Shown here: in pieces, positions 1-64,000 of the stretch
How the letters are laid out: every line of letters starts with the position of its first letter
How positions within the stretch are numbered: the stretch's first letter is position 1
DNA from: Amycolatopsis methanolica 239
GTDB taxonomy: Bacteria; Actinomycetota; Actinomycetes; Mycobacteriales; Pseudonocardiaceae
NCBI RefSeq assembly: GCF_000739085.1
Contig: NZ_CP009110.1
Span: 3,720,001-3,784,000 of the forward strand
Reading direction: 5' to 3'
DNA length: 64,000 nucleotides
Notes under the pieces: generated by a model
Seen by the model: the letters and a program-made list of their open reading frames with translations, nothing else
Database searches by the model: none
What the model was told of the DNA's origin: nothing
Program-made: the position numbers and the translations under genes

Positions 1-1223
1 CTGCCCCCGGGGTCGGCGCCCTGGTCGATGTGCCCGAGTTGCATGGAGAACGCCGGGATCGCCAGCACACCCGCGACCAGGACGCCGCCGCACAGGTACC
101 ACCACGGGTGCCGGTCGATCCGGACCGCGTACCGGTGCCAGGCGCTTTCGGATCCGTCGGCGGACTGCTCGGCCACCGGACGCCGCACGTGCCAACGGTC
201 GATGCGGCGTCCGACCAGCCCCAGCAGCGCGGGGACGAGGGTGGTGGCGGCGGTGGCGGCCACGACGACGGTGATGGCGGCGGCGAGCCCGAGTTTGCCG
301 ATGAAGGCGACACCGACGGCGAACAGGCCCATCAAGGCGATCACCACGGTGGTCGCGGCGATGAGGATGGACCGCCCGCTGGTCGCGACCGTGCGGCCGG
401 CCGCCGTCACCGGGTCCTCGCCGTCGAGGAGGCGCTGGCGGAACCGGGTCGTGAGGAACAGCGCGTAGTCGATGCCGACGCCGAGGCCGATCATGATCGC
501 CAGCGTGGGTGACGCCGTCGCGAACGTGACCCAGCCGGCGAGCAGCCCGAGCAGGCCGAGACCCGTGATGACACCGATGATCGAAGTGAGAACCGGCAGC
601 CCGGCGGCCAGCACGCTGCCGAACGCGACCAGCAGCACCAGCAGCGCGACGACGATGCCGATCAGTTCCGAGCGCAGGTCGCCGGCGTGCGCGGCCGCCT
701 CGCCGAGGGTGCCGGCGTAGTCGACGCCGACCCCCGCCGCGCGGGCCGGGTTCGTCGCGTTGTCGATGTTGTCGACCAGGTCCTCGCCCAGATTCGCCGG
801 CTTGTCGTCGAACTGCGCGGTGGCGAACGCGGTACGCCCGTCGGGCGAGGTGGTCGCGGGGGAGAGCGGATCCGACACCGAAACCACGTGCGGCACGGCA
901 CGCACCGCAGCGGCGGACTGCTCGATGGCGGCTTCGCTGGTGCCCACCGAGCCGGTGTCCACGGTGAAGACCACCCGGGCGGTCGTCGCCCCGCCGACGA
1001 CGCCGTTTTCGGTGAGGACGGTGCTCCCGCGGCCGGACTCGGACCCGGGGAGCGTGAAGTCGTCGCTGTAGATGCCGCCGGCGAGCGCGTTCGCCACCGT
1101 CGCGCCGGCCAGGACGAGCAGCCACACCACCACCACGCGCCAGGGGTGCGCCGCACAGCGCCGTCCGGTGCGTTCCAGCGCTCCGGCGCCGCGATTGGTG
1201 GTGGTGCCGACTCGTTCCGCCAT
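1..1223 (-). CDS. MMPL/RND family membrane transporter (3' end outside window)
   Basis: About 407 N-terminal residues of an MMPL-type RND transporter are visible, starting MAERVGTTTNRG at an ATG. A first hydrophobic segment near residues 30-50 (WRVVVVWLLVLAGATVANAL) is followed by an extracytoplasmic domain of roughly 130 residues. A dense cluster of membrane helices follows, including the GLGVGIDYALFL motif near residue 250, which carries the Asp-Tyr pair used for proton coupling in MmpL proteins. Such proteins export lipids, siderophores or drugs using the proton gradient; the substrate cannot be told from sequence. The gene is cut by the left edge, so its C-terminal half and operon partners are unseen. 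Confidence 0.93.
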   Translation of the reverse strand, partial: MAERVGTTTNRGAGALERTGRRCAAHPWRVVVVWLLVLAGATVANALAGGIYSDDFTLPGSESGRGSTVLTENGVVGGATTARVVFTVDTGSVGTSEAAIEQSAAAVRAVPHVVSVSDPLSPATTSPDGRTAFATAQFDDKPANLGEDLVDNIDNATNPARAAGVGVDYAGTLGEAAAHAGDLRSELIGIVVALLVLLVAFGSVLAAGLPVLTSIIGVITGLGLLGLLAGWVTFATASPTLAIMIGLGVGIDYALFLTTRFRQRLLDGEDPVTAAGRTVATSGRSILIAATTVVIALMGLFAVGVAFIGKLGLAAAITVVVAATAATTLVPALLGLVGRRIDRWHVRRPVAEQSADGSESAWHRYAVRIDRHPWWYLCGGVLVAGVLAIPAFSMQLGHIDQGADPGG

Positions 1224-1283
1224 GCCGCGACCTCGGGTGGGGGAGTCCTGCCGCAGTTCAGGGTCACCCGGGCCGGTAAGGCG

Positions 1284-1835
1284 TCATAGGGCCGAAGGTC
1301 CCCCGCTCTGCCCGGCGGACAGGGCCGGCCCGGGATCGTGGCGGCGGATCAGGTAGTCGATGAACCCGCTGGCGTCGTAGAGCCGGTTGGCCGCCGTCCG
1401 ATCCCGCTCACCGCCAGGCTCGTCGTCGACGAACAAGATCACTTCGGAGGCGCCGGGCTCGGTCGGTAGCTGCAGCGCCGAGCCGAGCAGTGCCCGCCCG
1501 ACCCCACGACCGCGGGCCTCGATCCGGACCTGGGGAATCCGTGGCAGGTCGTCGGCCGGTAGCGGGCGCCTCATGGACCGGCACAGATCGGTGCCGACGA
1601 ACCCGGCCTCGACCAGCGCCGCCGCGGTCACCGGCCGGTGCCGCTCGGGCAGCGCCTCCAGACCGAGCCCGAGGGCGGTGGCAAAGCTGAACGCCTCCAC
1701 CACCCGGTGCTCACGCAGCTCATTCAGGACCTGCCTCAGCTCCTCCCCCCACGACGAGTCGACCGGCGAGCGGCCGGCCAGAGCCTCGCCGAGCATCTCT
1801 GCGGTGGCAACCGGCTGGCCGGGAAGCCTGCCGGC
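1284..1835 (-). pseudogene. GNAT acetyltransferase remnant (decayed, fused to Rho fragment)
   Basis: The reading frame carries the C-terminal acetyl-CoA-binding half of a GNAT fold: RGRGVGRALLGSAL is the R/Q-x-x-G-x-G/A signature, followed by EVILFVDDEPGGERDRTAAN and LYDASGF, the usual beta-bulge and last helix. Upstream text (AEMLGEALAGRSPVDSSWGE) looks like the start of such a protein, but the central strands are missing. The frame is continuous with a Rho fragment to its right and has no start of its own. I read it as a deletion-fused relic; a short functional protein is possible but unlikely. Family assignment is good, functional status is inferred. Confidence 0.6.
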
Positions 1836-2322
1836 GGTGTGCTCGGCCGGCGCGCGGTCGAAGGTGGACGCGATCACCTCGCCGCGCACGGAGCGGCTGA
1901 TGCCCGTGACCTCCTCCGGCCGCTCGTCGGCGAGCAACCCATCAGGTGCACGTCCGGGTGGTTGGTGGCGACGGCGTGCGCGACCGCTTGCAGGACAGCG
2001 GTTTTCCCCGGTGCGCGGCGGCGCGACGACGAGCTCGCGCTGCCCCTTGCCGATCGGCGCGGCGAGGTCGAGCACGCGGGCGGTGAGCCGGTGGCGGCCG
2101 GTCTCCAGCACGAGCCGCTCGTCCGGCTGAACCGGGTGAGCCGGTCGAACTCGGGACGGCGGCCCCGGGATCGGCGCCGTTGACGGAAATCAGGTCCTGC
2201 CCCTCCGGCAGGATCTCGTCACCGCGCCGGAGGCCGTGCGCGCGGACGAGTCCGAAGGGGACAGTGGTGCCGCCGAGGGTGGCGGTCTTGCCGTGAATGT
2301 CGAGAATGCCATGACAGGGCAT
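1836..2322 (-). pseudogene. Transcription termination factor Rho-like remnant, multiply frameshifted
   Basis: Three frames together spell a Rho protein: GILDIHGKTATLGG and LRRGDEI (RNA-binding domain), RVLDLAAPIGKGQRELVVAPPRTG (start of the ATPase with the P-loop), KTAVLQAVAHAVATNHPDVHLM, and LLADERPEEVTGISRSVRGE plus VIASTFDRAPAEHT. The Walker A region is broken by one extra base in the tttt/cccc run at 2002-2009, and the frame is restored by a lost base near 1937-1941. A further shift lies near 2110-2190. Everything after AEHT, including Walker B and the arginine finger, is replaced by the GNAT relic. Actinobacteria often keep a main rho elsewhere plus short paralogs; this looks like a dead paralog. 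Confidence 0.75.
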
Positions 2323-2501
2323 GGTGGTGCGCCAAAGGGAAGACGGCGCGGACAGCGCAGGAACGGGACGACCCGGACTCCGGGGTCGCAGAGAGAGGAA
2401 GGACGATTCCGCGGGCGGCTCGGGCGGCATCGGGAGATCAAGGCGCACTGTGGCCCAGGCCCCGCTCGCTCCACCAAAGCCAGCTCTGTCGCACCAATTT
2501 T

Positions 2502-2528
2502 GACGAAGAGATTGTGAACAATTTCGTC
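2502..2528. promoter_or_regulatory. Palindromic operator/promoter upstream of ligJ-ligI
   Basis: Arms GACGAA (2502-2507) and TTCGTC (2523-2528) enclose a second inverted repeat, ATTGT-ga-ACAAT (2511-2522), with three unpaired bases (gag) in the left half. A -35-like TTGTGA (2512-2517) and a -10-like TAGGGT (2534-2539) are 16 bp apart, so a protein bound to the palindrome would cover the promoter. The regulator is not identifiable; GntR/FCD or IclR-type proteins are typical for such operons. The palindrome is seen directly; its role is inferred. Confidence 0.55.
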
Positions 2529-2574
2529 GACCGTTAGGGTATGGACAGAGAACGACGACGTGCGAGGAACGACC

Positions 2575-3600
2575 TTGATCATCGACTGCCACGGCCACTA
2601 CACGACCGCCCCGCCCGCCCTCGGGGCGTGGCGCGACCAGCAGATCGCCGCGCTGGACGGCTCCGGCCCCGCGCCGGCCCGCGCCGGCCTGCGGATCAGC
2701 GACGACGAGCTGCGGGAGACGATCGAGCCCAACCAGCTGCGGCTGATGGACGAGCGCGGCATCGACCTCACGATCTTCTCCCCGCGCGCGTCGTTCATGG
2801 CCCACCACATCGGCGGGTTCGAGACCTCCGCCGAGTGGGCCGCGATCTGCAACGAGCTGTGCTATCGGGTCAGCACGCTGTACCCGGAGCGGTTCGTCCC
2901 GGCCGCGATGCTCCCCCAGTCCCCCGGCGTGGACCCGGCGACCTGCATCCCGGAGCTCACCCGCTGCGTCGAGGAGTACGGCGCGGTCGCGCTGAACCTC
3001 AACCCCGACCCGAGCGGCGGCCACTGGACGGCCCCGCCGCTGACCGACCGCTCGTGGTACCCGGTCTACGAGAAAATGGTCGAGTACGGCATCCCGGCCA
3101 TGGTGCACGTGAGCACGAGCGTGAACCCCGCCTTCCACACCACCGGCGCGCACTACCTCAACGCCGACACCACCGCGTTCATGCAGCTCGTGCAGGGCGA
3201 CCTGTTCCGCGACTTCCCGCAGCTGCGGCTGATCATCCCGCACGGCGGCGGCGCGGTGCCCTACCACTGGGGCCGGTTCCGCGGCCTGGCGATGGCGCTG
3301 GGCAAGCCGGAACTGGAGGAGCACGTGCTGAACAACGTCTTCTTCGACACCTGCGTCTACCACCAGCCGGGGTCGGACCTGCTCTTCGAGGTCGTCCCGG
3401 CCCGCAACATCCTGTTCGCCTCGGAGATGATCGGCGCGGTGCGCAGCGTCGACCCGCGCACCGGCCACCACTTCGACGACACCCGGCGCTACGCCGAAGC
3501 GGCGAAACTGTCCGAAGAGGACTGGGCCGCGATCAGGGAGCACAACGCCCGCCGGGTCTACCCCCGGCTGGACGCGCTGCTGAAGGGCCAGGGCCGGTGA
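2575..3600 (+). CDS. ligJ: 4-oxalomesaconate hydratase (amidohydrolase family)
   Basis: The protein begins (M)IIDCHGHYTTAP, matching the LigJ-type amidohydrolase N-terminus with the metal-binding HxH. IIPHGGGAVPYHWGRF and ILFASEMIGAV are further family hallmarks. The enzyme hydrates 4-oxalomesaconate to 4-carboxy-4-hydroxy-2-oxoadipate in the protocatechuate 4,5-cleavage and gallate pathways, in the cytoplasm. I prefer the TTG start at 2575 because GAGGAA lies 7 nt upstream; an in-frame GTG at 2560 would add five residues. The stop overlaps the GTG of the next gene (GTGA), indicating translational coupling to the lactonase. Confidence 0.88.
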   Translation: MIIDCHGHYTTAPPALGAWRDQQIAALDGSGPAPARAGLRISDDELRETIEPNQLRLMDERGIDLTIFSPRASFMAHHIGGFETSAEWAAICNELCYRVSTLYPERFVPAAMLPQSPGVDPATCIPELTRCVEEYGAVALNLNPDPSGGHWTAPPLTDRSWYPVYEKMVEYGIPAMVHVSTSVNPAFHTTGAHYLNADTTAFMQLVQGDLFRDFPQLRLIIPHGGGAVPYHWGRFRGLAMALGKPELEEHVLNNVFFDTCVYHQPGSDLLFEVVPARNILFASEMIGAVRSVDPRTGHHFDDTRRYAEAAKLSEEDWAAIREHNARRVYPRLDALLKGQGR

Positions 3601-4511
3601 CCGCGCCGAAGACCCCGGGCTGGCTCGACTGGCACGCCGACCCGTCCACCCCGCGCTTCCAGCTGCCGCCGGGCACCGTGGACGCGCACTGCCACGTGTT
3701 CGGGCCGCAGGCGGAGTTCCCGTTCGCGCCGGAGCGCAAGTACACGCCCTGCGACGCGAGCAAGGAGCAGCTGTTCGCGCTGCGCGACCACCTGGGCGTC
3801 AGCCGCAACGTCATCGTGCAGGCCACCTGCCACGGCGCGGACAACTCCGCGATGGTCGACGCGGTGCGGGCCTCGGGCGGGCGGGCACGCGGGGTCGCGA
3901 CCGTCCGGCCGGAGGTCAGCGAGGCCGAGCTGCGGGAGCTGGACGCGGCGGGTGTGCGGGGCGTGCGGTTCAACTTCGTGCGGCGGCTCGTGGACGCCGC
4001 GCCGCACGAGGCGCTGAGCACGATCGCCAGGAAAATCGCGCCGCTGGGCTGGCACGTGGTGCTCTACTTCGAGGCGGCCGACCTGCCCGAGCTCGCCGGC
4101 TTCTTCGGGTCACTGCCCGCGCCGCTCGTGGTCGACCACATGGGACGGCCGGACGTGCGGAACCCCGTGGACGGCCCGGAGTTCGGCCGGTTCCTGCGGT
4201 TCGTGGACTGCAACGACGTGTGGGTGAAGGTGAGCTGTCCGGAGCGCCTGAGCGTGTCCGGTCCCCCGGCGCTGCACGGCGAACGTCGCGCCTACACCGA
4301 CGTGGTGCCCTTCGCCCGCCGCGTCGTGACCGAGTTCGAGGACCGCGTGCTATGGGGCACGGACTGGCCGCACCCCAACCTCACCGATCACATGCCCGAC
4401 GACGGCCTGCTCGTCGACTACGTCCCGCAGATCGCCGAAACCGCCGCGCTGCAGCGGAAACTGCTCGTCGACAACCCGATGCGCCTGTACTGGCCCGGCG
4501 AAACCGCCTGA
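3597..4511 (+). CDS. ligI: 2-pyrone-4,6-dicarboxylate lactonase (amidohydrolase family)
   Basis: A 304-residue protein with TVDAHCHVFGPQAEFPF (HxH metal/substrate motif), VVDHMGRPDV and VLWGTDWPHPN, whose Asp is the catalytic base of the LigI family. It opens the lactone of 2-pyrone-4,6-dicarboxylate to 4-oxalomesaconate, the substrate of the preceding gene product. So two consecutive steps of the protocatechuate 4,5-cleavage pathway sit side by side. The GTG start overlaps the ligJ stop. Ring-cleavage dioxygenase (LigAB), dehydrogenase (LigC) and aldolase (LigK) are absent from the window; the aldolase and upstream steps must be elsewhere or PDC itself is imported. Confidence 0.88.
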   Translation: MTAPKTPGWLDWHADPSTPRFQLPPGTVDAHCHVFGPQAEFPFAPERKYTPCDASKEQLFALRDHLGVSRNVIVQATCHGADNSAMVDAVRASGGRARGVATVRPEVSEAELRELDAAGVRGVRFNFVRRLVDAAPHEALSTIARKIAPLGWHVVLYFEAADLPELAGFFGSLPAPLVVDHMGRPDVRNPVDGPEFGRFLRFVDCNDVWVKVSCPERLSVSGPPALHGERRAYTDVVPFARRVVTEFEDRVLWGTDWPHPNLTDHMPDDGLLVDYVPQIAETAALQRKLLVDNPMRLYWPGETA

Positions 4512-4539
4512 GCCTCCCCCTTCCCCGGAAAGGCATGCA

Positions 4540-5892
4540 ATGCAGCACGCCAACGCGCTGAACCGGTTGAACCGCCTGCCGATCGGCCGGTTCCACAAGA
4601 TAACCCTGTTCGCGGTCGCGTTCGCCTACTTCTTCGAGTTCGCCGACATCAACAGCTTCGCCACCACCGCGCCCAAGCTGATCAAACTGTGGGGCGTGAC
4701 CGTCGACCAGGTCGCGTATGTGACCTCGCTGTCGTTCGTGGGCATGTTCTTCGGGTCGATCGTGGCGAGCACGATCGCCGACCGGTGGGGCCGCAAGAAC
4801 GCGCTGCTGCTGACCACCGTGTGGTTCGGCGTGTTCTCGTTCGCGGCCGTGTTCTCCTGGGACATCGTGTCGCTGGGCGTGTTCCGCGTCCTGACCTCGG
4901 CGGGGCTGTCGGCGATGACGGTCGTCGCGGTCATCTACGTCAACGAGCTCTACCCCGCGGCGAACCGCGGCAAGTACCAGGCCTACGCGATCGTGATCGG
5001 CATCTGCGGCACGCCGGTGACCAACCTGATCGCGAGCGCCGTGGTGCCGATCAACGACTGGTCCTGGCGGCTGGTGTACCTGTGGGGCGCGCTCGGGGTG
5101 CTGCTGGTGCTGTTCACGCGGCGCCTCAAGGAATCGCCGCGCTGGTACGAAAGCCGCGGCGACCACGCGAAGGCCGACGCGGTACTGCGGGAGATCGAGG
5201 CGCAGGTCGCCGCGGAGAAGGGGCCGCTGCCGGAGCCCGCGCCGCCGGTGGAGGAGGCCCCGGTGGCCAAGGCGCCGTTGCGGTTGTTGCTGCGCAAGAA
5301 GTACCTGCTGCCGACGCTGCTGCTGACCGTGCTGTGGGTGACGCAGACCATCGGGTTCTTCGGGTATTCCAGCTGGGCGCCGACGCTGCTGGCCAAGGAG
5401 GGCTTCAGCGTCGAGAAGTCGGTGTTCTACGTGGCGCTCACGACGGTCGGCGCGCCGCTCGGGTCGTACCTGGCCGCCCTGGTCACCGACCGGTTCGAGC
5501 GCAAGTGGTGCCTGGTGGTGTTCGGCACGGTCATCGCACTGTGCGGGCTGTGCTACGGGCTGACGTTCAACCCGCTGCTGATCGTCGTGTTCGGGTTCCT
5601 GGTGAACCTGTTCGAGCGCGGCTACACTGCGCTCGGGTACGCGTACTCGCCGGAGCTGTTCGACACCCGCGGCCGCTCCCTGGGCACCGGAGTGTCGTAC
5701 GGCCTCGGACGGCTGTCGAACGCGGCGGGGCCGCTGATCGTGTCGTCGCTGTACAACGGCAGCGGGTACCAGGCGGTGTTCCTGTTCATCGCGGGCACCT
5801 GGATGGTGGGCGCGGTCGTGCTGGCGATCTTCGGGCCACGCACCCGGCCGGCGAAAGCCTTGGCGCGGAACGTGGAATCGGCCGAGGTCTGA
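4540..5892 (+). CDS. MFS transporter, sugar-porter/aromatic-acid type
   Basis: A 450-residue, 12-helix major facilitator. DRWGRKNALLL between helices 2 and 3 and the repeated loop LVTDRFERKWCLV between helices 8 and 9 are the MFS A-motifs, and RRLKESPRWYESRGD after helix 6 is the PESPRWL-type motif of the sugar-porter and aromatic-acid symporter groups. GGAAAGG lies 9 nt before the ATG. Its position 28 bp after ligI in the same direction suggests it imports a dicarboxylated aromatic or pyrone feeding that pathway. Substrate assignment rests on context only. Confidence 0.88.
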   Translation: MQHANALNRLNRLPIGRFHKITLFAVAFAYFFEFADINSFATTAPKLIKLWGVTVDQVAYVTSLSFVGMFFGSIVASTIADRWGRKNALLLTTVWFGVFSFAAVFSWDIVSLGVFRVLTSAGLSAMTVVAVIYVNELYPAANRGKYQAYAIVIGICGTPVTNLIASAVVPINDWSWRLVYLWGALGVLLVLFTRRLKESPRWYESRGDHAKADAVLREIEAQVAAEKGPLPEPAPPVEEAPVAKAPLRLLLRKKYLLPTLLLTVLWVTQTIGFFGYSSWAPTLLAKEGFSVEKSVFYVALTTVGAPLGSYLAALVTDRFERKWCLVVFGTVIALCGLCYGLTFNPLLIVVFGFLVNLFERGYTALGYAYSPELFDTRGRSLGTGVSYGLGRLSNAAGPLIVSSLYNGSGYQAVFLFIAGTWMVGAVVLAIFGPRTRPAKALARNVESAEV

Positions 5893-5951
5893 TCCGCGGG
5901 AAATGATCACGCGTCAGAGCGCGCGGCCGGTTACGCTGCGCGCGAAGACGT

Positions 5952-7115
5952 GTGGAGGAGACGGTGGAGGAACGCGGGTGGGGTCCGCGCTGGTGGCTGT
6001 TCGCGGTCTTCGCCGTGGTCGCCGCGGTGCACCTGGCCGGCGGCGGGTGGGATTCGACCACCGCGGTGGGGCTTCCGGCGGGCTTCGCCGCGACGCTGGT
6101 GCTGGTGTTCGTCCGGCGGGTGCCGTCCTGGGTCACCGGCGAGTGGGAGTCGCGGCCGTGGTCGCGCTTGTGGATGCGGGCGAGCCGCAACCGGACGATC
6201 GTCGCGCTCCCGTTCGCGCTGCTCGGTGTGGTGGCCGTCCTCATCGGACTGGCCGACCACCCGCCGCACGGGACGGACGTGCTGTACGCCGCGTTCGTGG
6301 CCGCTCTCGCGGTGGGCCTGGTGGTGGCCCTCGTGGTGCGCTGGGGACGGGCCGTGCGCACGCTCCGGCTGCTCGCCGGTCCGCGAACCGCGCTTCCCGC
6401 CCGGTTCGACGACGGCTCCGGCGAGACGGGAACCGTGACCTTTCCGGACGGCGCGCGGGCGTATTTCACGCTGCACGATCCCCCTCGCGAGGTGGTCAGG
6501 GAGATCGAGCGCGCCGGCACGCTCCACGTCACCGCGGCCGCTCCCGGGAAGGTCCTGGCCGGACAGCCCGGGGGTGACGAGTTCGCCCGCGCCACCCTCA
6601 GGGTCGCCCACGCGACCCGCACCCCGTCCCGGTCCTCGCTGAAACGGAGGCTGCGCCTGCGCACGGTCGTGTTCGTGGCCGTCGTCGCCGCGGGGGCCGG
6701 GCTCGAAGGCGCCGCGGCCGTCCTGATCGGCGGGGCTCTGCCGTGGGTGCTGGCGGCGCCGGTCCTGCTCGCCATCGCGGCCACCGCGCTCTGGCGGACT
6801 CGCGTCGCGCGCGTGGTGCGGCTGCTCGCGGCCGGGCCGTGGACCTCGATCGCCGCCGCGACGATGGCCACCGACGTCGACGGGCCGGTGTCCGGGTGGG
6901 TGGTGTTCCCGGACGGGCTGCGCGGTCGCTTCCACATCGAGTACTGCCCGCCGGACGTCGCGGCCGAACTGTTGCGCCGTCGGCGGTTGTGGGTCGCGGG
7001 CGCGCCGCGGCCGGGCGACGTCGCGGTGGGCCTCCCGGAGGGCGACACCTTCGCCATCGCCTGGCTCGCCGTCACCGACCGGCGCGCCCGGCGGCTCGAT
7101 CACCCGCGCTTCTGA
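5952..7115 (+). CDS. Membrane protein of unknown function with two repeated TM-hairpin/beta domains
   Basis: No family recognised. Four hydrophobic segments lie within about the first 130 residues (WWLFAVFAVVAAVHLAG, AGFAATLVLVFVRRV, IVALPFALLGVVAVLIGLA, FVAALAVGLVVALVV). A soluble domain, another TM pair (about residues 230-275) and a second soluble domain follow. The two soluble domains align: GTVTFPDGARAYFTL / GWVVFPDGLRGRFHI, then DPPREVVREIERAGTLHV / CPPDVAAELLRRRRLWV, then GQPGGDEFARATL / GLPEGDTFAIAWL. The start is uncertain: GTG 5952, or GTG 5964 just after GGAGGAG. Its last 16 bases overlap the 3' end of the convergent crotonase gene. Confidence 0.8.
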   Translation: MEETVEERGWGPRWWLFAVFAVVAAVHLAGGGWDSTTAVGLPAGFAATLVLVFVRRVPSWVTGEWESRPWSRLWMRASRNRTIVALPFALLGVVAVLIGLADHPPHGTDVLYAAFVAALAVGLVVALVVRWGRAVRTLRLLAGPRTALPARFDDGSGETGTVTFPDGARAYFTLHDPPREVVREIERAGTLHVTAAAPGKVLAGQPGGDEFARATLRVAHATRTPSRSSLKRRLRLRTVVFVAVVAAGAGLEGAAAVLIGGALPWVLAAPVLLAIAATALWRTRVARVVRLLAAGPWTSIAAATMATDVDGPVSGWVVFPDGLRGRFHIEYCPPDVAAELLRRRRLWVAGAPRPGDVAVGLPEGDTFAIAWLAVTDRRARRLDHPRF

Positions 7116-8086
7116 TCCCCGAACGGCTCGTCCCGCTCCCGCACCGCCGCGCGGAACCCCTCCCGCCGCGCGCGCTCCTGGAAGGCGTAGCCCTCGCGCG
7201 TGTGCCGGGAGATGCCGTCGAACACGGTGCTGATCACCGCCGAGTTGTGGATCCCCTGCGTGGTCAGCGCGCTGTTCACCGCGAGCTTCACCATCATCAG
7301 CTGGTTCACCGGCAGCAGCGCTATCCTGGCCACCAGCGCCTCGGTCACCTCGTCCAGCCACTCCGCGGGCGCGGACTCCACCGCCAGCCCCCACTCCGCC
7401 GCCTGCCGCCCGGTGATGAGGTCGCCGGTGAAGAGCAGCCGCTTGGCGCGCTGGTCGCCGAGCCGGTGGGCCCACAGGCCGGTCGCGGGCACGCCCCACA
7501 CCCGGGTGGGCGGGTAGCCGATCCGGGTGTCGTCGGCGGTCACGATCAGGTCGCAGTGCAGCGCGATGTCCGTGCCGCCCGCCACGCAGAACCCGTGCAG
7601 CTTCGCCACCGTCGGCTTGTTCGCGTGCAGCAGGCTGGCGTAACCGCGGTTGAACCGGCTCATCAGCGCGTAGTCGGCCATCGGGTCCCACTGCCGGGAC
7701 GGGTCGTGGTTGCGTGCCTGCGCGGCCGCGTCCAGCACGGTCCCCGCGCGGTCCTGGCCTTCCGGCGCCGCACCCTGCTCGGCGAAGATCGACAGGTCGT
7801 AGCCGCCGCAGAAACCCTTGCCCCGCCCGGAAACGAGGATCACGTGCACGCCCGGGTCGAGGTCGGCGCGTTCCACCGCGTCGACCAGTTCGAACGGGGT
7901 GTCGGCGGTGATCGCGTTCCCCCGCTCCGGCCGGTCGAACGTGATCCGGGCGATCCGCCCGGTCACCTCGTAGGTCAGTGTCCGGTAGTCCCCGGTCCGC
8001 TGCCCGGGCTCGCCGAACAGCGGGTCCGGCCCCTCGGTCCACCCGTCCCGCCACGCCGCGGGACGCGAGCCTGCGTCATCGGTCAT
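7100..8086 (-). CDS. Enoyl-CoA hydratase/isomerase (crotonase) family protein
   Basis: A crotonase fold of about 328 residues: RIARITFDRPERGNAIT, VILVSGRGKGFCGGYDLS (first oxyanion-hole segment) and KPTVAKLHGFCVAGGTDIALHCD (second oxyanion-hole Gly-Gly). The C-terminal region is longer than in a minimal enoyl-CoA hydratase, including HTREGYAFQERARREGFRAAVRERDEPFG, a tail seen in actinobacterial ECH-like proteins acting on unusual acyl-CoAs. The residue usually occupied by the second catalytic Glu is not clearly present, so hydratase activity is uncertain. Start ATG 8086 is preceded directly by a GTG (8089). It may be cotranscribed with the PucR regulator gene upstream, whose stop is 16 bp before it. 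Confidence 0.85.
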   Translation of the reverse strand: MTDDAGSRPAAWRDGWTEGPDPLFGEPGQRTGDYRTLTYEVTGRIARITFDRPERGNAITADTPFELVDAVERADLDPGVHVILVSGRGKGFCGGYDLSIFAEQGAAPEGQDRAGTVLDAAAQARNHDPSRQWDPMADYALMSRFNRGYASLLHANKPTVAKLHGFCVAGGTDIALHCDLIVTADDTRIGYPPTRVWGVPATGLWAHRLGDQRAKRLLFTGDLITGRQAAEWGLAVESAPAEWLDEVTEALVARIALLPVNQLMMVKLAVNSALTTQGIHNSAVISTVFDGISRHTREGYAFQERARREGFRAAVRERDEPFGDQKRG

Positions 8087-8101
8087 CACCCGACCGTAGC
8101 G

Positions 8102-9289
8102 TCAGCCGCGCACCGGCAGCAGCCGCACGACCTGCAGCGCCGTCGCCAGTTCGGCGACCGCCTTCGGATCGCCCAGCCCGCGCCCGGTGAGCTCCTCAAC
8201 CCGCCGCAACCGGTAGCGCACCGTGTTGGCGTGGCAGTAGAGCCGCTTGCCCGCCTCCGCGGCGGACCCGCCGCAGGCGAACCACGCGTCGAGGGTGTCG
8301 ACCAGCACCTTCCGGTCGGCGGGCGGCAGGTCCAGCAGCGGGCCGAACACCGTGCTCGCGACCCGCTCGGCCTCCCCGGGCGCGGCGGCGATCAGCACGG
8401 CCACCGGCGCGTCGTCCCAGGGCGCGACGTCGGCCTGCCCCGGCGGCAGGGTGCCCAGCGCCAGTCGCGCGAGCCGCAACGCCCGCGGGGTTTCCCGCAG
8501 GTGCGGGTAGGCGGGGCTGAGGCCGATCCGCACGGTGGCCCCGCCGCGCAGCAGGTCCGGCAGCCGCTCCCCCAGCGACGGGTACGGCAGCGCCAGCACA
8601 CCGATGTGCTCCTCGGGCGAGAGCCGCCACGCCGAACGGATCCCGCCCGCCCGCAGCCGCGGCTCGATGCCCACCAGAGAGCGTTTCCCCAGCTCCGGGT
8701 TCTCGGCGGCCACGACGACGAAGCAGCCCTCCACCGGCAGTCCCAGCGTCTGCGCGGCCTCCCACAGCGTGTCCTGGCTGCCGAGCACACCGGTGAACAG
8801 CGCCTCGACCAGCATCGACCGCTCGTGCTCGCGTTCCAGCATGATCTGCGAGGCGGTGTCCCGGTAGGCGTCGGCCATCGCGTCGGTGTAGGTCCCGACC
8901 AGCCGCCACACCGTCGCCGCGAAGTCGACCAGAACCCGGTCGTCCACCTCGGACGCCCGCGCCCTGGCCACCAGCGCGTCCCACAGGTGCGCGAACCCGA
9001 CGCGGTAGGCCCGCACCACCTCCGGCAACGGCGCACCCTGCTGGGCTCGCTCGCGTCCGGTGGCCCACGGCGCGGACAGGTCGGGCGCGTGCTCGCTGAC
9101 GAACTGCCGCAGGATCAGTTCGGCGTTGTCCAGCACCGACTGCCGCAGCGACCCGACAGGCACCGGATCACCGGCCTGGTAGAGCACGACCTCGCGGCGG
9201 ATGCGTTCGGAAACCGCGTCGGCGAGGTCGTCGAGCTCGCCGAGCAGCGCGGTGACCAGGGCGTCGATGCCCGAGTTGTCCGTTGGCAC
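8102..9289 (-). CDS. PucR/CdaR-type transcriptional regulator
   Basis: A 395-residue regulator. The N-terminal helical region (about residues 1-165) resembles the RsbRD-N-like sensor of PucR proteins, a GGDEF-like central part follows, and the C-terminal 55 residues form the HTH_30 domain (SAAEAGKRLYCHANTVRYRLRRVEEL, the recognition segment NTVRYRLRR being highly typical). Such proteins control purine, carbohydrate and aromatic catabolism. It is divergent from the Tat protein/GMC pair, with 165 bp between start codons, and sits upstream of the crotonase gene, so either transcript may be its target. Confidence 0.88.
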   Translation of the reverse strand: MPTDNSGIDALVTALLGELDDLADAVSERIRREVVLYQAGDPVPVGSLRQSVLDNAELILRQFVSEHAPDLSAPWATGRERAQQGAPLPEVVRAYRVGFAHLWDALVARARASEVDDRVLVDFAATVWRLVGTYTDAMADAYRDTASQIMLEREHERSMLVEALFTGVLGSQDTLWEAAQTLGLPVEGCFVVVAAENPELGKRSLVGIEPRLRAGGIRSAWRLSPEEHIGVLALPYPSLGERLPDLLRGGATVRIGLSPAYPHLRETPRALRLARLALGTLPPGQADVAPWDDAPVAVLIAAAPGEAERVASTVFGPLLDLPPADRKVLVDTLDAWFACGGSAAEAGKRLYCHANTVRYRLRRVEELTGRGLGDPKAVAELATALQVVRLLPVRG

Positions 9290-9454
9290 CCCGGCAGCTT
9301 AGATGCGCCCGCTTTGTTCCCCGGCACAAACCCTGCGGTGACGAGTTGTCGCCGGGGACATGGGCTGCGGTGAAGGGTTCACCGAGGATTGCGCCATTCG
9401 GCGCAACCCCGGCACCGCCGCCGGGCACGCGCCGCCCACCACAGGAGAACATCG

Positions 9455-10354
9455 ATGCCACACGCTGACAACGACGTCGGCCGCCGGGCCTTCCTGGCCA
9501 GGATCGGGGTGCTGGGCGCCGCGGTCGCCGCGGGGAGCCTGCTCCCCGGGACCGCCACGGCCGCACCGCGACCGGTCCGCGCCGCGGGCCTGACCGACGT
9601 GGTCGCCGCCCTCCGCCCGGTGCTCGCCGAACTCGCGCGCGACACCCTCAACGGGCTGGTCGTGATGACCTGCCCCGGCCCGGACGCCTACTCCCGCGCC
9701 CAGGGCACGCCACGCACCGAACCGGGCGCGCTGGAGGCCAAGGCCACCGACTTCCTGATCAAGGCACTCGACGAGTACGTCCCGTTCCCGGACCAGCTCG
9801 CCACGCCGCTCACCCAGAGCCTGGCCACCGGGCTGTCCGGCACGCCACTGCCATCCGCGCTGCTGGACCTGCCGCTCAGCGGCGTGCGGACACTGGACAC
9901 GGCCCTGCGCACGCTGCTGAAGAACGACGACACGCTGCCGCTGTCCTCGCTGATCGCGATGCTGCTGAACCTGGTCGCCACCGAGGTGAACCCGCTCGCG
10001 CTCGGCGGCGCGTTCCTCTCCCCGTTCGCGCGGCTGTCCTACGCCGACAAGTGCCGCGTCTTCGAACAACTCGAAGGCCCGCACGCCGGGCTCGTCGCGC
10101 TGCTGGACGCGAACCTGCCCGAGCCGCTCCGCGCCTCGGTGTCCGGGGTCCTGCAGTTCGTGGCCGGCGCGGTGCTGGAGTTCGCCGCGTACGGCAGCAG
10201 CTGCGAGTGGGCGGTGTTCGACCCGGCCACGAAGACGATCAGCGCGCGCCCGGTCGGCTGGCAGCTGTCCGGCTACCAGCCGCACGGCGTGGTGCACGGC
10301 TGGGACGACTTCCTCGGGTACTACCAGGGCCGCACGAAGGTGGAGAACGTCTGA
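9455..10354 (+). CDS. Tat-exported partner protein of GMC oxidoreductase
   Basis: Starts at ATG 9455 with AGGAG 7 nt upstream. The N-terminus GRRAFLARIGVLGAAVAAGSLL is a twin-arginine signal ending near ATAAP, so the protein is exported folded. The mature part is mostly helical with no cofactor motif that I can see. The gene stop overlaps the start of the GMC flavoprotein (TGATG). The arrangement resembles the small gamma subunit of membrane-associated FAD dehydrogenases (gluconate 2-dehydrogenase subunit 3 type), which carries the flavoprotein through Tat; that family assignment is from layout and signal, not from confident homology. Confidence 0.85.
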   Translation: MPHADNDVGRRAFLARIGVLGAAVAAGSLLPGTATAAPRPVRAAGLTDVVAALRPVLAELARDTLNGLVVMTCPGPDAYSRAQGTPRTEPGALEAKATDFLIKALDEYVPFPDQLATPLTQSLATGLSGTPLPSALLDLPLSGVRTLDTALRTLLKNDDTLPLSSLIAMLLNLVATEVNPLALGGAFLSPFARLSYADKCRVFEQLEGPHAGLVALLDANLPEPLRASVSGVLQFVAGAVLEFAAYGSSCEWAVFDPATKTISARPVGWQLSGYQPHGVVHGWDDFLGYYQGRTKVENV

Positions 10355-12135
10355 TGCGTGACGTCATCGTCATCGGCGCCGGGGCGGGCGGCTCGGTGGT
10401 CGCCAAGGAACTGGCCGCCCGCGGCCTGGACGTGCTCGTCCTCGAAGCGGGCGGGTACGCCGACCCCGAGACCGACTGGACCCACTACGAGAACGACGCG
10501 AACAACCCGCTCACCGGCTTCATGCGGTTCGGCCCGGCGGACCGCTCCCGGCCGGCGTGGTTCCGAGAGACCCCGCAGAACTCGCTGTTGTGGCAGCTGG
10601 CCGGGGTCGGCGGCACCACGCAGCACTACTTCGGCAACTCGCCGCGCGCCTACCCGGGCGTGTTCGCCGGGTACGACGGGAGCGACGCGGCCGCCTACGA
10701 CACCGCGCACCTGTTCCCCTTCACCTACGCCGACCTGGTGCCCTACTACGAATGGGTCGAGGCCACCCTGCCGGTGCACACCGCGGCGATGGGCACGAAG
10801 GAGTCGGTGTTCTTCCGCGGCTGCGAGAAGCTCGGCATGGCGCTGCCGACCACGAAGACCACGACCGGCGACTCCTACCGGCCGCAGGAGAACGCGATCC
10901 TGCCGCCCGGCGGCACCGCGGGCCGGTTCAGCGGGCACGACGACCCGCGCGTGCAGTGGCCGCTGGCCACCGGCTGCACCTTCTGCGGCTACTGCTTCCA
11001 GGGCTGCAAGCACCCGGCGGGCGCGCCGCGCACGATGGCCGCGAAGCGGTCCGCGGACAACTCCTACATGCCGATGGCACTGACCGCCGACGCGTGGTCG
11101 CCGCACGGCAAGCCGGTCTCGCTCGTCACCGACGCCTTCGTCACCCGCATCCGGTCCGAGCAGCGCGGCGGCGAGACGGTCGCGACCGGGGTGTCGTGGC
11201 GCTCGGTCACCACCGGCGAGGAGCACACCGAGGACGCCCGGGTGGTGGTGCTGTCCGCGGGCTGCACCGAGAACCCGCGGCTGTGGTTCAACAGCGGGCT
11301 GCCCAACCCCAACGACTGGGTCGGCCGCGGCTACACCGACCACTACTTCGACTGGGTGATCGGCCTGTTCGACGACTACACCGGGTCCACCAAGGGCGCG
11401 GCGTCGGCGGCGCGGGCGGACTTCCCCGGCCGCGGCGGCATCATGAACGTCGGGCTGCCGCCGGCGATCCAGCAGTTCGCGCTCACCTTCTCCGACAGCG
11501 GAATCCGCGGGCAGTACGGCAACGGACGCGGTTTCACCGGCCCGTGGGACGGCCCCACCGGGCGGCTGATGGGTGAGGAGCTCAAGGAGGTGCTGACCCA
11601 CGGCGCGGACCGGTTGTTCAACATCCTGGTCATGACCGACGACGACGTCGAGCCGCACAACCGGGCGACGCTGTCGGCGCTGCCCGCGGACGAGCACGGG
11701 CCGGTGGCGAAGGTCGAGATGCGGCAGCGGGCGCGCTCGGCGCGCACCGTGGCGAATAGGGAGTTCCTGGCCCGGAAGGCGGTCGAGGTGGTCCGCGCGG
11801 CCGGGGCGCGGAAGGTGTTCCGGATCGACTGGCCGCCGCTGATCCTGCACGTCCACTCGTCGATACGGATGGGACTGTCCGAACGCGACTCGGTGCTGGA
11901 CGACGCGGCCGAGGCCCGCTGGGTGCGGCGCCTGTTCGTCGCCGACAACTCCGCGCTGGCCAACGCGCTCGGCGGCCCCAACCCGACGCTGACCAGCCAG
12001 GCCGTGGCGACCCGCACGGCCGAGCAGATCGTGCGGCGCTACTTCGGCGGCGAGGGCTGGGTGCGCACCGAGTCGCCCGTGGTGTCCACCGACGCCCGCG
12101 TCACCCGGCGGTTCGCGCAGGTGGCCGCGAACTGA
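10354..12135 (+). CDS. GMC-family FAD-dependent oxidoreductase
   Basis: A 593-residue flavoprotein: DVIVIGAGAGGSVVAKEL (ADP-binding Rossmann), VLVLEAGG, and the C-terminal GMC region ILHVHSSIRMG (active-site His) with GGPNPTLTSQAVATRTAEQI. A cysteine cluster TGCTFCGYCFQGCKHP near residue 210-220 gives CX2CX3C, as in gluconate 2-dehydrogenase-like flavoproteins. It lacks its own signal peptide, so it probably rides out with the Tat protein encoded immediately upstream. Likely a periplasmic-side alcohol, sterol or sugar dehydrogenase; substrate unknown. No cytochrome subunit is adjacent. Confidence 0.9.
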   Translation: MRDVIVIGAGAGGSVVAKELAARGLDVLVLEAGGYADPETDWTHYENDANNPLTGFMRFGPADRSRPAWFRETPQNSLLWQLAGVGGTTQHYFGNSPRAYPGVFAGYDGSDAAAYDTAHLFPFTYADLVPYYEWVEATLPVHTAAMGTKESVFFRGCEKLGMALPTTKTTTGDSYRPQENAILPPGGTAGRFSGHDDPRVQWPLATGCTFCGYCFQGCKHPAGAPRTMAAKRSADNSYMPMALTADAWSPHGKPVSLVTDAFVTRIRSEQRGGETVATGVSWRSVTTGEEHTEDARVVVLSAGCTENPRLWFNSGLPNPNDWVGRGYTDHYFDWVIGLFDDYTGSTKGAASAARADFPGRGGIMNVGLPPAIQQFALTFSDSGIRGQYGNGRGFTGPWDGPTGRLMGEELKEVLTHGADRLFNILVMTDDDVEPHNRATLSALPADEHGPVAKVEMRQRARSARTVANREFLARKAVEVVRAAGARKVFRIDWPPLILHVHSSIRMGLSERDSVLDDAAEARWVRRLFVADNSALANALGGPNPTLTSQAVATRTAEQIVRRYFGGEGWVRTESPVVSTDARVTRRFAQVAAN

Positions 12136-12148
12136 GCGCGGCGGCCGC

Positions 12149-12359
12149 CGGATGTCGAGACCCCGGCGGCTCCCTGCACCCGGCAGTGACCACCGATCAT
12201 TCGCGGGATCCGGACGAGCCAGCAGCGGGCGCCCGACCCCGGCAGCCGGGCCGCCCCGCCGGACCGCCACCCGCACCACCCCACTGCCACCCACCGGGTG
12301 GCACGACACCGGACGAAGCCAACCCCACCCGCCACGCGCCGGGTGTCGAGAACCCGGCG
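12149..12359. repeat. Two similar hairpin-forming repeats in the gap after the GMC gene
   Basis: CGGATGTCGAGACCCCGGCG (12149-12168) and CGGGTGTCGAGAACCCGGCG (12340-12359) match at 18 of 20 positions. The second folds as CCGGGT-gtcgaga-ACCCGG. They border most of the 273-bp gene-free stretch between the GMC and MFS genes. Possible roles are terminator, operator pair or small interspersed repeat; nothing else was recognised in the gap. Confidence 0.45.
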
Positions 12360-12408
12360 ACCGCTCCGACCTGTCCGTGAAAACCATCGCGGACCGGAAG
12401 GACATGGA

Positions 12409-13974
12409 ATGACCCACGCGATCCCGGCGAAGGCCGGGCGGCGGGAGTGGCTCGCGCTCGCCGTGCTCGCCCTGCCCACCCTGCTCGTCTCCATCGACGT
12501 GTACGTCCTGCTGCTCGCCCTGCCGCACCTGGCCGCCGACCTGGGCGCGAGCAGCGTCGAGCAGCTCTGGATCACCGACGTCTACGGCTTCCTCATGGCC
12601 GGGTTCCTCATCACGATGGGCACGCTCGGCGACCGGATCGGCCGCCGGAAGCTGCTGCTCATCGGCGCGGCCGCGTTCGGGGCCGCCTCGATCGCCGCTG
12701 CCTTCGCCTCCACCCCCTTGATGTTGATCGCGGCGCGCGCGGTCCTCGGGGTGGCCGGCGCCGTCCTCGCGCCCTCCACGATGTCGCTGATCCGCACCCT
12801 CTTCCGCGACCCGCGGCAGATGGGGCTGGCGATCGGGCTGTGGGGCATGTGCTTCTCGGCCGGGGCGGTGATCGGCCCGGTGGCGGGCGGCGCCCTGCTC
12901 GCGCACTTCTGGTGGGGCTCGGTGTTCCTCCTCGGCGTGCCCGCGATGGCGCTGCTGCTCGTCGCGGGCCCGGTCCTGCTGCCCGAGTACCGCGACCCGG
13001 ACGCCGGAAAACCGGACCTGGTCAGCGTCGCGTTGTCGCTGGCCGCGGTGATCCCGGCGATCCACGGGCTCAAGGAACTGGCCCAGGACGGCTGGCGGCC
13101 GCTGCCGCTGGCGAGCCTGGCCGCCGGGATCGGGTTCGCGGTCGTGTTCGGCCGCAGGCAGCGACGCCTGGAGCACCCGCTGCTGGACTTGCGGCTGTTC
13201 GCGAACCGGTCGTTCAGCACGGCGCTGGGCGCGATGATGTCCGGCACGCTGCTGATGGGCGCGCTGATGCTGTTCATCACCCAGGACCTGCAACTGGTCG
13301 AAGGCCTCTCCCCGCTCGGCGCGGCGCTGTGGATGATGCCCGCGATCGCCGCGAACACCGTGTCGTTCGTCGTGTCGCCGGTGCTCGCGCGCCGGTTCCG
13401 GCCCGCGTACCTGATCGGCGCCGGGCTGGTGGTCTCGGTGTGCGGGCTGATCGTGCTCACCCGGACCGGCGCCGCGCTGGGGCCAGGCACCGTGGCGACC
13501 GGGTTCGCGCTGATCTTCCTCGGCTCCGGCCCGCTGGTCACCCTGAGCACCGGCCTGATCATGGGTTCCGCGCCGGCGGAGAAGGCGGGCTCCGCCGCCG
13601 CCCTCAACGAGACCAGCGGCCAGTTCGGGTTCGCGCTCGGGCTCGCCGCGCTCGGCAGCATCGGCGCCGCGGTCTACACCAGCCGCTTCACCCCGCCGGA
13701 GACCGTTCCGGCCGGGGCCGCCGGCGCCGCGCGGGAAAGCCTCGCCGACGCGGTCGCCGCCGCCCGCGACCTGCCCGCGGACCTGGCCGGGGCGCTGCTC
13801 GCCCCGGCGCGCGAGGCGTTCACCGGCGGGCTGCACCTGGTCGCCGCGATCAGCGCCGCCGCGCTCGCCGTGGTGGCCGCGCTGATCGTCCACCTGCTGC
13901 GCCACGTTCCGCCGACCGGCGCAGCGGAGTCCGTTGTGGACACCCGGGTGGACCTTGACGCTCCGCGCGGGTGA
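12409..13974 (+). CDS. MFS transporter, DHA2 (14-TM) drug efflux type
   Basis: A 521-residue protein with DHA2-type features: SIDVYVLLLALPHLAADLGAS at helix 1, LGDRIGRRKLLLIG (motif A), and RAVLGVAGAVLAPSTMSLIR with GLWGMCFSAGAVIGPVAGG (motif C, diagnostic of antiporters). About 14 hydrophobic segments can be counted. It resembles SmvA-type multidrug and quaternary-amine exporters. ATG 12409 follows GGAAGGA. No regulator is adjacent, so the exported compound is unknown. Confidence 0.88.
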   Translation: MTHAIPAKAGRREWLALAVLALPTLLVSIDVYVLLLALPHLAADLGASSVEQLWITDVYGFLMAGFLITMGTLGDRIGRRKLLLIGAAAFGAASIAAAFASTPLMLIAARAVLGVAGAVLAPSTMSLIRTLFRDPRQMGLAIGLWGMCFSAGAVIGPVAGGALLAHFWWGSVFLLGVPAMALLLVAGPVLLPEYRDPDAGKPDLVSVALSLAAVIPAIHGLKELAQDGWRPLPLASLAAGIGFAVVFGRRQRRLEHPLLDLRLFANRSFSTALGAMMSGTLLMGALMLFITQDLQLVEGLSPLGAALWMMPAIAANTVSFVVSPVLARRFRPAYLIGAGLVVSVCGLIVLTRTGAALGPGTVATGFALIFLGSGPLVTLSTGLIMGSAPAEKAGSAAALNETSGQFGFALGLAALGSIGAAVYTSRFTPPETVPAGAAGAARESLADAVAAARDLPADLAGALLAPAREAFTGGLHLVAAISAAALAVVAALIVHLLRHVPPTGAAESVVDTRVDLDAPRG

Positions 13975-14019
13975 GCACTACCGTTTCCGCACCCGTGAAC
14001 TGAACACCGAGGTGAGCCC

Positions 14020-15525
14020 GTGGACTCCGACAGCACCCGGCTGCACCAGCTCGGCTACGCCCAGGAGCTCAGACGGACGATGTCGGCGTTCTCCAACTTC
14101 GCCGTCTCCTTCACCATCATCTCGATCCTGTCCGGCTGCCTCACGCTCTACGGGTTCGGCCTCGACACCGGCGGTCCCGCCGCGATGGTCTGGGGCTGGC
14201 CCCTGGTCGGGGTGTTCGTGGTGCTCGTCGGCCTCGGCATGGCGGAGGTGTGCTCCAGCTACCCCACTGCGGGCGGGCTCTACTACTGGGCGGCGAAGCT
14301 CGCACCGCGGCGCTCGGCCGCGGCCTGGTCGTGGTTCACCGGGTGGTTCAACCTCATCGGCCAGGTCGCGGTCACCGCCGGCATCGACTTCGGCGCCGCG
14401 TTGTTCCTCAACGCCTTCCTGGACCTGCAGTTCGGGTTCGCCGCGACGCCCGGGCACACGATCCTGCTGCTGGCGATCATCCTCGCGGTGCACGGGCTGC
14501 TGAACACCTTCGGCGTGCGGCTGGTGGCCGTGCTGAACAACGTCAGCGTGTGGTGGCACCTGGCCGGCGTCCTGGTGATCGTCGGGGTGCTGGTGTTCGT
14601 GCCCGAGAAGCACCAGTCCGCGTCGTTCGTGTTCGGCCACTTCGTGAACAACACCGGCTGGGGTTTCGCGCCGTACGTGTTCGCGCTCGGGCTGCTGGTC
14701 GCGCAGTACACGCTCACCGGTTACGACGCCTCGGCGCACATGACGGAGGAGACGAAGAACGCGGCGACGGCGGGCCCGCGCGGAATCGTCAACTCGATCC
14801 TGGTGTCGCTCGTCGCGGGCTGGATCCTGTTGCTGGGCCTCACCTTCGCGATCCAGGACTACGACGGCGCGGTCAACTCCCCGACCGGGGTGCCGCCCGC
14901 GCAGATCTTCCTCGACACCGCGGGCGCGACCACCGGGAAGTTCCTGCTGCTGATCGCGATCGGCGCGCAGCTGTTCTGCGGGATGGCGTCGGTGACGGCG
15001 AACTCGCGGATGATCTACGCGTTCGCCCGGGACGGCGCGATCCCGGGATCCCGCGTGTGGCACCGCATCAACAAGCGCACCCGCACGCCGACGAACTCGG
15101 TGTGGCTGGCCGCGGCCGGGGCGCTGGTCCTCGCGCTGCCCTACCTGTGGAGCGCCACCGCGTACGCCGCGGTCACCTCGATCGCGACCGTCGGGCTGTA
15201 CGTCGCCTACGTCATCCCGGTGTTCCTGCGGGTACGCAGGGGCGCGGAGTTCGAGCGCGGACCGTGGCACCTGGGGCGGTGGGGCCGCCCGGTCGGCGTC
15301 GTCGCGACTGCGTGGGTCGCGGTCATCTTCGTGTTGTTCATGCTGCCGCAGGCCTACCCGGTCACGGTCGGCACGTTCAACTACACGCCGATCGCGTTCC
15401 TCGTCGTGCTCGGCGGCGCGGCGGTGTGGTGGTTCGCCTCGGCGCGCCGGTGGTTCACCGGCCCGAAGGTGCAGGGCACGCCTGCCGAACTGGCAGCCGT
15501 CGAAGAGGATCTGCGAGCGGTGTGA
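14020..15525 (+). CDS. APC-superfamily amino acid permease
   Basis: A 501-residue, 12-helix permease of the amino acid/choline transporter group: LRRTMSAFSNFAVSFTIISILSG at the unwound first helix, SSYPTAGGLYYWAAKLAP (family signature), and YDASAHMTEETKNA in helix 6. GTG 14020 has GAGGTGA just upstream. Members import amino acids, GABA, choline or polyamines with cations. The next gene starts at its stop codon, so the two are one transcript, pointing to amino-acid (possibly proline or GABA-like) metabolism. Confidence 0.9.
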   Translation: MDSDSTRLHQLGYAQELRRTMSAFSNFAVSFTIISILSGCLTLYGFGLDTGGPAAMVWGWPLVGVFVVLVGLGMAEVCSSYPTAGGLYYWAAKLAPRRSAAAWSWFTGWFNLIGQVAVTAGIDFGAALFLNAFLDLQFGFAATPGHTILLLAIILAVHGLLNTFGVRLVAVLNNVSVWWHLAGVLVIVGVLVFVPEKHQSASFVFGHFVNNTGWGFAPYVFALGLLVAQYTLTGYDASAHMTEETKNAATAGPRGIVNSILVSLVAGWILLLGLTFAIQDYDGAVNSPTGVPPAQIFLDTAGATTGKFLLLIAIGAQLFCGMASVTANSRMIYAFARDGAIPGSRVWHRINKRTRTPTNSVWLAAAGALVLALPYLWSATAYAAVTSIATVGLYVAYVIPVFLRVRRGAEFERGPWHLGRWGRPVGVVATAWVAVIFVLFMLPQAYPVTVGTFNYTPIAFLVVLGGAAVWWFASARRWFTGPKVQGTPAELAAVEEDLRAV

Positions 15526-15527
15526 CG

Positions 15528-16289
15528 ATGCGATACGGATTCGTGGGCGCCGGCGAGATCACCGCCGCGATCGTGGAGGGCCTGAGCACGGGCGACGATC
15601 CGCCGGAGGTGTTCCTGTCGCCGCGCGGGCGCGCCGTGTCGGCCGCGCTCGCCGAGCGGTTCCCGAACGTGCGGGTGTGCGCGAGCAACCAGGAGGTGCT
15701 GGACCACGCGCCGGTGGTCGTGCTCGGGGTGCCCGCCCCGGTCGCGCGGGACGTGCTGGCAGAGCTGGCGTTCCGGCTGGAGCACGTGCTGGTCAGCGCG
15801 ACGTCCGGAGTGCCGGTGGAGCGGCTGCGCGCGTGGTCCGCACCGGCGGGCGAGGTGGTCCGGTCCATCCCGCTGCCCCAGGCCACGCGGCGCCGCAGCC
15901 TGACCGTGGTGTACCCGGAGAACGCGGCGGCGCGCGAGCTTTTCACACGCGTGGGCAGTGTGCTGGTGCCCGGCGACGAGGCGGCGCTGGAGACGTTCCT
16001 CGGCGCGACCGCGACGTTCGCCGCGCACCTGGACTACCTGGCGACCGTCGTGGACTGGATGGCCGGGCAGGGCGTCGACCACGACGCGGCCAACGCCTTC
16101 GTGACGCACGTCTTCGGCGAGCTGGGCCGCTCGCTGCTCGAACGGCCGGACTCGCTGACCGTGATGGCCGCCCGGCACACCACGCCGGGCGGCCTGAACG
16201 AGCAGTTCCGGGACGACCTGCGTGGCGACGACGTGCCGGACGCGGTGCGGCGCGCGCTGGACCGGATCCTCGCCCGCGCGCGGGAGTGA
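15528..16289 (+). CDS. Pyrroline-5-carboxylate reductase/F420-NADP oxidoreductase-like protein
   Basis: About 253 residues beginning MRYGFVGAGEITAAIVEGL, the Rossmann signature of P5C reductase-like proteins, with VVVLGVPAPVARDVLAEL closing the dinucleotide fold. The C-terminal half contains GQGVDHDAANAFVTHVFGEL and ARHTTPGGLNEQF, matching the P5CR dimerisation domain (PGG..E). ATG 15528 is six bases after an in-frame GTG that overlaps the permease stop. Probable NAD(P)H-dependent reductase of a cyclic imine or related substrate, linked to amino acids imported by the upstream permease; exact reaction not assignable. Confidence 0.8.
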   Translation: MRYGFVGAGEITAAIVEGLSTGDDPPEVFLSPRGRAVSAALAERFPNVRVCASNQEVLDHAPVVVLGVPAPVARDVLAELAFRLEHVLVSATSGVPVERLRAWSAPAGEVVRSIPLPQATRRRSLTVVYPENAAARELFTRVGSVLVPGDEAALETFLGATATFAAHLDYLATVVDWMAGQGVDHDAANAFVTHVFGELGRSLLERPDSLTVMAARHTTPGGLNEQFRDDLRGDDVPDAVRRALDRILARARE

Positions 16290-16359
16290 CCGCCGTTTCG
16301 ACACGCGTCCCCAGCGCGGGCAAGATCGTCACCAGGCCGACTGGTGACGAGGGGGAAGC

Positions 16360-17039
16360 GTGTCCGGCATCCACGACATCGAGGTGGTCGTCTTCGACCT
16401 GCTCGGCACGCTGGTCGACGAGCCGTCCGGGCTGCGGGCGGCGATCCGCGAGGCGGCCCCGGCCGCCGGGGACGAACTCCTCGCCGTGTGGCAGGAGCAC
16501 ATCGAGGCCGAGCAGGCGCGCATCGGGCGGGGCGAACGCGCCTACGCCGGCTCCGAGGTCCTCGACGCCAAAGCCGCCCGGCTGGTGGCCGGCCGCGCGG
16601 GGATCACCGATCCAGCGGTGATCGCCCGGCTGGCCGGCGCGGGACCGCCGCTCCCCGCGTGGCCCGACTCCGCCGGCGGTCTCGAACAGCTGTCCGGCCG
16701 GTTCCCCGTGCTCGCCCTGTCCAACGCGAGCCACGCCGCCCTGCTGCGGCTCAACGCGCACGCCGGGTTGCGCTGGCACCAGGCCCTGTCCAGCGCCGAC
16801 GTGCGGGCCTACAAGCCGGCGCCGGAGATCTACCGGCACGCCATCGACGTCGCCGGCCGCGCGCCGGAGCGGGTCCTGATGGTCGCCGCCCACGCCTGGG
16901 ACCTGCGTGGCGCCCAGGCGTGGGCATGCGGACCGCCTACGTGCACCGCCCGGTCGGGGACGCGCCCACGGGGTCCGACTCGTTCGACCTGCAAGTGGAC
17001 GGGCTGGCCGGGCTGGTCACCGCGCTCACGGCGGGCTGA
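16360..17039 (+). pseudogene. HAD-family hydrolase (haloacid dehalogenase type II-like), single-base frameshift
   Basis: GTG 16360 follows GGGGGAA. VVVFDLLGTLVDEPSG is HAD motif I (DxxGT), LALSNASHAALLRL is motif II (Ser/Asn), and DVRAYKPAPEIYRHA carries the motif III Lys. After HAWDLRGAQA the frame is lost near 16920: one missing base in gcgTGGGC moves the true C-terminus (GMRTAYVHRPVGDAP...VTALTAG) into the next frame, stopping at 17039. Without the lesion the protein would be about 226 residues, normal for the family. Either a recent inactivation or an assembly error. Confidence 0.75.
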
Positions 17040-17097
17040 GGGGGCTCGTCTCCGGCGGCCGCCGGCCGCAGGTGCGCCGGCGGCTCGTGCAAGCACA

Positions 17098-17724
17098 TCA
17101 GGACAGCGCCGCGGACGTGGTGGCCTCCCAGACGAACCCGTCCGGGTCGGTGAACGAGCCGCCGCCACCGCCGATGGCGATGCGGTGCGCGCCGTCTCCC
17201 TCCGGGGGCACCCCGGCGTCCTTGGCCAGCGCGCGGCGGCGGTACAGACCCAGCTTGATCGGGCCTTCCCCGGCGGCGAACTCGACGTACATGCGGGCGA
17301 AGCTCTTCGCCACGGTGAAGCCGTGGTCGGTGTAGAACTTGCGGCTCGCGGCCACGTCGGACACGCCCAGCAAAAGCACGATGTTCTGCACCTCGCGGGA
17401 GGCGGGGCGGGTGTCCTTCTTCGCCGGGGTGGCGACCTTCCAGATCGTGCCGTCCGGGGCCTGGACGACGCCGCCGCAACCCCACATGTTCTTGGCGACG
17501 GGCTTGCGGACGGTGGCGCCCGCGTCCACCGCGGACTGGAACAGCAGCTCCACGTCGGCGGGCTGGGACACGATCAGCGAGAGGGTGAAGCCGCGGAAGC
17601 CGGTGGTCTGCTCCTGGGCGGCCCGCACGCGGAGCCGGGAGCCGAGCCCGAAAGCGGCGGTGTAGAAGCGCTCGGCGGCCGCGGTGTCGGCCACCTCCAG
17701 GGTGATGGTGTGGGTCGAGGTCAT
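17098..17724 (-). CDS. VOC/glyoxalase-fold protein with two VOC modules
   Basis: A 208-residue protein of two beta-alpha-beta-beta-beta modules. Module 1: ITLEVADTAAAERFYTAAFGL to GGVVQAPDGTIWKVAT. Module 2: IVLLLGVSDVAASRKFYTDHGF to SFTDPDGFVWEATTSA. Proteins of this type include glyoxalases, antibiotic-sequestering proteins and dioxygenase-like enzymes; classic metal ligands are not conserved clearly enough for a reaction to be named. It has its own short promoter region and no obvious partner. Confidence 0.85.
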   Translation of the reverse strand: MTSTHTITLEVADTAAAERFYTAAFGLGSRLRVRAAQEQTTGFRGFTLSLIVSQPADVELLFQSAVDAGATVRKPVAKNMWGCGGVVQAPDGTIWKVATPAKKDTRPASREVQNIVLLLGVSDVAASRKFYTDHGFTVAKSFARMYVEFAAGEGPIKLGLYRRRALAKDAGVPPEGDGAHRIAIGGGGGSFTDPDGFVWEATTSAALS

Positions 17725-17778
17725 GACAGGAACGGTATTCGCCGCGCCCTGACCTGCGCTTCTCGATTCCTGACCGGT

Positions 17779-17930
17779 TCACCGCGGGTCGCCGGCGACC
17801 TCCCGCAGCTGGTGCCGCCCGCTCGCGCCGAGCTCCGGGTAGGCGTTGTGCAGGTGCGAGCTCACGGTGCGCGGCGACAGGAACAGCTGGTCGGCGATCT
17901 CGCGGTTGCGCAGGCCGCGCGCGCATGCTT
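17779..17930 (-). pseudogene. LuxR-family regulator, C-terminal HTH fragment
   Basis: GLRNREIADQLFLSPRTVSSHLHN plus LGASGRHQLREV is the end of a LuxR-type helix-turn-helix (normally preceded by LTxRExEV). The first helix and the whole sensor domain are missing, and the frame runs into the divergent small gene's leader. A relic of a regulator deleted on its 5' side. Confidence 0.7.
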
Positions 17931-17981
17931 GACCAGGCCCAGTGTGGGTACCCACTTCCGCCAACCCGGCAGGAGGACCCG

Positions 17982-18269
17982 ATGTCGACGAGCGAGACCG
18001 GGCACGTCACGGGCACGCGGGACAAGGATTACAACATCATCTGGTTCGTCGAGGCCTGCCTCAGCAACACGCTGCGGCTGGAGCGGTACATCGCCGACGC
18101 CAAGCGGGATGGCGACACCGAACTGGCCGAGTTCTTCCGCCGCGCGCGGGGCGAGAGCCGCACGGGGGCCGAGCAGGGGAAGGCCCTGCTGCGGCAGCGC
18201 CTCGCCGACGGGGGCACGTCGTCGGTCGACGAGACCGGCCTCGGGCCCACCGACGAGGCGGTCGGCTGA
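17982..18269 (+). CDS. Small conserved helical protein (ferritin-like?), 95 aa
   Basis: ATG 17982 has a near-perfect AGGAGG 5 nt upstream. The sequence (DKDYNIIWFVEACLSNTLRLE, AELAEFFRRARGESRTGAEQG) is two amphipathic helices with acidic residues spaced as in ferritin-like or rubrerythrin-like bundles, but no full di-iron ExxH pair is visible. Similar short proteins occur in mycobacteria and streptomycetes without known function. The following MmcQ-like gene lies 26 bp downstream and may be cotranscribed. Confidence 0.75.
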   Translation: MSTSETGHVTGTRDKDYNIIWFVEACLSNTLRLERYIADAKRDGDTELAEFFRRARGESRTGAEQGKALLRQRLADGGTSSVDETGLGPTDEAVG

Positions 18270-18295
18270 CCGGCAGGCGCGCCCGGGTCCAGGAT

Positions 18296-18691
18296 GTGCA
18301 CGACCTGGCCATGGCGATGCCGCACGTCCAGCGCGTCGAAGGCACCCGGGGCAGGCCCGTCTACCAGGTCGGCGGCCGGTCGTTCGTGTTCTTCCGCAAC
18401 CCACGGCCGGACGCCGCCGACCCGGTGACCGGTGAGCGCTACCCCGACGTGATCGTGTTCTGGGTCCGCTTCGAGGCCGACAAGGAGGCCCTCGTCGCCG
18501 ACGAGCGCTCGCCGTTCTTCACCACGCCCCACTTCCGCGGGCACCCGTCGGTGCTGCTGCTGGAGGCGGATGTGGGCCGGCTCGGCTACGACGAGCTGGC
18601 CGAGGTCGTCCAGGACGCGTGGCTGGCCCGCGCGTCGCCCCGCCGGGCCAGCGCCTGGCTCGCGGCGCACGGGCTGCCCACCCCGGACTAG
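18296..18691 (+). CDS. MmcQ/YjbR-family protein
   Basis: About 131 residues with the MmcQ/YjbR pattern: VHDLAMAMPHVQRVEGTRGRPVYQVGGRSFVFF at the start, ADKEALVADERSPFFTTPHFRGHPSVLL in the middle and LAEVVQDAWLARASPRRASAW at the end. The fold is CyaY-like and the family is often called DNA-binding, without firm evidence. The start is uncertain: GTG 18296 has no good Shine-Dalgarno, and ATG 18311 is an alternative. Confidence 0.75.
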   Translation: MHDLAMAMPHVQRVEGTRGRPVYQVGGRSFVFFRNPRPDAADPVTGERYPDVIVFWVRFEADKEALVADERSPFFTTPHFRGHPSVLLLEADVGRLGYDELAEVVQDAWLARASPRRASAWLAAHGLPTPD

Positions 18692-18924
18692 GTCCTGTCC
18701 GGGAGCACGTCGGCCACCTACCTGCCCCGGCACCGCAGCGGCGGATCGAGGTGGCGGCGACCCCCGCCGGGCACCACCGCGGCGCCCGAGCAGCCGGGGC
18801 GGAACCGCAAGCGGCGGTCCCCGCAGGAGCTGCGCCGGCGAGCAGCTGTCATGGATGTTCGGTGGCGGTGAGGCCGGTACGATTCGGTCTTACCACCGTG
18901 GCCTGCGTCCGCGATGCTGTGGAT

Positions 18925-19764
18925 GTGGAGTACGTGTCCAGAGTGCCGCGGCCGCCGCTGGACGGGCTGATCGACGACCTCTACTACCTGGCGGGCGCGC
19001 CGCCGTACGCCCGGCTGACGCTGCCGCCGGCGCCGTCGGCGCTGCTCGTCGTCAACCTCGGGGCGCCGTTCCGCATCCGCGCCGGCGCCGACATCGAGAC
19101 GGCCTCCTACGCCGACGGCTGCGTGCTCACCACGCCCACCCGCGCGCTGGAGTTCGGCTACCCACCCTGGACCTCGTCCGTCGGCGTGCACTTCAAGCCG
19201 TGGGGGCTGGCGCCGTTCCTGCCGATGCCCGCGGCCGAGCTGTGCGACCGGCCGGTGACGGTGGAGCAAGTGTGGGGCCGGCCCGCCGTCGCCGAACTCC
19301 AGGACCGGCTGGCCACCGCGGACGGACCGCACGAGATGCTGACGCTGCTCGAGGAGGAGCTGCGGCGACGGCTGCGCGAGACCGCAGGCCTGGGGCTGGT
19401 CCGCCACACGAGCAGCGTCATCGCGGCGGCAGGCGGGGCCGTGGCGATCGGCGACCTGACCGTGGCAGCCGGTATCAGCAGCACCCATCTGGCGCACCGG
19501 TTCAAGCAGCTCGTCGGCGTCACGCCGAAGCGGCTGGCCCGCACCCACCGCCTCCTCGCCACCGTGTTCGCGATCGACCCCGCCGGGCCGGTCGACTGGG
19601 GCGGCCTCGCCGCCGCCGCGGGCTACTTCGACCAGGCCCACTTCGGCCACGAACTGCGGGAGTTCACCGGGCTCACGCCGACCCGGTACCTCGAAGTCCG
19701 GCGGCGGTTCCTGCGCGAACACCCCGGCCACGCGCTGGAGGGCTGGCCGCTGCCCGCCGATTGA
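18925..19764 (+). CDS. AraC-family transcriptional regulator
   Basis: About 279 residues. The N-terminal part (PPLDGLIDDLYYL to VGVHFKPWGLAPFL) is a sensory domain of the DUF6597 type, and the C-terminal 100 residues carry two helix-turn-helix units: IGDLTVAAGISSTHLAHRFKQLVGVTPKRLAR and WGGLAAAAGYFDQAHFGHELREFTGLTPTRYLE, the second being the AraC signature. GTG 18925 is chosen; GTG 18919 is equally possible. The target may be the reductase gene 68 bp downstream in the same direction. Confidence 0.82.
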   Translation: MEYVSRVPRPPLDGLIDDLYYLAGAPPYARLTLPPAPSALLVVNLGAPFRIRAGADIETASYADGCVLTTPTRALEFGYPPWTSSVGVHFKPWGLAPFLPMPAAELCDRPVTVEQVWGRPAVAELQDRLATADGPHEMLTLLEEELRRRLRETAGLGLVRHTSSVIAAAGGAVAIGDLTVAAGISSTHLAHRFKQLVGVTPKRLARTHRLLATVFAIDPAGPVDWGGLAAAAGYFDQAHFGHELREFTGLTPTRYLEVRRRFLREHPGHALEGWPLPAD

Positions 19765-19832
19765 TTTCTTACAAGAGCCGCGGCTCACGACCCGCTAGTT
19801 TCCGGGGCACCCAAGCAGAGGAGGCGAGCCCC

Positions 19833-20414
19833 GTGGGCAAGGTGGTCATGTACAGCTCGGTGTCAGTGGACGGCTTCATCGCGGACAAAAACGACCAGCC
19901 CGGACCGCTGTTCGACTGGCTGACCAGCGGTGACGTCCCCTTGGACGACAGCGGGGCGGTGAAGGTGTCGCAGACTTCCTACGACTACACGCGGGCGTAC
20001 TGGGACCAGATTGGGGTGACCATCGCCGGCCGCCACGTCTTCGACCTCACCGACGGCTGGGACGGGAAGCCCCCGGGCGGGATCGACCACGTGGTCGTCG
20101 TGACGCACCGGCCGCCGCCCGAGGGCTGGGACGCCGGGGCGCCGTTCCACTTCGTCGACGGTGTCGAGGCGGCCATCGCCAAGGCGCAGGAGCTCGCGGG
20201 CGACCGCCTGGTCGAGGTCGCCGCCGGTGACGTCGGCGGCCAGGTGCTCGCCGCGGGCCTGGTCGACGAGGTGCGCATGGACGTCGTCCCCGTGGTGTTC
20301 GGGTCCGGCAAGCGCTACTTCGGGCCGGTCGACGCGCAGCACCTGCTGGAGGATCCCGAGGTGGTCATCCAGGGCAACCGGGTGCTGCACCTGCGCTACC
20401 GGGTGCGCCGCTGA
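19833..20414 (+). CDS. RibD C-terminal/dihydrofolate reductase-fold protein
   Basis: A 193-residue protein with VVMYSSVSVDGFIADKNDQPGPLFDWL at the N-terminus, IAGRHVFDLTDGWDGKPPGG and the closing MDVVPVVFGSGKRYFGP, all typical of the RibD_C/DHFR-like family common in actinobacteria. NADPH-dependent reductase fold; physiological substrate unknown. GTG 19833 follows GAGGCGAG. It converges on the Sua5-type gene, with only seven bases between stops. Confidence 0.88.
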   Translation: MGKVVMYSSVSVDGFIADKNDQPGPLFDWLTSGDVPLDDSGAVKVSQTSYDYTRAYWDQIGVTIAGRHVFDLTDGWDGKPPGGIDHVVVVTHRPPPEGWDAGAPFHFVDGVEAAIAKAQELAGDRLVEVAAGDVGGQVLAAGLVDEVRMDVVPVVFGSGKRYFGPVDAQHLLEDPEVVIQGNRVLHLRYRVRR

Positions 20415-20421
20415 CCGCGCG

Positions 20422-21399
20422 TCACCCCGCGTCGCGGGGCCCGGCGGCGCGGCGCAGCCGGTTGGCGATCGCAAGACCAAGCCCCTCCTCCGGCGGCAGG
20501 GACGCCACCACGAGGTCGCAGCCCCGCTGGTCGAACTCGCGCAGGAACCCGTAGAGGCCGCGCGCGTAGGCGGCCATCGAGCCGGGGACCGGCACCACCG
20601 CGTGCACCGCCGCGGGACCGTCGCCGGACGAAGGCGGCAGCAGGACACCCGCCTTGTGTCCCTGCTCCTGCGCGAGCTCCGCTTCGACGACGACCTTTTC
20701 CGGCTCGACCAGCACGACCCGCGCCTGCGGCGCGTAGTGCGAGGGGTGCTGGCCCGGCACCCGGACGTGGCTCGTCGACGGGACCGCGACGGGCCGCCCC
20801 AGCACCGCTTCGAGGTCCTCGCGCGTCACCCCACCGGGCCGCAGGACGCTCGGGGTCTCGCCGGTGACGTCGACGATGGTCGACTCCACACCGACGTCAC
20901 AGGGGCCGCCGTCCAGCACGAAGTCGACCACGTCGCCGAGTTCGGCCCGCACGTGCTCGGCCGTCGTGGGACTGACCGAGCCGAAGCGGTTGGCGGAAGG
21001 GGCCACGACCCCGCCGCCGAACGCCGACAGCAGCGCGAGCGCGACGGGATGGCCGGGCACCCGCACGGCCACGGTCTCCAGGCCGCCGGTCGCTTCCAGC
21101 GGCACCCGGCTCGCCCGCCGGAGCACCAGCGTCAGCGGCCCGGGCCAGAAGCGCTCGGCCAGCAGGCGCGCCGTCTCGGGCACGTCCTCGACCCACTCCC
21201 CCAGCAGGTCCGCGCCGCCGATGTGCACGATCAACGGATGCGACGGCGGGCGCCCCTTGGCCTGGAACACCCGCGTCACAGCGGCCGCGTCCTCGGCGTT
21301 GGCGCCCAGGCCGTAGACCGTCTCGGTGGGGAGGGCCACCAAGCGCCCGGCGCGCAGCAGGCCGGCCGCCTTGTCGATGTCGTTGGTACTCGCCGTCAC
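20422..21399 (-). CDS. L-threonylcarbamoyladenylate synthase (Sua5/YciO/YrdC family)
   Basis: About 325 residues: YrdC domain (LLRAGRLVALPTETVYGLGANA, the KPTETVYGLG-type nucleotide motif; ALLSAFGGGVVAPSANRFGSVSPTTA; VLDGGPCDVGVESTIVDV) followed by a C-terminal Sua5 extension (PGQHPSHYAPQARVVLVE). It makes threonylcarbamoyl-AMP for the t6A37 tRNA modification. GTG 21399 is nine bases after GGGAGG; an ATG at 21408 would sit too close to that site. Actinobacteria often carry a second, shorter copy near prmC, so this may be the long paralog. Confidence 0.9.
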   Translation of the reverse strand: MTASTNDIDKAAGLLRAGRLVALPTETVYGLGANAEDAAAVTRVFQAKGRPPSHPLIVHIGGADLLGEWVEDVPETARLLAERFWPGPLTLVLRRASRVPLEATGGLETVAVRVPGHPVALALLSAFGGGVVAPSANRFGSVSPTTAEHVRAELGDVVDFVLDGGPCDVGVESTIVDVTGETPSVLRPGGVTREDLEAVLGRPVAVPSTSHVRVPGQHPSHYAPQARVVLVEPEKVVVEAELAQEQGHKAGVLLPPSSGDGPAAVHAVVPVPGSMAAYARGLYGFLREFDQRGCDLVVASLPPEEGLGLAIANRLRRAAGPRDAG

Positions 21400-21851
21400 G
21401 GGCGCCATCCTCCCACCGGCCCGCTCACCCCTCGCGGACCCGGCCCCCCTACCAGGGGTGACAACGGCTGTCGGGCACCCTCGGGGCCTCGATGGCGAGC
21501 AGGTCACTCGTCGAACACCGCGGCCCCTGCCGGTTCACCGCGAGCGGGCCGCTCGACCGCCATGCTGCCGGGCGGAGGGCCTGGTCGTACCGGACGGGGA
21601 ATGACAGGCACGTCAACCTCCCTCGACTGGCCGTGTTCGGCTGCCCGTACCCGTCTGCGTGCGGCCGCGCGTCGCTGCGAACCGGAACGTGTCGCCGGCC
21701 CGGGCGGCCGGACGTGCTCGACGCGGCTGATCGACGCACACCCCACCTTCGGGCCAGGCGAACGCGGCACCGTCTGGCCCCGCGCACGTCGGCAAAAGCG
21801 CGGTGCCGTCACGCATCGACCTCAGGGGCACCCCGACGTCGTGCCGTCCGG
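21400..21851. other. 452-bp gene-free stretch
   Basis: All open frames here are arginine/proline-rich shadows with no recognisable protein motif on either strand. It probably holds the Sua5 gene promoter on its left side and the end of the salicylate operon on the right. No clear terminator hairpin was found. Confidence 0.5.
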
Positions 21852-23540
21852 TCACGCCGTGACGCCCGGGGAGAGCCGGTCGGCGATGTCGGCGCGCAGC
21901 GCCTTCTTGTCGATCTTGCCGACCTTGGTGGATTTCAGCTCGTCGACCAGCACCAGGTGCTCGGGCAGCTTGAACTTCGCGACCCCGAGCCGCTCCATGG
22001 ACTCGCGGATCTCGTCCAGCGTGATGGTGGCGCCGGGCTTGGGCACGACGTAGAGGCAGACCCGTTCGCCAAGCACCGGGTCCGGCATCGCGACGGCGGC
22101 GACCTGGCGCACCGACGGGAGCTGGTAGACGAGGTTTTCCACCTCCTCGGCGGAAATCTTTTCCCCGCCGCGGTTGATCATGTCCTTGTCCCGGCCCTCG
22201 ACGATCAGGTTGCCCTCGGGTGTCATCCGGCAGATGTCACCGGAGCGGTACCAGCCGTCGGCGGTGAAGGCGCGGGTGTTCTGCTCGGCGGCTTTGTAGT
22301 AGCCGCGGGGGGTGTAGGGGCCGCGGGTGAGCAGCGAGCCGGGCTCGCCGGGCGGGACGTCGATGTCGAAGGCGTCGACCAGGCGCACCTCGTCGGCGGG
22401 TGAGACCGGGCGGCCCTGCGTGGTGCAGATGACCTCCTCGTCGTCGTCGAGCCGGGTGACGTTGAGCAGTCCCTCGGCCATGCCGAACACCTGCTGCAGC
22501 CTCGTGCCCAGCGTGGGCTTGATTCGGTGAGCGAGGTTGTCGGCCAGCCGCGCCCCGCCGACCTGCAGGACCCGCAGGCTCGTCAGTTCACCGGCGCCGT
22601 GCTCGGCGGCGTGTTCGAGCCACCGCGCGGCAACCGCGGGGACGACCGCGGTGTGGGTGACGCCTTCGGCCGCGATCGTGGCGAAGGCCCGCACCGGTTC
22701 CGGCGAGGGCAGCATGACGACCCGTCCGCCCGCGAGCAGCGTGCCGAGGATGCCCGGGCAGGCCAGCGGGAAGTTGTGGCCGGCCGGCAGGCTGACCAGG
22801 TAGACCGCGTCCGGGCCGAGCGCGGCGTACTCGACTGCGATGCGGGCGTTGTAGGCGTAGTCGTCGTGGGTGCGGGCGATCAGCTTGGGCAGCCCGGTGG
22901 TGCCGCCGGAGAGCAGGAACACCGCGACGTCCCGGCTGTCCGGCCCGGCCCCGTCCAGCCGCGCCCGGTCGGCGGCCGGGTCCGTGCTCGGGCCGCAGAG
23001 AGCGCGCAGGTCCACGCTGCCCGGGGCAAGGTTCTCCCCCGCGACGAGCACGTGCCACGCCTCGCCGGTCACTTCCCGCACCGCCGGGCCCAGCTCGTGG
23101 GCCAGAACCTGGTGGTCGAAGTCGCGCAGCACGTCGGGTACGGCGATCGCGGTGGCCTCGGCGTGGCGGGCGAGGTAGGTCAGCTCGGTGCGGCGGTGCG
23201 CGGTCAGCGCCATCACCGGCACGATCCCGGCGCGCAGGCAGGCCAGGGTGAGCACCACGAACTCCCACCCGTTGCCCAGCTGCATGATCAGCCGGTGGCC
23301 GCGGGCGAGCCCCAGGTCGAGCAGGCGCACCGCGGCCGCGTCCGCCCGCTCGGTCAGCTCGGCGTGGCTCAGGCGGGTGCCGTCCGCGGCGTCGATGAGC
23401 GCGGGCGCATCCTTGGTGCGTTCGGCGACCCCTCGCAGCAGGTCTCCGAGCGGGGCCCCCGCCCAGTAGCCGGCCTCGACGAAACGCTCGGCGTCGGCGT
23501 CGGGCCAGGGGACGGTGTGGTCACTGATCGGGCTGGGCAT
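21852..23540 (-). CDS. sdgA: Aryl-acid adenylate-forming ligase (DHB-AMP ligase-like; salicylate activation)
   Basis: A 562-residue ANL-superfamily enzyme: P-loop FLLSGGTTGLPKLIARTH, FGMAEGLLNVTRLDD (A5), GWYRSGDICRMTPEGNLIVEGR with DKDMINRGGEKIS (A7-A8), and the C-terminal catalytic Lys in KVGKIDKKALRAD. It is closest in style to 2,3-dihydroxybenzoate/salicylate AMP ligases (DhbE/EntE). In this operon it would adenylate salicylate, as SdgA is described for Streptomyces sp. WA46; the symbol is by analogy. Its ATG overlaps the 3' end of the upstream gene by 20 bases. Confidence 0.82.
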   Translation of the reverse strand: MPSPISDHTVPWPDADAERFVEAGYWAGAPLGDLLRGVAERTKDAPALIDAADGTRLSHAELTERADAAAVRLLDLGLARGHRLIMQLGNGWEFVVLTLACLRAGIVPVMALTAHRRTELTYLARHAEATAIAVPDVLRDFDHQVLAHELGPAVREVTGEAWHVLVAGENLAPGSVDLRALCGPSTDPAADRARLDGAGPDSRDVAVFLLSGGTTGLPKLIARTHDDYAYNARIAVEYAALGPDAVYLVSLPAGHNFPLACPGILGTLLAGGRVVMLPSPEPVRAFATIAAEGVTHTAVVPAVAARWLEHAAEHGAGELTSLRVLQVGGARLADNLAHRIKPTLGTRLQQVFGMAEGLLNVTRLDDDEEVICTTQGRPVSPADEVRLVDAFDIDVPPGEPGSLLTRGPYTPRGYYKAAEQNTRAFTADGWYRSGDICRMTPEGNLIVEGRDKDMINRGGEKISAEEVENLVYQLPSVRQVAAVAMPDPVLGERVCLYVVPKPGATITLDEIRESMERLGVAKFKLPEHLVLVDELKSTKVGKIDKKALRADIADRLSPGVTA

Positions 23541-25602
23541 CGTCGGCCTCCCTGGGGATGATCACGGCGTCCAGCGCGACGAGGCCGTCGCGGGTCAGCC
23601 GCAGCGGGTTGATTTCGATCTCGTCGAGGCCGGGGTTGTCCACCAGCAGGTGCCCGAGGGCGCTGACGACCGCACCCAGCTCTTTCGCGTCGAGCACGGG
23701 ACCACCACGCCACGCCTCGAGCAGGGCGCGGCCGGCCAGTTCGTCCGGCATCGCCGCGGCCTCGGCCGGGCTGAGCGGCGCCAGCCGGATCGCGACATCG
23801 GCGAGCGCTTCGGCCGTCGTACCGCCCAGTCCGAACAGCACGATCGGCCCGAACACCGGATCCCGCCGCGCGCCGAGCACCAGGTCCACACCGGACGGCG
23901 CCATCGCCTCGACCAGGTAACGCCGCGCTCCGGCAGCGTCGAGCGCGTCCAGTGCGGAGTCGAGCTCGTCCGGGGTGCGCACGTTCAAGTGCACGCCGCC
24001 GATCTCGGTCTTGTGCAGGACGGTGGCGTCGAGGATCTTCACCGCCACCTGGCCACCGAGTTCCCGCAGCGCGGCGTGCGCGTCCGCCCGGTTCGCGCAG
24101 ACCCGTCGCGGCGTGGTCGCGATCCCGAGCCGGCCGAGCACGTCCTTGGCCTGGTTCTCGTCGTGAGGGCCGCTGATTCCGGACGGAACCGGCACCGGCG
24201 CAGTTGTTACGCCGTCGCGGGCACGTGCCGCTGCGTCGGCGATCAGCGCGCCCGTCGCCGTGGCGACGCCGCGCGCGTCCGCCGCGACCGCGATCCCGGC
24301 GTCCAGCAGCGCCCGGCGTTCCGCGGCAACCTCTTCGCCGCTGCCGCCGACGCCGAACACGACCGGCACCTCTCGGGTGAGGCCACGACGTGCCGCCTCC
24401 GCCAGGTTCACGGCGTCGGGCTCGTGCAGCGCGTACCCGGCGATCACGTCGACACCGGGGTCGGCGGCGACGGTGGCGAGGATCTCGCCCAGCTCCGGCC
24501 CGGGACGGCCGGTGTCCACCGGGTTGCGCTGGAACGTCAACGGAGGCAACAGCTCCGCGAGCCTGCGCTGGGTCTCCTCCTCCAGCTCCGGCACCTGAAC
24601 ACGGCGTCCGCGCAGGTCGTCGAGCAGCAGCAGGCCGGGGCCGGCCTGCGCGGTGACCACGCCGACACCGGGATCGTCCGCGGGCCGGGCTCGCGTGACG
24701 GCCAGCGCGCCGACCGCGTCGACCAGCTCGCGCTCGTCGGCGACCAGCACCGCGCCGGCTTGGGCCAGGGCCGCCCGGGTGGTGCGCCACGAGGTTGCCA
24801 GCGCACCGGTGTGGGAGGCGGCGAAGGCGCCGACATCGTGTTGCCCCACCACCAGGGCCACGACCGGGCGCTTGCGGGCCAGGCACCGCACCGACTCCAC
24901 CAGCCGGGGACCGTCGGCGACCGACTCGACGTGCAGCGCGACCGCGCCGGTGTGCGGATCCTCGGCCAGGTAGTCCAGGATGTCCGGTGCGGTGACATCG
25001 ACCCCGTTGCCCAGTCCCACGGCGAGGCTGATCCCGTGACCGGCCTCGGTCAGCAGGAACGACACCGCGTGGTTGACACCGCCGCTGGCCGCCACCACCG
25101 CGACCCGGCCCGGGCGGATCCCCGCCACGCCCGGCACGAAGCTGGCCGTGACCCCCGCGTGCGGCGCCAGGAACCCGCTCGTGTTCGGGCCCAGCACGCG
25201 GATCCCGGTCTCCCGCACCACCTGCGCCACGGCCTCCTGGTGCTCGATGCCCGCGCCACCGGCTTCGGCGAACCCGCCACCGCAGATCACCGCGGCACGC
25301 ACCCCGGCCTGCGCGGCCTCGGCGAGGACACCGGGACACGCGGCGGCGGGGACGCAGATCATCGCCAGGTCCACCGGGCCCGCTCCGGTCGCGGCGCCCA
25401 GCGACGGGTGCATCGTCTCGTCGCGGCCGTTGACCAGTGCCAGGTGCCCGCCGCCGTCGGCGAACGAAGCCAGTGAACGCGCCATCGTCGCGCCCAGCTT
25501 GCCCGGGGTCCTCGACGCACCGACCACGGCGATGCCGCGAGGAGTGAACATCGGGGCCAGTGCGCAATCGGTCCGCTGCCCGACCGGGAGTGTGCTGGTC
25601 AC
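23521..25602 (-). CDS. Acyl-CoA synthetase, NDP-forming type (CoA-binding + ATP-grasp)
   Basis: A 693-residue protein. Residues about 15-130 are a CoA-binding domain (FTPRGIAVVGASRTPGKLG), 150-430 are succinyl-CoA-synthetase-like (VAVVAASGGVNHAVSFLL and the phospho-His region VGQHDVGAFAASHTGALA), and 470-693 are an ATP-grasp_5 domain (AVKILDATVLHKTEIGGVHLN, DNPGLDEIEINPL). GTG 25602 overlaps the hydroxylase stop. In the operon it could form salicylyl-CoA directly, or accept the acyl from the neighbouring AMP ligase; which enzyme does what is not resolvable here. Confidence 0.88.
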   Translation of the reverse strand: MTSTLPVGQRTDCALAPMFTPRGIAVVGASRTPGKLGATMARSLASFADGGGHLALVNGRDETMHPSLGAATGAGPVDLAMICVPAAACPGVLAEAAQAGVRAAVICGGGFAEAGGAGIEHQEAVAQVVRETGIRVLGPNTSGFLAPHAGVTASFVPGVAGIRPGRVAVVAASGGVNHAVSFLLTEAGHGISLAVGLGNGVDVTAPDILDYLAEDPHTGAVALHVESVADGPRLVESVRCLARKRPVVALVVGQHDVGAFAASHTGALATSWRTTRAALAQAGAVLVADERELVDAVGALAVTRARPADDPGVGVVTAQAGPGLLLLDDLRGRRVQVPELEEETQRRLAELLPPLTFQRNPVDTGRPGPELGEILATVAADPGVDVIAGYALHEPDAVNLAEAARRGLTREVPVVFGVGGSGEEVAAERRALLDAGIAVAADARGVATATGALIADAAARARDGVTTAPVPVPSGISGPHDENQAKDVLGRLGIATTPRRVCANRADAHAALRELGGQVAVKILDATVLHKTEIGGVHLNVRTPDELDSALDALDAAGARRYLVEAMAPSGVDLVLGARRDPVFGPIVLFGLGGTTAEALADVAIRLAPLSPAEAAAMPDELAGRALLEAWRGGPVLDAKELGAVVSALGHLLVDNPGLDEIEINPLRLTRDGLVALDAVIIPREADDAQPDQ

Positions 25603-27158
25603 GCCACACCCCCGATCAGGTCGGCGCGGCCGGACAGGACGGCGGTCACGGCCTGGTCCCGGTCCATGCCGGGATCGACCAGCAGGGCCGGGATCCCCTC
25701 GACCATCCGGGCGCGCTCGCACACCAGGGTGCGGGTGAGCGGTGTTCCGCCGTGCACGGCGACGAGCACCGGCGAGCCCGGCGTCGCGGCCAGCTTCTCG
25801 TACACGGCGGGCAGGTCCTCTTCGGACTTCGGCGCCGCGATGACCGCGCCCCACGGGCCGTCCCCCTGCTGCAGCGGCAGCTCGGTGGAGCCCAGAACGC
25901 GAACCGGGGTTCCGTCCGCGGCGACAGCGACCTTGACCAGCCGCCCCGGGGTGGACCAGCCGCCCGCGGTGAAGGGCGCCTGCAGGGGCTCGGCGCCGTG
26001 TTCGGTCACCCACGCCCGGTGCGTGGCCTCGACGAAGTCGGGGGCGCGCCGGGCCAGCCGGGCGTCGGTGATGCTGCGGGACAGGAAGTGGTAGGCGAAC
26101 TGCCACGGCTGGAAGGTGTCGTAGTACTGGCCGAAGTGCTCCCACCATGCCAGGCTCGGCCGCGCCGAGTCCTGGATCTTCCGCACCGACGGCTGCGCGG
26201 CCTCCTCGTAGGCGGCCAGCGCGGCGGCGAGGTCGTTCCGGTGTTCGGTGAGCGCGCGGGACAGCGCGATCGCGTCCTCCATCGCCATTTTCGTTCCCGA
26301 ACCCACCGAGAAGTGCGCGGTGTGCACGGCGTCGCCGAGCAGAACCACCGGCCGCGGCTTCAGGGTGTGCCACCGCTGAGTGCGGCGGGTGCGGAAGTTG
26401 CCCCAGCGCGAGTTGTTGGTGAGCAGCCGCTTCCCCGCGATCTGGTCCGCGAACAGCTTTTCCAGGTAGTCCTTGGACTTCAGGTCGCTCACGCCGGGCG
26501 GCTGGGACGTGTCGAACTCATCCAGCCCGGCACGCCGCCAGGTCGCCTCGTCGGTCTCCACGATGAACGTCGACACCTCGGCCGAGATCGGGTACCCGTG
26601 CACGGCGAACACCCCGTCCGGGCCGCGCTCGTGCACGAAGGTCAGCCCGTCGAAGAGGTAGTCGGTGCCGAACCAGATGAACTTCGCCGTCGCGGTCTCC
26701 ACCCGCACGCCGAGATCCGCCTCCAGCTGCTCGCGGATCTTCGACCCGGTTCCGTCGGCCGCGACCACGAGGTCGTAGCCGACCAGGTCGTCCAGCGCGA
26801 CCTCGCTGGAAAACCGCAGCTCCGCACCGGCATCCCGGGCGCGGGCTTGCATCAGCGCGAGCAGCGTCTTGCGGACGATCGCGGCCATCCCGTTGCCACC
26901 GCAGCGGATCCGCGCGCCCTTGAGGCGCACCTCGATCTCGTCCCAGTGCCGGCCGTGCTCGGTCAGTGCCTCGCGCAGCACCGGGTCCGCCTCGTGGATC
27001 CCGGCCAGGGTGCAGTCGGAGAACACCACCCCGAACCCGAACGTGTCGTCGGCCCGGTTGCGTTCGAACACGGTGACCTCGATCGACGGGTCGGCCCGCC
27101 GGATCAGCGTGGCGAGGAACAGCCCGCCGGGACCGCCTCCCGCGACGGCGACGCGCAT
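25599..27158 (-). CDS. sdgC: FAD-dependent salicylyl-CoA 5-hydroxylase-type monooxygenase
   Basis: A 519-residue flavin monooxygenase: VAVAGGGPGGLFLATLIRR (FAD ADP-binding), DLVVAADGTGSKIR (DG motif) and VVLLGDAVHTAHFSVGSGTKMAMEDAIAL (GD motif). This group acts on aryl-CoA esters (salicylyl-CoA, anthraniloyl-CoA) rather than free acids; the GDAVHTAHFSVGSGTK variant and the length fit. It would 5-hydroxylate salicylyl-CoA to gentisyl-CoA. Start ATG shares one base with the stop of the hydrolase gene upstream. Symbol by analogy with the Streptomyces sdg pathway. Confidence 0.85.
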   Translation of the reverse strand: MRVAVAGGGPGGLFLATLIRRADPSIEVTVFERNRADDTFGFGVVFSDCTLAGIHEADPVLREALTEHGRHWDEIEVRLKGARIRCGGNGMAAIVRKTLLALMQARARDAGAELRFSSEVALDDLVGYDLVVAADGTGSKIREQLEADLGVRVETATAKFIWFGTDYLFDGLTFVHERGPDGVFAVHGYPISAEVSTFIVETDEATWRRAGLDEFDTSQPPGVSDLKSKDYLEKLFADQIAGKRLLTNNSRWGNFRTRRTQRWHTLKPRPVVLLGDAVHTAHFSVGSGTKMAMEDAIALSRALTEHRNDLAAALAAYEEAAQPSVRKIQDSARPSLAWWEHFGQYYDTFQPWQFAYHFLSRSITDARLARRAPDFVEATHRAWVTEHGAEPLQAPFTAGGWSTPGRLVKVAVAADGTPVRVLGSTELPLQQGDGPWGAVIAAPKSEEDLPAVYEKLAATPGSPVLVAVHGGTPLTRTLVCERARMVEGIPALLVDPGMDRDQAVTAVLSGRADLIGGVA

Positions 27159-27970
27159 CAGAACTCCTTGATCATCGTGTTGTGCAGCTCACCGACGCCC
27201 TCGACGCGCGTGACCACCTTCGAGCCTTCGGCGAGGTAACGCGGAGGCTTGCGGGCGTGCCCCACGCCGCCGGGCGTGCCGGTGGCGATGAGGTCGCCGG
27301 GGACCAGCGTGACGATCTGCGAGATGTAGGCGACCAGGGCCGCCGCGTCGAACACCAGGTCGCCGGTGTCAGCCTTCTGGACGATGTCACCGTCGACGGT
27401 GCAGCTGATCTCACCGGGCCGGGCATCGGTCACCAGCCACGGTCCGACCGGGGTGCTGCGTTCGAACGTCTTGCCCTGCAGCCACTCCACCGACCGGTAC
27501 TGGAAGTCGCGGGCGGTCACGTCGTTGACGACGGTGTACCCGGCGATCGCGGCGGCGGCCTTTTCCGGGCTCGCGTGCCGGACTTCGGCACCGATCACCA
27601 CGCCGAGCTCGGCCTCCCAGTCCACCTGCTCGGAACCGGCGGGCAGCACCACCGGGTCGTTGGCCCCGACCAGGGCGCGAGCGAACTTGGCGAACAGCGC
27701 CGGGTAGGCCGGCAGCTCGCGCCCCATCTCCAAGATGTGGGTGCGGTAGTTCAGCCCGACGCAGAAGATCTTCTCCGGTCGCGGAACCACCGGGGCGTAG
27801 TCGAGCCCGTCCAGGTCGTGGCGCGGCCCGTCGGCCTTCTCCGCGAGTGCCTTCCAGCCCGGCCGGTTCAGAAAGGCACCCAGGTCGGGCGCGCCGAGCT
27901 CCACGGCCACGTCGGCGTCGACCCGCACGGCGGCGGTGCCGGTCTCGGTGCGAATGGTCGCGAGCTTCAC
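27158..27970 (-). CDS. Fumarylacetoacetate hydrolase-family enzyme (fumaryl-/maleylpyruvate hydrolase)
   Basis: A 270-residue FAH-family hydrolase: KIFCVGLNYRTHILEMG, VDWEAELGVVIGAE (metal-binding Glu pair), YTVVNDVTARDFQ (metal Asp) and DLIATGTPGGVGHARKPPRYL. After gentisate ring opening to maleylpyruvate, such an enzyme releases pyruvate plus fumarate or maleate. No maleylpyruvate isomerase is visible in the operon, so it may hydrolyse maleylpyruvate directly or the isomerase is elsewhere. GTG 27970 overlaps the dioxygenase stop. Confidence 0.87.
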   Translation of the reverse strand: MKLATIRTETGTAAVRVDADVAVELGAPDLGAFLNRPGWKALAEKADGPRHDLDGLDYAPVVPRPEKIFCVGLNYRTHILEMGRELPAYPALFAKFARALVGANDPVVLPAGSEQVDWEAELGVVIGAEVRHASPEKAAAAIAGYTVVNDVTARDFQYRSVEWLQGKTFERSTPVGPWLVTDARPGEISCTVDGDIVQKADTGDLVFDAAALVAYISQIVTLVPGDLIATGTPGGVGHARKPPRYLAEGSKVVTRVEGVGELHNTMIKEF

Positions 27971-29052
27971 GCGGTGATGTCCTCTCGGGCAGTGCGGCCG
28001 AGGCGCAGCGCCTCGAACACGGGGTCGTCGGAGAAACGGAAGGCGTCCAGCCCGGCCTCGCTGTCGAAGGACAGCGGCGCCCAGGACGGGACGGCGAACA
28101 GGTCACCCTTGCCCACCTCGTAGCGCTCGGGACCGACGGTCACGACGCCCGAACCTTCGAACACCTGCCACACGGCCGAACCCGCGGTACGGACCGCCGC
28201 AGTCCGGGTGCCCGCGCGCAACCGGTGCATTTCACAGCGGATCGTGGACAAGCAGTCCCCCGCGGTGGCTGGATTGGTGAAACGAACGACAGCGTGCCCG
28301 GGTTCGACAACGCCAGGGTGGCCCTCGTCCTCGAGCTCCAGCTGCGCGCGCAGCGCGGCGTCAGTGTGCTCCCAGCGGTAAGCCATCAGCGGGGACGCCT
28401 TCGGAGCGGGTGCGCCGACCGGGGTCAGGCCGGGGTGGCCCCACAGCCGCTCGTTGCGCGAGGCCCGGGGGGTCTCCTTCGTGGACAGTTCGTCGGGACC
28501 GAACTCGAAGAAGCCGGCGTCGAGGTAACGCACGAGCGGGATGTCCAGCCCGTCGATCCACGCCATCGGCTTGTCCGTGGTGTTGTGGTGCTCGTGGAAG
28601 TGCATGCCCGGGGTCAGCAGCAGGTCACCCCGCCGCATCGCGACCGGATCACCCTCCACGTTGGTCCAGACACCCTCGCCGTCAACCACGAAACGGAACG
28701 CCGTCTGCACATGACGGTGTGCCGGAGCCTCCTCGCGCGGGCCGAGGTACTGGATCGCCGCCCACAGTGTCGGAGTGGCGTACGGAGTGCCGGGCAGCCC
28801 CGGGTTGGTCAGGGCGATCGCGCGACGCTCTCCGCCGCGCCCGACCGGGACGAGCTCGCCCGCCCGTTCGGCCAGCGGCAGCAGTGTCGACCAGCGCCAC
28901 AGCGCAGGCACCGCGTCCGGCCGCGGGGTGGTCGGCATAAGACCGCCGATCTGCGTCCACAGCGGAGTCATGCTCGCCGCATCGAAGGCGGCGTACAGCT
29001 CGTCGAGCTGCGCCTGCTCCTCCGGGGTGATCTCCGGAACGGTCGAGGTCAT
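27967..29052 (-). CDS. sdgD: Gentisate 1,2-dioxygenase (bicupin)
   Basis: A 361-residue bicupin ring-cleavage dioxygenase. The first cupin has EEAPAHRHVQTAFRFVVDGEGV (HxH-type iron site) and TPGMHFHEHHN; the C-terminal cupin ends VFEGSGVVTVGPERYEVGKGDLFAVPSWAPLSF. Gentisate is cleaved between the carboxyl- and hydroxyl-bearing carbons to maleylpyruvate. ATG 29052 has GGAGGA nine bases upstream. The gene anchors the interpretation of the operon as gentisate-forming. Confidence 0.9.
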   Translation of the reverse strand: MTSTVPEITPEEQAQLDELYAAFDAASMTPLWTQIGGLMPTTPRPDAVPALWRWSTLLPLAERAGELVPVGRGGERRAIALTNPGLPGTPYATPTLWAAIQYLGPREEAPAHRHVQTAFRFVVDGEGVWTNVEGDPVAMRRGDLLLTPGMHFHEHHNTTDKPMAWIDGLDIPLVRYLDAGFFEFGPDELSTKETPRASRNERLWGHPGLTPVGAPAPKASPLMAYRWEHTDAALRAQLELEDEGHPGVVEPGHAVVRFTNPATAGDCLSTIRCEMHRLRAGTRTAAVRTAGSAVWQVFEGSGVVTVGPERYEVGKGDLFAVPSWAPLSFDSEAGLDAFRFSDDPVFEALRLGRTAREDITA

Positions 29053-29080
29053 GTCGTCGATTCCTCCTTCGTCAGGCCCG

Positions 29081-29890
29081 TCACCGGCCGATGGCGCCGC
29101 GCACGACCGCGGCGAATCCGACCGGGTCGACGAGGTGCGCGAAGTGGTCCAGACCAGGCAGCTCAGTGATCCCCGAGCGGGGCAGCACACCGGTAAGCGC
29201 GTGCGCCGACTCGAAGAGGAACGGCGTGGTGGCCGTGCCCGCGATCAGGTGGACCGGTGTCGTGATGGCGCCGTAGTGGGTGAGGTCGTCGCCGAGGCTG
29301 TCGATCTGCTCGAGCTCCCGAACCCAGCTCGGGGTGAGCGGCACCGCCGACTCCCACAGCGGCGTCCGCCGGATCTCGGGGACGGCCTCGGCGGGCACCC
29401 GGACGAAGTTGACCAGCGCGAACTCCAGGGCCGCCTCCAGGTCTCCGGCCTCGACCAGCGTGCGATAGGTGGCCAGGCCCGCCCCGGCGACCGGCCCGTC
29501 CACCGCGAGCGGCGGTTCGAACAGCAGCAGCGTGCCGTCGACCCCGTGGGTCTCGGCGTAGGCCAGCGTGCAGAGCGCGCCGTAGGAGTGCCCGAGCAAG
29601 TGCGCGCCCGGACCGGCGATCGCCATCATCGCCGCGATATCGGCGACCTCGGCCGCCAGGTCGTACGCCGCGGTGTCGCCGCTGCGCCCGCGGCCCCGCC
29701 GGTCGTGGACGTAGCAGGTGAAGTGCCCGGCCAGGTGCTCGGTGGCCGGGATCCACTGGTCCGAAGTGGAGATGCTGCCGTGAGTGATGACGAGCGCGGG
29801 CCCGGACCCACGCCGGAAGTAGCCGAGGGCCGTGCCGTCCGCCGAGGTCGTCTGGCCGTGGGTGATGCCGGCCGGGGCAGTCGAGGTCAT
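29081..29890 (-). CDS. Alpha/beta-fold hydrolase (possible aryl-CoA thioesterase)
   Basis: A 269-residue alpha/beta hydrolase: LVITHGSISTSDQW (oxyanion region), LLGHSYGALCTLAYAE (nucleophile Ser in GHSYG) and ELPGLDHFAHLVDP (catalytic His). Position between the transporter and gentisate dioxygenase genes suggests hydrolysis of a pathway intermediate. Gentisyl-CoA needs a thioesterase before ring cleavage, and this is the only candidate in the operon; ester hydrolysis of a salicylate ester is the alternative. ATG overlaps the MFS stop (ATGA). Confidence 0.85.
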   Translation of the reverse strand: MTSTAPAGITHGQTTSADGTALGYFRRGSGPALVITHGSISTSDQWIPATEHLAGHFTCYVHDRRGRGRSGDTAAYDLAAEVADIAAMMAIAGPGAHLLGHSYGALCTLAYAETHGVDGTLLLFEPPLAVDGPVAGAGLATYRTLVEAGDLEAALEFALVNFVRVPAEAVPEIRRTPLWESAVPLTPSWVRELEQIDSLGDDLTHYGAITTPVHLIAGTATTPFLFESAHALTGVLPRSGITELPGLDHFAHLVDPVGFAAVVRGAIGR

Positions 29891-31218
29891 GTCGTCTCCG
29901 TTCGCACAGTCAGTTCACTCGCCGTGGTGGCGGTGCGGCGCCGCAGCGCACGCGGGATGAGGCCGATCAGCAGCGCGCCCGCCAGCGCGGGCACCGCGAA
30001 GCCGTAGAAGTTCCACTCGAAGCCGATGCCCGAGGCCAGCACCCAGCCGCCGAACAGCGGGCCCACGATCGCGCCGGCCCGGCCCACCCCGAGCGCCCAG
30101 CCCAGGGCCGTGGCCCGGACCGGGGCCGGGTAGTGCACGGCCACGAACCCGTTCACCAGGATCTGCGTGCCGACGCTGCCCAGGCCCGCAACACCCACCG
30201 CCGCGAACAGCACCGCCTCGTTTACGCGTTGGCTCAGCACCAGCAGGCACACCGTGGCGAGCAGGAACGCCGACACGGTCACGGGTTTGGGGCCGAACCG
30301 GTCGGCCAGCAGGGACGCCAGCACGCCGCCCACGATCGCGCCGAGGTTGAGCACCAGCAGGAAGGCCAGCGCCGAGCCCAGGGGGTAGCCGGCCTGGCGC
30401 ATCAGCTGCGGCAGCCAGGTGTTGAGCCCGTAGACCAGCAACAGTCCGCAGAAGCTCGCGGCGCCGAACAGCAGCGTCGCCGTCAGGGAGCCCCGCTGGA
30501 ACAACGTTCGAGGCCCGGCCGAAACCCGCGGGGTGGCAACGCTCAGCTCAGCGCGGACCGCGTCGAGGTCGACGCCGTAGCGCCGGGCCTGGATCAGCGC
30601 GTCGCCGTCGCGGCCCTTCGCCAGCAGGTAGCTCACCGATTCGGGCAGGAACCGCCAGGCCAGCGGCAGCACGATCAACAGCGGCGCGGCGCCGATCGCC
30701 ATCAGCGGCCGCCACCCGTGGTCGGCGGCCAGCGCCAGGGCGCACACCGCGGCGAGCACGCCGCCGACCGAGTAGCCGACGAACATCAGCGCGTTGTACA
30801 GCTGCCGCCGCCCTCGGGGCGCGTACTCGACAGTCAGCGCGATCGCGCTGGGGATGACGCCGCCCAGCCCGAGCCCGGCCAGGAAGCGGAACAGCCCAAG
30901 CAGTCCGGCGTTGGGGGCCAGCGCGCAGGCCACCATCATCACCGAGAACCAGGTGATGCCGGCCAGCATGATCCGGCGGCGGCCGGCCTGGTCGGTGAGC
31001 GCGCCAGCGCCCAGCGCACCGATCAGCATGCCCATCAGGGCGTAACTGCCGATGGCGCCGGCCTGCGCCGGCCCCAGGGACCAGCCCGGCTCGGCGAGGA
31101 GGCTCGGCACCGCCGAGCCGTAGACGATGAGGTCGTAGCCGTCGAAGACGATCGTGAGAAAACACAGACCCACGACGACCAGACCGGATCGATGAGGCGT
31201 GTCAGTCGGCACTGACAT
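29887..31218 (-). CDS. MFS aromatic-acid:H+ symporter (AAHS-like)
   Basis: About 443 residues, 12 helices. LCFLTIVFDGYDLIVYGSAVPSLL in helix 1 carries the D-G-x-D motif characteristic of AAHS carriers such as PcaK, BenK and GenK; TDQAGRRRIMLAG and ADRFGPKPVTV are the two A-motif loops. It likely imports salicylate or gentisate as first gene of the catabolic operon after paaX. ATG 31218 is used; upstream in-frame GTG codons are possible. Confidence 0.88.
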   Translation of the reverse strand: MSVPTDTPHRSGLVVVGLCFLTIVFDGYDLIVYGSAVPSLLAEPGWSLGPAQAGAIGSYALMGMLIGALGAGALTDQAGRRRIMLAGITWFSVMMVACALAPNAGLLGLFRFLAGLGLGGVIPSAIALTVEYAPRGRRQLYNALMFVGYSVGGVLAAVCALALAADHGWRPLMAIGAAPLLIVLPLAWRFLPESVSYLLAKGRDGDALIQARRYGVDLDAVRAELSVATPRVSAGPRTLFQRGSLTATLLFGAASFCGLLLVYGLNTWLPQLMRQAGYPLGSALAFLLVLNLGAIVGGVLASLLADRFGPKPVTVSAFLLATVCLLVLSQRVNEAVLFAAVGVAGLGSVGTQILVNGFVAVHYPAPVRATALGWALGVGRAGAIVGPLFGGWVLASGIGFEWNFYGFAVPALAGALLIGLIPRALRRRTATTASELTVRTETT

Positions 31219-31272
31219 GAGCACCACGCTCCTCGTTGAACCCGTACGACGCCGCTTCAGCGGCACCGGGCT

Positions 31273-31290
31273 CAACATACAACATACAAC
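31273..31290. promoter_or_regulatory. CAACATA direct repeat between paaX-like gene and transporter
   Basis: The otherwise GC-rich 104-bp gap holds CAACATACAACATACAAC, two tandem copies of CAACATA. On the transcribed strand this reads as two TATGTTG units. The same ACATACA/TGTATGT word recurs just upstream of the PaaX-type gene, suggesting a shared operator. Inference from repetition and base composition only. Confidence 0.4.
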
Positions 31291-31322
31291 CGACGAACGT
31301 CTAGAAACTGGCACGCATCACG

Positions 31323-32147
31323 TCAGCCCGGCTGCTCGACCACGACCCTGTCGGTGCCCAGCAGCTCGTCCACGTAGGCCTCGGCGGCACCCCGGAGCAG
31401 GCCGTGCGCCTCCAGGAACACCTCGTGGGCCTGCCGGCCGCGCCAGCCTTCGGGCAGCAGCTCCGGCGGCAGATCCGGGTCGCGGAACGGGAAGCGCCGG
31501 TAGTCGTGCACCAGCCGCATGCGCTCGGTCAGCGCGTGCCGACCGGTCAGGTTTCCCGAGCGGTACCGGCCCAGCCGGGGGCGGTACCGCCGCAGGAGCT
31601 CCGCGTAGTCCCGGTCCAGCTCGCCCAGCTCCCAGGCCCGCGCGGCGATGTCCCGGTCCTCCTCCAGGCCGGCCGATCGCGACCGGAAGATGTCCAGACG
31701 CACCGAAGGCTCGTCGGCGAAGGCCTCGCGGATGCGCGGCGCCCTGTCGTGCGGGCTCACCCAGACCGACGCGGACAGCGGGCCGAACCCGAACCACGCG
31801 AGCTTCTTGCGCAGCTGCTCACGCACCGCGCGCTCGGACTCCGGCACCGAATACAGCACCATGTGCCACTGCCCGTCCCACGGGCCACGCGCCCGGTCGA
31901 AGATGCGATCGCGGCCCTCGTCCAGCAGTTCCCACGCGGCGCCCGTCAGCTCGTAGACGGTCTCGCGCCCCTCCTTCCGACTGCTCAGCCACCCCTCCTT
32001 GCGCAGCCGGGCCGCCACCACGCGCACCGTGGGCTCCGGGACGTCGAAGCACGCCATCAGGGCGACCAGGTGCCGCAGGCGCACCTCCCCGCCCCGGTAG
32101 CGCAAGTAGTCGCCGAACAGGTCGAACACCAATGACCGTGCCTTCAC
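31323..32147 (-). CDS. PaaX-family transcriptional regulator
   Basis: A 274-residue PaaX-type repressor: SLVFDLFGDYLRYRGGEVRL and VRVVAARLRKEGWLSSRKEGR form the N-terminal winged helix, followed by the PaaX central domain (DGQWHMVLYSVPESER, LSASVWVSPHDRAP) and the C-terminal domain (LTERMRLVHDYRRFPFRDPDLPPELLPEGW, a strong family signature). Members bind aryl-CoA thioesters as inducers, which fits an operon working through salicylyl-CoA. GTG 32147 has GGAGG eight bases upstream. It lies upstream of, and in line with, the operon it probably controls. Confidence 0.9.
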   Translation of the reverse strand: MKARSLVFDLFGDYLRYRGGEVRLRHLVALMACFDVPEPTVRVVAARLRKEGWLSSRKEGRETVYELTGAAWELLDEGRDRIFDRARGPWDGQWHMVLYSVPESERAVREQLRKKLAWFGFGPLSASVWVSPHDRAPRIREAFADEPSVRLDIFRSRSAGLEEDRDIAARAWELGELDRDYAELLRRYRPRLGRYRSGNLTGRHALTERMRLVHDYRRFPFRDPDLPPELLPEGWRGRQAHEVFLEAHGLLRGAAEAYVDELLGTDRVVVEQPG

Positions 32148-32221
32148 AAGCCACCTCCGGAAACCATCCGCCCGATGTGCCAGCCATACCACGCACACGA
32201 TGCACTTCGCGCGCGGCCGAC

Positions 32222-32234
32222 GCATGTATGTCAC
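32222..32234. promoter_or_regulatory. Possible second PaaX operator half (GCATGTATGTCAC)
   Basis: This AT-richer segment, 75-87 bp upstream of the PaaX-type start, contains TGTATGT, the reverse complement of ACATACA found in the paaX-transporter gap. Autoregulation through the same protein would explain both. Confidence 0.3.
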
Positions 32235-32257
32235 AAAAGTACCGCCCGGAACGACAG

Positions 32258-32286
32258 AAGGTCACCACCGCGACGGTGGTGACCTT
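32258..32286. terminator. Hairpin terminator downstream of the secreted hydrolase gene
   Basis: A perfect 13-bp inverted repeat, AAGGTCACCACCG / CGGTGGTGACCTT, with a 3-base loop, begins 14 bases past the hydrolase stop codon in the direction of its transcription. There is no uninterrupted U-tract, as is common in actinobacteria. Confidence 0.75.
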
Positions 32287-32300
32287 CCGGGCCGGGCGCG

Positions 32301-34745
32301 TCAGAGGAGCGGAAGCTCGACCGGGCCGAACGGGACGAGCGGGTCCTTCGTGGTCGGCGGCAGCGGCAGTGGTGGCAGTACACCGGACAACGGCAGATTC
32401 GGCACCTGCGGCAGCTCCGAGGTCGTGTCCGTGGCGCCCTGATCGGACCGCTGCGCGGCCGGGGCCGCGCCCGGGCAGCCGAGCAACGTGACCTCCAGCG
32501 GACCGTCACTGGTGATGTTCAGCGTCGCGTCGCAGTCCACTTCGGCCGCGGCGGGATCGACGGTGACCGAGCGGATGTTGGTCGCCGTGATGTCCAGGAC
32601 GTTCGCCTCGGCTCGATCCGCACCCTCCGGCAGGTGACGGTACTCCCGAACGTAGGGGTTGACCGGGGCCGTGGTGCCGGAGGTCGCGCCGATCGACGTC
32701 TTCTGCGCCGGCCCCGCCGCGTCCGCCCGGCCGAAACCGTGCGAGACGACGTCGATCATGCCGAGCGCGCCGTCGGTGCTGCGCGTCTGGATGCCGGACA
32801 GCCAGTAGGCCTTGTCGCCGACCAAGCCGGAGGCGGGGTCGTCCATCTTCGGGTTGCGCACGTAGGTGACGTGCGACGGTGCGCCCGGGCCGGATCCGTC
32901 GCCGAGCCATCGGGTCAGCACGTCCCAGGTGCCGCTGTTGCACTGAACCATGTGCTCGGCGGAGAGACCGAGCCAGCTGATGAACTCGTAGTCGTAGAAG
33001 TCCCCTGCCGCATACGCGTCGCCCCGCGCACGAGTGATCGGGTACGGGATGAAGTCGTCGTTGCCCCCTGCCCACTCCATGACCGGCTGGTTGCGCCGCG
33101 ACGGCAGCAGCGGGGTGAGCTCCGAGCCCGCCTCGTGCTGGGTGATCGTGTCCACCGACAGCGTGTCCGCGATCCCGTTGACCCCGGGAAACGACGGCGC
33201 CCGGTCGAGGCCGTCGCAGATGAAGGCCTTGCTGAACGCGTCCGGGAACTGCAGGGCCAGCTTGTTCGCGCTGTAGGCGCCACTGGAGAAGCCGGCCATC
33301 ACTCGCCGGGCCGGGTCGAGCCGGTAGTGCGCGGCGGCGTCGGCGATGCTTTCGAACACGCTCGCGCCCATCTGCCCGTAGGCCCAGTTGTCCGCGCCAC
33401 GCGCGTCGACGGCGATCACGACGGTCGGCGCGTCCGGCCGGTCGCCGACGGCGTGAAACAGGTCCTTGCCGCCGCGCACCTGGTCGCCAGGAGTGAGCGC
33501 GTAGCCGGGCACCCAGGTCAGCGACGTGTACCCGGTCGCCGGGGCCGGTGTCCGGGGCACGTAGATGATGTAGCGCTGCAGGCGCCCGGCGAGGTCGGGC
33601 ACGCAGCCGTCGCGGCAGACCCAGCCGAACTCGCCGCTGACCGTCTCGCCGCCGATCTGGAGTCCGCCCTGCCGGGTGGACGCTCCGGTGGGCGGTTGTC
33701 CGGGTTCTCCCGGCAAACGCCGGCCCTGTGCGGATTCGAAGTGGCTGGCGAAGATGCGCTGGATGTAGCCGTGCGCGGGTACGCCGCCGCGCTGCCCGGT
33801 CATGTCGTCGTCGACGCGGGACGCGAGCTTGGCGAAGTCGACCTCGGCGAAGAACGGGCTCAGGTCCCCCTGGCCGATAGCGGCCAGTTGCAGCCGGTCG
33901 CGCCACGCGCTGTCCATCGGCTCGTCGTAGCGGAACGCGGAGTCGAAGAACGCCGACGGGTTGGCGACACCGACCGGCGCGCCGCCCGGGTGGTCCGGGT
34001 CCGCGGTGGCCCGCGGGACGAGGTAGCGGTCCCCGGCCCGGTCCCACAGACCGGTCGCGGCGGCGACCCGGACCTGCTGCCCGGCCGGGTCGAACGCACC
34101 GTGCGGCACCCGGACCTCGACCTGCCGCCGCGGCACATCGACGCGCACCGGTGCCTCGGCCAGCTTCCGGCCGGTCTCGGCGTCGGTGACGTCCGCGGTG
34201 GCGCCGTGCACGGTGACGAACACCTGCGCAGGCATCACCGTGTTCGCCCCGTGCGGCACCGCCCGCGGCGCCGTCGAGCCGCCGAGTGCGAGGGTGGTGG
34301 CGACCAGTTCGGGGCCGGTCATCGTGTTGTAGGTGATTCGGAAGGCCGTCGAGTCCGCCAGGGGTTTGACCCGCAACTCGATCAGGTCCGCCGCGTTGGC
34401 GCGGTACGCGGGGTCGTCCGGGTAGGTGTAGTTGCGGAGCATGGTGTTGGCGGGCCAGCTGTACTCGGGCCCGCCGCCGTGGTCGTCCCACGGGCAGCCC
34501 TGGTAAAGGAACTCCCCTTCGCGGTACGCGCTGCTCATGCAGACTTCCGTGGGCTGCGCCCGCCAGATGCCGGCGTTCTCGAACTGCGGTGCCCGCGCGG
34601 GCGGTTCGTTGAGCAGCGCGGGCCCGGTCGGCAGCACCTGCGGTATGGCAGCCGACGCCTGCTGCGCGGCGAGCACACCGCCCGCCACCAGAGCGGCGAC
34701 GAGGACGGGAACACCCACCAGGCGGCGATGCGGTAGGCGGTCCAT
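32301..34745 (-). CDS. Secreted alpha/beta hydrolase, large (814 aa)
   Basis: ATG 34745 with GGAGG eight bases upstream gives a signal peptide: RLPHRRLVGVPVLVAALVAGG, cleaved near QASAA. The N-terminal 350 residues are a beta-rich domain of unknown type. A hydrolase domain follows, with VVIAVDARGADNWAYGQMGASVF and the nucleophile elbow RRVMAGFSSGAYSANKLAL (GFSSG), as in PHB-depolymerase or feruloyl-esterase-like enzymes. The C-terminus is proline-rich (LPLSGVLPPLPLPPTTKDP). Cysteines suggest disulfides (CMSS, QGCPWDD, CRDGCVPD). An exported esterase or depolymerase is likely; substrate unknown. Confidence 0.85.
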   Translation of the reverse strand: MDRLPHRRLVGVPVLVAALVAGGVLAAQQASAAIPQVLPTGPALLNEPPARAPQFENAGIWRAQPTEVCMSSAYREGEFLYQGCPWDDHGGGPEYSWPANTMLRNYTYPDDPAYRANAADLIELRVKPLADSTAFRITYNTMTGPELVATTLALGGSTAPRAVPHGANTVMPAQVFVTVHGATADVTDAETGRKLAEAPVRVDVPRRQVEVRVPHGAFDPAGQQVRVAAATGLWDRAGDRYLVPRATADPDHPGGAPVGVANPSAFFDSAFRYDEPMDSAWRDRLQLAAIGQGDLSPFFAEVDFAKLASRVDDDMTGQRGGVPAHGYIQRIFASHFESAQGRRLPGEPGQPPTGASTRQGGLQIGGETVSGEFGWVCRDGCVPDLAGRLQRYIIYVPRTPAPATGYTSLTWVPGYALTPGDQVRGGKDLFHAVGDRPDAPTVVIAVDARGADNWAYGQMGASVFESIADAAAHYRLDPARRVMAGFSSGAYSANKLALQFPDAFSKAFICDGLDRAPSFPGVNGIADTLSVDTITQHEAGSELTPLLPSRRNQPVMEWAGGNDDFIPYPITRARGDAYAAGDFYDYEFISWLGLSAEHMVQCNSGTWDVLTRWLGDGSGPGAPSHVTYVRNPKMDDPASGLVGDKAYWLSGIQTRSTDGALGMIDVVSHGFGRADAAGPAQKTSIGATSGTTAPVNPYVREYRHLPEGADRAEANVLDITATNIRSVTVDPAAAEVDCDATLNITSDGPLEVTLLGCPGAAPAAQRSDQGATDTTSELPQVPNLPLSGVLPPLPLPPTTKDPLVPFGPVELPLL

Positions 34746-34788
34746 CGGGAAGCCTCCAGCGAAATGTGTCATCTTTGACGCGGCCGTT

Positions 34789-34817
34789 AGTAGATCGCTA
34801 CATAAAAGCTTCGTCAA
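34789..34817 (-). promoter_or_regulatory. Candidate sigma70-type promoter of the secreted hydrolase gene
   Basis: On the minus strand TTGACG (34817-34812) and TCTACT (34794-34789) are separated by exactly 17 bp in a locally AT-rich patch, about 45 bp upstream of the start codon. Confidence 0.5.
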
Positions 34818-35155
34818 GGGGTTAAGCTTCACCGACATGGGTGAACCCTGCGGTGGCGTCCGTCGAACATCCGCGGAGACGGCCGTCGACGTCATGAATC
34901 GAGAGTCAGCTGGACGACGGCTCGGCCCGCAACTCCACACCGACGGCGCAGCCGGCCAACCGGCGGGACAGGAGAGGGCCGTCAGACACCCGTGCTCGCC
35001 GCGGCTTCGCCCGACCGGCGGCGTCCCCGCACCTGCGGCATCGCGTCGAGCAACGGCGGGGAATCGCGCCGTGCGGCAACGACTACCAGACAACCCATCC
35101 CGCCGACCGGCGCGATCTTCGCCGAACACGCCCCTGGCGTTGCCCGCCGCCCGGC
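34818..35155. other. 338-bp gene-free stretch
   Basis: Upstream of the hydrolase promoter and downstream of the frameshifted small gene. Only arginine/proline-rich shadow frames; no motif, RNA or terminator recognised. Confidence 0.4.
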
Positions 35156-35637
35156 TCAGCCGGCCAGCACCTGCGGGGACAGCTGCTTGAGCATCGCGTT
35201 GGTCCACTTCAGCTGGCGCAGTGCGTGCGGGTGGCAGCGGCTCGCCAGGGCCAGCAGGTCGTCGTCCTTGACGGCCTGCGCTCCCTGCGCCAGCAGTTCC
35301 CAGTCCAGCGACACCCGGCACACGCCCGGTGCAAGCGACGCAGGTCGGCCAGCAACAGCACACCCGGCTCGGGCCGTGTGCTGAGCAACTCGCTCACCGC
35401 GGTGCGCACCGGCGCCAGCGGGCCCGATCGCTCGGCGACCTCGGCGCCCAGCTCCAGGCCGTAGGGGCGGCCGGCGTCGGCCAGTGCCCGGACGTGGTCG
35501 CGGGACCAGCGGGCCAGATCGCGGGCGACGTGGTGGATCTCGGGTTCGGCGTGGTGCCGGTCGGACATCTTGAGCAGGTCACGCACCAGCGCCTTCTCGG
35601 CTCGGTGCAGTTCCCGCAGGGCGAGGGCGATCTTCAT
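35156..35637 (-). pseudogene. Small helical partner of molybdopterin oxidoreductase, frameshifted
   Basis: ATG 35637 overlaps the oxidoreductase stop (ATGA). The first about 107 residues (MKIALALRELHRAEKALVRD to LADLRRLHRACAG) are in one frame. One base is missing at the ccc run near 35314-35318, after which the natural continuation (VSLDWELLAQGAQAVKDDDLL to LKQLSPQVLAG) lies in another frame ending at 35156. Restored length would be about 160 residues, all helical, ferritin/DinB-like in appearance but unassigned. Coupling implies a role with the molybdoenzyme. Lesion or sequencing error. Confidence 0.7.
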
Positions 35638-37958
35638 CGGGTCCCCTCCGCGCGGCGCATCGCCGCGGCCGCTGTCTTGAACAGCGGCTGCTTGGACACC
35701 GGGTCCCAGTCGGTGATCGTGAGCTCGTTGGCCGCCCGGTGCCGCCCGGACGGGTCGTCGGTGCCCCAGTAGCCGTAGTGGAACGGCAGGAACAGCACCC
35801 CGTCCCGGATGCCGCGGATCCGCACCCGGGCGCGGACCGCGCCGCGTGGTGTGGTGATCTCGGCGAGGTCCCCTTCGGACAGATCGTGGGCCTTCGCGTC
35901 CTGTTCGGACATCTCGACCCACACCTCAGGAGCCGCGTCCCGCAGTTCCGGCACCCGGCCGGTCTTGGTGCGGGTGTGGAACTGGTAGATCGTCCGCCCG
36001 GTGATCAACGCGAACGGGTGCTCGGCGGACGGCATCTCGCGTGGCGGCAGGTACTCCGCCGCCTTGAGCATGGCCTTGCCGTCCGGGTTGACCGCGCGGT
36101 ACTCGTTCTGGTCGGCGGGCCCGCCGGTGACGAGGTCGCGCCCGTAGTCCTCGCAGTAGCCGGGCCGGGCGAAGAACTTCCCGTCGACGTAGAGCCGTTC
36201 GGTGCCGTCGGGGTGTTCGGCGTCGCAGGGCCATTGGATCGCGCGCTGACGCAGCTTGCCGTAGCTGAGCCCGGTGTAGTCGCAGGGCCGTCCGGCGCTG
36301 GCCCGCTTCCACGCCTCGAACGCCGTCTCCGCATCGTGCCAGGGCGGGAACGGCTGCCCGTCGCGGTCGCGGAAGTCCATGCGCCGGGCGTAGTCGAGGA
36401 AGATGTCCAGGTCCGGCCGGGCCTGCCCGGGCGGGTCGACGGCCTTCTCCGACAGGTGCACGGTGCGGTCGGCGTTGGTGAACCCGCCCGTCTTCTCGCC
36501 CCACATCGCCGCGGGCAGCACCACGTCGGCCAGCTCGGCGGTCTCGGTCAGGAAGACGTCCTGGACCACGAGGAACAACCGGTCCTGGGACAGGATGGAC
36601 CGGATGCGCGCGAGGTCGGGCAGCGACACCGCGGGGTTGGTGGCCGACACCCACAGCAGGCGCAGGCTGCCGTTCTCGGCGTAGCGGAAGATCTGCATCG
36701 CGTGCGTCGGCGGGGCGTAGTGCGGGATCTGCTTCACCTCGAGGTTCCACAGGTCCGCCAGTTCGGTGACGTGCGCATCGTTGGCCCAGTTGCGGAACCC
36801 GGTGAGGTCGCCGTCGGCGCCGCATTCGCGGGTGTTCTCGGCCGTGGGCTGCCCGTTCATCTGCAGGACCCCGCGCCCGGGGCGGCCGAGCATGCCGCGG
36901 ACCAGGTTGATGTTGTTCACCTGCACGGCCGCGGCGGTGGCCTGGTGGGCTTGGTAGAAGCCCTGCAGCACGGTGGACAGCAGCCGCTGCGCGCCGCCCA
37001 GCAGAGCCGCGGCTTCGCGGATGCGCGCGGCGGGGATGCGGCAGATCTCGGCCGCGCGTTCGGGCGGGTAGTCCGCGACGAGCGCGGCGAGCTGGTCGAA
37101 GCCCACGGTGCACCGGTCCAGGTAGTCGTGGTCGACCCAGTCGCGGGCGATGATCTCGTGCAGCAACGCGTTCATCAGGGCCAGGTTCGTGCCCGGCAGG
37201 GGCGCCAGGTGCACGGTGGCCGCGCGGGCGACCGGGGTGTCCCGCGGGTCGACGCACAACAGCGACGGCGGGTTCGGGCCGGCGAGCCGGTCGAGCATGC
37301 GGCTCCACAGCACGCTCTGCGTCTCGGCGACGTTGTGGCCGTAGAGGGCGATGACGTCGGCGTGGTCGACGTCGGTGTAGGAGCCGGGCTGACCGTCGCA
37401 GCCGAAGGTCTCCTTGAGCGCGGCGGCCGCGGTCGCGGTGCACAGGCGGGTGTTGCCGTCGAGGTGGTTGGTGCCGATGGCGCCGTGCGCGATCGCGGCG
37501 AGCGTGTAGTACTCCTCGCAGAAGAGCTGGCCGCTGGTGTAGAAGCCGATCGAGCTGGGGCCGCGCTCGTCCAGCAGGGCCCGGCTGCGGCCGGCGACCA
37601 GGCCCATCGCCTCGTCCCAGCTCGCCTCGACGAGCCGCCCGTCCCGGCGGACCAGCGGGGTGGTGAGCCGGTCCGGCGAGGCGTTGGCCTGCCAGCCGTA
37701 GAGGTCCTTCGGGTCGACGCGGCCGTGGTTGACCCGGTCTGCGGCGCGGCCGCGGACGCCGACGAGGCGGCCGTCCTTGACGGCCAGTTCGAGGCCGTCG
37801 CCGTTGGAGTGGAGGACCGCCGCCGTCGGGACCCACCGGTCGACGTCGTCCTCGGTCAGGCCGTCGGCGAGCTGGGAATCGACCCGCACGGGCCAGGACT
37901 GCCCGGGTCCGTACGGCGTGCGGGCGCCCCACGGATCGGCGATCGCGTCTCGTCGCAC
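35634..37958 (-). CDS. Molybdopterin oxidoreductase family protein lacking N-terminal Fe-S cysteines
   Basis: A 774-residue molybdopterin enzyme of the nitrate reductase/formate dehydrogenase type: IGFYTSGQLFCEEYYTLAA, NHLDGNTRLCTATAAAAL, PGSYTDVDHADVIALYGHN, LLWVSATNPAVSLPD, VLPAAMWGEKTGGFTNADRTVHLS and the C-terminal MGD-binding domain LITGRTIYQFHTRTKT. Where classical members have a Cys cluster, this one reads VPTAAVLHSNGDGLELAVKDG, so a [4Fe-4S] centre is not expected. A subfamily with this feature appears widespread in streptomycetes. Reaction unknown. GTG 37958 is the start. Confidence 0.87.
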   Translation of the reverse strand: MRRDAIADPWGARTPYGPGQSWPVRVDSQLADGLTEDDVDRWVPTAAVLHSNGDGLELAVKDGRLVGVRGRAADRVNHGRVDPKDLYGWQANASPDRLTTPLVRRDGRLVEASWDEAMGLVAGRSRALLDERGPSSIGFYTSGQLFCEEYYTLAAIAHGAIGTNHLDGNTRLCTATAAAALKETFGCDGQPGSYTDVDHADVIALYGHNVAETQSVLWSRMLDRLAGPNPPSLLCVDPRDTPVARAATVHLAPLPGTNLALMNALLHEIIARDWVDHDYLDRCTVGFDQLAALVADYPPERAAEICRIPAARIREAAALLGGAQRLLSTVLQGFYQAHQATAAAVQVNNINLVRGMLGRPGRGVLQMNGQPTAENTRECGADGDLTGFRNWANDAHVTELADLWNLEVKQIPHYAPPTHAMQIFRYAENGSLRLLWVSATNPAVSLPDLARIRSILSQDRLFLVVQDVFLTETAELADVVLPAAMWGEKTGGFTNADRTVHLSEKAVDPPGQARPDLDIFLDYARRMDFRDRDGQPFPPWHDAETAFEAWKRASAGRPCDYTGLSYGKLRQRAIQWPCDAEHPDGTERLYVDGKFFARPGYCEDYGRDLVTGGPADQNEYRAVNPDGKAMLKAAEYLPPREMPSAEHPFALITGRTIYQFHTRTKTGRVPELRDAAPEVWVEMSEQDAKAHDLSEGDLAEITTPRGAVRARVRIRGIRDGVLFLPFHYGYWGTDDPSGRHRAANELTITDWDPVSKQPLFKTAAAAMRRAEGTR

Positions 37959-38013
37959 CCGGCCCGGTTACCCGCTCCCCCGACGCGAAAACCACCTCGG
38001 TTGCGCAGCGCAA

Positions 38014-38472
38014 TCACCGGGCGGTGTCGGCGCCGGGGTGGAGGACGGCCTCGGCGGCGTCGGCGAACGCGCCGAACACGCGCGCCAGATGCTCCCGCGC
38101 CCGTGGTTCCATCCGGTCGAGCACGTCGGCCAGGACGGACCGGCGGTCGTGGTCGACGCGGTCGACCAACCGGCGTCCACGTGCCGTCGGCGCGAGCAGG
38201 GTTTCCCGCTTGTTCAACGGGTTCGCGGCGCGTTGCAGCAGCTTGGCCGCCTCCAGACGGTCACAAGCGCGGGTCACCGACGACGGGTTCAGGCCCAGCT
38301 CGGCGGCCACCCGCCGCATCGTGACCGGGGTGCGCTCGGCGACCACGCGCAGTGCCCGGAACTGCGTCAGGGTCAGCCCCGCGGTCCCCCGCTCGACCGT
38401 CGCGTCGGCGATGCCGACCATCGACCGCAACACGGCGAGGGCGGCGTCCGTCTCCGTCGGCACCGCGTTCAT
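38014..38472 (-). CDS. MarR-family transcriptional regulator
   Basis: About 152 residues with the MarR winged helix: LTLTQFRALRVVAERTPVTMRRVAAELGLNPSSVTRACDRLEAAKLLQRAANPLNKRETLLAPTARG when read across the domain, flanked by dimerisation helices. ATG 38472 is chosen over an in-frame GTG at 38481 because the palindrome TTGCGTcACGCAA then lies just before the start, fitting autoregulation. Divergent from the butanediol dehydrogenase gene, its probable target. Confidence 0.85.
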   Translation of the reverse strand: MNAVPTETDAALAVLRSMVGIADATVERGTAGLTLTQFRALRVVAERTPVTMRRVAAELGLNPSSVTRACDRLEAAKLLQRAANPLNKRETLLAPTARGRRLVDRVDHDRRSVLADVLDRMEPRAREHLARVFGAFADAAEAVLHPGADTAR

Positions 38473-38530
38473 TTGCGTCACGCAATCACCGTATGGGACG
38501 TTTCCCCGGCGGGCGGTGCAACTCGTTGCA
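38473..38530. promoter_or_regulatory. Two palindromes in the marR-bdh divergent region
   Basis: TTGCGT-c-ACGCAA (38473-38485) abuts the regulator start, and TGCAAC-tc-GTTGCA (38517-38530) lies 65 bp before the dehydrogenase start. Both are dyads with six-base arms of the kind MarR dimers bind. Assignment to the MarR protein is inferred from position. Confidence 0.5.
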
Positions 38531-38594
38531 ACCCTGGCCGCGCCGTCGCCACCGCGTCACCCTCGACCACACGGTTCGGCGACGAGGAGGTCCC

Positions 38595-39665
38595 ATGAAA
38601 GCCGCACGGTTCCACGGTCCCGGCGACATCCGGATCGACGAGGTGCCCGACCCGCGGGTGGGGCCAGGGCAGGTGGAGGTCTCGGTCGACTGGTGCGGCA
38701 TCTGCGGCACCGACCTGCACGAATACCTGGAAGGCCCGATCTTCATCCCGCCGGCCGGATCACCACACCCGCTCACCGGGGTCGGGCTGCCCGTGGTGAT
38801 GGGCCACGAGTTCGCGGGCGTGGTGTCCGCGGTCGGGCCGGGCGTCACCGGCATCGCCGAAGGCGACCGTGTGGCCGTCGAGCCCTACCACGTGTGCGGC
38901 AAGTGCGCCGCCTGCCAGGCCGGGCGCTACAACATCTGCCGCAACCTCGGCTTCATCGGCCTGTCCGGCAACGAGGGCGGCTTCGCCGAACGGTGTGTGG
39001 TCGACCAGCGATGGATCCACCAGCTCGGCGACCTGCCCACGGACATCGGCGCCCTGGTCGAACCACTGGCCGTGGGCTACCACGCGGTGCGGCTGTCCGG
39101 GATCCCCGAGGGCGGCACCGCGGCCGTGTACGGCGCCGGCCCCATCGGTCTCGTCACCGCCGCCGCGCTCAAGGCTCGCGGCGCCGGCCGGGTGATTGTG
39201 GTGGAACCGGCCGCCGCCCGCAAGGCGAAGGCCGGCCCCGCGGGCGCGGACGTCATCATCGACCCCACCACCGACGACGCGACCGAGGCGATCCGGGACC
39301 TGACCGAGGGGGCGGGCGCCGACGTGGCGTTCGAATGCGCCGGCATCGACGCGGTCCTGGCCTCGGCGATCTCGTCGGTGCGCCCCGGCGGGACCGTGGT
39401 CAACGTCGCGATCTGGGGCCACGTGCCGCGGGTGACGGTCAACGACCTGGTGATGAGCGAGATCAACCTGGTCGGTTCGCTGGCCTATTGCGGCGACCAC
39501 GCCGGCACGATCGCGCTGCTGCGCGAGGGCAAGGTCGACGCGTCGAAGTTCATCACCGGCCGGATCGCCCTCGACGACCTGGTCGACGGCGGGTTCCGGG
39601 AGCTGATCGACAACAAGGAGGACAACGTCAAGATCCTCGTCTCGCCCCGGGAGCGGCTCGCCTGA
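38595..39665 (+). CDS. 2,3-butanediol dehydrogenase-type zinc alcohol dehydrogenase
   Basis: A 356-residue medium-chain dehydrogenase: DWCGICGTDLHEYLEGP (catalytic Zn Cys), VVMGHEFAGVVSAVG (GHE), structural zinc site VCGKCAACQAGRYNICRN, and Rossmann AAVYGAGPIGLVTAAALKARG. The EYLEGPIFIP segment and FIGLSGNEGGFAE are typical of (R,R)-butanediol dehydrogenases acting on acetoin and 2,3-butanediol with NAD. GAGGAGG lies nine bases upstream of ATG 38595. Other sorbitol/threonine dehydrogenase-like substrates cannot be excluded. Confidence 0.88.
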   Translation: MKAARFHGPGDIRIDEVPDPRVGPGQVEVSVDWCGICGTDLHEYLEGPIFIPPAGSPHPLTGVGLPVVMGHEFAGVVSAVGPGVTGIAEGDRVAVEPYHVCGKCAACQAGRYNICRNLGFIGLSGNEGGFAERCVVDQRWIHQLGDLPTDIGALVEPLAVGYHAVRLSGIPEGGTAAVYGAGPIGLVTAAALKARGAGRVIVVEPAAARKAKAGPAGADVIIDPTTDDATEAIRDLTEGAGADVAFECAGIDAVLASAISSVRPGGTVVNVAIWGHVPRVTVNDLVMSEINLVGSLAYCGDHAGTIALLREGKVDASKFITGRIALDDLVDGGFRELIDNKEDNVKILVSPRERLA

Positions 39666-39758
39666 TGTAGCGGGCGGAAACCGCTTCGCATGCGGGCCGG
39701 TGCGGGCGTAGCTTGGAGCTTCGTCGCGGACCGTCCGGACCAGCATGCGGGAGCCGTC

Positions 39759-41276
39759 ATGGATCCCTCCACCACCGCGCGTGCGGAGAAGCTCGATCGC
39801 GAGGTCGTCGTCACCGGGCTCGTGGTCGTGTGCGGGCTCATCATGGTCGTGTTCGACACCACGATCGTGAACGTCGCGCTGGAGACTGTGAGCCGCCAGC
39901 TCGGCGCGAGCCTGTCCACGGCCCAGTGGATCGTGACCGGGTACCTGCTGGCGGTGGGCCTGGTCATCCCGCTCACCGGATGGGCCGTGGACCGGTTCGG
40001 GACCAAGCCGGTGTGGATCTTGTCGGTGGTGTTGTTCGCCGCGGGTTCGGCCCTGTGCGCGAGCGCCTGGTCGATCGAGAGCCTGATCGCGTTCCGCGTC
40101 GTGCAGGGCCTCGGCGGCGGCATGCTCCTGCCGGGCGGGCAGACGATCATCACGCGGGCCGCCGGGCCGGCCCGGCTGGGGCGCGCGATGGCGATCCTCG
40201 GGGTGCCGATGCTGCTCGGCCCGGTCTTCGGCCCGGTGCTCGGCGGCCTGCTGGTCGAGTACACCAGCTGGCACTGGATCTTCCTCGTCAACGTGCCGGT
40301 GGCCGCGTGCGCGGTCGCGCTGGCGGTGTGGAAGCTGCCCGGCGGCGGCGAGGCGGAGCACCCCGGCCGGATCGACGTGCGCGGTCTCGTGCTGCTGTCC
40401 GGGAGCCTCGTGGTGCTGCTCTACGGCCTGTCGCGGGCCAGCTCCCAGGGCGGTTTCGGGCACTGGAGCGTGCTCGCCTGGCTCATCGCCGGTGGCGCCG
40501 GCCTCGCGCTGTACACGTGGCACAGCCTTGCCCGGGGGCCCGCCTCGCTGATCGACGTGCGGCTGTTCACCGACCGGTACTTCACCGCCGGCACGGTGAC
40601 GATCTTCCTCGTGGCCGTCGCGCTGTTCGGCGGCCTGCTCCTGCTGCCGCTGTACTACCAGACCGTGCGGGGTGAAGGCGCCCTGGCCGCGGGCCTGCTG
40701 CTCGCCCCGCAGGGACTCGGGGCGATGGTGGCGATGCCGCTCGCCGGCAGGCTGACCGACCGGGTCGGGGCGGGCTTCGTCGTGCCGGTGGGCATCGTGC
40801 TCGCGCTGCTCGGGACCGCGCCGCTGGGCATGCTCGGGACCGGCACCTCGTACGGGTGGCTGAGCGCGGTGCTGTTCGTGCGCGGCCTGGGGCTGGGTTC
40901 GGTGATGATGCCGACGTTCGCCGCCGCGTACGCGCAGCTCGACCCGCGCGCCGTGTCCCGTGCCGCGCCCACGCTGTCGGCGATCCAGCAGATCGGGGCG
41001 TCGCTGGGCAGCGCGCTGCTCGTGACCGCGCTGACCCAGCACCTCACCAGCGAACTCACCGCGCGCGGCATCCCAGCGGTCGGCGCCGGGGCGAACCAGA
41101 TCACCTCGATGCCGCCCGCCGTGAGGGCGACGGTGGCCCCGATCCTGGCCGAGTCGTTCGGTTTCGCGTTCTGGGTGGCGTTCGGCATGACCGCGGCGCT
41201 GATCGTCCCCGCGCTCCTGCTGCCCCGCCACCCCCGGCGAAGCGTGAGCGCAGGCACGATGACGCCCGGCGCCTGA
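39759..41276 (+). CDS. MFS transporter, DHA2/EmrB type
   Basis: A 505-residue 14-helix exporter: VVFDTTIVNVALETVSRQLGAS (EmrB helix 1 signature), AVDRFGTKPVWILSV, RVVQGLGGGMLLPGGQTII and GVPMLLGPVFGPVLGGLLVE (antiporter motif C). It belongs with EmrB/QacA multidrug exporters. ATG 39759 follows CGGGAG. It is independent of the second DHA2 exporter at 12.4 kb; the two are not a close duplicate. No local regulator. Confidence 0.88.
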   Translation: MDPSTTARAEKLDREVVVTGLVVVCGLIMVVFDTTIVNVALETVSRQLGASLSTAQWIVTGYLLAVGLVIPLTGWAVDRFGTKPVWILSVVLFAAGSALCASAWSIESLIAFRVVQGLGGGMLLPGGQTIITRAAGPARLGRAMAILGVPMLLGPVFGPVLGGLLVEYTSWHWIFLVNVPVAACAVALAVWKLPGGGEAEHPGRIDVRGLVLLSGSLVVLLYGLSRASSQGGFGHWSVLAWLIAGGAGLALYTWHSLARGPASLIDVRLFTDRYFTAGTVTIFLVAVALFGGLLLLPLYYQTVRGEGALAAGLLLAPQGLGAMVAMPLAGRLTDRVGAGFVVPVGIVLALLGTAPLGMLGTGTSYGWLSAVLFVRGLGLGSVMMPTFAAAYAQLDPRAVSRAAPTLSAIQQIGASLGSALLVTALTQHLTSELTARGIPAVGAGANQITSMPPAVRATVAPILAESFGFAFWVAFGMTAALIVPALLLPRHPRRSVSAGTMTPGA

Positions 41277-41430
41277 ACCGCCCCCCGTTCGCCGCTGCCC
41301 ACCATCGGCTTGGCCCGGCGTGGTCCGTGACCGCCGCTCCCCCGCACCCAGGCGGCCAGCCATTCCGGACTCGGCACCCCAGGCGTGCTCGCTCCCCCAC
41401 GCCAGACAGGACTCACCCCCCGGCACGACG

Positions 41431-41560
41431 ACATCCGGCACCTGCGAAACCCGTTGGCAACAAAAGCCGGGTTCCGAAACGTGCCGGTGTTCCGGAGGCA
41501 ACGCCCCCGACATCGCGGGCCGGTGAACTACTCCCATCACCGCAGATGGGGAGGAAACCC
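41431..41560 (+). ncRNA. Predicted structured leader RNA of the Nit1C-type operon
   Basis: An outer stem pairs ACA-CCGGCAC (41431-41441, bulged T at 41434) with GTGCCGGTGT (41481-41490), ten base pairs. An internal loop (CTGCGA / CCGAAAC) follows, then an inner stem AACCC (41448-41452) with GGGTT (41469-41473), a 3-base bulge, GGC/GCC and an AACAAAA loop. Downstream, CGGTGA (41521-41526) pairs with TCACCG (41537-41542), and its loop CTCCC complements the ribosome site GGGGAGG (41549-41555). This is riboswitch-like architecture, but I do not recognise a known class. The region 41277-41430 shows nothing clear and presumably holds the promoter. Confidence 0.5.
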
Positions 41561-41839
41561 GTGCCGGAGATTGTCTTTCGCGTTCGTTGGCCGGACGCCT
41601 CCGTTCAGCAATGCTACTCGCCCTCCACGGTCGTGGAGGAGTTTTTCGTCCCCGGGGACAGCTACCCGGTCGCCGAGTTCGTCGACCGCAGCCGCACCGC
41701 GCTGAACCAGGCCTCGGAGCGCGTGCGCCGCATCTACGGGTTCGGCTGCGCGCAGGCCGCGGCCCAGCTGGCCGACATCGAGGCCCGCGCGAAGTCGTTC
41801 GAGGACGGCCGGGTCGTGGTCGAGGGGTTCGAGCGATGA
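41561..41839 (+). CDS. MSMEG_0570-family nitrogen starvation response protein
   Basis: A 92-residue protein: [47 protein letters not shown], and [19 protein letters not shown]. This pattern matches the short MSMEG_0570 family that always travels with the Nit1C/MSMEG_0565-0572 genes. GTG 41561 has GGGGAGG five bases upstream. The stop overlaps the next start (ATGA). Biochemical role unknown; Nit1C clusters have been linked to nitrogen starvation and cyanide assimilation. Confidence 0.85.
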
Positions 41840-43149
41840 ACGGCCACCACACGGTCGTCGTGGTCGGCGGAGGTCAGGCCGGCCTGTCGGCGAGCCACTG
41901 CCTGTCCGCCCGCGGCATCGACCACGTCGTGCTGGAGCGCGAGACCGCGGGCCACGAGTGGGCCGACCGCCGCTGGGACTCGTTCTGCCTGGTCACCCCG
42001 AACTGGCAGTGCCGCCTGCCCGGGTTCCCCTACCCCGGCGACGATCCCGACGGGTTCATGGTGCGCGACGAGATCGTCGCCTACCTGCGCACCTACCGGG
42101 ACGCCTTCGACTTCCCGCTCATCGAAGGGATCGAGGCGACCCGGCTGCGCCGCACCACACGCGGGTTCCAGGTGTCCACATCGGAGGGTGAGCTCACCGC
42201 CGACCACGTCGTGCTCGCCACCGGCCCCTACCAGGTGCCGCTGATCCCGCGGATGGCCGAGCGGCTGCCCTCGGACGTGGTGCAGGTCCACTCCGCGGAC
42301 TACCGCAACCCCGAACAACTACCGCCGGGTGAGGTGCTCGTCGTCGGCACCGGCCAGTCCGGCTGCCAGATCGCCGAAGACCTGCACCTGGCCGGCCGCC
42401 GCGTGCACCTGGCCGTGGGCAGCGCGCCGCGCGTGGCCCGCCGCTACCGGGGCCGCGACGTCGTGGCCTGGCTGGACGACATGGGCTACTACCGGCGCGG
42501 CATCGACGAGTTCGCCGACGCCGACGCCGTCCGCTTCCGCGCCAACCACTACGTCACCGGCCGCGACGGCGGGCGCGACATCGACCTGCGCGCCTTCGCC
42601 CGCGACGGCATGCGACTCTACGGCCGGCTCACCGGAATCAACGGCGGGCGGCTGACCTTCGCCCAGGACCTGAGCCACAACCTCGACGCCGCCGACGCCG
42701 TCTCCGAAGGCATCAAGGACTCCATCGACACCTGGATCACCGCCCACGCCATCGACGCGCCACACGAGGACCGGTACGTCCCGGTGTGGCAGCCGGACAC
42801 CGAACCGTCCGAACTGGACCTCCACACCAGCGGCATCACCTCCGTCGTGTGGAGCACCGGTTTCGGCCGCGACCACCGCTGGATCGAGGTGCCGGTGTTC
42901 GACGGCCGCGGCTACCCCACCCACGAGCGCGGCGTCACCAGCTGCCCCGGCCTGTATTTCATCGGCCTGCCCTGGCAGCACACCTGGGGTTCCGGCCGCT
43001 TCTGCGGGGTCGCCGAGGACGCGGAGTACCTCGCCGCGCACATCGCCTCCACCAGCCGCCGCACCGACGGGCTGCACTGGATCGCGGGCACCCCCGACAG
43101 CACCTACCCGGCCGACGAGTACTGGACCGCGCCCCGGACGGTGGCCTGA
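41836..43149 (+). CDS. MSMEG_0569-family flavin-dependent oxidoreductase
   Basis: A 437-residue flavoprotein: [22 protein letters not shown] (FAD), [47 protein letters not shown] (NADPH Rossmann) and [21 protein letters not shown]. It resembles flavin monooxygenases of the FMO/BVMO type. In the Nit1C cluster a flavoprotein of this kind is a constant member. Overlaps its neighbours on both sides (ATGA), so it is tightly coupled in the operon. Confidence 0.88.
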
Positions 43150-43967
43150 TGCCGGTCAACGACGCGCACCGCCACCTCGGCGTGCTGCCCGCCTACCCGT
43201 TCTACGGCGGGCCCGCCGTGCACCCGGACCTGGGCGCCCGCGCCACCCTCGACGAGCTGATCGCCGACCTCGACGCCGAAGGCACCGAGCGCGCGCTGGT
43301 CATCCCCAACTACGGGGTGCCGGATCCGGAGATCGCGTTCTCCTTCAACGAACTCTGCGTCGAAGCCGCGCAGCGCGACGACCGGATCCGCGCCGGGCTG
43401 TGGGTGTCGCCCTTGGAGCGCGACGCCGAGCGCACCGCGAAGGCCCTGAGCCTGGCCACCGAGCCGGGCGTGCGGGCGCTGAAGCTGAGCTTCCTGCTCG
43501 GCGGCCGCCCCACCGACCCGGCCTGCCGCCCCGGCCTGGACCGGATCTTCGCCGCCGCCCGCGACCACGACCTGGTCGTCCACGTGCACACCTCGCCCGG
43601 CGCGGCGTCCGACATCGACGAGGTCGGCACGCTGGTCGAGCACTACGGCGACGACGTCAAGGTGCACCTGGTGCACTTCGGCGGCGGCATGAGCGGCCAC
43701 ATCAAGCTCGTGGGCAGCCGGTTCTTCGACTGGATCGCGGCAGGCAAACAGGTCTACACCGACCTGTCCTGGGCGATCGGCTTCGCGCCGCGCTGGCTGG
43801 CCGCCGAGGTCGACCGCCGCGGCATCGGCGGCGACCGGATCCTCTTCGCCAGCGACGAGCCGTGGGGCGACCAGGCCGGCGAGTACGCCCGGCTGGCCGC
43901 CGCGGCCGGTGACGGCGAGCTCGCGGACCTGGTGTTCCGCGGCACCTTCGACAAGCTCTACGGGTGA
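43149..43967 (+). CDS. Amidohydrolase-2 family metal-dependent hydrolase
   Basis: A 272-residue TIM-barrel hydrolase: VNDAHRHLGVLPAYPF (HxH), DLVVHVHTSPGAASDIDEVG, VHLVHFGGGMSGHIKL and ILFASDEPWGDQAGEY (C-terminal Asp). It shares the amidohydrolase fold with LigI/LigJ at 2.6-4.5 kb but is not close to them. It sits inside the operon between the flavoprotein and the MSMEG_0572 gene, coupled by a TGATG overlap. Likely substrate is a product of the nitrilase or flavoprotein step; not established. Confidence 0.85.
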   Translation: MPVNDAHRHLGVLPAYPFYGGPAVHPDLGARATLDELIADLDAEGTERALVIPNYGVPDPEIAFSFNELCVEAAQRDDRIRAGLWVSPLERDAERTAKALSLATEPGVRALKLSFLLGGRPTDPACRPGLDRIFAAARDHDLVVHVHTSPGAASDIDEVGTLVEHYGDDVKVHLVHFGGGMSGHIKLVGSRFFDWIAAGKQVYTDLSWAIGFAPRWLAAEVDRRGIGGDRILFASDEPWGDQAGEYARLAAAAGDGELADLVFRGTFDKLYG

Positions 43968-44008
43968 TCCGCACCCGTGGCAACCCCGCAACAACAAGGA
44001 GATTCATC

Positions 44009-44521
44009 GTGTCCGAGCTGACTGAGACCGAGCAGCAGAGCCTCAACGAGATCCCGCACCCGTCGCTGCCGGAGGGCTCCAGCATCTACGGCGGCACCAA
44101 GGTGTTCCCGGACTACCAGGCCGAGCCCGGCCAGTCGTACTTCACGCTCGTGCACGGCATCGCGCACGAGTCGTCGGTGAGTTTCGTGGCGATCCTGCAG
44201 GCCACCCGCGCGCTGCGCAAGGGCTTCGAGTCCGCCATCTACTTCTACGGCCCCGGCTCGATGAACGCCATGGCCACCCGTGGTTTCCCGACCACCGGCA
44301 ACTCCGCGTTCCCCGGCGAGCACAACATCAACGACCAGCTCAAGACGTTCATCAAGGAGGGCGGCAAGGTCTACTGCTGCCGCTTCGGCCTGTCCCTGCA
44401 CGGGCTGCGGGAGGAGGACCTGATCGAGGGCGTCATCCCGACGCACCCGCTGGACGTGCAGGACGCGCTCATCCACTACGCCCGCAAGGGGGCGATCATC
44501 AACTCGACCTACATGTGGTGA
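44009..44521 (+). CDS. MSMEG_0572/Sll0783-family nitrogen starvation response protein
   Basis: A 170-residue protein (LPEGSSIYGGTKVFPDYQAEPGQ, VHGIAHESSVSFVAILQATRALRKG, IYFYGPGSMNAMATRGFPTTGNSAF, GKVYCCRFGLSLHGLREEDLIEG). It matches the family named after Sll0783 of Synechocystis, induced by nitrogen starvation. The fold looks DsrE/tusD-like (small alpha/beta with Cys pair CC), so a sulfur- or nitrile-handling role is conceivable. GTG 44009 follows AAGGAG. 41 bp separate it from the amidohydrolase. Confidence 0.88.
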   Translation: MSELTETEQQSLNEIPHPSLPEGSSIYGGTKVFPDYQAEPGQSYFTLVHGIAHESSVSFVAILQATRALRKGFESAIYFYGPGSMNAMATRGFPTTGNSAFPGEHNINDQLKTFIKEGGKVYCCRFGLSLHGLREEDLIEGVIPTHPLDVQDALIHYARKGAIINSTYMW

Positions 44522-44552
44522 CCCCGGGCTGACGGAAGAGGAGGCAGTGCGC

Positions 44553-45614
44553 GTGAAGACCGACAACCTGGACGCCCGGACCGACCTCGCGGTGCACGGG
44601 GTGCGCTGGGACGCGCCCGTGCGGCGCAGCAAGGGCGCCGGCCCGAGCGACGACGGGCACCTCGTCGTCGACGGTGCGAACGCGGCGCTGCCGCTGAACC
44701 CGGACAGCCCCTACACCCTGCGCGACGGCCGCGTCTACAAGGGACGGATCGACCTCGGGCTGACCGTGGAACCGGTGTCCCGCCCGAAGTTCTACGACCT
44801 GACCACCGCGGACGGCGTGCCGTACCGCAAGATCGCGCTGCTGCACGGGCGGGACGTGCTCGCCACGACCGTCGTGCAGACGTGCATCCGCTACGCCGAG
44901 GATCAGCGCTGCCGGTTCTGCACCATCGAGGAATCGCTCAAGGCCGGGGACACCGTCGCGGCGAAGACCCCGGCGCAGCTGGCCGAGGTCGCCGAGGCCG
45001 CGGTCCGGCTCGACGGGGTGCGGCAGATGGTGATGACCACCGGCACCACGGCGGGCCCGGACCGCGGCGCCCGGCACCTCGTCCGCTGCGTCAAGGCGGT
45101 GCTCGACGCGGTGCCGGGCCTGCCGGTGCAGGTGCAGATCGAGCCGCCGGGCGAGCTGTCGGTGATCGCCGACCTGCGCGCGGTGGGCGCGACCTCGATC
45201 GGCATCCACGTCGAGTCGCTTGACGACGAGGTCCGGCGGCGGTGGATGCCCGGCAAGGGCTCGGTGCCGCTGGCCGAGTACGAGGCCGCGTGGGACGAGG
45301 CGGTGCGGGTGTTCGGCCGCAACAAGGTCTCCACGTACCTGTTGATCGGCCTCGGCGAGGACCCGGACGAGCTGGTCGACGGCGCGGCGCGGCTGATCGA
45401 GCGGGGTGTGTACCCGTTCGTGGTGCCGATGCGGCCGATGGCCGGCACCCTCGCGCGGCGGGACGGCGTGCCCGGCCCGCGCGCGTCGCTGGTGCGCGAC
45501 GTGAGCGAGCGGGTCGCGAAGTTGTTGCGGGAGGCGGACATGCGCGGCGCGGACCAGGAGGCCGGGTGCGCGGCCTGCGGGGCGTGCGGCGTGCTGAGCG
45601 CGGCGGGAGCCTGA
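44553..45614 (+). CDS. MSMEG_0568-family radical SAM protein
   Basis: A 353-residue protein. The cluster motif is QTCIRYAEDQRCRFCTIEES: Cys111, Cys120 and Cys123, i.e. CX8CX2C instead of the canonical CX3CX2C. MVMTTGTTAGPDRGARHL is the GGE-like region, and the barrel continues to VPMRPMAG. A second cluster AGCAACGACG (CX2CX2C) lies at the C-terminus, suggesting an auxiliary Fe-S site. GTG 44553 is eight bases after GAGGAGG; GTG 44547 is too close. Constant member of Nit1C clusters; reaction unknown. Confidence 0.88.
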   Translation: MKTDNLDARTDLAVHGVRWDAPVRRSKGAGPSDDGHLVVDGANAALPLNPDSPYTLRDGRVYKGRIDLGLTVEPVSRPKFYDLTTADGVPYRKIALLHGRDVLATTVVQTCIRYAEDQRCRFCTIEESLKAGDTVAAKTPAQLAEVAEAAVRLDGVRQMVMTTGTTAGPDRGARHLVRCVKAVLDAVPGLPVQVQIEPPGELSVIADLRAVGATSIGIHVESLDDEVRRRWMPGKGSVPLAEYEAAWDEAVRVFGRNKVSTYLLIGLGEDPDELVDGAARLIERGVYPFVVPMRPMAGTLARRDGVPGPRASLVRDVSERVAKLLREADMRGADQEAGCAACGACGVLSAAGA

Positions 45615-45618
45615 CGTG

Positions 45619-46986
45619 ATGCCCGACGTGCTGGCCCTGCTGGGCGACTCGGCGACGCTGGCCCGCCGTCCCGCCTTCCACATCGAACCGGCCGACGCGG
45701 CCGCGGTGCGCGCCTACCACGCCCTGCGCACCGAGGTGTTCGTGCACGAGCAAGGGTTGTTCGAGGGGCACGACCTCGACGACCGTGACGACGAACCGCG
45801 CACGGTCGTCCTCGTCGCCCGCGACCGGGAGGGCACGGTCATCGGCGGCGTCCGGCTCGGCCCGGCCACCGCCGAGGACATCGGCTGGTGGCTCGGCGGG
45901 CGGCTCGTGGTGCACCCCGCGTGCCGGGGCCGGGTCGGCCCGGCACTGGTGCGAGCCGCGTGCGCGCACGCCGAGAACGCCGGGGTGCTGCGGTTCGAAG
46001 CCACCGTGCAGGCCCGCAACGAGGGCCTGTTCACCCGGCTCGGCTGGGACCGGGTCCGGCCGGTGACGGTGGCGGACACCCCGCACGTGCTGATGCGGTA
46101 CCCGATCGGCCGCATCGCCGCGCTGGCCCGGGCGACCAAGAGCGACCTCGGGCCGCTGCTGTCCGGGCTGACCGGCGTGCCCGGTTTCGTCGGCGACGAC
46201 GGGGTTCCGGTGCCCGGCAGCGATGTCGTGGCGGCGTGCGACGCGATCCTGCCGTCCATGGTGGAGCGCGACCCGGACTGGGCGGGCTGGTGCTCGGTGC
46301 TGGTCAACGTCAACGACCTCGCCGCGATGGGCGCCGAACCGGTCGGGCTGCTGGACGCGCTCGGCGCGCGGGACGCGTCGTTCGCCAGCCGCGTGCTCGG
46401 CGGGCTGCGCCGGGCGAGCCAGGCCTACGGCGTGCCCGTGCTCGGCGGCCACACGCAACTCGGGGTGCCCGCCTCGCTCGCGGTGACCGCCTTGGGTCGC
46501 GCGGACTCCCCGGTGCCCGGCGGTGGTGGACGGCCCGGCCAGCGGGTGCGGCTCACCGCCGACCTCGGCGGACGGTGGCGGCCCGGCTACGCCGGACGGC
46601 AGTGGGATTCCACGACCTCCCGCCGCACACCGGAACTGCGCGCCATGCTGACCGCCGTCGCCCGGGCACGGCCCGCGGCGGCGAAAGACGTGTCGATGGC
46701 GGGCATCGCCGGAACGCTCGGCATGCTCGCCGAGGCCAGCGGCTGCGGCGCCGTCCTCGACGTGGCCGCCGTGCCGCGGCCCCGCGGGGCGAGCGCCGGC
46801 GACTGGCTCACCTGCTTCCCCGGCTACGCCATGCTCACCACCGGGCCGCACGAGCTCGACGCCGGACCGGCGGTGAGCGCCGAGTGCGGTGAGCTGGTGG
46901 CCAGGCGCGGCGTCGCGCTGCGCTGGCCGGACGGAGAACAGACCCAGGCCATCGCGGCCGGGGTGACCGGATTGGGGACCTCATGA
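45619..46986 (+). CDS. MSMEG_0567/sll0787-type fusion: GNAT acetyltransferase + AIR synthase-like
   Basis: A 455-residue fusion. Residues about 20-155 form a GNAT domain (VRAYHALRTEVFVHEQGLFEG, LVVHPACRGRVGPALVRAA). Residues about 160-455 are a PurM/AIR-synthase-like ATP-binding fold (SDVVAACDAILPSMVERDPDWAGWCSVLVNVNDLAAMGAEP, GVPVLGGHTQLGVPASLAVTALG, AAKDVSMAGIAGTLGMLAEASGCGA). Some clusters encode these as two genes. It may acylate and ATP-activate a nitrogenous substrate. ATG 45619, preceded by in-frame GTG; stop overlaps the nitrilase start. Confidence 0.87.
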   Translation: MPDVLALLGDSATLARRPAFHIEPADAAAVRAYHALRTEVFVHEQGLFEGHDLDDRDDEPRTVVLVARDREGTVIGGVRLGPATAEDIGWWLGGRLVVHPACRGRVGPALVRAACAHAENAGVLRFEATVQARNEGLFTRLGWDRVRPVTVADTPHVLMRYPIGRIAALARATKSDLGPLLSGLTGVPGFVGDDGVPVPGSDVVAACDAILPSMVERDPDWAGWCSVLVNVNDLAAMGAEPVGLLDALGARDASFASRVLGGLRRASQAYGVPVLGGHTQLGVPASLAVTALGRADSPVPGGGGRPGQRVRLTADLGGRWRPGYAGRQWDSTTSRRTPELRAMLTAVARARPAAAKDVSMAGIAGTLGMLAEASGCGAVLDVAAVPRPRGASAGDWLTCFPGYAMLTTGPHELDAGPAVSAECGELVARRGVALRWPDGEQTQAIAAGVTGLGTS

Positions 46987-47843
46987 GCACCCTGCGGATG
47001 GCCGCGGTCGCGGCGCCCTTCGACCGCGATCTGGAGGGCGACTTCGATCGCGTCGCCGCCCTGATCGCCACCGCCCGCGCGGACGGCGTCGGCCTGCTCG
47101 CCCTGCCCGAGGCCTGCCTCGGCGGCTACCTGGCCAACCTCGACGGCGGCGCCGACGGGCCACCAGCCCTGGACGTCGACGGCCCTGAGATCAAGCGGCT
47201 GGCCGCGCTCGCCGGGGACATGGTGGTGGCCGCGGGCTACTGCGAGCACGCCGACGGACGGCTCTACAACAGCGTCGTGTGCGTGACCGGCGACGGCGTG
47301 CTGGGCAACCACCGCAAGGTGCACCAGCCGCTGTCGGAGGACGCCACCTACCGCGCCGGCGACGGGTTCGCCGCGTTCGACACGCCGGTCGGGCGGCTGG
47401 GCATGCTCATCTGCTACGACAAGGCGTTCCCCGAATCCGCCCGCAGTCTGGCCCTGGACGGCGCGGAGATCGGCGTCTGCGTCTCGGCGTGGCCGGGCAG
47501 CCGCACCAACCCCGCCGCGGACCTCGCGCAAGACCGGTGGAAACGCCGCTTCGACCTGTTCGACCAGGCGCGGGCGCTGGAGAACCAGATCGTGTGGCTG
47601 TCGGCCAACCAGTCCGGCGTGTTCGGCGACCTGCGGTTCGTCGCCGGCGCCAAGGTCGTCGACCCGGGCGGCGAGATCCTGGCCGGCACCGGAGTCGCCG
47701 CAGGCATCGCCGTCGCCGAACTCGACGTGCGGCAGGCGCTGGAGACCGCGCGCCGGTCGATGGGCCACCTGCGGGACCGGCGGCCGGCGGCCTACCCGGC
47801 GCTGGCCACCGGCGGGGAGGAACTCGCCGCGGCGCGATACTGA
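46983..47843 (+). CDS. Nitrilase-superfamily carbon-nitrogen hydrolase (intact triad)
   Basis: A 286-residue nitrilase: Glu43 in LLALPEACLGGYL, Lys112 in GNHRKVHQPLSED and Cys144 in GMLICYDKAFPESAR make up the complete Glu-Lys-Cys catalytic triad. It corresponds to the signature Nit1C nitrilase (MSMEG_0566 type), reported in Pseudomonas as the enzyme that hydrolyses cyanide to formate and ammonia; other nitriles are possible. ATGA overlap with the fusion gene. It is directly followed by a paralog with a broken triad. Confidence 0.9.
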   Translation: MSTLRMAAVAAPFDRDLEGDFDRVAALIATARADGVGLLALPEACLGGYLANLDGGADGPPALDVDGPEIKRLAALAGDMVVAAGYCEHADGRLYNSVVCVTGDGVLGNHRKVHQPLSEDATYRAGDGFAAFDTPVGRLGMLICYDKAFPESARSLALDGAEIGVCVSAWPGSRTNPAADLAQDRWKRRFDLFDQARALENQIVWLSANQSGVFGDLRFVAGAKVVDPGGEILAGTGVAAGIAVAELDVRQALETARRSMGHLRDRRPAAYPALATGGEELAAARY

Positions 47844-47847
47844 CGCG

Positions 47848-48681
47848 ATGGGGACCATCCGCATCGGAGCCGTGGCCGCGCACTTCGGCCGCGACCTCGA
47901 CTTCGACCTGCAGCGCATCGCCACGCTCATCGAGCACGCCCGCTCCTCGGGGGTGGCGCTGCTGGTGCTGCCGGACGCCGCGCTCGGCGGGTACCTCGCC
48001 GACCTGCGGCACCCCGACCCCGGCGCGCTCCCGCCCGCGCTCGCCCCGGACGACCCGCACCTGCGTAAGATCGCCGCGCTCGCCGCGGACATGGTGGTGT
48101 GCGTCGGGTACTGCGAGGCCGACGGCGAGCGGCGCTACAACGCGGCGGTGTGCGTCACCGGCGACGGGGTGCTCGGCAGGCACCGCAAGGTGCACCAGCC
48201 GCCCGGCGAGGTCGCCGCCTACTCGGCCGGCACCTCGTTCGCCGCGTTCGACTCGCCGGTGGGGCGGCTGGGCATGCTCATCGACTACGACAAGACCTTC
48301 CCCGAATCGGCGCGCAGCCTCGCCCTCGACGGCGCCGAGATCCTCGCCTGCCTGTCGGCGTGGCCCACCAGCATCACCAACCGCGCGCCCCGCATGTCGC
48401 AGGACCGGCAGGCCCGGTTGTTCGACCTCTACGACCAGGCGCGCGCGGCGGAGAACCAGGTGGTGCTGGCCTCGTCGAACCAGACCGGCGCGATGGGCGG
48501 GATGCGCTTCCTGGGCCAGGCCAAGGTGGTCGGGCCCGGCGGGGACATCCTGGCCCGCACCTGGAGCAAGGCCGGCATCGCGATCGCCGAGGTCGACGTC
48601 GCCGGCGAGGTCGCCACCGCCCGGCGGGTGCTGCACCACCTGGCCGAACGCAAACCCGACGCCTACTGGAGCCGCACGTGA
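47848..48681 (+). CDS. Nitrilase paralog with lost catalytic residues (pseudoenzyme)
   Basis: A 277-residue tandem paralog of the preceding nitrilase, alignable end to end (GAVAAHFGRDLDFDLQRIATL; GVLGRHRKVHQPPGEVAAYSAG; RLGMLIDYDKTFPESARSLALDGAEI). The catalytic Cys is Asp146 (codon GAC) and the catalytic Glu is Asp43 (LPDAALGGYL); Lys114 remains. No nitrilase chemistry through a thioimidate is expected. The frame, codon use and coupling to the glycosyltransferase (GTGA) are intact, so it is maintained, perhaps as a subunit of a mixed nitrilase filament, a binding protein or a different catalyst. Confidence 0.9.
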   Translation: MGTIRIGAVAAHFGRDLDFDLQRIATLIEHARSSGVALLVLPDAALGGYLADLRHPDPGALPPALAPDDPHLRKIAALAADMVVCVGYCEADGERRYNAAVCVTGDGVLGRHRKVHQPPGEVAAYSAGTSFAAFDSPVGRLGMLIDYDKTFPESARSLALDGAEILACLSAWPTSITNRAPRMSQDRQARLFDLYDQARAAENQVVLASSNQTGAMGGMRFLGQAKVVGPGGDILARTWSKAGIAIAEVDVAGEVATARRVLHHLAERKPDAYWSRT

Positions 48682-49739
48682 GGATCGCCCTGCTCAGCTA
48701 CTCGACGAAGCCCCGTGGCGGGGTCGTGCACACGCTGGCCCTGGCCGAGGCGCTGGCGGCCGAGGGCGCGGAGGTGACCGTGTGGTCGCTGGGCCGCGGC
48801 GGGGACAGCGGGTTCTTCCGCCTCCTCGACCCGGCGGTGAGCGTGCGGATCGTGCCGTTCCCGGAGGTCGAGGGCGAGGGCGTGGGTCCGCGGATCCTGC
48901 GCTCGATCGACGTGCTGCGCGCGGCGTTCGACCCGGGCGGCTACGACATCGTGCATGCCCAGGACTGCATCAGCGCCAACGCGGTCGAGCGGGTCGTGCG
49001 CACCGTGCACCACATCGACCACTTCACCACGCCGGAGCTGGTCGCCTGCCACGAACGCGCGATCCGCCGCCCGTACGCGCACGTCTGCGTGTCCGCCGCG
49101 GTGGCCGGGGAGCTGCGCGAGGGCTGGGGCGTCGAGGCGACGGTGATCCCGAACGGCGTCGACTACGAGCGGTTCGCCAGTGCCGCGCCGGATCCGGCGT
49201 GGTCGGGCCGGTTTGTGCTGTCGGTGGGCGGGATCGAGCCGCGCAAGGGTTCGCTGGACCTGCTGGAGGCCTACGCGCTGCTGCGTGAGACCGACCCGGA
49301 CGTGCGGCTGGTGATCGCGGGCGGCGAGACGCTGTTCGACTACCGCGACTACCGGATGGCGTGGGAGAAGCGGGCCGCCGAGCTGGGCGTGGAGCCGGTG
49401 GTGCTGGGCCCGGTCGCCCACGACGCGCTGCCGCCCCTGGTCGCGGCGACGGACGTGTTCGCCTTCCCCTCGACCAAGGAAGGCTTCGGCCTCGCGGCGA
49501 TGGAGGCGCTGGCTGCCGGGGTCCCGGTGGTCACCCGTGAACTCCCCGTGCTGCGCGAGGTGTTCGACGGCGCCGCCCGGTTCGCCTCCGACCCCGCCGG
49601 CCTGGCCGACCAGATGCGAGCCGCGCTGGCTGACCCGGAGAGCCTGCGAGAACCCGGCCGTCAGCTGGCGGCGTCCTACAGCTGGGGCGCCGCGGCGCGG
49701 GCACACCTGACGCTGTACCGGGGCCTGCTGGCGGAGTGA
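48678..49739 (+). CDS. MSMEG_0565-family glycosyltransferase (GT4)
   Basis: A 353-residue GT-B glycosyltransferase: IALLSYSTKPRGGVVHTLALAEAL (N-terminal Gly-rich loop), VIPNGVDYERF, FVLSVGGIEPRKGSLDLLEAY and the EX7E motif FPSTKEGFGLAAMEALAAGVPVV. It transfers a sugar from a nucleotide donor to an unknown acceptor; its constant presence in this cluster suggests a glycosylated product or cofactor. Last gene of the operon. Confidence 0.88.
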   Translation: MRIALLSYSTKPRGGVVHTLALAEALAAEGAEVTVWSLGRGGDSGFFRLLDPAVSVRIVPFPEVEGEGVGPRILRSIDVLRAAFDPGGYDIVHAQDCISANAVERVVRTVHHIDHFTTPELVACHERAIRRPYAHVCVSAAVAGELREGWGVEATVIPNGVDYERFASAAPDPAWSGRFVLSVGGIEPRKGSLDLLEAYALLRETDPDVRLVIAGGETLFDYRDYRMAWEKRAAELGVEPVVLGPVAHDALPPLVAATDVFAFPSTKEGFGLAAMEALAAGVPVVTRELPVLREVFDGAARFASDPAGLADQMRAALADPESLREPGRQLAASYSWGAAARAHLTLYRGLLAE

Positions 49740-49779
49740 CGCCATTTCGAGCGGGCCGCCGAGCGGTTACAGTCGTGGG

Positions 49780-51489
49780 ATGTCCGGCGCAGTGCTCGTC
49801 GCCGTCGACGGGGATGCGGACGTACTCGGGGATGTCGAGCGGGAGCTGCGGGAGCGCTACGCCCGGCACTACCGGATCGTGTGCCTGTCCTCGCCCCAGA
49901 AGGCGCTGGCCGTCCTCGAGGAACTCGCCGGCGCGGGCGATGAGGTCGCGCTCGTCCTCGCTGGCCAGTGGCTGCCCGGGATGACCGGCAGCGAGCTGCT
50001 GGACCGCACGCGCCGCCTCCACCCCCACGCCAAACGCGGGCTGCTGATCGCGTGGGGCGACTGGGGCGACCGCGAAACCGGCGAAGCGATCTACACCTCG
50101 ATCGCCCGCGGGCTCATCGACCACTACGTCCTGCGGCCGATGGCCACCCCGGACGAAGCGTTCCACCAGGCGATCTCGAGTTCGCTGCTGGACTGGGCCG
50201 AGGCACGGCGGACCTCGCCCTACACCATCCACGTCATCGGCGAGACCTGGTCCGGCCGGGCCTACGAGCTGCGCCAGGCCCTCGGCCGCTGCGCGATCCC
50301 GCACTCGTTCTGCCTGGCCGACTCCAACGAGGGCCGCGCACGCCTGGCCACGGTGGGCGCCGGGATCCGGCTGCCGGTCGTCCTCTTCCCCGACGGCACG
50401 GTCCTCACCGACCCGAGCAACACCGAGCTGGCGTTGGCGTCGGGCTCTCCGGTGAGCCCCGAGCGGATGGAGTTCGACCTGGTCATCGTGGGCGCCGGGC
50501 CGGCCGGGCTGTCCGCGGCGGTGTACGGCGCCTCGGAGGGGTTCAGCACGCTGGTCGTCGACGAAGGCGGGCTCGGCGGCCAGGCGACCTCCAGCTCGCT
50601 GATCCGCAACTACCTCGGGTTCCCCCGCGGCGTCAGCGGCCGCCGCCTCGCCCAGCAGGCCTACGACCAGGCGTGGGTCTTCGGCGCGAAGTTCGCGTTC
50701 ATGCGGCAGGCCCGCGCTGTGGAGCGCGCGGGCGACTCGCTGGTCGTCACCCTGTCCGGCGACGCCCGCGTGCGGACCCGCGCGGTCCTCCTGGCCACCG
50801 GCGCGAGCTACCACCAGCTCGGGGTGCCTGCTCTGGAAGCCCTCAGCGGCGCCGGGGTCTTCTACGGCCCGCCGTCCTCGGAAGCGCCCGCCATGACCGG
50901 CCGCGACGTGTACGTGCTCGGTGGCGGCAACTCGGCCGGCCAGGCCGCCCTGTACCTCGCCCGCTACGCCCGCAGCGTCACGCTCGTGGTCCGCGCCTCG
51001 TCGCTGGACGCCGGCATGTCGCAGTACCTGACGCGCGAGATCGCGGCGACCCCCGGGCTGGAAGTCCGCACCGGAACCGAGGTCGTGGGCGGCGGCGGTG
51101 ACGGACGGCTGGACCACCTCGTGCTCCGCGACCGCCTGACCGGCGGCGAGGAGACCACCGGCGCGGACGGCCTGTTCATCATGATCGGGGCCCGGCCGCA
51201 CACCCGCTGGCTGCCACCCGAGGTCGACCGGGACGAACAGGGGTTCGTCCGCACCGGATCCGACCTCCGCGACCGGACCTGGCCGCTGCAGCGCAACCCG
51301 CTGCTCCTCGAAACGAGCATGCCCGGCGTGTTCGCCGCCGGCGACGTCCGGCACGGCTCGGTGAAACGCGTGGCCTCGGCCGTCGGCGAGGGCTCGGTGG
51401 CGATCCAGCTCCTGCACCGGCTGTTCGCGGTGAACGCCCAGCAACCCCGCGGACGCGCGAAGGAAACACGACCCGCACCGGCGAGCTGA
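49780..51489 (+). CDS. Fused receiver-domain/thioredoxin-reductase-like flavoprotein, degenerate active sites
   Basis: A 569-residue fusion. Residues 1-130 are a CheY-like receiver in which the phospho-acceptor position reads VALVLAGQWLPGMTG (Gly62 instead of Asp). Residues about 145-220 look like a glutaredoxin/thioredoxin-type module (IHVIGETWSGRAYELRQAL). Residues 230-560 are thioredoxin-reductase-like (FDLVIVGAGPAGLSAAVYGAS; VYVLGGGNSAGQAALYLAR; GVFAAGDVRHGSVKRVASAVGEG) but the CXXC loop is replaced by YGPPSSEAPAMTG. It probably binds FAD and NAD(P)H without dithiol chemistry. Separate from the operon upstream by 40 bp. Confidence 0.87.
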   Translation: MSGAVLVAVDGDADVLGDVERELRERYARHYRIVCLSSPQKALAVLEELAGAGDEVALVLAGQWLPGMTGSELLDRTRRLHPHAKRGLLIAWGDWGDRETGEAIYTSIARGLIDHYVLRPMATPDEAFHQAISSSLLDWAEARRTSPYTIHVIGETWSGRAYELRQALGRCAIPHSFCLADSNEGRARLATVGAGIRLPVVLFPDGTVLTDPSNTELALASGSPVSPERMEFDLVIVGAGPAGLSAAVYGASEGFSTLVVDEGGLGGQATSSSLIRNYLGFPRGVSGRRLAQQAYDQAWVFGAKFAFMRQARAVERAGDSLVVTLSGDARVRTRAVLLATGASYHQLGVPALEALSGAGVFYGPPSSEAPAMTGRDVYVLGGGNSAGQAALYLARYARSVTLVVRASSLDAGMSQYLTREIAATPGLEVRTGTEVVGGGGDGRLDHLVLRDRLTGGEETTGADGLFIMIGARPHTRWLPPEVDRDEQGFVRTGSDLRDRTWPLQRNPLLLETSMPGVFAAGDVRHGSVKRVASAVGEGSVAIQLLHRLFAVNAQQPRGRAKETRPAPAS

Positions 51490-51910
51490 CCCGGGTCCAG
51501 GAGGTGCCGGCGCTCACCCGCGGCCGAGCAGGTGTCGCCGACGTGCTGGAGGTGGACGCGCATCGCCTCGGCGGCGCCGTCGGGACCGCGGTCGCGGAGG
51601 GCTTCCACGATGTCGCTGTGCTCGCGGTGGTAGCAGCGGCGCAGTTCGGGCGTCGAGGTACGGCGCTTGAGACTTCCCCACACCGGCAGCGATCGCGCGG
51701 TGTTCATGACGTCGAACAACGTCATCAGCAGACCGTTGTGCGCGGCCACCGCGATGGAACGGTGCAGCAGCGCGTCGGAGCGTTCGAAACCCTCGAAGTC
51801 CTCCGCCGCGCCACCGGCGTCCAGGACCTCACCGATGCGGGCGAGGTCGGCCTGGGTGGCCACCCGGGCAGCGAGCATGGCGACCTACGGCTCCAGCAAC
51901 CGCCGGACCT
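51490..51910 (-). pseudogene. FadR/GntR-family regulator, FCD-domain remnant
   Basis: VRRLLEP, an in-frame TAG (51885-51887), then VAMLAARVATQADLARIGEVL, FHRSI-like LLHRSIAVAAHNGLLMTLFDVM and CYHREHSDIVEALRDRGPDGA are the FCD ligand-binding domain of a FadR-type regulator. The DNA-binding domain is gone and no proper stop is present. Adjacent to glycerate kinase and DctA fragments, it was probably the regulator of that lost catabolic locus. Confidence 0.75.
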
Positions 51911-51916
51911 GGCGCG

Positions 51917-52280
51917 GGGTTCGCCCTGTTCACCCTCGGAGCGCGCCGCGTGCCCGGGATCGAAGTCGTCCTGCGCCTGACCGGGTTGCCGGCGTGACTG
52001 CCGCGGGCCGATCTCGTGATCACCGGCGAGGGATCGCTGGACCGGCAGAGCCTGCGGAAAAGCGCCGCTGGGCGTGGCCGCCGCCGCTCGCGTGGCGGGG
52101 GTGCCTGCCTACGCCGTGGCCGGGCGCAGCCGGTTCACTCCCGCCGAAGTCACCGCCGCCGGGTTTGCGGGCGCGTTCACCCTCACCGATCTCGAACCGG
52201 ACCCAGGCCGGTGCATGGCCGAGGCCGCCCCGCTGCTGGAACGCCTGGGCGAACAACTCGCCCGGCACGTGTTCGGCTGA
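51917..52280 (+). pseudogene. Glycerate kinase, C-terminal remnant
   Basis: GFALFTLGARRVPGIEVVLRLTGLPA, a TGA, LPRADLVITGEGSLDRQSLRK, a frameshift near 52060-52075, then VAAAARVAGVPAYAVAGRSRF and FAGAFTLTDLEPDPGRCMAEAAPLLERLGEQLARHVFG. These are consecutive parts of a GlxK/GarK-type glycerate kinase; ADLVITGEGSLDRQS is its signature. The N-terminal two thirds are missing. Clearly non-functional. Confidence 0.82.
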
Positions 52281-52314
52281 CTCCCCCACCCACACCGACG
52301 CGGAGGAGGATGCA

Positions 52315-53391
52315 ATGACGCACGCCCCCGCGGCCCCGCCGCGCCGCCGCAAGCCCTGGTACCGGCAGCTCTACGTGCAGGTCCTGATCGCCATCGTCCT
52401 CGGGTGGCGCGCGCCCGGCCTGGGCGAGGCGATGCAGCCCATCGGCACCACCTTCATCGCCGCGATGAAGATGCTCATCGGCCCCATCGTGTTCCTCACC
52501 ATCATCGGCGGCATCGCCGGCGTGGCGGACCTGAAGAAGGTCGGCCTCACCGGGCTGAAAGCGCTGACCTACTTCCAGGTCGGCACGATCGTCGCGCTGG
52601 TGTTCGGCCTGGTCGCGATCAACATCGTGCGGCTCGGCGACGGCGTCGACGCCGACCCGTCCACCCCGCACCCCACGGGCAACGCCGAACGCTACATCGA
52701 AACCGGCGAAACCCAGCACTGGTGGGTGTTCTTCACCCACCTGGTGCCGGACAGCTTCGTCGGCGCCTTCACCGACGGTGACATCCTGCAGATCATCTTC
52801 CTGGCCGTGCTGTTCGGCATCGCGATCAAGGCGATCGGCCCGCTCGGCGACCCGATCGTCACCGGCGTGAAGCGGCTCACCGAAGTCGTGTTCAAGGTGC
52901 TGAGCTTCGTGATGAAGGCCGCCCCGCTCGGCGCCTTCGGTGCGATGGCCTACGCCGTCGGCGCGTTCGGACTGTCCACACTGTCCAGTCTCGGCTCGCT
53001 GATCCTGCTGTTCTACGTCACCTCGATCCTGTTCGTGGTGGTCGTGCTCGGCGGTCTGCTGCGCGCCTACGTCGGGTTGAGCATCTTCCGGCTGTTCCGC
53101 TGCCTGTCGCTGGCCGCGCTCTACATCGCGCAGGCCACCGACACGCCGCTGACCGTCCCCCAGCAGCTCGGGCTCCTCGCGGTCATGCTGCTGACCTCGA
53201 AGGGCGCGGCGGGCGTCGCCGGCGGCGGGTTCGCTGTCCTGTTGGCGGCAGTGAGTCCGGGTCGCTTACTACGGCGCGGTTTCCGGCCGGCACCCGAGCT
53301 CGCTCCGCAGAACAGCCAAGTCACAGTAGGCCCGGGGGAAAGCCCGAAGCGGCGGCGGAACTCATTGATGAAGTGCGATGCATGCGGGTAG
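52315..53391 (+). pseudogene. dctA: C4-dicarboxylate transporter DctA, internally deleted and C-terminally truncated
   Basis: Begins like DctA (WYRQLYVQVLIAIVLGW, AMKMLIGPIVFLTIIGGIAGV, PDSFVGAFTDGDILQIIFLAVLFGIA). After LLRAYVGLSIFRLFR it jumps to LSLAALYIAQATDTPLTVPQQLGLL, so about 40 residues holding the GTSSSES and NLDGT substrate/ion-binding motifs are gone. After VMLLTSKGAAGVAGGGF the true C-terminus is absent and the frame reads antisense into the neighbouring regulator. ATG 52315 follows GGAGGA. Transport is not expected. Confidence 0.8.
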
Positions 53392-54231
53392 CCAACGGCG
53401 TGGGACACCGAGGCCACCGTGGCGCTGCCTCGCACGAGAAGATCCCGAGCCCGGGTAAGCCGCATCTCTTTCAGGAACTGGTACGGGGGACTTGCCCGTG
53501 CTCTGCCGGAAGAGGACGGTGAACGCCGACGGGCTCATCGCGACCGGATCGGCCAGGTCCGCCACGGTGACCGGCTCGGCCAGGTTCTCGTGGAGGTAAG
53601 CGATCACCCGGGCGACCGGATCGTGGTTCTGCTGGCTCGCGGCGATCTCCAGAAGCCGCTCGTACTGCTCGGCCCGCAGCACGCGATAGACCATCTCCTG
53701 GAGGTAGGCCGGTGCCAGGATGCGGCGGTCGGGCCCGGTCGTCAGGGCCCTCAGGAAACGGATCACCGAGCTCATCAGACCGGCGTCCAATGCCGACACG
53801 AACGCCGTCGACCGCCGCGGTGTCGCCTCGGCGAGCATCTCGCTGCGCCGCTGCTCGAGCATTTCCACCGACACCTTGCGGACGATCACGGGATCGATCT
53901 GCAGGACAAAGGAGAGAAACGGCTTCGCGGCGCTCGCTTCGAGGATCTCCGCCTGGAAGTGGAGGTGGTTGTTGAGGACGAGATACTTGAAGGGATCGTA
54001 GAGGTACGGTTCGCCATCCACCGTCACGCATTTGCGGCCCTGGCTCACCACGCACAACGAGAGCGACCGCACTTCCTCCCACGTGGGGGCGGCCGGCTCG
54101 TGGAACCGGTAGATCGTGAGGCCCGGCCACAGACCCACGTTGCCACCGACGTCCGGGACGCGTTCGGCCAGCTCCGCGACAAGGTCACCGGGGGTCAACC
54201 GGTCCTCCAAAGGAGGAACCGACCGCGTCAT
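53269..54231 (-). pseudogene. AraC-family regulator with two frameshifts
   Basis: The N-terminal AraC_N domain is intact (WPGLTIYRFHEPAAPTWEEVRSLSLCVVSQGRK, YDPFKYLVLNNHLHFQAEILEASAAKPFL). The first HTH (VADLADPVAMSPSAFTVLFRQSTGKSP) is followed by an extra C in the C-run near 53484-53488, after which YQFLKEMRLTRARDLLV to GYPHASHFINEFRRRFGLSPG lies in another frame. A second single-base loss near 53330 separates the tail AYCDLAVLRSELGCRPETAP, ending at 53269. ATG 54231 has GGGAGG upstream. It may be newly dead or mis-sequenced. Confidence 0.75.
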
Positions 54232-54293
54232 GTCAGCCTCCCGCTGCACTGAGCCGCCGACACGCAGGGCCTGCTCACCCATGGCGATCTAGA

Positions 54294-54307
54294 TACCCCC
54301 GGGGGTA
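54294..54307. promoter_or_regulatory. CsoR/CstR-type operator, perfect palindrome
   Basis: TACCCCCGGGGGTA is a perfect 14-bp dyad, 33 bases before the first gene of the sulfur operon, and matches the C-tract/G-tract operators of the CsoR/CstR family. The locally encoded CstR-like protein is the obvious ligand, giving autoregulation of the operon by persulfide. Confidence 0.8.
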
Positions 54308-54339
54308 CCGTGGACGCCACGGACCAAGGAGGTTCACGG

Positions 54340-54793
<454 letters not shown>

Positions 54794-54833
54794 CCCCGGA
54801 GGTACGACCAGGCCGAACCGAAGGAGAAAGGCC

Positions 54834-56216
54834 ATGCTGGATGGACGGGTGATCGAGACGTCGTCGCTGGGCGACCGCAGCTACCTCGCCCACGACGGAG
54901 AACTCGCGGTGGTGGTGGACCCGCAACGCGACATCGACCGGATCGCCGCGCTGGCCGGCCGGCTCGGGGTCCGCGTCGCGTGGGTGCTGGAAACCCACGT
55001 GCACAACGACTACGTGTCCGGCGGGCTGCACCTGGCCCGGCTCACCGGCGCGCGCTACGGGCTTTCCGCGGCCGACGACGTGCCGTTCGAGCGCGTTCCG
55101 GTGCGCGAGGGAGACGTCATCGAGGTGTCCGGGCGGATGCGGATCCGGCCGGTCGCCACCCCGGGCCACACCTTCCACCACCTGTCCTACGTCCTCGACG
55201 GACCGGACGGGCCCGAGGGCGTGTTCACCGGCGGGTCGCTGCTGCTGGGCACCACCGGCCGCACCGACCTGCTCGGCCAGGACCACGCGCACGAACTGGC
55301 CCGCCACCAGCACTCGTCCGCCCACCGCCTCGCCGACCTGCTGCCCGACGGCGCGGCCGTCTGGCCCACCCACGGGTTCGGCAGCTTCTGCTCGGCCGGG
55401 CAGGCCGACGGCGAAGCCTCCACCATCGGCCGCGAACGGCGGCACAACCCGGCGCTCACCCTGGTCGAAGGCGAGTTCGTCGAGCAGACCCTGGCCGGCC
55501 TGGACGTCCACCCGGCCTACTACGCGCACATGGGGCCGCGGAATGCCGCCGGCCCCGAGCCCATCGACCTCACCCCGGCCCGCACCGCCGGACCGGACGA
55601 ACTGCGGCAGCGCATCGACGCCGGCGAGTGGGTGGTGGACCTGCGCTCCCGCAAGGCGTTCGTGCACTCGCACCTGGCCGGCACCGTGAGCCTCGGCCTC
55701 GACGGCCCGATGGCGACGTGGCTGGGCTGGCTCATCGACTGGGGCGCACCGATCACGCTGCTTGGCGAGACCCCGGAGGACGTCGCCCAGGCGCAGCGGG
55801 AACTGGCCCGCATCGGCATCGACCGGCCCGCCGCCGCGGCCAGCGGTGGCCCGGTGGAATGGGCGGGCGGCCGGTCCGGGCGGCTGGCGAGCCTGCCCGC
55901 GGCGTTGTTCGCCGACCTGGCCGCCGCGCTCCGGCACGGGCACGCCGGCGCCTACCCGCCGCCCGCGGTGGTGCTGGACGTCCGCCTGCCCCACGAGTGG
56001 CGGGACGGCCACGTGCGCGACGCGGTGCACATCCCCCTGCCCGAACTCCCCCACCGGATCGGCGAGCTCCCCGCGGGCCCGGTGTGGGTGCACTGCGCCA
56101 GCGGCTACCGCGCGACCGCCGCGGCCTCCCTGCTCGCCAGGGCCGGGCGGACCGTGGTCCTCATCGACGACGTCTTCGCCGGCGCCGCCGACGCCGGCGT
56201 GCCGATGGCGGCCTGA
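54834..56216 (+). CDS. CstB-like persulfide dioxygenase-rhodanese fusion
   Basis: A 460-residue fusion. Residues 1-240 are an MBL-fold ETHE1-type persulfide dioxygenase (LETHVHNDYVSGG, VATPGHTFHHLSYVLDG, GTTGRTDLLG, VWPTHGFGSFC). About 255-340 is a degenerate rhodanese (WVVDLRSRKAFVHSHLAGT, ending LLGETPEDV without Cys). About 360-460 is an active rhodanese with VWVHCASGYRATAAASLL (catalytic Cys). It oxidises persulfides to sulfite/thiosulfate, detoxifying H2S-derived sulfane sulfur. Third gene of the CstR operon. Confidence 0.9.
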   Translation: MLDGRVIETSSLGDRSYLAHDGELAVVVDPQRDIDRIAALAGRLGVRVAWVLETHVHNDYVSGGLHLARLTGARYGLSAADDVPFERVPVREGDVIEVSGRMRIRPVATPGHTFHHLSYVLDGPDGPEGVFTGGSLLLGTTGRTDLLGQDHAHELARHQHSSAHRLADLLPDGAAVWPTHGFGSFCSAGQADGEASTIGRERRHNPALTLVEGEFVEQTLAGLDVHPAYYAHMGPRNAAGPEPIDLTPARTAGPDELRQRIDAGEWVVDLRSRKAFVHSHLAGTVSLGLDGPMATWLGWLIDWGAPITLLGETPEDVAQAQRELARIGIDRPAAAASGGPVEWAGGRSGRLASLPAALFADLAAALRHGHAGAYPPPAVVLDVRLPHEWRDGHVRDAVHIPLPELPHRIGELPAGPVWVHCASGYRATAAASLLARAGRTVVLIDDVFAGAADAGVPMAA

Positions 56217-56313
56217 CCGGCGCTCGTGCCGTCCCGTAGTCCCTGCCGGTGGGCCGGAAATCGGAAGCCCCTCATGACCGAACGGATGCTCGCACACTGC
56301 GAAATCTACCTGC

Positions 56314-56349
56314 GGGAAGGGCCTCCGGCCGGCGCCCGAGGCCCTTCCC
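56314..56349. terminator. Bidirectional hairpin terminator
   Basis: A perfect 12-bp stem, GGGAAGGGCCTC / GAGGCCCTTCCC, with a 12-base loop lies between two converging genes (stops at 56216 and 56356). It can serve both the persulfide operon and the stress-protein operon. Confidence 0.85.
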
Positions 56350-56355
56350 CGGTCC

Positions 56356-56700
56356 TCACTCCGCTTCGAGCACCGCGCGCGCCCGGTGCAGGGTCAGCGG
56401 GATCAAGTGGTCGGTTATCTTCGCGGCGGCGGCGAGCTTGCGGTACGTGTCGTCGACGATCGCACGCACCCGCGCCGGGTCCGCGCCGGGGCAGACCCGC
56501 CGCAGTTCGCCGACGACGGCGGCCAGCTCGTCGGCGGCGAGGTGGATGCCGTCCGGGGTGTGCGGGCGCTGCCGGTAGGCCTCACCGGCGAAGTCGCGGC
56601 GCATCGACGCCTCGGCCAGGTCCGACGCCGGATGGCCGGTCCAGGACGCCGCGCTCGGCCGCGCTTCCCGGGCCGCCGTCCTGTCTTCCATGTCGCTCAT
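56356..56700 (-). CDS. Small three-helix-bundle domain protein (stress operon)
   Basis: A 114-residue helical protein. The C-terminal 70 residues (LAAVVGELRRVCPGADPARVRAIVDDTYRKLAAAAKITDHLIPLTLHRAR) match a three-helix-bundle dimerisation domain often found beside universal stress proteins in actinobacteria. Twelve bases separate it from the upstream stress-protein gene, placing it last in the four-gene operon. Function unknown. Confidence 0.8.
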   Translation of the reverse strand: MSDMEDRTAAREARPSAASWTGHPASDLAEASMRRDFAGEAYRQRPHTPDGIHLAADELAAVVGELRRVCPGADPARVRAIVDDTYRKLAAAAKITDHLIPLTLHRARAVLEAE

Positions 56701-56712
56701 GGCGTCGTCTCC

Positions 56713-57597
56713 TCACGCGTCTTCCGGATCTTCGGGCACCACCGCGACCGGGCAGGGCGCCCGGAAGGCCAGGGACTGGCTCGTCGACCCGAGCAGCAGC
56801 CCCGCGAACGCGCTGCTGCCGTGGGTGCCCACCACGAGCAGGCGCGCGTGCTGCCCGAACGCGAGCAGGGTGTGCCCGGGGCGCCCGCGCAGCACCAGGT
56901 GCTCCACCGGCACTTCCGGGAACTCCTCGGTCAGCGGGGCCATCCGGGCGACCAGCGCGTGGTGTTCCGCGTCGTGCCGGTCCACCGGGTCCCCGGGCGC
57001 CGCGTGCCACGTCCGCACCGCCGTCACCGAGGTGCCGTACAGCGCGGCCATCTTCATGGCGTAGCGGGCCGCGGTGATGGTGCCGTCGACGCCCACCACG
57101 ATCGACCCCTGGTCGGCGACGCGGCCGCGGACGACCACGACCGGGCGGTGGCCGTGCACCGTCAAGGCCAGGCCACAGGAGCCGAACACGAGCCTGCTCA
57201 GCCCGCCCGCGCCGTCGTGCCCGAGGAGCACCGACGCGGCGTGCTCCGATTCGCGGCGCAGCACGACCCGGGGATCGCCCTCGTGCAGCCGCAGCTCCAC
57301 CGGCACCCCGGGCGCGGTCTCCCGCGCCACCGCTTCGGCGACCCGCAGCCGGTCGGCGCCCCAGGCCCGCAGTTCCGCGCGGATCTGGTCCGCGTTCATG
57401 CTCAGCGCGGGGTAGTCCCGGTCGCTGCGCGGGTAGGCGTGGACCAGGCGAACCGGCACGCCCAGCCGGGCGGCGTCCCGGGCGCCCCAGCGCACCGCGT
57501 CGAGCGCCGAGCCGGATCCGTCGACGCCGACCACGACGGGCCTCGCGCGATCACCGGGGCGGGCAGGGGTTTCCTGGGCGTGTTCCCGCACGGTCAT
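56713..57597 (-). CDS. Tandem universal stress protein (two UspA domains)
   Basis: A 294-residue protein with two UspA folds: PVVVGVDGSGSALDAVRWGA to LALTVHGHRPVVVVRG, then GSIVVGVDGTITAARYAMKMA to VVGTHGSSAFAGLLLGSTSQSLAFRAPCPVAVV. The second carries a clear ATP-binding G2xG9xG(S/T) pattern (GTHGSS..GSTSQS). Mycobacterial homologues belong to the DosR dormancy regulon. Eight-base gap to the gene upstream. Confidence 0.9.
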   Translation of the reverse strand: MTVREHAQETPARPGDRARPVVVGVDGSGSALDAVRWGARDAARLGVPVRLVHAYPRSDRDYPALSMNADQIRAELRAWGADRLRVAEAVARETAPGVPVELRLHEGDPRVVLRRESEHAASVLLGHDGAGGLSRLVFGSCGLALTVHGHRPVVVVRGRVADQGSIVVGVDGTITAARYAMKMAALYGTSVTAVRTWHAAPGDPVDRHDAEHHALVARMAPLTEEFPEVPVEHLVLRGRPGHTLLAFGQHARLLVVGTHGSSAFAGLLLGSTSQSLAFRAPCPVAVVPEDPEDA

Positions 57598-57604
57598 CGT
57601 TTCC

Positions 57605-58183
57605 TCACCACCGGGTCTTGTCGCTGCCGAGCTCGGACCATTCGCGCTCCCAGGCCGCCAGCCGCAGCCGGCCGAGGCCGGCGCGCACCAGAGCGACGAG
57701 CAGCCCCAGCGCCACCACGACGCCGAGCCACGCCAGCAACCCCGCGGCGAGAGCGACGGTCAGTGCGCCGCTCGCGGTCAGCGGCGCGGGCACGGGCTCA
57801 CCGGCCGGGTCGACCCAGACGGGCACCCGGTCGCCGGGCCCGGTGCCGCGGCCGGCCGGAACGGTGCCGGTGCGGTCGCTGCCGTCCGGCAGGCGCCACA
57901 CCGCGGTGGCGGTCCCGTCGTCGCTGTCGGGGCTGGGCGGGGTCACGTCCAGCACCAGCGCGTCCACCTCGCGCCGTTCGGCCTGCTGCTGCTGGGAAAC
58001 CACCATCTGGGCGGCCCGGACATCGGAGACGACGACACCGGCCACCGGGACCGCGAACACCGCCGCGAGCACCGCGGTGGCGAGCACGGCCGCCTCGGCG
58101 CGGTCCCACCTCCGGGCGAGCGAGCCGCGGCCGGGGCGGATCAGACGCCACTGCCTGCTCAGCCACGACGTGAACGGTGACAT
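57605..58183 (-). CDS. Rv1733c-like membrane protein
   Basis: A 192-residue protein with two TM helices (AAVLATAVLAAVFAVPVAGVVV near 30-52; LTVALAAGLLAWLGVVVALGLLVAL near 140-165) flanking an extracytoplasmic domain with a DGTATAVWRLPDGSDRTGTVPAG-type stretch and GDRVPVWVDPAGEPV. This is the layout of Rv1733c, a DosR-regulon antigen. Function unknown. Cotranscribed with the stress proteins on either side. Confidence 0.82.
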   Translation of the reverse strand: MSPFTSWLSRQWRLIRPGRGSLARRWDRAEAAVLATAVLAAVFAVPVAGVVVSDVRAAQMVVSQQQQAERREVDALVLDVTPPSPDSDDGTATAVWRLPDGSDRTGTVPAGRGTGPGDRVPVWVDPAGEPVPAPLTASGALTVALAAGLLAWLGVVVALGLLVALVRAGLGRLRLAAWEREWSELGSDKTRW

Positions 58184-58207
58184 CGGCGCTCCTCCCCCAG
58201 CACGCGC

Positions 58208-58663
58208 TCAGACCATCGGGCCGGGCTGGTAGTCCATTTCGGCCACCGGGTGCCGGGCCGCGCGCGCGGCGGGCACGATCACCACCGGGCAGTGCGCCCG
58301 GCGCAGGCACTGCGCGCCGACGGAACCGACCAGCGCGCGCATGAGCCGCCCGTAGCCGTGACTGCCGAGCACGAGCATGGCCGCGTCCTCCGCGGCGGAC
58401 AGCAGCACCTGCGCCGGCTCGCCTTCGGTGACCTCCGGCCGGATCTTCGCGTCCGGCTGGTCGCGGTGCGCGCGGTCCACCATCTCGCCGAGGGCCCGCC
58501 GGTGCGCGGTGAACACGGCATCGGCCGTCGCCCCGCCACCGGGATAGCTCCAGGCGTGGACCGCGACCACCTCCCGGCCGGTCCGAGCCGCTTCGTCCGC
58601 CGCAAACCGCAGCGCGGCGGCACTGCCCGCGGAGCCGTCCACCCCCACCACGATCGCGGCCAT
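58208..58663 (-). CDS. Universal stress protein (single UspA domain)
   Basis: A 151-residue UspA protein: AAIVVGVDGSAGSAAALRFAADEA at the start and LVLGSHGYGRLMRALVGSVGAQCLRRAHCPVVIVP, an intact ATP-binding GxxG9GS motif. ATG 58663 is preceded by GAGAGGA. First gene of the operon running 58663 to 56356, with a DevR-like box about 65 bp upstream. Confidence 0.9.
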   Translation of the reverse strand: MAAIVVGVDGSAGSAAALRFAADEAARTGREVVAVHAWSYPGGGATADAVFTAHRRALGEMVDRAHRDQPDAKIRPEVTEGEPAQVLLSAAEDAAMLVLGSHGYGRLMRALVGSVGAQCLRRAHCPVVIVPAARAARHPVAEMDYQPGPMV

Positions 58664-58728
58664 GACGCCGTCCTCTCGCCGGTCGTTCTCCCTGTGTCCC
58701 AGCCTTGTCCGGCGACGGCGGGTGGTGA

Positions 58729-58744
58729 AGGGCCGATGGTCCCC
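58729..58744. promoter_or_regulatory. DevR/DosR-like box
   Basis: AGGGCCGATGGTCCCC, read on the other strand GGGGACCATCGGCCCT, matches the dormancy-regulator consensus (GGGAC..x..GGCCC type) used by DosR/DevR. It lies upstream of a universal stress protein operon and near a DevS-like kinase gene, the expected context. Confidence 0.6.
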
Positions 58745-58852
58745 GTCCTGCGGGCCCTGAGGCGGTATCCGGCCATTGCGGCGGGGGACGGGGCGCGGCG
58801 GATCGGGTGGCACCACCGGCGGGCGCTCGATGTTACGGCCCCGCGGTGGTGC

Positions 58853-59791
58853 TCATCCCCGTTCTCCCGCCCTGGTCGGCGCCGGCACTCGGCCGGGGGT
58901 GGCCGTCACCGGGTAGCCGATCCGGAGGATCACCTGCGGGTACCCGGGGAGCCCGAGCTTCTCGATGAGCCCGGCGCGCACCTCGGGCAGGTGCAGCGGC
59001 TGGGTCAGCACGGAGCCCACCAGTCCCTCGGTGATGGCGGTGAGCCACGCGCGCTCCAGCGCGGCGCCGGCGTGCAGCTGGTCGCGCCGGGTGTCGTCCG
59101 CGGTGAGCACGATCAGCAGGGATTCCGCCGCGACCCGCTCGGTCAGGGTCACCGTGTCGGGCAGGTGCGTGTCCGCGCGCACCAGGCCCGACCAGGGCAG
59201 CGTGGTCTCCCGCGACGGTGGTTCCCGCAGCTGGGCGGTCCAGGCGGTCAGTTCCCGCTGGTAGGCCCGGTCGGCGCGGAGCAGCTGCCCGGCGTGGGCC
59301 AGCAGCTCGGCCAGCGGCGCCGCCTCGGTCCGGGGCTGGATGAGCCGCGCCTCGGTGCCCGGCCCGGCCGCCGTGTCGCCGAGCAGCCGCAGGACCCGGG
59401 GCGGGACGTGGTGCAGCGCGAACGGCGAGCGGTAGCTGCTGCGCTGGAAGATCGCCGAGTAGCGCGTCAGCTCGTCGGGCGTGGCCTCTCCGGGCTCGGC
59501 GGCGCGGATCTCGGCGACCAGGTCCGGCCGCTCCGGCGACGGCAGCAACCCGACCTCGGGCCGCCGGCCGAGGACCCGCACCGCGAGGTCCAGGTTTGCC
59601 AGCGCCGCACCGCAGGAGAGCACCCGGTCGCGGCCGGTCGGGTCGTGCCGCGGCAACGACACGTCGAACCGTTCGTACAGCCGCAAGACCCCGTCCGGGA
59701 CCTCCAGAGCCCACGGCTGCGAGTTGTGGACCGAGGGGGCGCAGCTCGCAGCTCGCGCGAGCGCCCCGACCTCGACCGGTGACCAGCGCAT
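58853..59791 (-). CDS. Acg/Rv2032-like nitroreductase family protein
   Basis: A 312-residue protein: LARAASCAPSVHNSQPWALEV is the Acg-type N-terminus, FQRSSYRSPFALHHVPP is in the middle, and TADDTRRDQLHAGAALERAWLTAITEGLVGSVLTQPLHL closes the pseudo-dimeric nitroreductase fold. Acg proteins are FMN-sequestering DosR-regulon members. GGGAGG lies upstream of ATG 59791. No good DevR box is visible immediately upstream; it may share transcription with the broken stress-protein gene. Confidence 0.88.
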   Translation of the reverse strand: MRWSPVEVGALARAASCAPSVHNSQPWALEVPDGVLRLYERFDVSLPRHDPTGRDRVLSCGAALANLDLAVRVLGRRPEVGLLPSPERPDLVAEIRAAEPGEATPDELTRYSAIFQRSSYRSPFALHHVPPRVLRLLGDTAAGPGTEARLIQPRTEAAPLAELLAHAGQLLRADRAYQRELTAWTAQLREPPSRETTLPWSGLVRADTHLPDTVTLTERVAAESLLIVLTADDTRRDQLHAGAALERAWLTAITEGLVGSVLTQPLHLPEVRAGLIEKLGLPGYPQVILRIGYPVTATPGRVPAPTRAGERG

Positions 59792-59810
59792 GTCAATCCT
59801 CCCGACGTTC

Positions 59811-60043
59811 TCAGCGGACCACGGCGACCGGGCACCGGCAGTGGTCCAGCAGGGCCCGGCTGGTGGAGGCGAGCCCCTGTCGTCGCCGCCACTACCGGGT
59901 GCCGCCGGCAGTGCGCACACGTGCCCGTGCCAGAGCGGCAAATGCCGCGGTGACGCCTCGCGCGCTGCCCACCGCACGGCGTTGAGCGCCGCGGGTGAGC
60001 CGTCCACAGCGGCGAGAACCGCTGGTCCGATCGATCCGGCCAT
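59811..60043 (-). pseudogene. Universal stress protein, internally deleted
   Basis: Starts MAGSIGPAVLAAVDGSPAALNAVRWAAREAS (UspA N-terminus), then after a scrambled stretch the typical C-terminus QGLASTSRALLDHCRCPVAVVR ends at 59811 in another frame. About 70-80 central residues are missing. A dead paralog inside the dormancy block. Confidence 0.75.
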
Positions 60044-60065
60044 GACCCGATCCTGACCGGCCGGC

Positions 60066-60100
60066 GCCCGCGGCGGGCAGGGCAGACGGGCCCCTGCCGC
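60066..60100. terminator. Possible terminator after the DevS-like gene
   Basis: CCGCGGC (60066-60072) can pair with GCCGCGG (60094-60100), with CAGGG/CCCTG pairing partly inside. It lies 48 bp beyond the kinase stop codon. No U-tract; weak evidence. Confidence 0.3.
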
Positions 60101-60147
60101 GGGGCACTTCGGCTCTTTCCCGCGCCGACCGGAGCGGCCCGGCGCGG

Positions 60148-61989
<1,842 letters not shown>

Positions 61990-62038
61990 TCAAGCGAGGA
62001 CAATGATCCCCTGTGGACGCGACGCTCGTCGGCGCGCC

Positions 62039-62074
62039 GCTGGACGTCCAGGGCCGGAGGCCTGGACGTCCAGC
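62039..62074. repeat. Twin 12-bp palindromes CTGGACGTCCAG
   Basis: CTGGACGTCCAG occurs at 62040-62051 and 62062-62073, spaced 22 bp start to start (about two helical turns), and the whole 62039-62074 block is itself nearly symmetrical. It lies about 170 bp upstream of the DevS-like start in a 440-bp gene-free stretch. Likely a cooperative operator for an unidentified dimeric regulator. Confidence 0.55.
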
Positions 62075-62194
62075 GCACCCGCACGCAGTTGACCTGAAGC
62101 TCCGACAGCAAGATCTCGAAGACCCGACTTTTTTGCGCGAATTTCAACACCAGCCAAACGGCCCCACGCTGCGAAAATACAGCTATGACGTGCC

Positions 62195-62252
62195 GTATAC
62201 ACGCCGTTCATAGATGATTCACTCTGTCCTGAACGATGTTCATCGGGTATAC
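62195..62252. promoter_or_regulatory. GTATAC dyads flanking an AT-rich candidate promoter region
   Basis: GTATAC at 62195-62200 and 62247-62252 are embedded in longer inverted, partly matching arms (GTATACACGCCGTTCAT and, on the other strand, GTATACCCGATGAACAT; 12 of 17 positions). The spacer is AT-rich. Resembles phage- or plasmid-type repressor sites; inference only. Confidence 0.3.
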
Positions 62253-62308
62253 AGCGAAGCGGGACCTGACGGTTGCGCCTTACCTAATCTCCAAGGTGAG
62301 GAGCAGCC

Positions 62309-62500
62309 ATATGGAAGTGGATCTTCGCGGCGATCGTCCTCGATTTCGTGCTGCTGCTCACCTGTGCCACGGTCATCGCGTTGATTCATCGCGACGAGAG
62401 ACGCGCGAACCGCGCGATCCGAATGCTACGGCTTCTCCTCATGCCCATCGCCGGCGTGGCGATGATCCTCGTCGAACTCCTACGCTCCGGAAAACAATGA
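62309..62500 (+). pseudogene. Small two-helix membrane protein frame displaced from its start
   Basis: From 62312 the frame reads WKWIFAAIVLDFVLLLTCAT then VIALIHRDERRANRAIRMLR and LLLMPIAGVAMILVELLRSG, stopping at 62500: two hydrophobic helices around a basic loop. It has no ATG/GTG/TTG near its beginning. A strong AAGGTGAGGAG site seven bases before ATG 62311 instead opens a different, arginine-rich frame to 62589. A two-base loss just after the ATG would explain this. The stop overlaps ATG 62497 (ATGA), which opens a 30-residue frame (MIRTAASPVPHYFETRKQIF...). Confidence 0.45.
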
Positions 62501-62598
62501 TCCGCACCGCCGCGAGCCCGGTCCCGCACTACTTCGAGACGCGAAAGCAGATCTTCCGCCCCCTCACCGCCGAAAGCTGGCCGGAGTAGTCGGCCACC

Positions 62599-62997
62599 GT
62601 GAGCGGAGCTTCAGAGGCTCGAATCCACGACACCGCGGGAGGGGCACCGCTGCAAATCCGGTACGACACCCGCCCCGAACTGACCCAGGCCTTGGCCGAC
62701 GTCGCACACTTGACCGGAATCCTCGCGGCCATGTTGACCCGGATAGGTTCCGGTCGCACACGTCTCCCTGCTCGATGCTCACCCACGAGACGACATGAGC
62801 GACCAGTGCGCGCGATGACACCGGGACGACCGCGGGTTCAGCGGTCGCAGACCGACGACACCATCAGCATGGTCGGCAATGTGGTCCAGAAACGGTCGCT
62901 GCTGGGCGCCCACCTCAGCGGTCTTTGCGCGGCCGGACCCAGCTGGCGACTTCCTCAGCGGCGGAGCTGCCCTGCGCCAATCGACGTGCCAAGGTAG
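62599..62997 (+). CDS. Short hypothetical protein (low confidence)
   Basis: GTG 62599 opens a 132-codon frame. The first 50 residues (RIHDTAGGAPLQIRYDTRPE, LTQALADVAHLTGILAAMLT) look like a real helical protein; the rest is arginine-rich and may be out of frame. No good ribosome site. Composition and neighbours suggest accessory DNA. Confidence 0.3.
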   Translation: MSGASEARIHDTAGGAPLQIRYDTRPELTQALADVAHLTGILAAMLTRIGSGRTRLPARCSPTRRHERPVRAMTPGRPRVQRSQTDDTISMVGNVVQKRSLLGAHLSGLCAAGPSWRLPQRRSCPAPIDVPR

Positions 62998-63203
62998 ACC
63001 GCCTCGCCGGGTGTCAGAACCACGTCGTAAGGCGCTTCCCCCTTGTTGTCACGCTCCAGTATGCGAAGATGAACAACCGGTTCAGAGCCTTCAAACGATT
63101 GCCCGATACCGACCCGAATGGCCACTCCCCATTCGATTTCGAGAGTGCGGACCTCGGCGCGATGGTAGCCGTTCCAAGCCTCAACTCGGCCATCGATGAT
63201 CAT
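62955..63203 (-). CDS. Small conserved-looking hypothetical protein
   Basis: About 82 residues: MIIDGRVEAWNGYHRAEVRT, IEWGVAIRVGIGQSFEGSEP, VVHLRILERDN and YDVVLTPGEAVYLGTSIGAG. Balanced composition and alternating strand pattern in an AT-richer region support a real gene. An in-frame TTG (63215) is an alternative start. Unknown function. Confidence 0.55.
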   Translation of the reverse strand: MIIDGRVEAWNGYHRAEVRTLEIEWGVAIRVGIGQSFEGSEPVVHLRILERDNKGEAPYDVVLTPGEAVYLGTSIGAGQLRR

Positions 63204-63448
63204 CGGTTCGAGCAAACACCAGCCCGGGGAACACGTTCGGAAAAGGAACCTGCGTCAGCACGCATAACAAATCCAACGATCAATTCTGGAACAAGCGGGA
63301 CAAACTGGCCGCAGAGTGGCGACAAGGAAACATCACCAGCAGCAGCAGTGCGCGAGACGATAACAATGAGGCCAGCCAAGCAAGAGCTGGAATCACACGG
63401 AGCGGAGCCAAGGACTTTCCAGATGCGCAACACTTCCACCAGTCGTAG
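63200..63448 (+). other. Protein-like C-terminal fragment without a start
   Basis: The frame ending at TAG 63446-63448 reads GNTFGKGTCVSTHNKSNDQF, WNKRDKLAAEWRQGNITSSS and RSGAKDFPDAQHFHQS, rich in Asn/Lys/Asp/Gln and unlike the arginine shadow frames of this genome. No start codon precedes it before the stop at 63199. It could be the end of a larger disrupted gene (toxin or secreted protein tail); overlaps the start region of the minus-strand small gene. Confidence 0.3.
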
Positions 63449-63798
63449 CTCGCAACCGAGGCCATCTCGCGACATCGGTGCCCACGTGTCATCCGGAATT
63501 CGACGCTCCAGGGCGGGACGACCAGATTGTCCAGGATTGCCGGACCCCGCCCACTGCCCCGGCCTCGCAGGTCAGGGCAGCGAGGTCGTCACCAGCCGCG
63601 GCGTCCCGCTCCGAGGGAGGTCACATGGAACCGGCACGCCCGCCGGATCGCCGGCGAGACCACGCGCAGCCGGACGCGACCGGACGCCACATTCGTCGCC
63701 GCATCGGCCGAGGGTGCCGTGCCAGCGGACCGCGCAGCACGTTTAACAGCGTGTCGGCAGAGTGTGAGCGCAGCTTTAGCGCCCGGCACCCGCAGGGG
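63449..63798. other. 350-bp stretch without a convincing gene
   Basis: A GGGAGG-ATG at 63613-63627 opens a short arginine-rich frame of doubtful reality. Otherwise no motif was recognised on either strand. Confidence 0.35.
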
Positions 63799-64000
63799 TC
63801 AGCTCGCCGAGCCCTCGGAGATCAGGAACGTGCGGGTGCCGAGCACCTCGGGGATCGCCTGCAGCTGTTCGAGCACGACGCGGCGCAGCGCGTCGTTGTC
63901 GGGGGCTCGTACCAGCAGCATCACGTCGGATTCACCGCCGGTGAGGGCCATGTGCCGGACCCTCGGGAATGGTGCGCAGCCGCTCCTTGAGGTCCCGCCA
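63799..64000 (-). pseudogene. Lrp/AsnC-family regulator, C-terminal part, frameshifted, cut by window edge
   Basis: The last 56 residues (RHMALTGGESDVMLLVRAPD, NDALRRVVLEQLQAIPEVLG, TRTFLISEG) form the AsnC/Lrp ligand-binding RAM domain. Upstream, WRDLKERLRTIP belongs to the same domain but lies in another frame: one extra base near 63961-63967 separates it. The DNA-binding half is beyond the edge. Confidence 0.65.

Follow-up and report, generated by a model that had tools for sequence, protein, structure and literature searches.

NitB, encoded on the + strand at 47848–48681 of the window (the whole stretch of DNA that was analysed, 64,000 nucleotides of Amycolatopsis methanolica 239), is a CN-hydrolase paralogue that has lost the catalytic cysteine. 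Comparison with its homologues establishes this loss, together with the conservation of the catalytic-site residues and a linkage to the genes of a glycosyltransferase and of a second CN hydrolase, NitA. Because NitB is strongly conserved and holds a near-constant place before the glycosyltransferase gene, it probably has a new job and is not a decaying copy.

The Glu-Lys-Cys catalytic triad of the nitrilase superfamily is replaced in NitB by Asp43, Lys114 and Asp146, within an intact open reading frame. Codon 146, which would encode the catalytic Cys, reads GAC (48283–48285, + strand). The neighbouring NitA (46983–47843, + strand) keeps an intact Glu43-Lys112-Cys144 triad. A second Glu is retained in both proteins (Glu119 in NitA, Glu121 in NitB), which share 62% identity. 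The reading frames, coordinates and residues given for this pair by the sequence-only reading all hold, and its observation on NitB is right and understated. It had described the NitB frame as intact and translationally coupled, in agreement with a start 4 nt after the NitA stop and a 4-nt overlap with the glycosyltransferase gene, whose GTG start, placed from the family match, lies at 48678. As the genes overlap downstream and are separated by a gap upstream, NitB is coupled more tightly to the glycosyltransferase gene than to NitA.

Both proteins match the CN_hydrolase profile (PF00795, cut-off 23.2), with 139.1 bits for NitA and 122.1 bits for NitB. The AlphaFold2 model of NitB (mean pLDDT 89.9, pTM 0.91, from an alignment of 45 sequences) has the predicted alpha-beta-beta-alpha nitrilase fold, and the NitA model reaches a mean pLDDT of 87.4. 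Among solved structures, the NitB model is matched best by a Pyrococcus amidase/nitrilase and by a plant N-carbamoylputrescine amidohydrolase. Its fold resembles those of the Pyrococcus (6ypa, 1j31, 3ivz) and MtCPA (5h8i–5h8l) chains, with TM-scores (query length) of about 0.78–0.84 at 23–26% identity. In contrast to NitB with its Asp, these are Cys enzymes, several of the entries being Cys mutants.

The operon in the window begins with an MSMEG_0570 family small protein (41564–41839; 118.8 bits, cut-off 79.85), followed by an MSMEG_0569 family flavin-dependent oxidoreductase (41836–43149; 661.5 bits), an Amidohydro_2 (PF04909) protein (43149–43967; Pfam match, start inferred by eye), an MSMEG_0572/Sll0783 family protein (43964–44521; family match, start approximate), an MSMEG_0568 family radical SAM protein (44547–45614; 497.5 bits), an MSMEG_0567 family protein with GNAT and AIR-synthase-like parts (45616–46986; family match), NitA, NitB and an MSMEG_0565 family glycosyltransferase (48678–49739; 453.7 bits, cut-off 259.85), all on the + strand. 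The Amidohydro_2 protein matched no NCBIfam model at E ≤0.001 and is present in most of the actinobacterial operon versions seen. Directly after the operon, 49780–51489 encodes a protein of 569 aa; its FAD part, which is thioredoxin-reductase-like, starts at residue 232, and the N-terminal part has no Pfam match. Upstream, a GlnR-box-like site (41446–41461, + strand) is suggestive only, since the pattern was picked after this site had been noticed; it is the sole pattern match in the window, where 0.72 are expected by chance. With the pattern so picked, loose GlnR-like boxes occur in 36/144 upstream regions, against 85/2880 random windows and 116/2880 shuffles.

The pair had been assigned to a Nit1C operon, and this assignment stands for the surrounding genes but not for the nitrilase. 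The Nit1C gene set, with the radical SAM, GNAT/AIR-synthase, 0572, 0570 and flavoprotein genes, is found together in the window. NitA, however, is not the Nit1C nitrilase: against the Nit6803 model (TIGR04048, cut-off 503), NitA and NitB score only 45 and 24 bits, and no Nit6803-type nitrilase scores over the cut-off in the whole genome. By its gene content, the operon is a variant Nit1C that lacks the Nit6803 nitrilase. The Nit1C cluster of the original description (PMC1199592) and the Pseudomonas nit1C (PMC11049912) have one nitrilase each, as far as these accounts of gene content go. They share the MSMEG_0572, 0568, 0567, 0570 and 0569 families with the window, and in some cases the glycosyltransferase. 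Instead of the Nit6803/NitC nitrilase, which is absent from the genome, the window operon has NitA, NitB and the amidohydrolase.

A contig scan with NitB, of which the best 80 of 414 relatives were kept, returned Amycolatopsis, Streptomyces, Saccharothrix, Acrocarpospora, Herbidospora and others among these 80. In genome samples that overlap each other, and with NitA-type matches counted too, matches were found in 9/19 genomes at the level of the genus (E ≤1e-60) and, at E ≤1e-50, in 64/397 for the order, 49/393 for the class and 16/396 for the phylum. We analysed 205 of 298 stretches (L005–L012, L021–L100, L127–L143 and L199–L298), among which certain genomes are counted twice, as a named entry and under a G handle. 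Most of the other stretches cover the same places again as short duplicates, or are outgroups or proteobacterial clusters; one matching genome, G1089, was left out as well. The 205 stretches contain 377 matches: 173 to NitB (155 distinct proteins), 197 with Glu-Lys-Cys (190 NitA and seven sisters of NitB) and seven others, comprising three pieces of broken or cut genes and four odd copies (L216–L219).

Asp146 and Lys114 occur in 173/173 NitB matches. Glu121 occurs in 169/173, with Val in L256, L257 and L264 and Asp in L130, and position 43 is Asp in 165 matches, Gly in six, Gln in one and His in one. Codon 146 is GAC or GAT throughout the 173 NitB matches and TGC or TGT in 190/190 NitA matches. 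Since the change from Cys to Asp takes two base changes and Asp recurs in every NitB homologue examined, a sequencing error is excluded, and the doubt that resequencing might return TGC at this codon falls away. Eight sites are conserved at ≥90% in each group with differing residues: C146D, A150T, W188Q, R191L, L201A, V222L, M262L and D267E.

NitB had been taken as kept rather than decaying, and a dN/dS comparison of the pair bears this out. Over 24 disjoint close pairs, restricted to dS 0.05–0.3, the median omega is 0.11 for NitB and 0.16 for NitA, with NitB lower in 17/24. A wider comparison of 8918 pairs (medians 0.35 for NitA and 0.34 for NitB) was set aside, as synonymous sites look saturated. 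There are no short copies, the shortest of the 173 NitB matches having at least 263 aa. Across 152 distinct NitA/NitB pairs, the mean pairwise identity is 0.72 for NitB versus 0.69 for NitA; 84 sites in NitB and 82 in NitA are conserved at ≥97% (weighted), 57 positions being shared, and the catalytic-site residues are about as conserved in NitB as in NitA. By these measures, purifying selection acts on NitB no less strongly than on NitA, and the Asp is neither confined to this strain nor accompanied by relaxed selection.

NitB had further been called a tandem paralogue of NitA, which does not survive in the sense of a duplicate. A quick tree of 113 rows groups NitB in one clade (SH-aLRT 99) whose sister group is seven Glu-Lys-Cys proteins (94). 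A more careful tree, built from 67 rows after columns 43 and 146 had been blanked, unites the 26 NitB rows with bootstrap/SH-aLRT support of 100/95 and splits NitB plus six active sister rows from 35 NitA with support 95/85. Both trees give the NitB clade a single origin, and since both put Glu-Lys-Cys sisters closer, they do not support NitB as a simple tandem duplicate of NitA. These closest relatives (L133, L135, L136, L138, L140, L141 and L142, six of them in the careful tree) are separate enzymes from other actinobacterial classes, not NitA. No operon genes were found around the seven sisters in the fetched stretches, of which L142 starts at a contig end. Gln188 is common to NitB and the sisters (7/7), whereas the sisters keep an intact triad and lie away from the operon. 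On the simplest reading of the trees, NitB would descend from an active enzyme, with the Cys lost once on the stem. In three of the seven sister loci (L133, L136 and L142), the gene that follows immediately downstream is an asparagine synthase gene.

The glycosyltransferase (MSMEG_0565-type) is the next operon gene after NitB in 170/173 loci, and the distance from the NitB stop to the glycosyltransferase match start is −4 nt in 103 of these 170. The nearest upstream operon gene is NitA in 117 loci, 0569 in 43, 0567 in ten and 0572 in one, with none in two (n=173); these neighbour counts see only nine query families, so that other genes, such as another flavoprotein in L130, are invisible to them. 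The pairing of NitB and glycosyltransferase holds across three operon layouts, and in L269 the two sit together at the opposite end of the cluster. NitA lies in the same stretch at 171/173 NitB loci (169 with intact Glu-Lys-Cys, one broken in L040, a locus with several further split genes, and one cut by the contig end in L237). For L223, NitA is on a different contig of the genome, and L199 (G433) is the only NitB locus without NitA. Among the best 80 of 414 relatives from the contig scan, NitA is upstream on the same strand in 80/80 (broken in L040), with ≤60 nt between the NitA stop and the NitB match start in 77/80 and 1.4 kb in L049. The expectation that the Cys-less clade sits next to an active nitrilase is thus borne out nearly always for proximity, but the gene that most constantly adjoins NitB is that of the glycosyltransferase downstream.

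The glycosyltransferase is missing next to NitB in L199, L223 and L245, and the genomes of L223 and L245 carry it elsewhere (G623, G868). We had considered whether L245 proves a dependence of NitB on the glycosyltransferase; this was dropped, as the glycosyltransferase is present elsewhere in that genome and NitA is relaxed too. The NitB of G433 (L199) is an orphan: its genome lacks both the radical SAM gene and NitA, and nothing there matches the glycosyltransferase family above the cut-off. By eye, this NitB adjoins apparent chromate-resistance and chromate-transport genes. Conversely, NitB is absent from 17 loci that have both NitA and the glycosyltransferase, one of which (L220) belongs to a genome with NitB at another locus, and three proteobacterial clusters examined have the glycosyltransferase and a Nit6803 nitrilase without NitB. 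Judging from these loci and clusters, the glycosyltransferase needs no NitB in general. A search for NitB remnants in the NitB-less operons gave only short weak matches, the best at positions 257–275, where, as we read it, the searched stretch overlaps the NitA end.

The sequence-only reading knew of no standard Nit1C layout with such a second member. The layout in fact recurs in many actinobacteria and, by gene order, in Mycobacterium smegmatis MSMEG_0565–0572. This gpr cluster is reported to show strong GlnR-dependent induction and to support peroxide resistance (PMC6039565). As described there, it has the same gene families as the window, including a second CN hydrolase that directly precedes the glycosyltransferase; MSMEG_0566 is named a putative aliphatic amidase, a nitrilase-like domain is reported at 0571, and that description of MSMEG_0566 does not mention a missing cysteine. 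The gpr order (0572, NitA, 0570, 0569, 0568, 0567, NitB, glycosyltransferase) is found in L244, L287, L289, L290, L297 and L298, and in ten NitB loci NitB is flanked directly by 0567 on its upstream side and by the glycosyltransferase on its downstream side, as in the gpr cluster. From gene order alone, MSMEG_0566 is predicted to correspond to NitB and to carry its Asp. No Cys-less nitrilase clade was found in the titles and abstracts of the open-licence PMC literature searched.

We tentatively favour, at somewhat less than even likelihood, the idea that NitB is neofunctionalised and has a non-thiol pocket tied to the glycosyltransferase step, while NitA carries out thiol-dependent hydrolysis. 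NitB would then be an ancient nitrilase-superfamily protein, kept by selection and adapted to a different task in the Nit1C-like operon. Lacking the Cys, it would be unable to use the known thioester mechanism, would no longer form a cysteine thioester and presumably has no amidase or nitrilase activity. Instead, it may bind the small amide or acid of the pathway in a pocket held by Asp146, Lys114 and Glu121, and may serve the glycosyltransferase encoded next by holding, presenting or steering the acceptor. A ligand pocket is more likely than a purely structural role, because the catalytic site is conserved about as strictly as that of NitA, and the glycosyltransferase step is our best guess for the functional tie because the two genes travel together across three layouts.

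Alternatively, NitB could be a dead subunit of a NitA-NitB hetero-oligomer, tuning the assembly, stability or specificity of NitA, which we regard as possible and rather doubtful. The regular presence of NitA in the same stretch, and its position upstream on the same strand among the best 80 of 414 relatives, agree with such a complex, as do several of the differing sites, which in the predicted model lie on helices at 146–150 and 187–203. Such helices form the dimer interface in the nitrilase superfamily. Nevertheless, the catalytic-site residues of a pure scaffold would be expected to drift, which those of NitB have not done. The nearest upstream operon gene is 0569 or 0567, not NitA, in 53/173 loci, and NitA occurs without NitB in the 17 glycosyltransferase-bearing loci. 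The orphan NitB of G433 weakens the idea without refuting it. Distance co-evolution failed to discriminate between the glycosyltransferase and NitA as partner: over 136 loci, the partial correlations are 0.09 for each. The strongest partial correlation of NitB in this set is with the 0572 (Sll0783-like) protein (0.45).

NitB may also be an enzyme in its own right, with Asp146 as nucleophile or general base acting with Lys114 and Glu121 in a non-amide reaction. We consider this unlikely. Enzymes of the alpha/beta-hydrolase fold offer a precedent: their elbow nucleophile may be Ser, Cys or Asp, and those with Asp are dehalogenases and epoxide hydrolases. Asp146 and Lys114 without exception, the near-constant Glu121, and Leu191 and Ala201, found in 173/173 NitB matches and different in the Glu-Lys-Cys sisters, speak for such an enzyme. 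On the other side, position 43, the general base in active relatives, is Gly, Gln or His in 8/173, Glu121 is itself replaced in four loci, and we know of no nitrilase-superfamily member that uses Asp in this way. It is improbable that NitB represents the first known nitrilase-fold branch with an elbow Asp for new chemistry, for example attack on an sp3 carbon via an ester intermediate, in step with the partner glycosyltransferase. The hetero-oligomer and Asp chemistry retain their share of likelihood because the two correlations are equally low and the glycosyltransferase occurs without NitB.

Decay of NitB, or an erroneous Asp codon, is very improbable and is refuted for the clade as a whole by the two-base change in 173/173, the low omega and the full lengths, even though the operon-less L199 (8/100) and L245 without a nearby glycosyltransferase (7/100) have changed more at near-invariant NitB sites, since L130, which has the operon with NitA and the glycosyltransferase, shows 10/100.

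A widespread actinobacterial protein, annotated as a ‘carbon-nitrogen hydrolase’ in a Rhodococcus plasmid record, for example, is thus without the residue by which this chemistry is defined. If this holds, the annotation misleads, probably including that of MSMEG_0566. A pseudo-nitrilase with a conserved pocket beside a glycosyltransferase may also offer a handle on the product of Nit1C-type clusters.

We also notice four NitA-like copies (L216 7385, L217 7535, L218 7025 and L219 7461; G770, G777, G764 and G756) in which the Lys loop is shortened and triad residues are missing. Lys is lost in all four and Cys is changed to Ser or Gly in two, and their stretches have no other operon gene except a 0568 match in L218. 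These are apparently separate inactivations within one genus. Finally, a different FAD-dependent oxidoreductase stands at the place of MSMEG_0569 in 7/7 gaps read, six of them in loci without NitB: between NitA and the glycosyltransferase in L201, L202, L203, L205, L210 and L214, and between NitA and NitB in L130, with Pfam scans on L203 and L130.
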